In this document: positions 1-34,224 of the stretch, one piece after another | Layout of the letters: each line of letters starts with the position of its first letter | Position numbering within the stretch: the first letter of the stretch is position 1 | NCBI GenBank assembly: GCA_002772895.1 | Contig: PFCS01000017.1 | Location: forward strand, 2,262 to 36,485 | Length of the DNA: 34,224 bases | Direction: 5' to 3' | Origin: Parcubacteria group bacterium CG10_big_fil_rev_8_21_14_0_10_36_14 | Lineage (GTDB): Bacteria > Patescibacteriota > Patescibacteriia > GCA-002772895 | Made by a program: the position numbers and the translations under genes | The notes under the pieces: generated by a model | Seen by the model: only the letters and a program-made list of their open reading frames with translations | Told to the model about the DNA's origin: nothing | Database searches by the model: none

Positions 1-241
1 GTAGTGAAGCATTTCCGCTGTCTTGGTATCAAGACATCAAAGCAAAACAATTTTCAAATCCTTTTAAGAAAAATTTGGCGGGCTGGCATTAAAAAATTGA
101 AAGAAAGTTGTTTTGCTTTGCTCGTCGAAGTTCGGCGGACGGAAACGCGGAGCGGAGTTAATCAAGCATTTTTCGTTCAAAATAGGTTCGAGCTTCGTTC
201 AACAATTGCGATAAAAAAATCTTAACAGAAGTGTTTTTTAT
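1..241. other. Non-coding or unresolved leader region
   Basis: I find no convincing gene here. One open frame (4-225, plus) codes for a basic, low-complexity product without recognisable motifs and has no SD; its ATG is preceded by G, unlike the real SD-less genes of the window. The stretch holds a 12-bp inverted repeat (39-50 with 108-119), a 6-bp hairpin at 20-35 and the word TTCGTTCAA twice near 175-210. It may be the 3' flank of a gene outside the window or an uncharacterised structured RNA. Confidence 0.3.
39..119. repeat. 12-bp perfect inverted repeat with long loop
   Basis: AAAGCAAAACAA at 39-50 is the exact reverse complement of TTGTTTTGCTTT at 108-119. The intervening 57 nt could add a few weak pairs. 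No U-tract follows on either strand, so this is not an ordinary terminator. Function unknown. Confidence 0.45.
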
Positions 242-275
242 AAATTAAAAAGCCGCTTCTCAAATGAGAAACGGC
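242..275 (-). terminator. Rho-independent terminator of the 288-1247 gene
   Basis: On the minus strand a hairpin GCCGTTTCTC-ATTT-GAGAAGCGGC (275-252, one mismatch) is followed by TTTTTAATTT. It lies 12 bases past the stop codon of the minus-strand gene. Confidence 0.8.
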
Positions 276-287
276 AATAAAATAAAG

Positions 288-1247
288 TTACTTCTTCTTT
301 TTGAATAGTGATGACTCGGGGGGAATCTGACGCTCCTGCTCATATTCCTTAACCCCAAGAACTTCTACTTCAAACCAAGGACGCAACGAATCTGTGAAAA
401 CAGACCGCAAAAAAGGAACGTTTAGAAATACATCATTCACAAGATCGATCAAACTTCCAACCCTTCCCTCCAAAAGCTTAATAGTAAATCTAAGATCATG
501 GATACGTTCATCCAAGCATTTTGCCATTGGGCTGAGCTTAATAACCGGTAATTCTACTTGGGCGATACTAAGCCCTCGTCTGCCAAGAGATGCCTGCGTT
601 TCTGCTCTGAAGATATTCCATGCCATAAGCGGAACGAGCAAATCCATATCCTTGTAGATTTTCATCGCAAGGATTGAGCGTAAAACACCGGACGGGTCAC
701 CTAGAAAGTGAGGCCTAACTGCAAAGATTCCGGCATTCAAATTAGTGAAGGCTCCAAAGATATGTTGATCACATCTGCTCATTGCATAGCTAATAAAAAT
801 ATCAACCATCAGCGCTTTGCGGACTTCTTCGTTATCCGTCAAAAAACCTTCAAGCGACTTCTTGTTATCAATATGCAAAATTTTTGGAGTTCCGAGGATG
901 AGATTGTTCGGCAACGTTCGCGCTTTGTCTACAAATTGAGTAAAGTGCCTGGTGTCATACCTGAGCATAGCGGTATTGAAGACAACGATATCAAAGTCAT
1001 CTTCAAAAATAACTTGAGACAGAAGGCTAAAAGCCCTGCGCATCAACTTATCTCCGCGTCTAAACGGCACCTTAATATCAAAAAAACCGGAATGAAAAGC
1101 CAAGTCAGCCATCTCGTCGTCTTCTTCAGAAAACGAAATTGCAGTCAAGGCATTTTTGTATTTTGCTAGGATAGCGCGTCTATATTCACCAACTCGATGA
1201 ACTGTAGCTTCGGTCGGAAAAAAAAGAAAAACAGGTCTCTTTTGCAT
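288..1247 (-). CDS. Conserved-looking protein of unknown function (possible GT-A-like fold)
   Basis: A 319-residue soluble protein that I do not recognise. It begins with an alternating hydrophobic strand (PVFLFFPTEAT), has an aspartate-containing strand around residue 85 (FEDDFDIVVFN) and a NLNAGIFAV segment near 170. That general order recalls nucleotide-sugar glycosyltransferases, but no diagnostic DxD site is clear, so the fold is a guess. No signal peptide or membrane segment is visible; the end is lysine-rich. The frame is open 23 codons further upstream, but I choose ATG 1247 because a perfect GGAGG (1257-1253) sits 5 nt before it and the upstream extension would overlap the promoter at 1288-1316. 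It is monocistronic, divergent from the hydrolase at 1363, and ends in its own terminator. It belongs to the small SD-led gene class of this window. Confidence 0.75.
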   Translation of the reverse strand: MQKRPVFLFFPTEATVHRVGEYRRAILAKYKNALTAISFSEEDDEMADLAFHSGFFDIKVPFRRGDKLMRRAFSLLSQVIFEDDFDIVVFNTAMLRYDTRHFTQFVDKARTLPNNLILGTPKILHIDNKKSLEGFLTDNEEVRKALMVDIFISYAMSRCDQHIFGAFTNLNAGIFAVRPHFLGDPSGVLRSILAMKIYKDMDLLVPLMAWNIFRAETQASLGRRGLSIAQVELPVIKLSPMAKCLDERIHDLRFTIKLLEGRVGSLIDLVNDVFLNVPFLRSVFTDSLRPWFEVEVLGVKEYEQERQIPPESSLFKKKK

Positions 1248-1252
1248 CGCAC

Positions 1253-1257
1253 CCTCC
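1253..1257 (-). promoter_or_regulatory. Strong Shine-Dalgarno site (GGAGG)
   Basis: GGAGG lies 5 nt upstream of ATG 1247 on the minus strand. It settles the start of the 319-residue protein and is unusual here, since most genes in the window lack any SD. Confidence 0.75.
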
Positions 1258-1287
1258 GGATCTGCGTTGTAATGAACATCAACATAG

Positions 1288-1316
1288 AATTTAGCAGAAA
1301 TTTTAATATTTGTCAA
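1288..1316 (-). promoter_or_regulatory. Sigma70-type promoter, minus strand
   Basis: TTGACA (1316-1311), a 17-nt spacer and TAAATT (1293-1288), reading on the minus strand toward the 288-1247 gene. Its -35 overlaps the -35 of the divergent plus-strand promoter. Confidence 0.65.
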
Positions 1317-1337
1317 ATATTTGATATAAGATATAAT
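1310..1337 (+). promoter_or_regulatory. Sigma70-type promoter of the hydrolase operon
   Basis: TTGTCA (1310-1315), a 16-nt spacer and a perfect TATAAT (1332-1337). The predicted start of transcription is about 19 nt before ATG 1363, giving a short leader without an SD. Confidence 0.7.
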
Positions 1338-1362
1338 ATAGAATTAACGTCATATATTTTAT

Positions 1363-2013
1363 ATGAAAAAGATAAATTTTTTAACTTCTGACGGAGTAAA
1401 GATTGTTGGAAACTGGTTTCCTGTAGAAAATGTAAAAAAATATGCCGTTCTGCTTCATATGAGACCGGCAACAAAAGAGTCCTGGGACGAGTTTGCAAAG
1501 AAGCTGGTTGAAGCAGAGATATCCGCTTTGGCGATTGATTTGCGCGGGCATGGCGAAAGCATTAAACAAAATGGGGTAAAAATAGATTACAAAAATTTTC
1601 CAGACGGAAGTCATGCTGATTGTAAAAAAGACGTAGATGCAACAATAAATCGGTTAAGAGAAGCAGGAGCTTCTGACGAAGATATAGTACTTATAGGAGG
1701 CTCTATTGGCGCTAACCTGGCTATAGACGGGATGTCGCGTTATTCAAAAATAAAAAAAGGAGTGGCGCTTTCGCCTGGTATTGAATTTTTGGGCATATCA
1801 ACCGAAGATGCAGTGAAAAATTTATCAATAAAACAAAAATTATTTATGGTTGCTTCGGCTGATGATACCTATTCATATGATTCTGTAAAAAAATTGCACG
1901 GGTTGAATCCTGATTCAACAGAGATTGAGTTGTATGATACCACAGGGCATGCTACAAAAATGTTTGCTTCCGAGCCGGAGCTGATGGAAAAATTAATAAA
2001 TTGGTTAAAATAA
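1363..2013 (+). CDS. Alpha/beta-hydrolase (serine hydrolase)
   Basis: A 216-residue single-domain alpha/beta-hydrolase. The nucleophile elbow is GGSIGAN (Ser114), preceded by the RGHGES turn near 61-66; the acid is Asp167 or Asp168 in SADDTYS and the base is His196 in TGHATK, giving a complete triad in the usual order. The length and absence of a lid suit the small dienelactone-hydrolase/acyl-esterase type, but the substrate cannot be read from the sequence. There is no signal peptide, so it should act in the cytoplasm. It is first in a plus-strand run with the MazG-like and TatD genes, behind a good promoter. The start is SD-less with T at -1. Confidence 0.85.
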   Translation: MKKINFLTSDGVKIVGNWFPVENVKKYAVLLHMRPATKESWDEFAKKLVEAEISALAIDLRGHGESIKQNGVKIDYKNFPDGSHADCKKDVDATINRLREAGASDEDIVLIGGSIGANLAIDGMSRYSKIKKGVALSPGIEFLGISTEDAVKNLSIKQKLFMVASADDTYSYDSVKKLHGLNPDSTEIELYDTTGHATKMFASEPELMEKLINWLK

Positions 2014-2029
2014 AAATTAATAAAAAAAT

Positions 2030-2359
2030 ATGGAGTTCAATGATTACCAACAAAAATCAAGAAAAACCGCTATTTATCCCGATCTGGGCAACAATCATAT
2101 CTATCCTACGCTTGGACTAATGGGAGAAGCAGGAGAAATCGCGGAAAAAGTAAAAAAAATAATGCGAGATGACGGCGGACTGATAAGTGAAGAAAAAAAA
2201 GAACTTCTTTCAAAAGAGCTGGGAGATGTTTTATGGTATTTAACTCAACTGGCAACAGAATTTAATCTTTCGTTGGATGAAATCGCAAATCAAAATATAG
2301 AAAAATTGTATTCCAGAATGGAGCGCAACCAGCTTCACGGATCGGGAGATAATAGATAA
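2030..2359 (+). CDS. MazG-like nucleotide pyrophosphohydrolase
   Basis: A 109-residue all-alpha NTP pyrophosphohydrolase of the MazG-like family. The Mg-binding pattern is visible as GEAGEIAEK (around 32-40) and KELGDVLWYL (around 62-71), which supply the E-xx-E and E-xx-D ligands. Such single-domain enzymes hydrolyse nucleoside triphosphates, often non-canonical ones, to the monophosphate and pyrophosphate. It follows the hydrolase by 16 nt and precedes tatD by 40 nt, so a house-cleaning and DNA-repair context is likely. The SD-less start has T at -1. The nucleotide preference is not predictable. Confidence 0.88.
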   Translation: MEFNDYQQKSRKTAIYPDLGNNHIYPTLGLMGEAGEIAEKVKKIMRDDGGLISEEKKELLSKELGDVLWYLTQLATEFNLSLDEIANQNIEKLYSRMERNQLHGSGDNR

Positions 2360-2399
2360 ATGTTAAATGACGAATAAATAATCATATCACTTACACGCT

Positions 2400-3257
2400 A
2401 TGCTAATAGATACCCACGCCCACTTAAACTTTAGTGCATATAAAGATGACCTCGACGAAGTAATAGACAGAACCTTGGAAAACAACACCTGGGTTATTAA
2501 TGTTGGTTCGCAAAGCACAACCAGCGAACGCGCGGTCGGAATAGCAAATAAATATGAAGAGGGGATTTATGCTGCCGTGGGACTCCACCCGACTCATCTT
2601 TTTTCAGTGCATATTGATGAAAGCGAAGTTGATGTAAAATTTAAAAGCAGAGCCGAAGATTGGGATTACGAATTCTATAAAAAACTGGCGCAAGATAAGA
2701 AGGTAGTTGCAATTGGAGAAATGGGGTTGGACTACAATTTTATTCCGGATAATGTGGATAGAAAAACCGCAGAAAAAAAACAGCAAGAAGTTTTTCGCAA
2801 AGGGTTGGATTTGGCCGATGAGTTGGATTTGCCAATTATTATCCACAACCGCGACGTGCATGATGAAATTATCCCAATCCTAAACGAATATGTTAAAAAT
2901 GGCAAATTAAAACGGCGGGGCGTAATCCATTGCTATACCGGTGGATGGCAAGACGCTGAAAGATACATGGATTTAGGTTTTTTAATAGGTTTCACGGGAA
3001 TAATAACTTTTAGCCCGCGCAAAAATAATGAGGCGCAACAAGAAAAAATCCTAGAGGTTGCTCGTAATATTCCTATGGATAAATTTATGATAGAAACCGA
3101 TTGTCCATATCTTACTCCGGAGCCAAACAGAGGAAAGCGCAATGAACCTCTTTTTGTGCGATATGTTATGGAAAAAATAGCTGAAATAAAAAAAGTTACT
3201 TTTGATGAGATAATAAATGTTTCCACAAAAACAGCAAGAGATTTTTTTAAAATTTAA
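2400..3257 (+). CDS. tatD: TatD family metal-dependent DNase
   Basis: A 285-residue TIM-barrel amidohydrolase-type nuclease. The metal ligands are in order: THAHL at 5-9 (HxH), GEMGLDYN near 114-121, IIHNRD near 152-157, VIHCYTG near 181-187 and IETDCPYLTP near 234-243. The last motif is typical of TatD/YcfH/YjjV 3'-5' DNases. Between the first and second ligand sets there is a slightly enlarged region (about residues 60-105). It ends directly at a strong terminator that faces the protease gene. The SD-less start has T at -1. Confidence 0.93.
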   Translation: MLIDTHAHLNFSAYKDDLDEVIDRTLENNTWVINVGSQSTTSERAVGIANKYEEGIYAAVGLHPTHLFSVHIDESEVDVKFKSRAEDWDYEFYKKLAQDKKVVAIGEMGLDYNFIPDNVDRKTAEKKQQEVFRKGLDLADELDLPIIIHNRDVHDEIIPILNEYVKNGKLKRRGVIHCYTGGWQDAERYMDLGFLIGFTGIITFSPRKNNEAQQEKILEVARNIPMDKFMIETDCPYLTPEPNRGKRNEPLFVRYVMEKIAEIKKVTFDEIINVSTKTARDFFKI

Positions 3258-3289
3258 AATTCCTGCCTTTTGGCAGGAATTATTTTTTT
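3258..3289 (+). terminator. Rho-independent terminator after tatD
   Basis: AATTCCTGCC-TTTT-GGCAGGAATT (3258-3281) followed by ATTTTTTT. It overlaps the stop codon of the convergent protease gene. Confidence 0.9.
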
Positions 3290-4065
3290 GGCAAGAGATC
3301 TTTTAAAAGATCTCTTTTCTTTTCCAGAAGCTCTTTTAAATGCGATATCTCTATGTGCCAGGTAAACGAGTTCCTCAGCTGTTGCATTTGTCCGTTTCGG
3401 CTCAAAATCCCTACAACTTCTCCATTAAAATTAAAAATCGGGGCTCCGCTCATTCCGGGGAGAGTGTGCATATCCGATCCGGTCATAATAGTGTCCAAAC
3501 CATCAGACAAAGAGTAAAAGCGCGTATGCATCAAAACGTGACCAAAAGATATCTTATCGCTATAATCCATGAATCCATCCTTATCAAATATTTTACCAAA
3601 GTCATTTAGCAACGTCCGTCCGATAGTAAAAATCGGTTCGCCTGATTTTTGCACATTTTTAGCAACTTTTACCGTGCTTCTAAAGCGATGGCCAATGTAG
3701 AGAATTGATAAATCATCTTTTTCGGAATTTACTTCAAATAAAACTTCTTTTACAATCGGCCTGCCATGTTCATTAAATCTAATAAATTTTGACGCCACGT
3801 TTTTATCTCTTAAAACGTGATAAGCTGTGAGAACCAGCCCTTTCTCATCTATAATTACCCCAGTACCGAAAGTGACAATACTGCCAGATAAATTATTACC
3901 ATAGACAAAGACTATATTTTTTCTGTTTTCTTCAACTTTTTGAAGCGCGATTTCATGTTTGCAATACACGGTATTTGCTGTGTGCACATATCGCGTTTCT
4001 CTAATAATTCTTGTACATCCACAGAAAAATAGGGCTAAACTTACAAGAAAAAGTACATACCTCAT
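3280..4065 (-). CDS. Trypsin-like serine protease, probable lipoprotein
   Basis: A 261-residue S1-family (HtrA/DegP-like protease domain) protein. Residues 1-17 form a signal peptide ending in FFCGC, so Cys17 is a plausible lipidation site and the protease would be anchored outside the membrane. The triad is His83 (TAYHVL), Asp117/118 (EKDDLSIL) and Ser206 in PGMSGAP. GTGVIIDEKGLVLTAYHV is the classic strand pair before the histidine. The protein stops soon after the protease domain, so there is no PDZ domain as in true DegP. Start ATG 4065 is fixed by AAGGAG 6 nt upstream, again the SD-led class. It converges on tatD; the last codons (RDLLKDLL) are encoded by a perfect 24-bp palindrome. Confidence 0.88.
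   Translation of the reverse strand: MRYVLFLVSLALFFCGCTRIIRETRYVHTANTVYCKHEIALQKVEENRKNIVFVYGNNLSGSIVTFGTGVIIDEKGLVLTAYHVLRDKNVASKFIRFNEHGRPIVKEVLFEVNSEKDDLSILYIGHRFRSTVKVAKNVQKSGEPIFTIGRTLLNDFGKIFDKDGFMDYSDKISFGHVLMHTRFYSLSDGLDTIMTGSDMHTLPGMSGAPIFNFNGEVVGILSRNGQMQQLRNSFTWHIEISHLKELLEKKRDLLKDLLPKK
3293..3316. repeat. Perfect 24-bp palindrome inside the protease 3' end
   Basis: The 12-mer AAGAGATCTTTT at 3293-3304 is directly followed by its exact reverse complement at 3305-3316. It lies in the coding end of the protease, next to the tatD terminator, and on the plus strand is followed by a T-rich stretch. Confidence 0.6.
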
Positions 4066-4071
4066 GGCGAT

Positions 4072-4077
4072 CTCCTT
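4072..4077 (-). promoter_or_regulatory. Strong Shine-Dalgarno site of the protease
   Basis: AAGGAG on the minus strand, 6 nt before ATG 4065. A second AAGGAG lies about 17 nt further upstream without a start codon. Confidence 0.75.
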
Positions 4078-4099
4078 TTTTGAACGAACTCCTTATTAA

Positions 4100-4128
4100 A
4101 CATTACCAAATACCACTAAAAGTAGCAA
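4100..4128 (-). promoter_or_regulatory. Candidate promoter of the protease gene
   Basis: TTGCTA (4128-4123), a 17-nt spacer and TAATGT (4105-4100) preceded by TGG (extended -10 form) on the minus strand. The -10 is weak, so confidence is moderate. Confidence 0.4.
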
Positions 4129-4140
4129 TTTTTTAGGCAC

Positions 4141-4169
4141 TTGATATATTTATAAATATTTGCTAAACT
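4141..4169 (+). promoter_or_regulatory. Promoter of the ATP synthase operon
   Basis: TTGATA (4141-4146), a 17-nt spacer and TAAACT (4164-4169) with an upstream TGC (extended -10). The predicted start of transcription is about 20 nt before ATG 4197. Confidence 0.65.
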
Positions 4170-4196
4170 ATGAAGCGTTAGTGTATATAAAAAAAT

Positions 4197-4457
4197 ATGA
4201 CAAAAAATAACGGTATGTGGCAGGCGTTATCGCTTGCCGGTCAGCTTGGTTATACAATTGCTGTACCTCTGGTCATATTAGCTTTAATCGGAAGGTTTTT
4301 TGATAGAAAATATGACAGTTCGCCATGGTTTTTACTGGGAGGTATTTTTTTATCTTTGATTATTACAAGTATTTGGATTACAAAAAAATCAATGTTAATA
4401 ATGAGAGATATAACTGAAGATCTAAAAAAAAACAAAACGAAAGTCTCGCAAAGTTAG
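4197..4457 (+). CDS. AtpI/AtpZ-like F-ATPase accessory membrane protein
   Basis: An 86-residue protein with two membrane helices (about 16-33 and 43-61) joined by a short loop containing FDRKYDSSPW, and a charged lysine-rich tail. The length, the helix hairpin and the position directly before atpB fit the AtpI/AtpZ family, which helps c-ring assembly or Mg/Ca supply in F-ATPase operons. It is the first gene behind the operon promoter. The start is SD-less with T at -1. AtpI and AtpZ cannot be told apart with certainty here. Confidence 0.8.
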   Translation: MTKNNGMWQALSLAGQLGYTIAVPLVILALIGRFFDRKYDSSPWFLLGGIFLSLIITSIWITKKSMLIMRDITEDLKKNKTKVSQS

Positions 4458-4513
4458 CAGAAAATAACGAAAAAATTACTCGTAATTCGTAATTAATAAG
4501 TCATAATTGGATT

Positions 4514-5260
4514 ATGCACATAAGTTTGGCCGCTGAACCAATGTTTAAAATCGGCAGTTTCATAGTTACAAATACACTTATAATGTCAGTTATTATTTCA
4601 ATAGGTTTAATAGCGCTTGCTTTGATTTTACAAAAAAAAATGCAAGAAAAACCAAGAGGACTGCAAAACCTTATAGAACTCTTAGTAGAAAAACTTCTAA
4701 ATTTTATGGAATCCGTAACTCAAGATCGTCGCCAAGCGGTAAAATTTTTTCCAATTGTGGCGACGATCTTTGTTTTTGTAATTCTTTCCAATTGGTTGGA
4801 GATCGTACCGGGCTTGGGAACGATTGGTTTAAAAGAAATGGTTCATGGAGAAGCGATCATTATCCCTTTTATTCGGTCTTCATCGGCAGACTTAAATTTA
4901 ACATTAGCTATTGCTATCATTTCTGTCGTTGCGACGCAAATATTTGGCATCATGGCAATCGGATTTTTCAAGCATTGGGGAAAATTCATTAGTTTTAAGG
5001 GTCCAATTGAATTTTTTGTAGGACTATTGGAACTGATATCCGAAGTGGCAAAAATGATTTCTTTTTCATTTCGGTTATTTGGTAATATTTTTGCGGGTGA
5101 AGTTCTATTGACAGTTGTGTTATTTTTGGTACCCTATATAGTGCCTTTGCCTTTCCTATTTTTAGAGATATTTGTCGGGTTTGTGCAGGCTTTGGTGTTT
5201 GCAATGCTTACATTAGTATTTTTGAAAATGGCAACAGTTTCTCATGATGAGCAACATTAA
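4514..5260 (+). CDS. atpB: ATP synthase Fo subunit a
   Basis: A 248-residue polytopic membrane protein. The essential arginine of the proton path lies in FSFRLFGNIFAGE (about 180-192), the family signature. The first membrane segment is at about 16-39, and LNLTLAIAIISVVATQIFG near 131-149 is the helix bearing the conserved LN. Together with the c ring it forms the ion channel of the rotary synthase. It follows the atpI-like gene by 56 nt; that gap holds only an AT-rich stretch of GTAATT words. The SD-less ATG has T at -1. After the stop comes a large stem-loop (5268-5313) that separates it from atpE. Confidence 0.95.
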   Translation: MHISLAAEPMFKIGSFIVTNTLIMSVIISIGLIALALILQKKMQEKPRGLQNLIELLVEKLLNFMESVTQDRRQAVKFFPIVATIFVFVILSNWLEIVPGLGTIGLKEMVHGEAIIIPFIRSSSADLNLTLAIAIISVVATQIFGIMAIGFFKHWGKFISFKGPIEFFVGLLELISEVAKMISFSFRLFGNIFAGEVLLTVVLFLVPYIVPLPFLFLEIFVGFVQALVFAMLTLVFLKMATVSHDEQH

Positions 5261-5267
5261 TAGTGCG

Positions 5268-5313
5268 TTTCTCTACGCAGGTTAAAGATATATTATTTAA
5301 CCCTGTGGAGAAA
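5268..5313 (+). repeat. Imperfect stem-loop between atpB and atpE
   Basis: TTTCTC (5268-5273) pairs with GAGAAA (5308-5313); an inner stem CAGGTTAAA (5278-5286) pairs with TTTAAC/CCTG (5296-5305, one bulge), and a few further pairs join the two. No U-tract follows, so it looks like an intercistronic processing or stability element. The distal arm GTGGAGAAATAC recurs before atpC. Confidence 0.55.
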
Positions 5314-5389
5314 TACATTAATAATTAATTATATCCGAAGGCCGACGTTAAAAATCAAACTACCGTCGAATGCAGTAGGATAAAAGCGT

Positions 5390-5650
5390 ATGGAAAACGA
5401 AGTGGTACAGCAAGCAGCCGGTTTGAGCCTTGAGGCTATAAAATCCATGGCAGCGGCATTTACAATCACCATTGGCGCATTTGCGCCAGCTTTGGCAATT
5501 GGTAAATTAGCGGCAAAAGCTATGGAAGCCATCGGCAGAAATCCGGAAGCTGCTCCAAAAATCCAAACAGCAATGATTTTATCAATTGCGTTTGCGGAAG
5601 CTATCGCGATTTATGCATTGGTTATCGCTTTGATAATCAAATTTGTTTAA
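5390..5650 (+). CDS. atpE: ATP synthase Fo subunit c
   Basis: An 86-residue two-helix proteolipid. Helix 1 covers about 19-49 and the polar loop is GRNPEAAP (49-56). The ion-binding carboxylate is Glu70 in [11 protein letters not shown]. By alignment with the Na-binding ring of Ilyobacter-type enzymes, the Gln and Ser ligands are replaced by Ile37 and Ala71, so I infer proton coupling. The glycine packing motif GxGxGxG of helix 1 is replaced by A30-x-A32-x-A34-x-A36-x-G38, with Lys39 after it. The gene is bracketed by two stem-loops (5268-5313 and 5663-5681), which may serve the high copy number needed. The SD-less start has T at -1. Confidence 0.95.
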
Positions 5651-5662
5651 GGTAAGACTCTC

Positions 5663-5681
5663 GGCGGCAAATTTTGCCGCC
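5663..5681 (+). repeat. GC-rich hairpin between atpE and atpF
   Basis: GGCGGCAAA (5663-5671) and TTTGCCGCC (5673-5681) form a stable hairpin 12 nt after the atpE stop. There is no U-tract behind it (CCAAGC follows), so it is more likely an mRNA 3'-end stabiliser than a terminator. Confidence 0.6.
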
Positions 5682-5712
5682 CCAAGCTTTGACTTAAATA
5701 ACTATATAATAT

Positions 5713-6207
5713 ATGGAAAGTTTACTAGACAAATTAGGCGTTGATTGGAAGCTTTTATTAGCTCAAGCCATTAACTTTTTAATTCTTTTGGCTATTTTAT
5801 ATAAATTTTTATACAAGCCGGTTTTAAAAACTTTGCACGATAGAGAAGAAAAAATTGATAACAGTCTAAAACAGGCTGAGAGAATAGAAGAAAACTTATT
5901 CAAAAGTGAGGCTGAGAAAGCAAAGATCATCGCAGAAGCCAGGAATGAAGCGGGGAGAATTATTGCCGAAGGAAAAGATACTTCCGATAAAATGCGGGAC
6001 GAGCTTGTTAATACGGCAAAAATTGAAGCTACGAATGCCTTAGAACAAGGTAAAAAACAATTGGCTATAGAAAAAGAACAGATGTTTAAAGAATTGAAAG
6101 GCGAAGTTGCCGATATGGTCACAGTAGCAACAGAAAAAATATTACGTAATAAAATAGATGGAAATTTGGACAAAAAAACTATTGAAGAAAACATAAAGGA
6201 ATTATAA
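5713..6207 (+). CDS. atpF: ATP synthase Fo subunit b
   Basis: A 164-residue subunit b with one N-terminal membrane helix (about 13-36, LLLAQAINFLILLAILYKFL) followed by a long charged, alanine/glutamate/lysine-rich helix that forms the peripheral stalk; YKPVLKTLHDREEKI is the typical transition. It couples the a subunit to delta and F1. It is separated from atpE by a 62-nt gap with a hairpin and is followed by atpH after 2 nt. The SD-less start has T at -1. Only one b gene is present, so a homodimeric stalk is expected. Confidence 0.93.
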   Translation: MESLLDKLGVDWKLLLAQAINFLILLAILYKFLYKPVLKTLHDREEKIDNSLKQAERIEENLFKSEAEKAKIIAEARNEAGRIIAEGKDTSDKMRDELVNTAKIEATNALEQGKKQLAIEKEQMFKELKGEVADMVTVATEKILRNKIDGNLDKKTIEENIKEL

Positions 6208-6209
6208 AT

Positions 6210-6593
6210 ATGAAGAATGGTGATAAAATTTACGCTATTGCGCTTTATGAGGCGCTTCTAGGAAAAACCGGTATAGAAAATATTATCAATAATTTTTTAA
6301 AACTTTTAAAAGAAAAATCACAGCTTCATAGGATGGATAAAATAATTGTAGAATTTGAAAAAATATATAATGAAAAGAATAATATCGCAAAATTGAAAAT
6401 AAAAAGCGCTTTTCCGTTAGATAGCCAGGTTGTGGATAAAATTGCAGAGGCTCTCAAACTAAAGAAATATGAATTGGAAACATCTATTGATAAAGAGCTT
6501 ATTGGCGGATTTGTAGCCAAATATGGGGATACTTTAATCGATACAAGTATAAAAAATAACTTAAAAGAGTTGCATAATAAATTAATAAAATAA
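6210..6593 (+). CDS. atpH: ATP synthase F1 subunit delta (short form)
   Basis: A 127-residue delta/OSCP protein. The C-terminal part is canonical ([21 protein letters not shown] near 93-113), but the family is usually about 175-185 residues. The N-terminal helical bundle that caps the alpha subunits is reduced to about 60 residues ([14 protein letters not shown] at 5-18, then two helices). It starts 2 nt after atpF; a weak AAAGGA at the end of atpF lies 9 nt upstream, but T at -1 is also present. Position between b and alpha supports the call. Whether the short bundle still binds all three alpha subunits is open. Confidence 0.88.
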
Positions 6594-6597
6594 ACAT

Positions 6598-8094
6598 ATG
6601 GATAAAAATGTAATTATTGATCAAATAAAAAAACAATTAGAAGATTTTAAGCCTTCGGCAGAAAGTCAAAAAATCGGTAACGTTTTGGAAGTTGCCGACG
6701 GCATTGTGCGTTTAGACGGACTTTCAGACTGTATGATGCAAGAAATGATTGATTTCGGAAACGATATCTATGGAGTGGTGCTAAACTTGGAAGATGGTGT
6801 TATTGGCGCAATGATTTTGGGTGATTTTGAACACATCAAAGAAGGGGATACGGCAAAAACAACCGGAAAAATTTTATCAGTACCAGTAGGCGAAGCGCTT
6901 ATCGGAAGAGTTGTAAATCCATTGGGGGTACCTTTAGACGAAAAAGGAAAGATAGAAAGCGATAAATTTTATCCTGTAGAAAAAATTGCTCCAGGCGTTA
7001 TCAGCCGTAAATCAGTAGATACACCCGTTCAAACAGGCATTAAAGCTATTGATGCTATGATACCGATTGGCAGAGGTCAGCGTGAACTTATTATCGGCGA
7101 CCGCCAGACAGGAAAAACCGCTATTGCTATTGATGCGATTATCAATCAAAAAGGCAAGGATATGATTTGTATTTATGTAGCAATCGGCCAAAAAGAATCA
7201 AAAGTAGCGCGAATTAAGGCAAAATTGGAAGAAGTTGGCGCAATGGAACATACAATTATTGTTGTAGCTGGAGCATCAGATCCAGCATCTCTTTCATATA
7301 TCGCGCCTTATTCCGGATGCGCTATGGGAGAATATTTTATGGATCAAGGAAAAGATGTGCTTGTTATTTATGATGATTTATCAAAGCAAGCCTGGGCATA
7401 CCGCGAAATTTCGCTTTTACTTCGCCGTCCACCAGGACGTGAAGCATATCCTGGAGATGTATTCTATCTTCATTCACGTCTTTTAGAACGAGCTGCTAAA
7501 CTTTCTGACGCAGAAGGCGGTGGCTCATTAACAGCGTTGCCTATTATAGAAACACAGGAAGGCGATGTATCGGCATATATTCCAACAAATGTTATTTCCA
7601 TTACAGATGGACAAATTTATCTTGAAGGCGATTTATTTTACAAAGGTATCCGTCCGGCTCTAAATGTTGGGCTATCTGTCTCTCGTGTTGGTTCTGCAGC
7701 CCAAATAAAAGCCATGAAGCAGGTTGCCGGAAAATTACGTCTAACTCTTGCTCAGTTTAGAGAACTTGAAGCATTTGCACAATTCTCTAGCGACTTGGAT
7801 GAAGCAACAAAACAACAAATTGAACGCGGAAGAAGAACAACAGAAATTTTGAAACAAGGACAATATGAGCCAATGTCAGTTGAAAACCAAGTTGCTATTA
7901 TTTATGCGACAATAAACGGTTTTCTTGATGATGTAGAAATAGAAAGAGTAGGCGAGTGGGAAAGAAAATTCCACGAATTTTTGAATATGCAAAGAGGCCA
8001 ACTTTTGGAAAAAATCAGAACGGAAAAGGCTTTATCTCAAGAATTGGAAGCAGAATTAAAACAAGCGATCGAAGATTTTAAAAGAACTATCTAA
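6598..8094 (+). CDS. atpA: ATP synthase F1 subunit alpha
   Basis: A 498-residue alpha subunit of normal length. Walker A is GDRQTGKT near residue 169-176, Walker B-like [17 protein letters not shown] near 259-275, and the [24 protein letters not shown] block follows the family. It forms the non-catalytic nucleotide sites of the alpha3beta3 hexamer. It is 4 nt after atpH and is followed by a 52-nt gap (GC-rich 5-bp hairpin plus a GTAATTAGTAATTAAT stretch) before atpG. The SD-less start has T at -1. Confidence 0.97.
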
Positions 8095-8146
8095 TAATAG
8101 TTGCGAAGCGACATAATGTCTATCCGTAATTAGTAATTAATTTGCT

Positions 8147-9052
8147 ATGCCAGCAGGAACAAAGGCGATAACACGCCGAATAAAATCTGTAACAAACACA
8201 AAAAAAATCACCAAAGCAATGGAGATGGTTTCTGTTGCCAAAATGAGACGCGCAACAGACAGTGTTTTAGCTACCAGGCCATACAGCAATTTAGCATGGC
8301 AAATAATAGGCAACATTAGCAAGAGCAAAAATAAAATTGCTCATCCATTATTAGAAAAGAGAAGTGGACAAGGAAAAATAATGGTAATACTAATCACTTC
8401 CGACAAAGGATTATGTGGAAGTTTCAATAGCCAGATGTTTCGAGAAATAAAAAAGTTTGTTTTGGATAATTCTGATAATAATAAAATTGATTTTGTGGTT
8501 GCAGGCAAGAGAGGCGAATTATTCGCTCTTCGGGAAAAAATGAATATTACCGCAACCTTTGAAGACTTATTAAATAAAACAAAGTTTACTGATATAAAAC
8601 CAGTCGCAAAGCTTGCGATGAATAAGTTTGTTGATAAAACATACGACAAGGTCTATGTAGCTTACACGGATTATATTTCAACATTAAATCAAAAAGCTCG
8701 TGTAAGACAACTATTGCCGATTATTCAAGACGATAACCTTGGCGATATAGGAAAAAAAGATGAGACACCGGAACAGACCGAAGCGCAAAAGTCGTTAGAT
8801 TATATTTTTGAACCGCAAAAAAAAGAATTATTAGAAATGTTATTGCCAAAAATAGTTGAAACGCAGATTTTTCAGGCAATTTTAGAATCGGTCGCATCAG
8901 AACATTCCGCAAGAATGGTAGCAATGAAAAACGCAACTGACGCTGCAAACGAAATGGTAGATGATTTAACGCTTACCTTTAATAAATTAAGGCAAGCCGG
9001 AATTACGAGAGAAATATCGGAGATATCGGCAGGAAAAGCGGCATTAGAATAA
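8147..9052 (+). CDS. atpG: ATP synthase F1 subunit gamma
   Basis: A 301-residue central-stalk subunit. The N-terminal helix carries ITRRIKSVTNTKKITKAMEM (around 8-27) and the C-terminal helix carries SEHSARMVAMKNATDAANEM, the two family signatures that form the rotating coiled coil. LITSDKGLCGSFN near 83-95 is the conserved Rossmann-like core. An acidic insertion near 200-225 (KKDETPEQTEAQKS) is somewhat longer than in Escherichia coli. The next ATP synthase gene (atpD) is more than 530 nt away, beyond a minus-strand gene. The SD-less start has T at -1. Confidence 0.96.
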   Translation: MPAGTKAITRRIKSVTNTKKITKAMEMVSVAKMRRATDSVLATRPYSNLAWQIIGNISKSKNKIAHPLLEKRSGQGKIMVILITSDKGLCGSFNSQMFREIKKFVLDNSDNNKIDFVVAGKRGELFALREKMNITATFEDLLNKTKFTDIKPVAKLAMNKFVDKTYDKVYVAYTDYISTLNQKARVRQLLPIIQDDNLGDIGKKDETPEQTEAQKSLDYIFEPQKKELLEMLLPKIVETQIFQAILESVASEHSARMVAMKNATDAANEMVDDLTLTFNKLRQAGITREISEISAGKAALE

Positions 9053-9060
9053 AAGTATAG

Positions 9061-9092
9061 TATAAAAATACGGCTCAATGGATATGAGCCGT
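9061..9092 (-). terminator. Rho-independent terminator of the minus-strand zinc-ribbon transcript
   Basis: On the minus strand ACGGCTCA-TATCCAT-TGAGCCGT (9092-9070) is followed by ATTTTTATA. In the plus direction no U-tract follows, so it should not stop the ATP synthase transcript. Confidence 0.75.
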
Positions 9093-9167
9093 AAAGCGAG
9101 AGTCACCGGGTTTTACACAGTTCATTATAACGTATCTTTTCTCAGTGCTTATAACTGCGAATTTCAA
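9075..9167 (-). pseudogene. Possible 30-residue ORF or gene remnant downstream of the zinc-ribbon gene
   Basis: A strong AAAGGAGG lies just after the zinc-ribbon stop (9194-9187) but no ATG, GTG or TTG follows at a usable distance. A protein-like frame, open from just before this SD, contains TTG 9167 and ATG 9122 and ends in the terminator hairpin; from TTG it reads MKFAVISTEKRYVIMNCVKP and ten more residues. Either the proper start codon was lost or an unusual start is used. I do not recognise the sequence. Confidence 0.25.
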
Positions 9168-9199
9168 AATTACTTTTAGGTATTTTCCTCCTTTATTGG

Positions 9200-9445
9200 C
9201 TATACCTTCATAAAGTCAATTCTGAAAATCCTATAAGAAATGTTCTGACAATGAGGGCATTGCGCTTTCTTCTTATGCTTTAAGATGTAATTGAGCTTTC
9301 CGATATCAAGATCATTTTCTGTGAGCTCTCCGTCCGGAAGACGCATTGTGGCAAAGACATCTACGTCCCACAAACCTTCGCAACTATTGCATTTTAGTTT
9401 GACTGCTAAATGCACAGGTCTACTACCAAGCTTTTTTACTAGCAT
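9200..9445 (-). CDS. Small zinc-ribbon protein inserted in the ATP synthase operon
   Basis: An 81-residue protein on the strand opposite to the ATP synthase genes. Two CxxC pairs (KCNSCEG near residue 20 and CPHCQN near 64), about 40 residues apart, should bind one zinc ion. The frame opens 12 codons earlier at ATG 9481, but that codon lies inside the -10 box of the promoter at 9477-9505, so I choose ATG 9445, which has AAGGG 9 nt upstream. It has its own promoter and terminator, hence an independent cassette between atpG and atpD. A similar two-CxxC protein is encoded at 11959-12189. Function unknown; a nucleic-acid or protein contact role is typical of such ribbons but not shown. Confidence 0.7.
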   Translation of the reverse strand: MLVKKLGSRPVHLAVKLKCNSCEGLWDVDVFATMRLPDGELTENDLDIGKLNYILKHKKKAQCPHCQNISYRIFRIDFMKV

Positions 9446-9476
9446 TTCACACCGCCCTTGTCCTATAAATAACCTT

Positions 9477-9505
9477 AACATAAAAAATTAATAATTGTGA
9501 ATCAA
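9477..9505 (-). promoter_or_regulatory. Promoter of the minus-strand zinc-ribbon gene
   Basis: TTGATT (9505-9500), a 17-nt spacer and TATGTT (9482-9477) on the minus strand. It overlaps the candidate plus-strand promoter of atpD. Confidence 0.5.
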
Positions 9506-9510
9506 AACTA

Positions 9511-9523
<13 letters not shown>
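9495..9523 (+). promoter_or_regulatory. Candidate separate promoter of atpD-atpC
   Basis: TTGTGA (9495-9500), a 17-nt spacer and TGTAAT (9518-9523, five of six consensus bases). It would allow atpD and the genes after it to be expressed independently of the upstream ATP synthase genes. Confidence 0.45.
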
Positions 9524-10992
<1,469 letters not shown>

Positions 10993-11000
10993 TATCGTAC

Positions 11001-11054
11001 TTCTCCACAAGGTCGAACAATAATATTTTTCGACTAAGCAAAGCGTGTGGAGAA
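11001..11054 (+). repeat. Stem-loop between atpD and atpC
   Basis: TTCTCCACA (11001-11009) pairs perfectly with TGTGGAGAA (11046-11054); inside, GTCGAA (11012-11017) pairs with TTCGAC (11029-11034). The distal arm GTGGAGAAATAC matches that of the atpB-atpE stem-loop, suggesting a related element. Confidence 0.6.
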
Positions 11055-11064
11055 ATACCTATGT

Positions 11065-11499
11065 ATGTTAAATCTCAAAATAACAACTCCAGAAGGCGAG
11101 ACATTCAATGATGTGGTAGATTCTATAACAATCCCTACAAAAATGGGTGAAATTACAATACTTCCAAACCACATTCCATTGGTTAGCGCAGTTATGCCGG
11201 GTGAAATTATCGCCAGAAAAAAAGATAAAGAAGAATATCTCTCTGTTTCTACGGGGTTTGTTGAGGTTTCAAATAATAATGTTACTCTTTTGGCAGATAC
11301 TGCAGAAATGGTGGATACATTAGTTGAAGAAGAGATTTTACGAGCCAAAGAACGCGCAGAAAAACTTCTGACAGAAAAGAGACAAGAATCTGACGTTGCC
11401 TTTGCAGAAGTGGCAGCTATATTAGAACGAGAAGTGGTTAGACTAAAAGTTTATCGCCGTCGCAGACACGGTAACAAAAATTTAGAAATAAATAATTAA
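11065..11499 (+). CDS. atpC: ATP synthase F1 subunit epsilon
   Basis: A 144-residue epsilon subunit. Residues 1-85 are the beta-sandwich (NLKITTPEGETF, GEITILPNHIPLVSAVMPGE, STGFVEVSNNNVTLLADTAE) and 86-144 the two-helix C-terminal domain, ending in a basic RRRRHGNK tail. I choose ATG 11065, since the extra residues of the longer frame fall in the distal arm of the preceding stem-loop and T precedes this ATG. It closes the ATP synthase set; the carbonic anhydrase follows 18 nt later. Confidence 0.92.
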   Translation: MLNLKITTPEGETFNDVVDSITIPTKMGEITILPNHIPLVSAVMPGEIIARKKDKEEYLSVSTGFVEVSNNNVTLLADTAEMVDTLVEEEILRAKERAEKLLTEKRQESDVAFAEVAAILEREVVRLKVYRRRRHGNKNLEINN

Positions 11500-11517
11500 T
11501 AAACAAGGATGTACACT

Positions 11518-11943
11518 ATGTCTCACACATGTAAAAATATCGTAATTCATTGCATTGACTTCCGTTTGATGGATCAACTTTTTGATTGGTTGAAAAACGA
11601 ACAAATGGTAGTGGATACTTGCGATGAAGTTGCGGTTGCAGGTTCAATAAAGGATTTGGTTCGTCCACAAAATCCAGGGGAAGCGGAATTTATTTTGAAG
11701 CAAATAGAGATATCTGCTCGCCTTCATAAGATAGAGCGGGTTATTATTATGAATCATACAGACTGCGGAGCTTATGGAGGAAAAAGCGCATTCAACGGAG
11801 ACGAGGACGAGGAAAGAGGCCATCTGGAAGATATGAGAAAAGCTGGAGAAATAATAAAAAATAAGTGGACACATCTTGAGATAATGCTTGTGCTCGCCAA
11901 CTTAAATCCTAACGGAAAGATAGACTTTAGAAAAATGGCATAG
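11518..11943 (+). CDS. Small beta-class carbonic anhydrase-like protein
   Basis: A 141-residue protein with the beta-carbonic anhydrase metal site: Cys12, Asp14 and Arg16 in HCIDFR, and His80 and Cys83 in NHTDCGAYGG. Thus the two Cys, one His and the Asp-Arg dyad are all there, and zinc binding with CO2/bicarbonate interconversion is likely. It is shorter than most beta enzymes, like the compact archaeal and mycobacterial forms. ATG 11518 is chosen over ATG 11509 because AAGGA lies 8 nt upstream. It directly follows atpC and is coupled by 15 nt to a zinc-ribbon gene; both have SDs, unlike the ATP synthase genes. Catalysis is inferred, not shown. Confidence 0.82.
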   Translation: MSHTCKNIVIHCIDFRLMDQLFDWLKNEQMVVDTCDEVAVAGSIKDLVRPQNPGEAEFILKQIEISARLHKIERVIIMNHTDCGAYGGKSAFNGDEDEERGHLEDMRKAGEIIKNKWTHLEIMLVLANLNPNGKIDFRKMA

Positions 11944-11945
11944 AA

Positions 11946-11952
11946 AAGGAGG
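11946..11952 (+). promoter_or_regulatory. Strong Shine-Dalgarno site (AAGGAGG)
   Basis: A perfect AAGGAGG 6 nt before GTG 11959. It supports the GTG start of the zinc-ribbon protein. Confidence 0.8.
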
Positions 11953-11958
11953 CAAAGC

Positions 11959-12189
11959 GTGGCAAAAATCTACAGAGTTAGAATAGAAATTGTAACTTCA
12001 CCATATCCGCTTATTAAATGTGAGAGTTGTCAACTGCGTTTCTTAGTTAAATTCTTTGATATATTGACTGAAGAAAAACCAAATGAGAACAATAGCATCA
12101 CTCACGGTGAAACAATCATTGCCTGTCTGCATTGTGGGCATGAAAAAAGAGGAACTTTTAATAGTATCCCCGAAGCAAAAAAAAGATGA
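11959..12189 (+). CDS. Small zinc-ribbon protein after the carbonic anhydrase
   Basis: A 76-residue protein starting at GTG with a perfect SD. Two CxxC pairs (KCESCQ near 20-25 and ACLHCG near 54-59) frame a roughly 30-residue linker. The layout resembles the minus-strand protein at 9200-9445, although identity is low by eye, so the two may be distant relatives. It ends in TGA, one of only two TGA stops among the annotated genes, with TAA three codons later in frame. It sits at the end of the atpD-atpC-carbonic anhydrase unit and is followed by a terminator. Function unknown. Confidence 0.72.
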   Translation: MAKIYRVRIEIVTSPYPLIKCESCQLRFLVKFFDILTEEKPNENNSITHGETIIACLHCGHEKRGTFNSIPEAKKR

Positions 12190-12200
12190 GCAAAATAACT

Positions 12201-12228
12201 AATCCCGATTATCCGGGATTTTATTTTT
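12201..12228 (+). terminator. Rho-independent terminator closing the ATP synthase region
   Basis: AATCCCG-ATTATC-CGGGATT (12201-12220) followed by TTATTTTT. It lies in the open frame upstream of the DNA glycosylase, which argues against the longer glycosylase start. Confidence 0.85.
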
Positions 12229-12232
12229 CTGC

Positions 12233-12238
12233 TACAGT
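12233..12238 (+). promoter_or_regulatory. Possible extended -10 element of the glycosylase gene
   Basis: TGC-TACAGT just upstream of ATG 12246 resembles the TGC-TACTAT and TGC-TAAACT elements elsewhere in the window. There is no good -35, and the short distance would give an almost leaderless mRNA. Confidence 0.25.
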
Positions 12239-12245
12239 TATATAT

Positions 12246-12869
12246 ATGAATATAAAGAAGGTGTACAAAAAATTATATGGTTATTTTGGTTCACAAGGGT
12301 GGTGGCCAATTTTTGATATAAAAATAGGGGAATGCAAATATAATTGCTCGGAAAATATAAAACAAAATAATAAATTTGAGATATGCATTGGCGCAATTCT
12401 AACACAAAATACTGCTTGGAAAAATGTAGAAAAAGCACTGGCAAATTTGTCGCCAGAAATATCGCCTGAAAAAATACTAACACATAAAAAATTAGAAAAA
12501 GTTATCCAGCCAGCAGGTTATTATAACCAAAAAGCAAAAAAGTTGCGCATATTTAGCAAGTGGTGGCTACAAAATAAAAAAGCAACCCGTGAAGAATTAC
12601 TCGGACTTTGGGGTATTGGTCCAGAAACTGCTGATTCAATGTTGTTGTATGCCTTTAATCAACCAATTTTTGTTATTGATACCTACACAAAAAGATTATG
12701 CAAAGAGCTGGGTGTAGAATTTAAAGAATATGATGAATATCGTAAATTTTTTGAGTCGCAACTACCTCCTGACCCAAAACTTTTTAACGAATATCACGCG
12801 CTTATCGTCGCATGGGGCAAGCTATATACCAAAGACAAAGAAAAAGTAGTAAAAATAATCGCCTCATAA
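12246..12869 (+). CDS. HhH-GPD DNA glycosylase, MagIII-like
   Basis: A 207-residue endonuclease III-fold protein. Features in order: GWWP (18-21), the GAILTQNTAWKNVEKAL helix (49-65), PAGYYNQKAKKL (89-100), the helix-hairpin-helix LLGLWGIGPETAD (118-130) and catalytic Asp145 in FVIDTYTKR. The lyase lysine of Nth, expected in the hairpin, is Glu here, and the C-terminal four-cysteine iron-sulfur loop is absent. Both traits, and the QNTAWKNVEKAL and YNQKAKK segments, match the MagIII 3-methyladenine glycosylase type, so a monofunctional alkyl-base glycosylase is likely. ATG 12246 is chosen because the upstream frame contains a terminator; T precedes it. The stop codon lies within a convergent hairpin. 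Confidence 0.85.
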   Translation: MNIKKVYKKLYGYFGSQGWWPIFDIKIGECKYNCSENIKQNNKFEICIGAILTQNTAWKNVEKALANLSPEISPEKILTHKKLEKVIQPAGYYNQKAKKLRIFSKWWLQNKKATREELLGLWGIGPETADSMLLYAFNQPIFVIDTYTKRLCKELGVEFKEYDEYRKFFESQLPPDPKLFNEYHALIVAWGKLYTKDKEKVVKIIAS

Positions 12870-12910
12870 CATATGAGGCGATTAAAAAAGAGTTTTAGCC
12901 AAAACTCTTT
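12848..12910 (-). terminator. Two tandem terminator hairpins, minus strand
   Basis: On the minus strand AAAGAGTTTT-GGCT-AAAACTCTTT (12910-12887, perfect 10 bp) is followed by TTTTTT, then a second perfect 10-bp hairpin (12882-12858) followed by TATTTTTAC. They close the transcript of the small minus-strand gene at 13.1 kb. Confidence 0.8.
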
Positions 12911-12980
12911 ACAATGGAACGCGTACATCGCCACATTTTTCACATTGCTTGGTGCCAAAATAAAAATGAGCAAGTATCAA
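12909..12980 (-). other. Remnant or tiny ORF with a CxxC motif
   Basis: A 23-codon open stretch between two stops begins TTG 12980 and ends in FGTKQCEKCGDVRVPL just at the terminator hairpin. The CEKCG knuckle looks like half of a zinc ribbon. No SD is seen. It is in the same frame as the minigene upstream, so it may be the decayed tail of a longer gene or a second very small cistron. Confidence 0.25.
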
Positions 12981-13004
12981 TTAAAAAAGAACTATTATTA
13001 GCTC

Positions 13005-13199
13005 TTAATCTTTAGCTCTAATGAGCAAAAGAGGCACCCTATCATCTCCGACACTCAGTTTGGGTGTCGAACGAAACTTTCAGCCATCCTTTAGCTGTTC
13101 TTCAAAAAATTTTAGCAATGATATATAGTCATGAACATTGTCTGTATAAAGTCTATAATTTTCTGTTTCTACAACCAGTTTATAATCGGGATTAGACAT
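13005..13199 (-). pseudogene. SD-led small gene with an in-frame TGA (64 codons)
   Basis: A minus-strand gene with promoter, SD and terminator. From ATG 13199 it codes for 39 residues (MSNPDYKLVVETENYRLYTD...KDG), then TGA (13082-13080), then continues in the same frame for 24 convincing residues (KFRSTPKLSVGDD...RAKD) to TAA. A tryptophan at the TGA would give DGWKF, so a TGG-to-TGA change is the simplest explanation. Alternatives are a functional 39-residue protein, read-through or recoding. No other gene here has an in-frame TGA. The family is not recognised; the full product would be a soluble 64-residue protein. Confidence 0.5.
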
Positions 13200-13206
13200 C
13201 CTTCCC

Positions 13207-13211
13207 CCTCC
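13207..13211 (-). promoter_or_regulatory. Strong Shine-Dalgarno site (GGAGG)
   Basis: GGAGG lies 7 nt before ATG 13199 on the minus strand, within AAGGAGGGGGAAGG. It is the main evidence that this short frame is or was translated. Confidence 0.7.
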
Positions 13212-13240
13212 TTGCTTTTGCTTACAATTTAGCATAAAAT
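13212..13240 (+). promoter_or_regulatory. Candidate promoter of the helicase gene
   Basis: TTGCTT (13212-13217), a 17-nt spacer and TAAAAT (13235-13240). It would give a leader of about 45 nt before ATG 13292. It interleaves with the minus-strand promoter at 13226-13254. Confidence 0.5.
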
Positions 13241-13254
13241 TAGAGAAGTACCAA
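13226..13254 (-). promoter_or_regulatory. Candidate promoter of the minus-strand minigene
   Basis: TTGGTA (13254-13249), a 17-nt spacer and TGC-TAAATT (13231-13226) on the minus strand, upstream of the SD and ATG 13199. Confidence 0.5.
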
Positions 13255-13291
13255 CAGACTATAAAAAAAGGAAGGAGCTATACTGCAATAT

Positions 13292-16213
13292 ATGTCAAAC
13301 CTTTTGACCAAATTAAATTCCGAGCAAAAAGAGACTGTTTTACATACAAACGGCCCTCTTTTGATAATTGCCGGCGCAGGAACTGGCAAAACATTCGCAT
13401 TAACTCAAAAAATTGCCTACTTAATTGAAAAAGGGCTGGCAAAGCCTGACGAAATATTAGCATTAACCTTTACCGACAAAGCCGCAGGAGAGATGGAGGA
13501 GCGCATAGACCGTCTACTTCCTTATGGTTATGTTGATTTATGGGTTTCTACATTTCATTCTTTCTGCGAACGCATTCTAAAAAATCATGGAACAGAAATT
13601 GGTCTTCCGGATTTTAAATTACTTTCTACAACAGATGCTTGGATGCTGATGCGGAAAAATTTTGCTAAGTTTGATTTGGATTATTATAGACCAATGGGAA
13701 ACCCAACAAAATTTATTCATTCTCTTTTAACGCATTTTTCCCGCGCAAAAGATGAGATAATAACTCCACAAGAATATCTAAAGTATGCGGAAGATGCCAA
13801 ACTTGATGGTGATAATACCGAATTAGTGGCAGAAGAAAAGAAAAAATTATTAGAGGTTGCAAGTGCTTATCATATATACAATCAGCTTTTACTGGATGAA
13901 GGAGCCTTAGACTTTGGCGACCTGATAAACTATACATACAAATTATTTAAAGAAAGAAAAGGCGTACTAAAAGAATATCAAAATAAATTTAAATATATTT
14001 TAGTTGATGAATTTCAGGATACAAATTTTGCTCAATACGAACTGATAAAATTGTTAGCAGAACCGAACAATAATCTAACTGTAGTTGGAGATGATGATCA
14101 GTCAATCTATCGTTTTCGTGGCGCGTCAATGAGTAATATCCTGACCTTTACAAAAGACTTTAAGGAGGCAAAGCGTGTAGTGCTTACAAAAAACTATCGC
14201 ACAGGACAAAAAATATTGGACACTTCTTACGAATTTATAAAACAAAATAACCCAAATCGGCTTGAGGCAAGCTTGGACAATCTTTCAAAGAAACTCGTTT
14301 CACAAACAAAGAGTGAAGGCGAAGTGATTATAATAGAAGAATTGTCATTAGAGGAAGAGGTAGCTGGCGTAATGAAAAAAATAATAGAACTTAAGGAAAA
14401 AGACAAAGAAGCAACTTGGAGTGATTTCGGCATTCTCGTTCGAGCTAATGAGTCAGCCAGACCATTTATTCATCAGGCAGAAACATTAGGGTTGCCTTAC
14501 GAATTTTTGGCTTCCCGCGGGCTTTATTCCAAACCGGTTATAAACTGGACTATCTCTTTTATCAAGCTCCTGGATAATTACAGGGAATCAAGCGCAATGC
14601 ACTTAGTCCTCACAATGCCTCTATGGGGTCTTAGCGCTTATCAAATTGCAGACATAAGCTATCATGCCAAAAAGAGGTCTACATCGCTCTATGAGGCGTG
14701 TGAGCACGTCGAGCTATATGTAAAAGATGAGTTATTGATTTCAAAAATTAAAGAGATAGTTAGCTTTATAAATAAAAGCCGAGAAGAAGCAAAACATAAA
14801 AACCCTTCCCAAATAATTTATAGATTTTTGCAGGACTCCGGACTTCTAAAATATTTAACAGCACTTCCGGATGGCAAAGAAAAACGAAACAGCTTTGCCT
14901 ACCTAAATAAATTTTATAAAAAAGTAAAAGAATTTGAGAAAATAAATGAAGACATAAATCTAAAAGATTATCTAGAAACTCTTAAAATGGAATTTGAAGC
15001 AGGGGAGCAGGGCTCTCTTCCATACGACCCGACAGAAGGCCCGGAAATGATAAAAATTATGACCGTTCACGGATCAAAGGGGTTGGAGTTTAAGTATGTT
15101 TTTATTGTTAGTTTGGTAGATAAGCGCTTTCCTTCCATAGAACACAAAGAAACAATCGCGCTTCCCAATGGACTCATAAAAGAAACATTACCCGAAGGCG
15201 ATATCCACATAGAAGAAGAGCGCCGATTATTTTATGTTGCCTGTACTCGCGCCAAAGAAAAGTTATTTTTAACATGGGCAAAAGACTACGGCGGATCGCG
15301 GTTAAAAAAACCATCAAGATTTTTATATGAAACGGGGCTCGTGGAGGCAGAAAAACAAGAAAATACAAAAAGCAACAAGCAAAGCCTGGAGCTTAATGAG
15401 CAAAAACCAGTAACAGTTGATGAACACAAAAATTATCCATTACCAAAGCATTTTTCATATAGCCAGATAAAAGCTTTCCGCGCTTGTCCATATCAGTATG
15501 AATTGAGGTTTATATTGAATATTCCGACAGAAGCAGGATATCAGGCGTCTTTTGGTAGAAGTATACACAATACATTAGAAAAATTTCTTTTAATAATAAA
15601 AAATAACAATTCTTCCAGCCAGTCTGACTTATTTGGCGAAGAAGAAAAAAAAGTATTTCCATCATTAAAAGAATTAGAAAATATCTACAAGGCCGAATGG
15701 ATAGATGAGTGGTATGAATCACGCGAAGATTCGGATATTCATAAAAAATCCGGTTGGCAAGCGTTAAAGATTTATTACGAAAAAATAAAAAATAATCTCC
15801 CAAAACCGCTGTTTCTAGAACAAGAATTTACTTTAAAATTTGGAGAGGATTCTTTTAGGGGTGTTATTGATAGAATTGATGACAATGGTAATAAAACAAT
15901 AAACATCATTGACTACAAAACCGGAAGCGCGCCAAAAGACGGTAAACTGACATTAGACCATAAAGAACAACTTTTAATTTACAGTATGGCATCAAAACAG
16001 CTTTTAGATTTGGAAGCAAAAAATCTTATACTAAATTATATTACTGAAGAAAAAGAATTTTCTTTTGAAGCAACAGTAAAAGATATAGAAAAAATTCATG
16101 AACGGATTATAAATGACATAAAAAAAATAAAATCATTCAACTTTAAAGCAACGCCGGGTGAACATGAATGCAAATTTTGCGACTATAAAAATATCTGCGA
16201 ATATCGTAAATAG
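13292..16213 (+). CDS. UvrD/Rep-type helicase fused to a RecB-like nuclease
   Basis: A 973-residue protein. Residues 1-680 are an SF1A helicase: Walker A GAGTGKT near 29, ILVDEFQDTN near 234, GDDDQSIYRFRGA near 266, and FYVACTRAKEKL near 650. The C-terminal 250 residues are a PD-(D/E)XK nuclease: FSYSQIKAFRACPYQYELRF, GRSIHNTLEK, FRGVIDRIDD and NIIDYKTGS carry the acidic and lysine residues. A cysteine in ACPYQY plus CKFCDYKNIC near the end give the four cysteines of an AddB/AdnB-type iron-sulfur nuclease. The fusion suggests double-strand-break end processing. A purine-rich GAAGGAG lies 14 nt upstream, too far for a standard SD; T is at -1. Confidence 0.92.
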   Translation: MSNLLTKLNSEQKETVLHTNGPLLIIAGAGTGKTFALTQKIAYLIEKGLAKPDEILALTFTDKAAGEMEERIDRLLPYGYVDLWVSTFHSFCERILKNHGTEIGLPDFKLLSTTDAWMLMRKNFAKFDLDYYRPMGNPTKFIHSLLTHFSRAKDEIITPQEYLKYAEDAKLDGDNTELVAEEKKKLLEVASAYHIYNQLLLDEGALDFGDLINYTYKLFKERKGVLKEYQNKFKYILVDEFQDTNFAQYELIKLLAEPNNNLTVVGDDDQSIYRFRGASMSNILTFTKDFKEAKRVVLTKNYRTGQKILDTSYEFIKQNNPNRLEASLDNLSKKLVSQTKSEGEVIIIEELSLEEEVAGVMKKIIELKEKDKEATWSDFGILVRANESARPFIHQAETLGLPYEFLASRGLYSKPVINWTISFIKLLDNYRESSAMHLVLTMPLWGLSAYQIADISYHAKKRSTSLYEACEHVELYVKDELLISKIKEIVSFINKSREEAKHKNPSQIIYRFLQDSGLLKYLTALPDGKEKRNSFAYLNKFYKKVKEFEKINEDINLKDYLETLKMEFEAGEQGSLPYDPTEGPEMIKIMTVHGSKGLEFKYVFIVSLVDKRFPSIEHKETIALPNGLIKETLPEGDIHIEEERRLFYVACTRAKEKLFLTWAKDYGGSRLKKPSRFLYETGLVEAEKQENTKSNKQSLELNEQKPVTVDEHKNYPLPKHFSYSQIKAFRACPYQYELRFILNIPTEAGYQASFGRSIHNTLEKFLLIIKNNNSSSQSDLFGEEEKKVFPSLKELENIYKAEWIDEWYESREDSDIHKKSGWQALKIYYEKIKNNLPKPLFLEQEFTLKFGEDSFRGVIDRIDDNGNKTINIIDYKTGSAPKDGKLTLDHKEQLLIYSMASKQLLDLEAKNLILNYITEEKEFSFEATVKDIEKIHERIINDIKKIKSFNFKATPGEHECKFCDYKNICEYRK

Positions 16214-16239
16214 CGCTTTAATTACTGAACGCCTTTATT

Positions 16240-16533
16240 ATGACATTTTCAAAAATTGACGATTTAGTAAAAAACAGGATGAGGGAACGTGGCTATTCTC
16301 GCCAAATTGATGCAATAACGGTAATAAAAACAACCGAAGTTTTTTTTAAATCAAAGTTTCCGTCCTTTTATCATAAAATAAATCCCATTTCTTTTAAAAA
16401 TGGAGTTCTGAGAATAGCATCCCTAAGTGCTCCAATTGCTTCGGAGCTAAAATTACACGAAAAAGAAATAATCAAATGTATTAATATCAAGCTTGAAAAA
16501 GAAGTTATCCAAAAGTTAAATTTTATCTTATAA
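16240..16533 (+). CDS. DciA-like (DUF721) protein
   Basis: A 97-residue protein with the DUF721/DciA layout: a helical first half followed by KNGVLRIASLSAPIASELKLHEKEII (the strand and helix in which the family has G-x-L-x-V and a position for A/W-x-x-E-L). DciA proteins recruit or activate the replicative helicase in bacteria without DnaC. It lies 26 nt after the helicase-nuclease gene and may be co-transcribed with it. The SD-less ATG has T at -1. The match is by pattern only, so the role is inferred. Confidence 0.6.
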   Translation: MTFSKIDDLVKNRMRERGYSRQIDAITVIKTTEVFFKSKFPSFYHKINPISFKNGVLRIASLSAPIASELKLHEKEIIKCINIKLEKEVIQKLNFIL

Positions 16534-16535
16534 TC

Positions 16536-16564
16536 TTGCCAAAAACAGCTCTGCTTGCTACTAT
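16536..16564 (+). promoter_or_regulatory. Promoter of the membrane protein-mre region
   Basis: TTGCCA (16536-16541), a 17-nt spacer and TACTAT (16559-16564) with upstream TGC (extended -10). Confidence 0.6.
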
Positions 16565-16609
16565 ATAAGTATAAATATATAGAGTAAATCCGTGAATAGC
16601 CGTTGTTTT

Positions 16610-16996
16610 ATGAATTTTCGCCAGTACATAATCTTAATGTCAATCAGCGCCGGACTCGCCTGGGCAACATGGGGCTTTGTTTTATTCGGAATCAGCCCGC
16701 ATGAAGCAGGGTGGGGAATATTTTTTATCTTTTACATTAGTCTGCTCTTAGCCGTTTCTTGTTCCTTGGCTATTTTAGGACTTATAGTAAGGGTTTGGAT
16801 TTTGAAAAAAGATAATACTCCGCACGAAGCAGGGAAGTCATTCAGACAGGCGATTTTGCTCGGAATACTCGTGATAGGATTACTTTATTTAGAAGGTAAG
16901 GGTATATTGAATTGGTGGGTGATACTACTTTTTATAGGAGCGCTTACCATGCTTGAATTCTTTTTAGTATCATATAAAAAGAGTTATAAGCAGTAA
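16610..16996 (+). CDS. Four-helix membrane protein upstream of mreB
   Basis: A 128-residue polytopic protein with hydrophobic helices at about 8-27, 36-62, 82-100 and 103-122, and a short charged loop (KKDNTPHEAGKSFRQ) between the second and third. The HEAG motif appears twice, after helix 1 and in the loop. I do not know its function. GTG 16592 is an alternative start, but ATG 16610 has T at -1 and no SD, like its neighbours. It precedes mreB by 65 nt; a link to cell-shape genes is only positional. Confidence 0.75.
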   Translation: MNFRQYIILMSISAGLAWATWGFVLFGISPHEAGWGIFFIFYISLLLAVSCSLAILGLIVRVWILKKDNTPHEAGKSFRQAILLGILVIGLLYLEGKGILNWWVILLFIGALTMLEFFLVSYKKSYKQ

Positions 16997-17016
16997 AAAA
17001 AATTATAAAACAATTT

Positions 17017-17023
17017 AAGGAGG
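17017..17023 (+). promoter_or_regulatory. Perfect Shine-Dalgarno site before a 6-codon ORF
   Basis: AAGGAGG, 7 nt upstream of ATG 17031. It does not serve mreB directly, whose ATG is 38 nt downstream. Confidence 0.7.
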
Positions 17024-17030
17024 CATTAGC

Positions 17031-17051
17031 ATGCTTTTTTTGTTAAATTAA
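17031..17051 (+). CDS. Six-residue leader ORF (MLFLLN) before mreB
   Basis: ATG CTT TTT TTG TTA AAT TAA, preceded by an ideal SD and ending 10 nt before the SD-less mreB ATG, in another frame. Such a spacing suits delivery of terminating ribosomes to the mreB start (coupling) or a leader-peptide control. It is equally possible that an SD-led gene was lost here. No similar element precedes mreC, mreD or the PBP2 gene. Confidence 0.4.
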   Translation: MLFLLN

Positions 17052-17061
17052 ACTAAGCAGT

Positions 17062-18105
17062 ATGATAAAAAATTTTTTAGGCCGTTTTTCTAAAGACCTT
17101 GGAATTGATTTGGGCACAAGTAATACCGTTATTTATGTTAAAGATCGCGGAATAGTTATTAATGAGCCATCAATTGTTGCTATAAATAAAAAAACAAATC
17201 AAGTTCTTGCCGTTGGTAGAGAAGCTCGGGAAATGGTCGGTAAAACTCCTCCTCATATAGAGACCTGCAAACCTTTACTAAAAGGTATTATTTCTGATTT
17301 TGAAGTTACAGAAAAAATGCTTCGTTTTTTTATCAACAAAGTTCATGAGGGAGGGTTTAATATTATGCCACGTCCACGAGTAGTCGTCGGTGTGCCTTTA
17401 GAAATTACCGAAGTAGAAAGAAAAGCAGTAGAAGATGCGACTCTTTCTGCGGGGGCAAGAGAGGTTTTCTTGGTTGAAGAGCCAATGGCAGCGGCAATCG
17501 GCGCTCGTTTACCGATTGAAGAAGCTGATGGCAACCTAATCGTTGATATTGGCGGAGGTACAACTCAAATAGCTGTTATTTCGCTAAGTGGTATCGTAAC
17601 ATGGAAAGCAATAACAATTGCCGGTGACGAGCTAAATAAAAATATCATTCAGTATGCTAAAGATGTATTTAACCTTCTTTTAGGTGAAAAACATGCAGAG
17701 AATATAAAACACAGTATTGCATCAGCCTATAGGTTAAACGAAAGACAACAGATAGAAATGCGCGGTCGCGATCTTGCCTCAGGTCTTCCAAAAGAAATAA
17801 TTATAACTGACGATCATATTAGAGAAGCGGTTTCGCGCTCCATTAAAAAGATAGTTGAGAATATAAAAAGTACCCTCGAAGAAACTCCGCCAGAACTTGT
17901 AGCTGATATATATGAACGTGGATTAGTTCTTTGTGGTGGCGGAGCATTGCTTCAGGGGCTTGATAAGCTTATTGCAGATTTTACTGCTATTCCGGTACGA
18001 ATTGCTGATGACCCGCTTACCTGTGTCGCAAGAGGCACAGGAGCGCTCCTATCAAACCCTACGCTATTAAAAGAAGTGGCATTGGACGCAGAATACACCC
18101 TGTAA
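17062..18105 (+). CDS. mreB: Rod-shape determining actin homologue MreB
   Basis: A 347-residue bacterial actin of normal length. Phosphate 1 loop is LGIDLGTSNTVIYVK (about 14-28), phosphate 2 is DIGGGTTQIAV near 164-174, and LCGGGALLQGL near 296-306 is the adenosine motif. It polymerises on the membrane and guides lateral wall synthesis with MreC, MreD, PBP2 and RodA. mreC follows after 18 nt. The ATG is SD-less with T at -1, but has a 6-codon ORF with a strong SD just upstream. Confidence 0.97.
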   Translation: MIKNFLGRFSKDLGIDLGTSNTVIYVKDRGIVINEPSIVAINKKTNQVLAVGREAREMVGKTPPHIETCKPLLKGIISDFEVTEKMLRFFINKVHEGGFNIMPRPRVVVGVPLEITEVERKAVEDATLSAGAREVFLVEEPMAAAIGARLPIEEADGNLIVDIGGGTTQIAVISLSGIVTWKAITIAGDELNKNIIQYAKDVFNLLLGEKHAENIKHSIASAYRLNERQQIEMRGRDLASGLPKEIIITDDHIREAVSRSIKKIVENIKSTLEETPPELVADIYERGLVLCGGGALLQGLDKLIADFTAIPVRIADDPLTCVARGTGALLSNPTLLKEVALDAEYTL

Positions 18106-18123
18106 AAATGCTCTATTTTATAT

Positions 18124-18933
18124 ATGCTTCAGATAAAAAGTAAAACTATAATAATAACAGTCGCAGTATTTGTACTGCTGATTTTTTTAAATTTTCTAAA
18201 AGTTTTAGAAACACCAAAACAGATGATATTTTCCATATTTGCTCCAATACAAGCGCAACTTTATGACACAGGGTCAAAGATTAGCAAATATTTTGATAGT
18301 GAAAGAGCTACTGCAAATAATTCGGAATTAGAGCTTCTAAAAGCGCAAGTCCGCAGTTTGCTTATCCAAAATGCAAAGTTTAAAATTTTGGGCGAAGAAA
18401 ATAAAATATTAAAAAAAGAACTTGGTTTTACAAAAGAGCATTCTTTTACCACTGTGTCCGCACGAGTAATTGGCGCTGATTCTTTACGAAACTCTACTCT
18501 TTTAATTTTGCAGATAGAAGATATAAATTATAATACAGACGATTTAAAATTAGATATGCCCGTTATAGTGGAAGACGGTATACTCGTAGGAAAAATAATA
18601 AAAATAAACGAACGGGAAATATTTATGGCGCCAATTACTGCAAGTCGTAGCGCTGTAGCAGCAACGGTCCTTGGCAACAATTACACCATTGGCGTTGCGG
18701 AAGGGGAATCAAGTCTGGCTATAAAAATGGGTATGATACCAAAAACTGAAAAAATTAAGCAAGGTGAGCTTGTGGTAACATCGGGCTTGGAAGAAAATAT
18801 GCCAAAAGGACTATTATTAGGAACAGTTTCTAGGGTTGACCAAGACCCGCAAAGCCCTTTTAATATTGCCTATGTAACGCCTCTATACGACGTAAAACGT
18901 CTCGGAGAGGTTCTTATTATTAAAAGTTATTAA
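18124..18933 (+). CDS. mreC: Rod-shape determining protein MreC
   Basis: A 269-residue bitopic protein. Residues 8-25 are the membrane helix, followed by a coiled coil (about 60-105, LELLKAQVRSLLIQNAKF) and the double beta-barrel domain with RNSTLLI, the MPVIVEDGILVGKI segment and GELVVTSGLEENMPKGLLLG near 217-236. It links MreB to PBP2. The stop codon abuts the mreD start (TAAATG), a clear sign of translational coupling. Confidence 0.93.
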   Translation: MLQIKSKTIIITVAVFVLLIFLNFLKVLETPKQMIFSIFAPIQAQLYDTGSKISKYFDSERATANNSELELLKAQVRSLLIQNAKFKILGEENKILKKELGFTKEHSFTTVSARVIGADSLRNSTLLILQIEDINYNTDDLKLDMPVIVEDGILVGKIIKINEREIFMAPITASRSAVAATVLGNNYTIGVAEGESSLAIKMGMIPKTEKIKQGELVVTSGLEENMPKGLLLGTVSRVDQDPQSPFNIAYVTPLYDVKRLGEVLIIKSY

Positions 18934-19464
18934 ATGCTGAAGCAACTTATAATATTTGCGTTGGTTATCATTGGCGTGCTGACCCAGATAAGCATAGTAA
19001 ATACTATGCCATTTTTAGAACACATTAATATTGTTCTTCTTTTTTTGATTTACCTTGTTTTATTGAAAAATCCTTTTGTAGTTTTATTCGCTTTTGTATC
19101 CGGCTATCTTTTGGATATATATTCTTCTGCAACCTTTGGGCTTAATATCATGGCTTACACTATAGTTGCTTTTATTTTAATATTCATCTATCTAAATTTT
19201 TTTAGTTCTTCCCGCATCATACCGATAATTATGGCATTTATCAGTATCTCTCTTTATTATTTTTTGGTTAATTTGGCAATTCTTACTTTGAGTTTCCTGA
19301 AAATCATTCCAAAAATAGAAATATGGAGTCAGGCAATATTTATCAATATTTTGTTGGAGATTTTGTGCACAACGATTTTTATTGCCACAATATATATCGT
19401 TGGAGCCTTTCTTAAAAAACGATTCTCAAACATATTTATCAAAGGGTCTTTTATAAAAAACTAA
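18934..19464 (+). CDS. mreD: Rod-shape determining membrane protein MreD
   Basis: A 176-residue hydrophobic protein with about five membrane helices. The GYLLDIYSSATFGLN segment (about 57-71) is the MreD signature (phD-x-x-s-x-x-x-G). The position between mreC and the PBP2 gene confirms the call. It starts directly on the mreC stop and is one of only two SD-less genes in the window without T at -1, as expected for a start reached by re-initiation. Confidence 0.9.
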   Translation: MLKQLIIFALVIIGVLTQISIVNTMPFLEHINIVLLFLIYLVLLKNPFVVLFAFVSGYLLDIYSSATFGLNIMAYTIVAFILIFIYLNFFSSSRIIPIIMAFISISLYYFLVNLAILTLSFLKIIPKIEIWSQAIFINILLEILCTTIFIATIYIVGAFLKKRFSNIFIKGSFIKN

Positions 19465-19466
19465 GT

Positions 19467-21422
19467 ATGCAAGATGAAGATATTTTTGGCAAAAACAATT
19501 TAGGACATCAGAAGTATAAACTGAATAAAACGGTAGATAATAACTGGATAGAATCCAGTTATGGAAAATATTCATGGATAAGGAATACTCCCGAAGATGA
19601 GTCAACTGAGTTTTTGGGCGCATCACTGACAAATTTTAAATTAAAGTTTGTAGGTTTTTTAATTATCTTCATAAGTGTTATTCTTTTCGGAAAAGTATTT
19701 TATCTTCAGATAGTAAAAGGAAAAGAATATATTGCTATGGCGGAAACAAACCGTATAAGGCAAGTCCCTATTCTTGCTGAGCGAGGAGTTATTTATGACC
19801 GTAATCAAAAAGCATTGGTAGGGAATGCGCCAAATTTTTATCTTGCGCTTGTGCCTAATGATTTGCCAAAAGATGGCGTAGCCCGAGCCGAAGCAATAAA
19901 AAAAATAGCAGATATTGCAAACCTCCTTCCACAAGAAATAGAGGAACAACTCAGCGCTTTTAAATCATATAATTATCAATCAATTCCTATAAAAAATGAC
20001 ATTTCTTATGAACAGGCGGTTTATTTCGAAATTTTAAATAATACTTATCCTGCTATTCAGGTCAAGACAGGTTTGCAAAGAGAATATAGTATACCGGAAA
20101 GCATGTCTCATATAATAGGATATCTTAGAAAAATAACTAAAGATGACCTGGAAAATGATAAATCGTATCTTCCTGTAGATGATATTGGAAAAAGTGGTGT
20201 TGAGGCGCAGTATGAGTCTGTCTTGCGCGGAGAATACGGCAAACAACAGATAGAGGTTGATGCCATAGGCAAAGAAGTCAATGTTTTAGCAAAAAAGGAT
20301 CCTATTCGCGGAAGCGATATAATTATTTCCATAGATAGCGATTTCCAAAATAAAGTTCAAACTATACTACAAAAGCATTTACGGGCTCATGGTCTCTCTC
20401 GTGGAAGCGTTATTATAAGCGACGTTTCAAATGGTGAGATAATTTCGATGGTGAGCTCGCCTGCTTATGACAATAATTTATTTTCCGGCAAACTTAGCGT
20501 TGATGACTATAAAAAACTTATTGAAAACCCAAACAAACCTCTTTTTAATCGCAGTATCTCGGGAGAGTATCCATCCGGTTCTACGATAAAGCCGGTTTTT
20601 GCTGTAGCTGCGCTGGAAGAAAATATAATTACAGAAAAAACAAACTTCAGAAGTTCTGGCGGAATAAAAGTCGGTGAATGGTTTTTTCCGGATTGGAAAA
20701 TAGGCGGACACGGACTTACTAATGTACGTAAAGCTATTGCCGAGTCAGTAAATACGTTTTTCTATATAATTGGTGGCGGGCTTTTGGATAATACTTTACA
20801 AAATTTTACTTTCGAAGGACTTGGGGTTGCCAAACTTGCAGATTATGCAAAAAAATTTGGACTTTCGGCAAAGCTCGGCATTGATTTACCGAGTGAGTCC
20901 GAAGGTTTTCTGCCAAGCAAAGAATGGAAAGAACGAGTAAAAAAAGAGTCTTGGTATATTGGAGACACCTATCATCTTGCTATTGGACAAGGAGATCTTC
21001 TGGTAACTCCTTTGCAAGTAAACTTTTTTACCCTTGCTTTTGCAAACGGAGGAACCCTATATCAACCACACATATTAAAAACTATTATGGAACAAGATGG
21101 TAGCGCCATAGTTAATGAACCAATAGTTTTAAATAAAAATTTTATCAGCCAAAAAAATATAAATATTATAAGGCAAGGGCTACGAGATAGCGTTTTATAT
21201 GGAAGCTCCAGGGCACTTAGTGACTTAAGTGTAGAAGTTGCCGGAAAAACAGGAACTGCAGAATGGAGGACAAATAAGACCCCACATGCCTGGTTTACTG
21301 GCTTTGCGCCATATGACAATCCCAAAATCGCAATTACGGTTTTGATTGAAGAAGGGGGAGAAGGTTCGCAAACAGCCGTACCAATCGCAAAAGAGATTTT
21401 GTGGTGGTATTTCAATATGTAA
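19467..21422 (+). CDS. mrdA: Penicillin-binding protein 2 (elongasome transpeptidase)
   Basis: A 651-residue class B penicillin-binding protein. A cytoplasmic N terminus of about 54 residues is followed by one membrane helix (about 55-77), a dimerisation domain with RGVIYDRN near 108-115, and the transpeptidase domain. Active-site motifs are GSTIKP (Ser-x-x-Lys, near 370-375), ESVN (S-x-N, near 426-429) and AGKTGTAEW (K-T-G, near 592-600). It makes peptide cross-links in cell elongation. It closes the mreBCD unit; no rodA follows, so the glycosyltransferase partner must lie elsewhere. Confidence 0.95.
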   Translation: MQDEDIFGKNNLGHQKYKLNKTVDNNWIESSYGKYSWIRNTPEDESTEFLGASLTNFKLKFVGFLIIFISVILFGKVFYLQIVKGKEYIAMAETNRIRQVPILAERGVIYDRNQKALVGNAPNFYLALVPNDLPKDGVARAEAIKKIADIANLLPQEIEEQLSAFKSYNYQSIPIKNDISYEQAVYFEILNNTYPAIQVKTGLQREYSIPESMSHIIGYLRKITKDDLENDKSYLPVDDIGKSGVEAQYESVLRGEYGKQQIEVDAIGKEVNVLAKKDPIRGSDIIISIDSDFQNKVQTILQKHLRAHGLSRGSVIISDVSNGEIISMVSSPAYDNNLFSGKLSVDDYKKLIENPNKPLFNRSISGEYPSGSTIKPVFAVAALEENIITEKTNFRSSGGIKVGEWFFPDWKIGGHGLTNVRKAIAESVNTFFYIIGGGLLDNTLQNFTFEGLGVAKLADYAKKFGLSAKLGIDLPSESEGFLPSKEWKERVKKESWYIGDTYHLAIGQGDLLVTPLQVNFFTLAFANGGTLYQPHILKTIMEQDGSAIVNEPIVLNKNFISQKNINIIRQGLRDSVLYGSSRALSDLSVEVAGKTGTAEWRTNKTPHAWFTGFAPYDNPKIAITVLIEEGGEGSQTAVPIAKEILWWYFNM

Positions 21423-21429
21423 GAGAATG

Positions 21430-21458
21430 TTGACAGCAATACAAATTTTAGATAGAAT
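21430..21458 (+). promoter_or_regulatory. Promoter of greA
   Basis: A perfect TTGACA (21430-21435), a 17-nt spacer and TAGAAT (21453-21458). The predicted transcript starts about 25 nt before ATG 21490. Confidence 0.75.
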
Positions 21459-21489
21459 ATAAAAGCACAACTAATCAATAACTAATTAT

Positions 21490-21936
21490 ATGATATATCT
21501 AACTCCCGAAGGAAAACAAAAATTGGAAGAAGAAGTAAAGGAGCTTATTTCTAGACGCCCTCTAATTTCTAAAAGAATACAGGTTGCAAAAGATATGGGC
21601 GATCTCAAAGAGAATGCCGAATATCATGATGCAAAAGACGAACAGGGTATGGTAGAAGCAAGAATAAGAGAAATTGAGGCAACATTAAATCAAGCAGAAG
21701 TAATAAGCAAACGTTCTGGTGACGATATCACCCTTGGCACAAAGGTAAAAATCATCGCAAACGGCAAAGAAAAAGAGATGGAAATCGTTGGCGCAAATGA
21801 AGCAAATCCGCTAGAAGGAAGAATATCCAATGAATCACCTATAGGCAAGGCACTGATGGGACACAAAGCAGGTGATAAAGTAGAGATAAAAATTCCGGCC
21901 GGCACAGTAATTTACGAAATAAAAGAAATAAACTAA
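21490..21936 (+). CDS. greA: Transcript cleavage factor GreA
   Basis: A 148-residue factor. The N-terminal coiled coil carries DMGDLKENAEYHDAKDEQG (about 36-54), with the acidic tip residues that enter the RNA polymerase secondary channel. The C-terminal domain ends with SPIGKALMGHKAGDKVEI, the FKBP-like GreA/B signature. It rescues backtracked RNA polymerase. It is monocistronic, with its own promoter and terminator. The SD-less start has T at -1. Confidence 0.95.
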   Translation: MIYLTPEGKQKLEEEVKELISRRPLISKRIQVAKDMGDLKENAEYHDAKDEQGMVEARIREIEATLNQAEVISKRSGDDITLGTKVKIIANGKEKEMEIVGANEANPLEGRISNESPIGKALMGHKAGDKVEIKIPAGTVIYEIKEIN

Positions 21937-21960
21937 AATCACCCCAAGGGGTGATTTTTT
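21936..21960 (+). terminator. Bidirectional terminator between greA and the minus-strand operon
   Basis: AAATCACCCC and GGGGTGATTT form a stem followed by a T-run on the plus strand; on the minus strand the same hairpin is followed by ATTTTAGTTTATT, so it can also end the operon coming from the right. Confidence 0.85.
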
Positions 21961-21984
21961 GTATAACTAAAAAATAAGGAGATG

Positions 21985-22503
21985 CTAAAAAAAACTACTC
22001 AAGATAAATAGGTCAATCGCAACAATCAAAATTTGCAACCCAAAACCAATATAAAAAAATTGCATAGAAAGAGGCCAATGAAAAAATGAGTGGACTTTGT
22101 GAAAAAGAAACCCAATCCTTGTCTTTCTAAACTTATCTTTCCAAAATGGTGAAGTATCAAGAATATCGGGAAAAAGACCTCCTATAGCGCCAAAAATCAT
22201 CGGTGGCCAAAAATAAACAGGTATATTAGCCGCAAAATACAAAGCAATAAGCAACGTGACGGAGATATCAATAAGCAAAATTATCCAATCGCGTTTAATC
22301 TTAAATTTTTTCTTCTTCTCTTTGTAACACGCTCCTAGCCACGTTGGACCATTGTCTTTTTCCATGTAAAAGCTACCTTGGTCAAAATGTGGTAATGCAT
22401 CAAGAATATGATGAGACAACCAACCACCAAAAAATCCCAAAATAGGATTCCCGGTCAAAAAGCCAATTGTCGCCCCTGTAATTGCGTGAGTGGTAAAAAG
22501 CAT
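21985..22503 (-). CDS. YdjM-like membrane-bound hydrolase family protein
   Basis: A 172-residue membrane protein with about four helices. Histidines and aspartates cluster at membrane ends: TTHAITGATIGF (4-15), LSHHILDALPHFD (30-42) and GGLFPDILDT near 108-117, the pattern of the YdjM/DUF457 putative metal-dependent hydrolases. The substrate is unknown. It is the last gene of the minus-strand operon that starts at 26141 and follows the thioredoxin-fold gene by 18 nt. T is at -1. Confidence 0.65.
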   Translation of the reverse strand: MLFTTHAITGATIGFLTGNPILGFFGGWLSHHILDALPHFDQGSFYMEKDNGPTWLGACYKEKKKKFKIKRDWIILLIDISVTLLIALYFAANIPVYFWPPMIFGAIGGLFPDILDTSPFWKDKFRKTRIGFLFHKVHSFFHWPLSMQFFYIGFGLQILIVAIDLFILSSFF

Positions 22504-22521
22504 ATGGTATATGATGTTGTA

Positions 22522-23442
22522 TTATTTATTTAACGCTCTCTTATAGACTCTTTCCGGTTTAGGACCAACAAAAGCCTCTCCATTTATAAATATTGTTGGT
22601 GTACCATAGATACTGGTTTGTTTTGTTTCTTCAAGCATCTCAAAAACCCTATCTTTTATCTCTTCACTTTCTGTGCATTTTCTTATTTCCTCAACATCAA
22701 GACCTAAACTTTGGATAATACCATCCGTAAAACTTGAGTTAGCGATTGCACTTTTTTCGGAAGAAAATATCAAATCATTAAACAGCCGAAGCTTTCCCTC
22801 GTCTTCTTTTTGTACACAATAACCATAAGCGGTTAAGTAATTAGTTTCAGTTTTTACCGGAAAATGAATGAAAACATAATCGACACTATATTTATCTAGC
22901 AAATTATTAATTATAGGATATGCTTCTCGTGTATAATCACAAGAATAGCACCCGATAAACACAATCTCATTTTTTGCCCCAACATTTGTATGGGGGAAAA
23001 GAGACAAATCAACATCTTTTAAAGACAGTCCTGACTCTTTTGGCGCTTCTGCAAAACATTCTTCACCAATAGCACTTATTTGATTATTTTTTCCAGTTGG
23101 ATCGAAAACGCAAAAACCCGAAGCATTTAATCCATTGCAACTTCCGTAGGCATAGTAGTTCCAAACACTATTTCCAACCCAAATAATACTCAGAATACTT
23201 AGAAGGATAAATATCCAAGACAATAACTCAAAATATTTATTAAAAATTCGCGCTAAGAGGGGAGTACGGTTTATAAGCTTTGACAATATCATTCCTTTAA
23301 ACTTTTCGCGAAATGTAACGATGCAGGGACGAAAAGTAACACGTCTAAAAACACACGACCCGGCTTCTTTTGCCAATTCGCGGTGTGTAGCGCTAAATAT
23401 TCCCAAAATTCCAAATAAAATAAAACCCACTAAACAAAACAT
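22522..23442 (-). CDS. Membrane-anchored thioredoxin/DsbA-fold protein
   Basis: A 306-residue protein. A short N-terminal helix (about 2-18), a cysteine-containing linker (AGSCVFRRVTFRPC, 27-40) and a second helix (about 72-95) precede an extracytoplasmic thioredoxin-fold domain with the redox motif GCYSC (about 163-167) and the cis-proline segment YGTPTIFING near 282-291. The paired cysteines in the linker could pass electrons to the CYSC site, as in self-contained redox relays, but this is inference. It sits between sufS-like and YdjM-like genes in an operon with two further DsbA-like proteins. T is at -1. Confidence 0.78.
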   Translation of the reverse strand: MFCLVGFILFGILGIFSATHRELAKEAGSCVFRRVTFRPCIVTFREKFKGMILSKLINRTPLLARIFNKYFELLSWIFILLSILSIIWVGNSVWNYYAYGSCNGLNASGFCVFDPTGKNNQISAIGEECFAEAPKESGLSLKDVDLSLFPHTNVGAKNEIVFIGCYSCDYTREAYPIINNLLDKYSVDYVFIHFPVKTETNYLTAYGYCVQKEDEGKLRLFNDLIFSSEKSAIANSSFTDGIIQSLGLDVEEIRKCTESEEIKDRVFEMLEETKQTSIYGTPTIFINGEAFVGPKPERVYKRALNK

Positions 23443-23476
23443 AGAAAATTAATTTTCAATTATGAATTACAAATTA

Positions 23477-24682
23477 TCAATATAATTTTAATATTTTCTC
23501 GAGAGTATTAACAAATTTCTCTGCTTCTTCTTCTGTGTTATAAAAATAAAATGATGCGCGCAAAGCTCCGTCAATTTTATTTTTATTAAACCATGAATGG
23601 ACACAAAATTGACCGGAACGGACCGCAATATTGGCGATATTATCAAACAAAACGCCAATTTCCGCTGATTTTCCGCTTATATCCGAGCAACGCATTGTTA
23701 TTATACCCGATCGCATTTGCGGGTCTTCTGGTCCAATAATTTTTATCCTATCGATACCGCATATGGCATCAGTTATAATTTTATTTAACCTATACTCTTG
23801 CGCTTCAATATTTTTATATCCAATTTTTTCAATATACTTTATAGCTTCTCCAAGGCCTAAAATTCCTGCATAATTTTGTAATCCCGCTTCAAGCCGTTCC
23901 GGTAATAGCAATAGTTTGTATCCTTCGTGTGTAGAATCTAAAACTGCGCCTCCGCCAACAAAAATAGGATTTAACTTCTCTAATAGTTCATATTTTCCAT
24001 ACAAAACGCCGATTCCCGAAGGCCCGCACATTTTATGTCCGGAAAATGCCAAAAAGTCTACGTCCATTTTTTTTATGCTTACTTCTCTATGCGGAACCGT
24101 TTGCGCGCCATCCAATAAGACTAGGGTGCCATTTTTATGGGCAATTTTTATTATTTCTTCCGCAGGAATCGTTGTTCCATCCAAATTAGATGTCATCACC
24201 ATTGCAACTAATTTTACACCCACAATTATCTCTTTAAACTTTTCTATATCGAAACTATTATCTTCGCGAGAGGGGACTGTTTTGTAAACAATTCCACGTT
24301 CATGCATCAGCTTTAGCCAAGGCGTTAAATTGGAATTATGCTCTTTATCTGTCCCTAAAACAACATCACCCTTTTTCAGGTCCAATGAATTGGCAACAAT
24401 ATTAATCGCCTCTGTAGTATTTTTAGTAAATATAATTTCTTCACTTTTTTTTGCTCCAATAAAACGAGCAATATTCTGTCTAACATTTTCAATATCTTTT
24501 GTTAATCTGTCCGCTATCTTATATGCGCTTCTTCCAGCGCAAACAGGATATTCATTATAATATTTGTTTATTGCATCAACAACCGGTTGCGGGCGAAGCG
24601 TCATACATGCGTTATCAAAATAAACCAGATTGGGCTGGTTTTTGAAAATTGGAAAATCTTGTCTAAAATTATCTAAAACCAT
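23477..24682 (-). CDS. SufS-like cysteine desulfurase (class V aminotransferase)
   Basis: A 401-residue PLP enzyme. The PLP lysine is in SGHKMCGPSGIG (about 214-225), preceded by LDGAQTVPH. The C-terminal active-site loop RSGQFCVHSWFNK contains a cysteine in the position of the SufS persulfide residue. It resembles the SufS/CsdA class, which takes sulfur from cysteine as a persulfide. No sufBCD, sufU or iscU is in the window; instead it lies within an operon of thiol-disulfide proteins, 6 nt after the DsbA-like lipoprotein. The stop is TGA followed by TAA. T is at -1. Confidence 0.87.
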   Translation of the reverse strand: MVLDNFRQDFPIFKNQPNLVYFDNACMTLRPQPVVDAINKYYNEYPVCAGRSAYKIADRLTKDIENVRQNIARFIGAKKSEEIIFTKNTTEAINIVANSLDLKKGDVVLGTDKEHNSNLTPWLKLMHERGIVYKTVPSREDNSFDIEKFKEIIVGVKLVAMVMTSNLDGTTIPAEEIIKIAHKNGTLVLLDGAQTVPHREVSIKKMDVDFLAFSGHKMCGPSGIGVLYGKYELLEKLNPIFVGGGAVLDSTHEGYKLLLLPERLEAGLQNYAGILGLGEAIKYIEKIGYKNIEAQEYRLNKIITDAICGIDRIKIIGPEDPQMRSGIITMRCSDISGKSAEIGVLFDNIANIAVRSGQFCVHSWFNKNKIDGALRASFYFYNTEEEAEKFVNTLEKILKLY

Positions 24683-24688
24683 AACTTT

Positions 24689-25315
24689 TTATTTTTGAAC
24701 TACGCCCAAGTCCATTAACTTTCTATCTACGATTCTTTTTATAGATAGATATGACCCGGCTCCGCTTACTTTCTCTCCATTTATAACATAAGTTGGAGTA
24801 GAATTTATTTTACTTGCTCTTGCTTCATCAATATCAGAGAGAATTTGAGACTGATATTTATTACTATCCAAGCAAGAATCAAATTGTGAGCCATCTAATC
24901 CTAAATCACGTGCCACTCTCTTCAAAAACTTGCTATCATATGTGCTTGCTCCTTCAGCGCCCTGAACTTCGAATATTTTGTTATGAAAATTATAAAATTT
25001 TCCCTGCTCTTCCGCGCAAAGAGCGGCATTTGCCGCACGACGCGATACTTCTCCCATAAAAGCAAAGTTTTTATACACTAGCTTTGCTTCTCCATTTTCT
25101 ATATAATCTTCGATTAAAAATGGAACAATAGAAGATTCAGCTAGTTTGCAGGCGCTACATTGATAATCAAAATATTCCACAATCTCTACAGGTGCGTCAT
25201 CATTGCCGATTTGAGGATTTTTTATTGTCGCTTGTGATATATTTCCTGTGCATCCCGCACCCGTCAAAACCAAGGCCATCAACAAAATAAAAATTTCTTT
25301 TATTTTAGATGTCAT
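24689..25315 (-). CDS. DsbA-like lipoprotein
   Basis: A 208-residue thioredoxin-fold protein. Residues 1-22 form a signal peptide ending in LTGAGC, so a lipid anchor is probable. The redox site is CSAC in EYFDYQCSACK (about 50-60), and the cis-proline segment is NSTPTYVINGEKVSGAGSY near 175-193. This is the DsbA/ScoA subfamily, oxidising or shuffling disulfides outside the membrane. The frame is open 13 codons upstream (ATG 25354), but that would overlap the preceding gene and spoil the signal peptide; ATG 25315 has T at -1. It lies between a second DsbA-like gene and the SufS-like gene. Confidence 0.85.
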   Translation of the reverse strand: MTSKIKEIFILLMALVLTGAGCTGNISQATIKNPQIGNDDAPVEIVEYFDYQCSACKLAESSIVPFLIEDYIENGEAKLVYKNFAFMGEVSRRAANAALCAEEQGKFYNFHNKIFEVQGAEGASTYDSKFLKRVARDLGLDGSQFDSCLDSNKYQSQILSDIDEARASKINSTPTYVINGEKVSGAGSYLSIKRIVDRKLMDLGVVQK

Positions 25316-25334
25316 AAAAAATAATTGATATTTT

Positions 25335-26141
25335 CTATAATGCAGCATCAACAACCGGTTTCATTTCGGTATAGCTATAGGCTCCGCTAAAGTTTGTTGT
25401 ATTAACAAAAAAACTTGGAGTGCCTTGAAAACCCAATTGCGCCGCTGTATTCATATCTTGCACTAAATTATTGTCATATTTCCCACTCTCTAGACATGTT
25501 TTCATATCATTATAGCTAACAACAGATTTTAGTAAGGTTGCAACTTTGTCTACTTTAGCGCTTGCATCCAAAGTTGTATCATTCAAAATAGCATAACCAT
25601 TTGCGGACATTAGCAACTCATGAGCTTGCCAAAACTTTCCTTTTGCATTGGCGCAATATAGAGCTTTTGCTCCAACCTCTCCATTATTATGACCATTTGC
25701 GTAAAGCCAGACAAAAGAGGCTTTGCCTTGCTCAACCAGCTTTTTCATCTCTGCAACTGGCGATACATAAGTTCCTCCATCGGCAACCAATATAAATCTG
25801 TCGCCCGCCTGCTGGTTTAAAGAAGGATTTAATCCTGAGGCAATACTACAATACGGACAGCTCGGATCGGAAATCTCTACAAAAATAAGCTTGGAATCTT
25901 TTTTTCCAATAGTTATATTTCCTCCGGTAAAGAGCGCCCTTAAGCTATCCATTGTTACGGTTGGTTTTGTCTCTGCTCCGGTTTCTTGGGTTGTAGCTAC
26001 GGTTGGGGTAGTCTCTGCCTCCGCCTTTACAAAATCCTTTGTCTGCAAAAACCTTCCGCCATATCCCAACATCAATCCAACAGCCAAAGCACTAACCACA
26101 AAAAGAGTAGTTTTATTTATTTTTATTGTTAGTTCTTCCAT
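25335..26141 (-). CDS. DsbA-like membrane-anchored thioredoxin-fold protein
   Basis: A 268-residue protein with an N-terminal membrane helix (about 11-29), a threonine-rich linker (about 40-62) and a DsbA-type domain. The redox site is CPYC in DPSCPYC near 94-97, and the cis-proline segment is GFQGTPSFFVN near 237-247. It is first in the minus-strand operon, behind its own promoter (26178-26206). With the following lipoprotein it gives two DsbA-type enzymes in tandem, so one may be an oxidase and the other an isomerase or reductase; the sequence alone does not decide. T is at -1. Confidence 0.85.
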   Translation of the reverse strand: MEELTIKINKTTLFVVSALAVGLMLGYGGRFLQTKDFVKAEAETTPTVATTQETGAETKPTVTMDSLRALFTGGNITIGKKDSKLIFVEISDPSCPYCSIASGLNPSLNQQAGDRFILVADGGTYVSPVAEMKKLVEQGKASFVWLYANGHNNGEVGAKALYCANAKGKFWQAHELLMSANGYAILNDTTLDASAKVDKVATLLKSVVSYNDMKTCLESGKYDNNLVQDMNTAAQLGFQGTPSFFVNTTNFSGAYSYTEMKPVVDAAL

Positions 26142-26177
26142 ATTTTATATATTATATTAATTTTTAAATATTAAATT

Positions 26178-26206
26178 ATCATACCATATTTATAAAAATC
26201 AAGCAA
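26178..26206 (-). promoter_or_regulatory. Promoter of the DsbA-SufS operon
   Basis: TTGCTT (26206-26201), a 17-nt spacer and TATGAT (26183-26178) on the minus strand, just past the end of copA. Confidence 0.55.
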
Positions 26207-26211
26207 CCCAT

Positions 26212-28386
26212 TTAGTCAAGCTTTTTTCTTTTTAAGAATAATGAATTTAGCACTACCGAAACACTTGACAAAGCCATTGCCAAGCCCGCTAATTCCGGTC
26301 GTAAAAGCCCTGAAGCGGCGATAGGTATTCCTATGCTATTATAAAACAATGCCCAAAACATATTTTGTTTTATTTTTGCCATAGTCATTCTGCTAAGACG
26401 TATTGCTCGTCCGACATCGGCAATACTGTCTTTTACGAGAATAATCCCACCTGTTTCAATAGCAATATCAGCACCAGCCCCCATAACAATACCTAAATCG
26501 GCTTGAGCTAAAGCAGGGGCGTCATTTATACCATCACCGACCATTGCCACTTTAGTACCTCTTAATTGAAGTTCTTTTATCTTGTCAGCTTTTTCACCGG
26601 GCAAGACTTCTGCCATTATATTTTCAATTCCCGCCTGTTTACCGATAGCTTTTGCTGTACGTTCATTATCTCCGGTGATAAGCCATATATCTATGCCATA
26701 TTTTCGCAAAACAAGGAGCGCCTCCTTTGTCCCTTTTTTTAAAGTATCAGAAATAGCTATGAGCCCCGCTACTCTACCGTCTAGCGCCGACATAACAACA
26801 GTCTGTCCCTGTTTTTCTAAATCTTTTTTTTCTTTTTTTATATCTTCTGAAATTTTAATTTTATTTTCAATCAAAAATAATTCTGTTCCAATTAATATTT
26901 CTTTTTCTAAGACAACACCTTTTGCGCCCTTTCCTAAAATAGCTTTAAAATTTTTCGGCTCTTCAATAGTTACTTTTTTTTGTTTTGCAAAATTTACAAT
27001 TGCTTCTGCCAAAGAGTGTTCAGACACAGATTCTAAAGAAGCGGCCATTTCAAGTAGCTCTTTTTCTTTTATGTCGTAAGTTATTACCTTTGTTACATTG
27101 GGCTTACCTTCCGTTAAAGTTCCGGTTTTATCAAAAACAATCACATTTATCTTATTTGCAACCTCAAGCGCTCCGCCATTTTTAATTAAAATCCCATTTT
27201 GCGCGCCCCGCCCGGTTCCTACAATAATAGCAGTCGGGGTCGCAAGCCCCAACGCGCACGGACACGCAATAACAAGCACCGCTACGCCCGCAAGAAGCGC
27301 AAAAACAAAAGACGCGGATAAAACAAAATACCAAACAGCAAACGCAATTATGGCTATCGCGATTACAACGGGGACAAAATAAGAAGAAACCATATCGGCA
27401 AAACGCTCTATTGGCGCTTTTGAACCCTGCGCCTCTTCCACCATTTTAATAATTTGCGCGAGTAAAGTTTCTTTTCCGACTTTTGTCGCCTTAAATCTAA
27501 AGCTTCCGGTTTTATTTATAGTGGCGCCAAACACAGTGTCTCCAACTGATTTATCCACAGGGATACTCTCACCGGAAATCATTGACTCGTCTATGCTGGA
27601 TTGTCCGCTTACAATTATTCCGTCAACAGAAATTTTTTCACCCGGCTTTACTATTATTACATCACCAATGCGGACATCTTCAATTGAAACTTTGATTATT
27701 TCGTTTCCACGGACGACATTTGCTGTTTTCGCCTGAAGCTCAAATAATTTTTTAATCGCATCGCCCGCTTTTCCTCGCGCGCGCGCTTCCAACCAGTTTC
27801 CTAAAATGACAAAGGTTATTAAAAGAGACGATGTTTCAAAAAAAACATCACTCTTAAGCCAAAAAGTATTAGCTACGCTGTAAGCGTAAGCCGCGGTTGT
27901 GCCCATTGCGATAAGCATATCCATATTGGCGGACTTATTTTTCAAAGCATAATAAGTCCCGCGATAAAACCGCCACCCAATAACAAATTGCGCAATTGAC
28001 GCCAAAATAAATTGCGCGAACATACTTTCAAAAGATTTATTTTTCAAAATCATTGATAGCACAATAATCGGTATTGATAACATCAACCCAAGAATAAAAG
28101 CGTTTCGTTCGCGTGGAGAATGTTCGTGTTCGTGAGAATGCCCCTTCATCTTCATTTTATGTTCTTTGGGCATTTCATCAGAAGAAACTTTGTATCCGGC
28201 TTTCTTTACAGCAGAAATCACTTCTTTTTCAATATCTTTTCCTTCATATTCCACTCTCATTTTCTCATCCGCAAAATTAACATCCGCTTTTTTTATCCCA
28301 GATATCTTTTTAACATTTTTTTCAATTATTTTTGCGCAAGATACGCAATGCATACCCTCAATTTTTAAAATCTTTTTTTGCAACAT
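26212..28386 (-). CDS. copA: Copper-translocating P-type ATPase
   Basis: A 724-residue P1B-type ATPase. One N-terminal HMA domain has GMHCVSC (12-18), followed by a Met/His-rich linker ([14 protein letters not shown], about 81-94), eight membrane helices, CPC in [11 protein letters not shown], the phosphorylation site [11 protein letters not shown] and the hinge [10 protein letters not shown]. The last helices carry YN (FYNSIGIP) and MALSS, the Cu(I) ATPase signature, so copper rather than zinc or cadmium is exported. It is downstream of the HMA-SafE fusion and csoR on the same strand, separated by a 92-nt gap with a hairpin. T is at -1. Confidence 0.95.
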
Positions 28387-28425
28387 AATATATTATTAAT
28401 TTTTATTGGCGATCGTTGTGCGAGC

Positions 28426-28453
28426 GAAATGAAAAAGTACTCTTTTTCATTTC
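28426..28453. repeat. Perfect 12-bp hairpin between the SafE fusion and copA
   Basis: GAAATGAAAAAG (28426-28437) and CTTTTTCATTTC (28442-28453) with a 4-nt loop. No U-tract follows on the minus strand. The word AAGTACTCTTT occurs in it and again at 28470-28480. It may attenuate or process the message between the two copper genes. Confidence 0.55.
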
Positions 28454-28478
28454 CGAGCTGAAAGCACGAAAGTACTCT

Positions 28479-29825
28479 TTATTCAACTACGATAAATTTT
28501 CCCCAAACCATTTTCATCCAACAACTAAATTTTATCTCACCAACTTTTTTAGGCGTAAACTCAATAATATTCTCGCCATATTTTAGTTTCTTCCTTATAT
28601 TATACTCCGGCATTATTATTTCGTTTGTGCATCCGCTCATCTGCTTTACATTTATAATCCACCTGGCAGGCACGCCCCTTTTTATGTACAATAAATTAGG
28701 AGAATATCCGCCAAACGTTAAATCCATTTTTACGGTCTGAAACCCTTTTGCATCTTTATCTGTTGTGTTTAAAATTTGACTGGTAGTTTGACGAGGGACT
28801 ATGCTTCCCATTCCATATCCAAAATTAACAAATCCGCGGTTCAACATAAAAACTCCCAAAATGATAACAATTATTCCAGAAATTTTTAAAGCATATTTTA
28901 TCTTCTCTTGGCTGATAAGAGAAATAAATTTTCCAAAACCAAACATTAAAGGAACTGTTCCAAGAGCATATATCCCCATTGATAAAGCGCCCCGCATTAT
29001 ACTTCCGGATGCCAAAGCATATAATTGCATAGCTTGCAAAGGACCGCAGGGCATAAGCCCATTTAAAAGTCCAACGATAAACGGGCCTTTTGGTTTTTTA
29101 GCGCGTTTCTGACTAAATAAAAAACGCGCGATGAATAATGGGGTTTTTAATTTTATTTTATCAAGCCACTTAGAATTGGTTACCAAAGACAACCCCATTA
29201 AAATCATAAATCCTCCTGCCACTAATGTGACAATGCCTGTAAATGTCGGGTTTATCGCAAAAAAAGACCCAAACCCGCCTAAAACACCGCCAATTAATGA
29301 ATAAGAGATTACTCTCCCAAGATTATATTGAAAGTGGGGGAGAGAAGACGCTTTTCCGTTATTTTTTATCTGATGCTTAGTTGTATATGCCACTACCAAT
29401 CCTCCGCACATTCCAACACAATGAAAGCTAGCCAACAGACCAATAATAAAAATCAGCCAATATCCAATATTATTTTCGTTTAATCTTGAAAGAACGCTCA
29501 AATAACCCAAATTTTTTATCAAAAAATACCCTACAACAAAAACCAGCAATAAAATTACGGCTATAACCATATTGTTGGAAATTCGGATTTCCAATCCTTT
29601 TTTCTCCGATGAATTTTTTACCACTTTATAGTTTAATTTTTCAATAGCCTTAAAAATACGCTCTTGTGATATCTTTGCGTCATCAAACTCCAAATCGCAT
29701 TGACCTGTCGCATAGTCAACAGAAACAGCTTTCACACCCTCTCGCGCTCCAAGTTCTGTTTCAATTAGCACCTTGCAACTTTCACAATGTAGACCTTCAA
29801 TTTTTATTTTAATTTTTTCAAACAT
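28479..29825 (-). CDS. HMA - SafE/UreH-like transporter - cupredoxin fusion
   Basis: A 448-residue three-part protein. Residues 1-70 are an HMA domain with GLHCESC (11-17). From about 82 to 325 come roughly seven membrane helices of the TauE/SafE or UreH-like type, with FHCVGMCGG near 135-143 and NGLMPCGPLQAM near 254-265, both cysteine motifs in helices. Residues about 355-448 are a cupredoxin-like domain ending in FSCWMKMVWGKFIVVE, whose C-x-M-x-M is a plausible copper site. By family knowledge such proteins move or hand over copper across the membrane. It starts just after csoR and precedes copA. T is at -1. Confidence 0.85.
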   Translation of the reverse strand: MFEKIKIKIEGLHCESCKVLIETELGAREGVKAVSVDYATGQCDLEFDDAKISQERIFKAIEKLNYKVVKNSSEKKGLEIRISNNMVIAVILLLVFVVGYFLIKNLGYLSVLSRLNENNIGYWLIFIIGLLASFHCVGMCGGLVVAYTTKHQIKNNGKASSLPHFQYNLGRVISYSLIGGVLGGFGSFFAINPTFTGIVTLVAGGFMILMGLSLVTNSKWLDKIKLKTPLFIARFLFSQKRAKKPKGPFIVGLLNGLMPCGPLQAMQLYALASGSIMRGALSMGIYALGTVPLMFGFGKFISLISQEKIKYALKISGIIVIILGVFMLNRGFVNFGYGMGSIVPRQTTSQILNTTDKDAKGFQTVKMDLTFGGYSPNLLYIKRGVPARWIINVKQMSGCTNEIIMPEYNIRKKLKYGENIIEFTPKKVGEIKFSCWMKMVWGKFIVVE

Positions 29826-29826
29826 A

Positions 29827-30099
29827 CTACTTTCCGGCCAATTTTGTAACCTTTAATATTTCTTCTATCATCTCCTCTTTTCTTTTTTGGCTTGCAGTAC
29901 CTATCGCTTTTTTAAAACAAGTATCAAGGTGCCCTTCCATAAGCATCTGATGAGCTGATTTTAAAAGTCCGATGATTGCCAAATTTTGTTGCATTATATT
30001 TATGCAATACTCATTTTGCTCGGACATATTTATTACTTTGGCAAGCAAGCTTTGCGCTTTTTTAAAATTAATAAGCGTCTTTTGTTTTTGACCTGACAT
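29827..30099 (-). CDS. csoR: Copper-sensing repressor CsoR
   Basis: A 90-residue all-helical repressor. The Cu(I) ligands are Cys32, His57 and Cys61 (EYC ... GHLDTC), with spacings of 25 and 4 exactly as in the Mycobacterium protein (36, 61, 65). Cu(I) binding should release it from DNA and derepress the copper genes behind it. An in-frame ATG at 30135 would add 12 residues but lies in the presumed operator; both starts have T at -1, and I prefer ATG 30099 from the family length. It heads the csoR, HMA-SafE-cupredoxin, copA unit and diverges from lysS. Confidence 0.88.
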   Translation of the reverse strand: MSGQKQKTLINFKKAQSLLAKVINMSEQNEYCINIMQQNLAIIGLLKSAHQMLMEGHLDTCFKKAIGTASQKRKEEMIEEILKVTKLAGK

Positions 30100-30133
30100 A
30101 ATTTTATTTTTAATTATTAGTTTATCAATACCC

Positions 30134-30146
30134 ATACCATAGGTAT
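30134..30146. promoter_or_regulatory. Candidate CsoR operator
   Basis: ATACCATAGGTAT, a 5-3-5 inverted repeat, lies at the predicted transcription start of csoR. The TACC/GGTA ends recall known CsoR sites, but the G-tracts are shorter. A second dyad, TATAGTATAATACTATA, covers the -10 region (30152-30168). Confidence 0.4.
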
Positions 30147-30152
30147 AGATAT

Positions 30153-30181
30153 ATAGTATTATACTATAAAAACATTGTCAA
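30153..30181 (-). promoter_or_regulatory. Promoter of csoR and the copper genes
   Basis: TTGACA (30181-30176), a 17-nt spacer and TACTAT (30158-30153) on the minus strand. Confidence 0.7.
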
Positions 30182-30196
30182 ATTTAGTTTGACAAT
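30174..30196. repeat. Inverted repeat holding both -35 boxes
   Basis: ATTGTCAAA (30174-30182) and TTTGACAAT (30188-30196) are exact inverted copies around a 5-nt centre. They contain the -35 elements of csoR (minus) and lysS (plus). Confidence 0.7.
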
Positions 30197-30217
30197 CCTT
30201 TAAACGAAGCGTAAAAT
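30189..30217 (+). promoter_or_regulatory. Promoter of lysS
   Basis: TTGACA (30189-30194), a 17-nt spacer and TAAAAT (30212-30217). The predicted leader is about 18 nt long, without an SD. Confidence 0.75.
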
Positions 30218-30241
30218 ATTTATATAAATAATATAAAAATT

Positions 30242-31774
30242 ATGGAAAAAAACATCAAGTCAACTGACGAAGAAGTCGCCCGTTTGCAAAAATTAAAAAA
30301 CTTTACAGAAGCCGGCATAGAGCCGTACCCGGCAAAATCCACAAAAACGCTGGACATCAAAGATGCTCTAGCGGATTTTGAGAAACTGGAAAAAAAGAAT
30401 AAAAAAATACAGCTTGTCGGACGTGTTCGCACGCTTAGAGTTCACGGGGGATTGGCATTTTTAACAATAGAAGACGAAAGCGGACAAATTCAAATAGCGC
30501 TTCAGAAAAAAAATCTAAAAGAATACAAAACCTATACAAACAATCTTGATATGGGTGATTTTATTGAAACGCGCGGAACGCTTTTTCTAACGCACAAGGG
30601 CGAAAAAACATTAAACGCAAACAATATCCGTCTTTTATCAAAAGCCCTTCTTCCGCTTCCGGAAAAGTGGCATGGCTTGTCAGACACAGAGATTCGCTTC
30701 CGTCAAAGATATCTTGATATGTTAGCAAACCCATCGGTCCGCCACACATTTCATACTCGTAGTATTATTATAAAGGCAATCCGTTCATTTTTGGACGATA
30801 AGGGGTTTTTAGAAGTTGATACGCCTATTTTACAACCGCTTGCAGGCGGAGCAACAGCAAAACCGTTTAAAACCCACCATAACGCTTTAGACATTGATTT
30901 ATATTTACGCGTCGCGCCCGAGCTTTACTTAAAACGCTTGCTTGTCGGCGGTTTTGAAAAAGTTTACGAGGTCTCCCGCTGTTTCAGAAATGAAGGCATT
31001 GACCACTCCCACAATCCAGAATTTACGCAAGTGGAATTTTACTGGGCATATAGCGACTACGAACAACTGATGAAAATGACAGAAAAATTTTTGGAATATA
31101 TAGCTCTGTCATTGCGAGGAGCGCGTACCCGCGCGACGCGGCAATCCCTCCAGTTTGAATTTGATGGAAAAAAGTTTTCATTAAAAGCTCCATACAAACG
31201 AATAACTTTCCGCGAAGCGATTTTGAAAACCGCAAAAATTGATATTGATAAGGTGCGCGACAGGGACGAGCTGGCAAAACTTGCCAAAAATGCCGGCGTA
31301 AAAGTAGAAAAGTCCGATGGATATGGAAAAATTTTAGACGAAATATTTAAAAAACATTTTCGCGCCAGCGTTACAGAGCCAACTTTTGTTTATGACTATC
31401 CGATAGAACTGTCACCATTGGCAAAACGAAAAAGTTCTGTCATTGCGAGCGAAGCGAAGCAATCCCGCGAAAGCAAGGCAGAGCTTACCGAGCGTTTTCA
31501 GCTTCTTGTTGCCGGCACAGAGCTTTGTAATGCCTTTTCCGAGTTAAATGACCCACTAGACCAAGAGGCTCGCTTCAAAGAACAGGAGAAAGCTCGCAAA
31601 GCAGGGGATGAAGAAGCGCAACCAATGGATAAAGATTTTGTTACTGCCTTGCGTCACGGTATGCCTCCTGCTTCAGGATTTGGAATGGGTATAGACCGCC
31701 TGGCAATGCTTTTAACAAATAATCATAGTATTAAAGAAGTAATCCTTTTTCCGACCTTACGCCCGGAAAAATAA
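30242..31774 (+). CDS. lysS: Lysyl-tRNA synthetase (class II) with two repeat-derived insertions
   Basis: A 510-residue class II lysyl-tRNA synthetase. An OB-fold anticodon-binding domain (about 57-150, VGRVRTLRVHGGLAFLTIED) precedes the catalytic domain with motif 1 (near 180-200), motif 2 FRNEGIDHSHNPEFTQVEFY and motif 3 GFGMGIDRLAML near the end. Relative to the bacterial family there are two extra segments: about 15 residues (ALSLRGARTRATRQSL, near 289-304) and about 13 residues (SSVIASEAKQSRES, near 397-410). Both are encoded by copies of one palindromic repeat, read in different frames. It is first in an operon with the membrane protein, zinc ribbon, rdgB and serS. T is at -1. Confidence 0.95.
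   Translation: MEKNIKSTDEEVARLQKLKNFTEAGIEPYPAKSTKTLDIKDALADFEKLEKKNKKIQLVGRVRTLRVHGGLAFLTIEDESGQIQIALQKKNLKEYKTYTNNLDMGDFIETRGTLFLTHKGEKTLNANNIRLLSKALLPLPEKWHGLSDTEIRFRQRYLDMLANPSVRHTFHTRSIIIKAIRSFLDDKGFLEVDTPILQPLAGGATAKPFKTHHNALDIDLYLRVAPELYLKRLLVGGFEKVYEVSRCFRNEGIDHSHNPEFTQVEFYWAYSDYEQLMKMTEKFLEYIALSLRGARTRATRQSLQFEFDGKKFSLKAPYKRITFREAILKTAKIDIDKVRDRDELAKLAKNAGVKVEKSDGYGKILDEIFKKHFRASVTEPTFVYDYPIELSPLAKRKSSVIASEAKQSRESKAELTERFQLLVAGTELCNAFSELNDPLDQEARFKEQEKARKAGDEEAQPMDKDFVTALRHGMPPASGFGMGIDRLAMLLTNNHSIKEVILFPTLRPEK
31107..31148. repeat. Palindromic repeat insertion 1 in lysS
   Basis: Starts TGTCATTGCGAG and ends GCAATCCC, with self-complementary ends (ATTGC/GCAAT) and a GC-rich middle. 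In frame it codes for part of LSLRGARTRATRQSL. Confidence 0.75.
31438..31466. repeat. Palindromic repeat insertion 2 in lysS
   Basis: Starts TGTCATTGCGAG and ends GCAATCCC, the same ends as the copy at 31107 but with a shorter GCGAAGCGAA-type middle. In a different frame it codes for SVIASEAKQS, a product known from repeat-derived peptides in many bacteria. Confidence 0.8.
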
Positions 31775-31777
31775 ACT

Positions 31778-32194
31778 ATGGATAATTTTTTCACTTGGGC
31801 ATTAGTTATTTTTCTTAATTTCATCACATACTTTATTGCAAGATTTGGTATTATTAGTAATGGTAAAAATGCCCAGCAAATCTACATTCTTGGTTTAATT
31901 TCTCATCTATTAAGTTTTGCCTATGGATTTTATAAACTTGGTTTTTGGGGATTTATCATTTTACTACCAGTATCATATTTTTTTGTACGAACGATAGTAA
32001 CGCTTTTGATAGATCGGTTAGAGAATATACTATATCCCAACAGAAAACAAATTTTTGAAAAATGGGCAAACAAGCTAAATAAAAATCCTGGTGATATAAA
32101 AGAACAATTTCACATAGATAGGTTCAAAACTGACGATGAAAAAATTGATGAAGCGTGGAAAAAACACTTTGGAAAATCTTTTTTCAATAAGTAA
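31778..32194 (+). CDS. Small membrane protein of unknown function
   Basis: A 138-residue protein. The first 85 residues are hydrophobic, with about three membrane helices (about 6-26, 33-54 and 56-79); the rest is a charged cytoplasmic-looking tail with FEKWANKLNKNPGD and DDEKIDEAWKKHFGKSFF. I do not recognise the family. It starts 3 nt after lysS and is probably co-transcribed with it. T is at -1. Confidence 0.7.
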   Translation: MDNFFTWALVIFLNFITYFIARFGIISNGKNAQQIYILGLISHLLSFAYGFYKLGFWGFIILLPVSYFFVRTIVTLLIDRLENILYPNRKQIFEKWANKLNKNPGDIKEQFHIDRFKTDDEKIDEAWKKHFGKSFFNK

Positions 32195-32246
32195 TAAATA
32201 TGGTTATATGATTTAAATAACAGTGTTTATTAAGTATATAAAAAAT

Positions 32247-32417
32247 ATGGATAAGATCAAATGCCCCAAATGTGGATCAACATATGTGATACCAGATAGC
32301 GTCTACGGACATAATATAAAAGAAGGGGGAAAGGCGGACACGCCAGAAACAATAATAAGACAGCCCAATCAATGTCGTGAAGAAAACTGTGGACATAAAT
32401 GGGTTGATAATAAATAA
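32247..32417 (+). CDS. Short zinc-ribbon protein
   Basis: A 56-residue protein: CPKCG at 6-10 and CREENCGHKW near 43-52 give two cysteine pairs (CxxC and CxxxxC) suited to a single zinc ion, with a linker of about 30 residues. The frame extends 8 codons upstream, but ATG 32247 directly precedes the ribbon and has T at -1. Such short ribbons often bind nucleic acid or partner proteins; no specific role can be assigned. It lies between the membrane protein and rdgB. Confidence 0.65.
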   Translation: MDKIKCPKCGSTYVIPDSVYGHNIKEGGKADTPETIIRQPNQCREENCGHKWVDNK

Positions 32418-32431
32418 AATGTTTTTAATAC

Positions 32432-33037
32432 ATGCCCTTACTCATTGCCACAAAAAATGTCGCTAAGGCCGATGACTACAAAAGAATTTTGCAGGAATTG
32501 GGCTTGCCCATTCACACTCTAAAAGACCTGGGCATTCAGGAAGATGTTGAAGAAACCGGAAAAACATTGCTGGAAAATGCCTGCAAAAAAGCCAGCTTTT
32601 ACGCGCGCCTTACCAAAATGCCGGCCATTGGCGATGACACGGGATTTGAAATTGACGCGCTGGGAGGCGAACCGGGGATTTATGCACGCAGATGGCCGGG
32701 ATATGAAGCAACGGATGAAGAATTGCGGGAAATGGCGCTAACCAAGCTAGGGCAAACGCCATACGAAAAACGGGTCGCCCGCCTTGTGATGTATGTGGCG
32801 CTCTCAAACGAGAAAGGCGAGATTATCACCACCCGCACCGGAAAAATTGAAGGGTTGATTCCCGCGCGGGAAAATTGTTCCCAAAAACGTGATCACGGCT
32901 ACCCATATCGTTCAATTCTTTATATTCCACAATTAGGAAAACTCTTAATTGACGCCACGGAGGAAGACAAAGAAAAATTCCAATACCGTCTGCAAGCCAT
33001 GCGCGAAATCCTGCCGGAAATTAAAACATTACTCTAA
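32432..33037 (+). CDS. rdgB: RdgB/HAM1-type NTP pyrophosphatase, divergent C-terminal half
   Basis: A 201-residue protein of the inosine/xanthosine triphosphate pyrophosphatase family. The N-terminal half is canonical: LIATKNVAK (4-12), ETGKTLLENACKKA (41-54) and GDDTGFEIDALGGEPGIYA (67-85). In the second half the usual GYD-P-x-F and S-H-R motifs appear only as HGYPYRSILY and QYRLQAM, so the base-recognition side is altered. Parts of the gene reach about 60 percent GC (32641-32700), far above its neighbours, and it lacks the -1 T (C instead). Transfer or a distinct paralogue is possible. Confidence 0.82.
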   Translation: MPLLIATKNVAKADDYKRILQELGLPIHTLKDLGIQEDVEETGKTLLENACKKASFYARLTKMPAIGDDTGFEIDALGGEPGIYARRWPGYEATDEELREMALTKLGQTPYEKRVARLVMYVALSNEKGEIITTRTGKIEGLIPARENCSQKRDHGYPYRSILYIPQLGKLLIDATEEDKEKFQYRLQAMREILPEIKTLL

Positions 33038-33048
33038 CACCATACAAT

Positions 33049-33606
33049 ATGGCACGTGCCTATAAAAATTTTTGGAGCTTAAATACTGATGAAGCTGTTG
33101 TTGCCGGAATTTTAAGAGATGAAACCGATAAAAACATAGAAGTATTTTTACCCCTCAATGCACAGATGAAAGATATCGATTTACTTCTTATTAATACCGG
33201 AAATAAAAAAAAATTATCCATTCAGGTAAAGGGAAGTAGGGCATATGAGCCCACAAAAAAAGAAACTGAAAAATTTGGCGATGGTTCTTGTGGCTGGTTT
33301 TTCTTTTTAAAAGATATCATAGAACGATCTACGGCCGATTATTTTATTTTTTTAGTATATGTCATCGAACAAAACCCACGAACAGGTCGCAGAACTCTTA
33401 GTCCGCACACAATAACAGTCCCTACACATAAAATTAAAGAATTATCAAAAAATAACAAATCGACCCACGGCAACAATATGTATTGTTTTTATTTTTGGAT
33501 AAATCCGGAGGAGAAAAAGGCGTTTGATTTTAGGGACACTATCTATGATGTAAGTGAATTTTTAGATAAAGAAGGATTTAAAAAATTAAATAATCATTTA
33601 AAATAA
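33049..33606 (+). CDS. PD-(D/E)XK-like protein of unknown function
   Basis: A 185-residue soluble protein. After an N-terminal helix with an acidic residue (NTDEAVVAGILRDE, 12-25) come FLPLNAQMKDIDLLLIN and KLSIQVKGSR near 55-64, an order that fits the Asp and Gln-x-Lys of the PD-(D/E)XK core. The second half is rich in aromatic strands (ADYFIFLVYVIEQNP, NMYCFYFWINP). This could be a small nuclease or an inactive relative. It lies between rdgB and serS with gaps of about 12 nt, so it is part of the same operon. T is at -1. Confidence 0.55.
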   Translation: MARAYKNFWSLNTDEAVVAGILRDETDKNIEVFLPLNAQMKDIDLLLINTGNKKKLSIQVKGSRAYEPTKKETEKFGDGSCGWFFFLKDIIERSTADYFIFLVYVIEQNPRTGRRTLSPHTITVPTHKIKELSKNNKSTHGNNMYCFYFWINPEEKKAFDFRDTIYDVSEFLDKEGFKKLNNHLK

Positions 33607-33618
33607 TTTATTTTATCT

Positions 33619-34224
33619 ATGTTAGACATAAAATTCATCCGAGAAAATGCGAAATTAGTAAAGCAATCCATAAAAAACCGCAACAAAAAAGCTGATGTGG
33701 ATCAAATTTTGGAATTGGACAAAGAACGGCGCGAACTGATTGCGAAAATTGATGAAGAGCGCATGAAAGCAAGGGCACAAAGAGTTGGAAATTTGGTACA
33801 AGATATAAAAAATAAAGTAGACATGAAAACTTTAAAGAAAAGACAAATACTTTTTAAAGTACTGCACAAACAAAAACAAGAAATAAAAAAACTGGAAGAA
33901 AAGCTAAAAGCAACAGAAGAACTGCTAAAAATAATGATCCAAGACATACCAAACATTCCGCAAGAAGATGTTCCGGTTGGCGTGGACGAATCCGCAAACA
34001 AGCAAGTCCGCAAAGTTGGTGCCGTGCCAAAATTAAAAAATCCGAAAGACCATGAAGAACTTGGCAAAGCGTTGGATATCATTGATACCGAACGCGCGAC
34101 AAAAATTTCCGGCTCACGCTTTTGTTATTTAAAAGGTGCGTCCGCCAGTTTGCAATTCGCTCTTATTCAATACACGCACGACCTATTGGTTAAAAAAGAA
34201 AAATTTGTGCCGATTATTCCGCCG
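33619..34224 (+). CDS. serS: Seryl-tRNA synthetase, N-terminal part (cut by the window end)
   Basis: The first 202 codons of seryl-tRNA synthetase. MLDIKFIRENAKLVKQSIKN is the typical beginning, followed by the long antiparallel coiled-coil arm (about 28-100, with KQKQEIKKLEEKLKATEELL) that grips the long variable arm of tRNA-Ser, then IPNIPQEDVPVGVDES. The last residues (SGSRFCYLKGASASLQFALIQYT) enter the class II catalytic domain. No stop codon occurs before 34224. The SD-less start has T at -1. Confidence 0.95.
   Translation, partial: MLDIKFIRENAKLVKQSIKNRNKKADVDQILELDKERRELIAKIDEERMKARAQRVGNLVQDIKNKVDMKTLKKRQILFKVLHKQKQEIKKLEEKLKATEELLKIMIQDIPNIPQEDVPVGVDESANKQVRKVGAVPKLKNPKDHEELGKALDIIDTERATKISGSRFCYLKGASASLQFALIQYTHDLLVKKEKFVPIIPP

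Follow-up and report, generated by a model that had tools for sequence, protein, structure and literature searches.

A putative CsoR-repressed copper-defence operon with an HMA-SafE-cupredoxin membrane fusion in an uncultured Patescibacteria bacterium

A three-gene locus in the 0.93-Mb genome of an uncultured Patescibacteria bacterium is very probably a CsoR-repressed copper-defence operon. It lies in a 34,224-nucleotide stretch of DNA (the window, whose positions are used throughout) on the minus strand, as do all features described below, in the order csoR, HMA-SafE(DsbD_2)-cupredoxin fusion, copA. The original prediction of a three-gene copper unit with CopA after the fusion agrees with this, since csoR, the fusion and copA (26212-28386) are all found at the locus. 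The only CsoR, cupredoxin and HMA domains of the genome sit in this operon, and the whole visible copper system is concentrated there. A search for a stand-alone CopZ found no HMA domain elsewhere in the genome at E<=0.1, and the sole other P-type ATPase match, an 882-aa open frame, has no HMA match and was rejected as a second copper ATPase. Our tentative best explanation of the operon is that it pairs CsoR-repressed defence with a DsbD-like thiol relay to a copper site outside the cell.

The outer genes of the operon are of known families. The copA product, a Cu(I) P-type ATPase of 724 aa, has its own HMA domain and a CPC motif in its translation, scores 621.5 bits against the copper-translocating P-type ATPase model TIGR01511 (cut-off 397) and matches the P-type ATPase family of Pfam (E 1.6e-59); its 636.7 bits against the CopA equivalog NF007952 lie below the cut-off of 1316. 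The csoR product belongs to PF02583 (E 7.8e-13, 49.1 bits against a cut-off of 22.8) and matches the CsoR of PDB 2hh7 (E 4e-9). Its longest open reading frame, of 102 aa, starts at 30135 within the operator, and csoR orthologues start at the position equivalent to MSGQKQKTLINFKK; hence csoR most likely occupies 29827-30099 (90 aa). The C-25-H-4-C ligand spacing predicted for this protein was recovered by counting on the translation (C44/H69/C73 in the numbering of the 102-aa frame), and the same Cys-His-Cys pattern of Cu(I) ligands is present in the orthologues.

Upstream, a scan found a sigma-70-like promoter (TTGACA, 17 nt, TACTAT; 30153-30181; 10/12 matches). Chance matches are frequent in this AT-rich stretch (30 were found, and shuffles lead one to expect 13.5), so support for this promoter comes from its position directly before the operator. 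The operator at csoR's own promoter is a predicted site, the inverted repeat TACCTATGGTATGGGTA (30129-30145), which lies just downstream of the -10 element and ahead of the csoR start. Relatives have similar inverted-repeat sites at the equivalent place before csoR. The genome contains a single copy of the exact 17-mer, and two sites with three mismatches are found elsewhere (one for a control pattern). Together, the ligands, the promoter-operator layout, the similar sites of orthologues and the single exact genomic copy argue for the control by CsoR that had been proposed.

The fusion (448 aa, 28479-29825) consists of three Pfam domains, all above cut-off. The HMA domain (residues 7-67, E 2.9e-12; 29625-29807) has the Cu(I)-type pair C14/C17; the six-helix SafE/DsbD_2 part (PF13386, residues 125-325, E 7.4e-51, 173.3 bits against a curated cut-off of 24.9; 28851-29453) contains C136 and C260; and the cupredoxin (Cupredoxin_1, residues 355-446, E 7.9e-08; 28488-28763) has C399, C435, M437 and M439. 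The predicted HCVGMCGG, MPCGP and C-x-M-x-M motifs all occur in the translation, the last one as CWMKM. In an AlphaFold2 model (mean pLDDT 82.9, pTM 0.73), an extra helix at residues 82-106 precedes the six-helix part. Fold searches with the whole model gave lists taken up by matches to HMA and cupredoxin, and their outcome concerns these two domains. The fusion is not DsbD proper, as it scores 19.6 bits against PRK00293 (cut-off 330) and has no thioredoxin domain by Pfam.

Two lines of evidence from relatives, charge bias and domain parity, place the HMA domain inside and the cupredoxin outside, on opposite sides of the membrane as was foreseen, although both placements are predictions. At least two Lys or Arg residues occur in loops 1-2, 3-4 and 5-6 of 67/71, 71/71 and 70/71 sequences, and in the alternate loops of 5/71, 0/71 and 1/71. 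The extra helix precedes SafE in 130 of 131 HMA-bearing proteins, the remaining one being borderline. Among 17 proteins without HMA, a set that leaves out one contig-edge row, 12 also lack the extra helix (one of these, L146, is possibly truncated), and the five that have it all carry a Cys tail.

The cupredoxin closely resembles that of CupA from Streptococcus pneumoniae (4f2e/2mry). The match to CupA has E 1.2e-18; CupA also ranks first in Foldseek (TMt 0.85, rmsd 0.9), and VIA gives Z 16.6. The CupA ligands C74, C111, M113 and M115, numbered as in the relevant passage of PMC5646241, align with C399, C435, M437 and M439, so that all four are present and the outside carrier of the original prediction can now be specified as a CupA-type site. 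As far as the portions of PMC5646241 and PMC7558416 at hand describe CupA, the two share the cupredoxin fold, the four ligands of a binuclear Cu(I) site and a copper operon with CopA. CupA, however, is cytosolic, has one membrane anchor and serves as a chaperone for CopA, whereas the domain here is joined to HMA-SafE, follows seven helices and is predicted outside. The fusion therefore carries a CupA-type domain and is not CupA itself.

In the core of our model, which we consider very probable, copper would release CsoR from its operator at the promoter, and CopA would pump out Cu(I) with the fusion as its membrane companion. The fusion would have its HMA domain in the cytosol, cross the membrane with seven helices and expose a CupA-type Cu(I) site at the outer face. 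More tentatively, the SafE part may act in the manner of DsbD/CcdA: reducing power from thiols in the cytosol would travel via C136/C260 to C399/C435 outside; the outside site would thereby be kept reduced, bind Cu(I), and be able both to reduce copper and to retain it at the cell surface. The HMA domain would bind Cu(I) inside and may couple the relay to copper load or to CopA. Computation shows the domains with their ligands, the bias in topology, and the operon with its operator; which way the flow runs, what is carried and which partner takes part are our inference. CupA reduces Cu(II) via C74/C111, and the source re-reducing these residues is termed unknown in the passage concerned of PMC5646241; a DsbD-type domain fused to the site would be one. 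More speculatively, and with the chances rather against it, the fusion may be this missing electron source in general: a DsbD-like machine that would use a copper chaperone domain in the cytosol and a dithiol pair in the membrane to maintain a binuclear Cu(I) site beyond the cytoplasm in its reduced state, for copper defence across Patescibacteria, Clostridia, Synergistota and Spirochaetota.

Each domain has one conserved Cys pair (C14/C17, C136/C260 and C399/C435). C14, C17, C136, C260 and C435 are present in 71/71 aligned fusions and C399 in 70/71, where the conservation of C260, C435, M437 and M439 is biased in scan rows, because the two patterns used to scan genome contigs contain PCG and CxMxM, and that of C14, C17, C136 and C399 is unbiased. 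C136 and C260 are also retained throughout the HMA-SafE set (20/20 rows), in 19/20 and 20/20 rows, respectively, of the SafE-cupredoxin set, and in 7/7 distant SafE proteins. DsbD likewise has three linked domains with one conserved Cys pair each. In DsbD/CcdA relays and in the fusion, helices 1 and 4 of a six-helix part hold one Cys each; the fusion, however, has HMA and cupredoxin as its soluble domains where DsbD has thioredoxin-like and Ig-like ones, and its membrane Met are conserved.

Nearly as likely as the relay, in our judgement, is the copper conduit of the original prediction, in which HMA takes up cytosolic Cu(I), membrane Cys and Met pass it on, and the outside CupA-type site receives it beside CopA. 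The HMA motif is canonical for Cu(I), and such CxxC sites usually carry Cu(I) and not electrons, which counts against the relay. Moreover, Met207, Met266 and Met283 are conserved in 70/71, 66/71 and 69/71 fusions, are rarer in seven distant SafE proteins (3/7, 2/7 and 4/7) and are absent from a CcdA-like protein of the same genome used as a control; this hints at copper within the membrane. Split forms, in which a small HMA or cation-transporter gene adjoins SafE-cupredoxin, also favour a conduit. However, the same CcdA-like control has equivalents of C136/C260, so that a thiol relay explains the invariant membrane Cys at least as well, and the CcdA-like family is known for electron movement. 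Electrons would move outward downhill, whereas passive exit of Cu(I) runs against the membrane potential and would lack an energy source. The 12 relatives with SafE-cupredoxin and neither HMA nor extra helix also speak against the conduit. As a single protein that crosses the membrane and bears a Cu(I) site of a known kind on either end, the fusion poses a clear question of whether a DsbD-type membrane domain carries copper, electrons, or both.

Other observations were counted against the relay as well. SafE aligns only partially with the CcdA-like pair of the genome (131 columns, probability 89), its profile has no credible match among solved structures, 16 relatives have HMA-SafE without cupredoxin, and relative L040 lacks C399, M437 and M439.

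It is unlikely that the CupA-type site is a surface acceptor, which would pick up the Cu(I) that CopA releases and keep it outside, with SafE mainly as an anchor. All four CupA ligands, the shared operon with copA and the extra Cys-rich tail that follows the cupredoxin in some close relatives are consistent with this, but it leaves the invariant C136/C260 and the HMA domain unexplained, and an anchor does not need a conserved polar core. Copper delivery to an enzyme, for which a SafE gene near a copper oxidase in another organism, in a Haloarcula neighbourhood, might speak, is very improbable: CsoR control is a response to excess, and COX1, COX2, Cu-oxidase, Copper-bind and Sod_Cu, the five copper-enzyme families searched, have no match at E<=1, which extends the predicted lack of a copper enzyme from the window to the genome. 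With CsoR, cupredoxin and HMA all in this operon, detoxification fits better.

To our knowledge, the way in which Patescibacteria and strict anaerobes handle copper has hardly been studied. HMAND is presumably the name that automatic annotation formerly gave to membrane proteins of the HMA plus cycZ-like kind. The label 'Membrane copper tolerance protein (HMAND)' stands in the passage concerned of PMC11602223 as a label only, with no functional test there. HMA-DsbD_2 proteins were assigned to a CsoR regulon in 2016 (PMC4938975), which in the portion at hand describes membrane proteins with HMA plus DsbD_2 as predicted CsoR targets, sometimes in copper-ATPase operons. That paper gives the COG with HMA, DsbD_2 and DUF2318 and does not contain the word cupredoxin; the portion covered gives no mechanism, and the operon here includes csoR itself. 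A search of open-licence literature found no paper on an HMA-SafE-cupredoxin (CupA-type) triple fusion.

The fusion is not special to the window, and many anaerobes share its design. Within the phylum, 181 of 379 genomes match it, some of them at less than full length; so do at least 560 stretches from named genomes, the majority of them anaerobes. CupA-type sites are described as restricted to a few streptococci in the parts of PMC5646241 and PMC7558416 concerned, and our data suggest that they are common in anaerobes. A copA-like gene is present at 44/80 named loci. By a strict pattern, quoted since a looser one gave 7 matches in 149 reversed control loci, csoR occurs at 16/29, 10/80, 15/20 and 9/20 loci and at none of the reversed controls. 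A role for the DsbA-like genes downstream of the operon was rejected, as relatives do not retain them beside the fusion (0/10 near relatives, three loci having only 1.5 kb of flank; 4/29, 0/80, 0/20 and 1/20 in the sets of loci); no thiol-redox partner is thus linked in near relatives, which counts against the relay. The design also exists in split and partial forms. The 40 partial-architecture loci were sorted by match range, and the architecture counts given here rest on profiles instead: L121 and L125 have cupredoxin, L142 and L149 have HMA, and L141 and L146 are cut off or interrupted.

Three minus-strand genes make up the operon, namely csoR (29827-30099, start corrected), the gene of the 448-aa HMA-SafE-cupredoxin fusion (28479-29825) and copA (26212-28386). 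There is almost no gap between csoR and the fusion gene, and 92 bases separate the latter from copA. In Pfam searches, CsoR (PF02583), the HMA, DsbD_2 and Cupredoxin_1 domains of the fusion and the P-type ATPase domains of CopA were all above cut-off, and CopA also passed the copper-ATPase model TIGR01511. Downstream of copA, 22522-26141 of the minus strand encodes three DsbA-like proteins of the thioredoxin fold along with a SufS-like cysteine desulfurase; the DsbA-like genes were not retained next to the fusion in near relatives. An apparent F-type ATP synthase cluster, judged from ORF translations only, lies at 4514-11499.

After the domain calls, the best-supported conclusion is the predicted placement of HMA and cupredoxin on opposite sides of the membrane. 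In the AlphaFold2 model of the fusion (mean pLDDT 82.9), HMA is followed by a single helix and SafE has six, the fourth of them broken at the PCG motif. Among 71 aligned sequences, at least two K+R residues were found in loops 1-2, 3-4 and 5-6 of 67, 71 and 70 sequences, and in loops 0-1, 2-3 and 4-5 of just 5, 0 and 1. By the positive-inside rule, this bias would place HMA inside and the cupredoxin outside. Moreover, the extra helix before SafE is found in 130 of 131 HMA-bearing proteins (the remaining one has a weaker helix) and is absent in 12 of 17 proteins without HMA. Charge bias and helix parity thus agree with the opposite sides originally predicted. Five SafE-cupredoxin relatives that keep the extra helix without HMA (L140, L150, L153, L155 and L156) carry a short Cys-bearing N-terminal tail in its place.

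The cupredoxin is of CupA type. Searched alone against PDB up to E 1, it matched just Streptococcus pneumoniae CupA (2mry/4f2e, E 1.2e-18) and, at E 1.7e-10, the metal-binding domain that pneumococcal CopA carries (4f2f). Residues C399, C435, M437 and M439 align with C74, C111, M113 and M115, given as CupA ligands in PMC5646241. CupA also ranks first among solved structures compared with the AlphaFold2 model (rmsd 0.9, TMt 0.85; Z 16.6 over 97 residues). PMC7558416 and PMC5646241 describe CupA as handling copper intracellularly and as known from only a few streptococci, yet Patescibacteria copper loci include CupA-like proteins that have a single helix and the complete set of four ligands (L147:837-1196, L152:813-1277). 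The gene order there is single-helix CupA-like, copA, SafE-cupredoxin. In three close relatives (L005, L006, L007), the cupredoxin is followed by a Cys-rich tail that is absent from the present fusion.

Each domain holds one conserved Cys pair across the 71 sequences, with C140 additional in 51. SafE proteins that lack the other domains also have the membrane pair, as does a CcdA-like protein encoded by this same genome. PMC5646241 reports that the two Cys of CupA can reduce Cu(II), and calls the electron source unknown. Therefore, a DsbD-like relay is favoured, in which the fusion would serve the outside copper site. The original prediction, a copper route through the membrane part, is nearly as likely. 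Against the relay, Cu(I) is the usual cargo of HMA motifs, and a copper route would need membrane Met; Met207, Met266 and Met283 are kept in 70, 66 and 69 of 71 fusions, are less kept in seven distant SafE proteins (3, 2 and 4 of 7) and are absent from the CcdA-like control.

CsoR shows the predicted Cys-His-Cys spacing of 25 and 4, and a match to Mycobacterium CsoR (2hh7). A putative promoter, TTGACA-17-TACTAT, is directly followed by the candidate CsoR operator TACCTATGGTATGGGTA (30129-30145). Using a loose pattern without chance control, TACC-to-GGTA type sites were found upstream of csoR in seven of nine relatives' regions (L037-L041, L044 and L050; negative, L046 and L080), and similar sites were seen by eye in L005-L007. 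In the genome assembly (0.93 Mb, 65 contigs, 99% complete), the exact 17-mer occurs once; three mismatches gave two further sites vs one for a control pattern. Judging by its nearest named relatives, the genome is of Patescibacteria. The genome's single CsoR is encoded here, and one CsoR with one good site suggests that this operon is probably the entire regulon.

The sole Cupredoxin_1 match and both HMA domains of the genome also lie in the operon. For five copper-enzyme families, the lack noted in the window extends to the whole genome: none of COX1, Cu-oxidase, Copper-bind, Sod_Cu or COX2 had a match at E<=1, while each model found matches in control genomes. This inventory points to detoxification as the likely role. 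Elsewhere in the genome, a thioredoxin-CcdA fusion (L003:937-2142) and a second CcdA-like protein (L002:3-719) may be ordinary thiol relays.

The HMA-SafE class is already on record (Hobbs et al., PMC4938975); the CupA-type outside domain, topology and Patescibacteria operon of the fusion were not found in the literature searched. Protein search matched the fusion in 181 of 379 genomes of the phylum, many full length and many partial. Named genomes gave at least 560 relatives, and the 80 kept came from Patescibacteria, Clostridia, Synergistota, Spirochaetota, Anaerolineaceae and others. A copA-like gene was present at 44 of these 80 loci by phmmer, and by motif test at 9/29, 39/80, 19/20 and 14/20 loci of four sets (none in reversed controls); these are lower bounds, since many loci reach contig edges or have only 1.5 kb of flank. 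Profiles sorted 149 loci, one contig-edge row left out, into HMA and SafE with one cupredoxin (74) or two (39), HMA-SafE alone (16) and SafE-cupredoxin without HMA (17), and two proteins had a second HMA. In the tree, the fusion belongs to a clade of 11 Patescibacteria rows (100/100) whose neighbours are Bacillota-type proteins; 20 further Patescibacteria rows, which have a different helix-1 motif, group separately (100/100). The parts also occur split: in Deinococcus, Tsukamurella, Streptomyces and Chlorohelix plasmids, a SafE gene encoding a protein with a cupredoxin-like CxMxM end precedes a small gene of its own for an HMA protein or cation transporter. In three haloarchaea, a P-type ATPase gene immediately follows the SafE gene.
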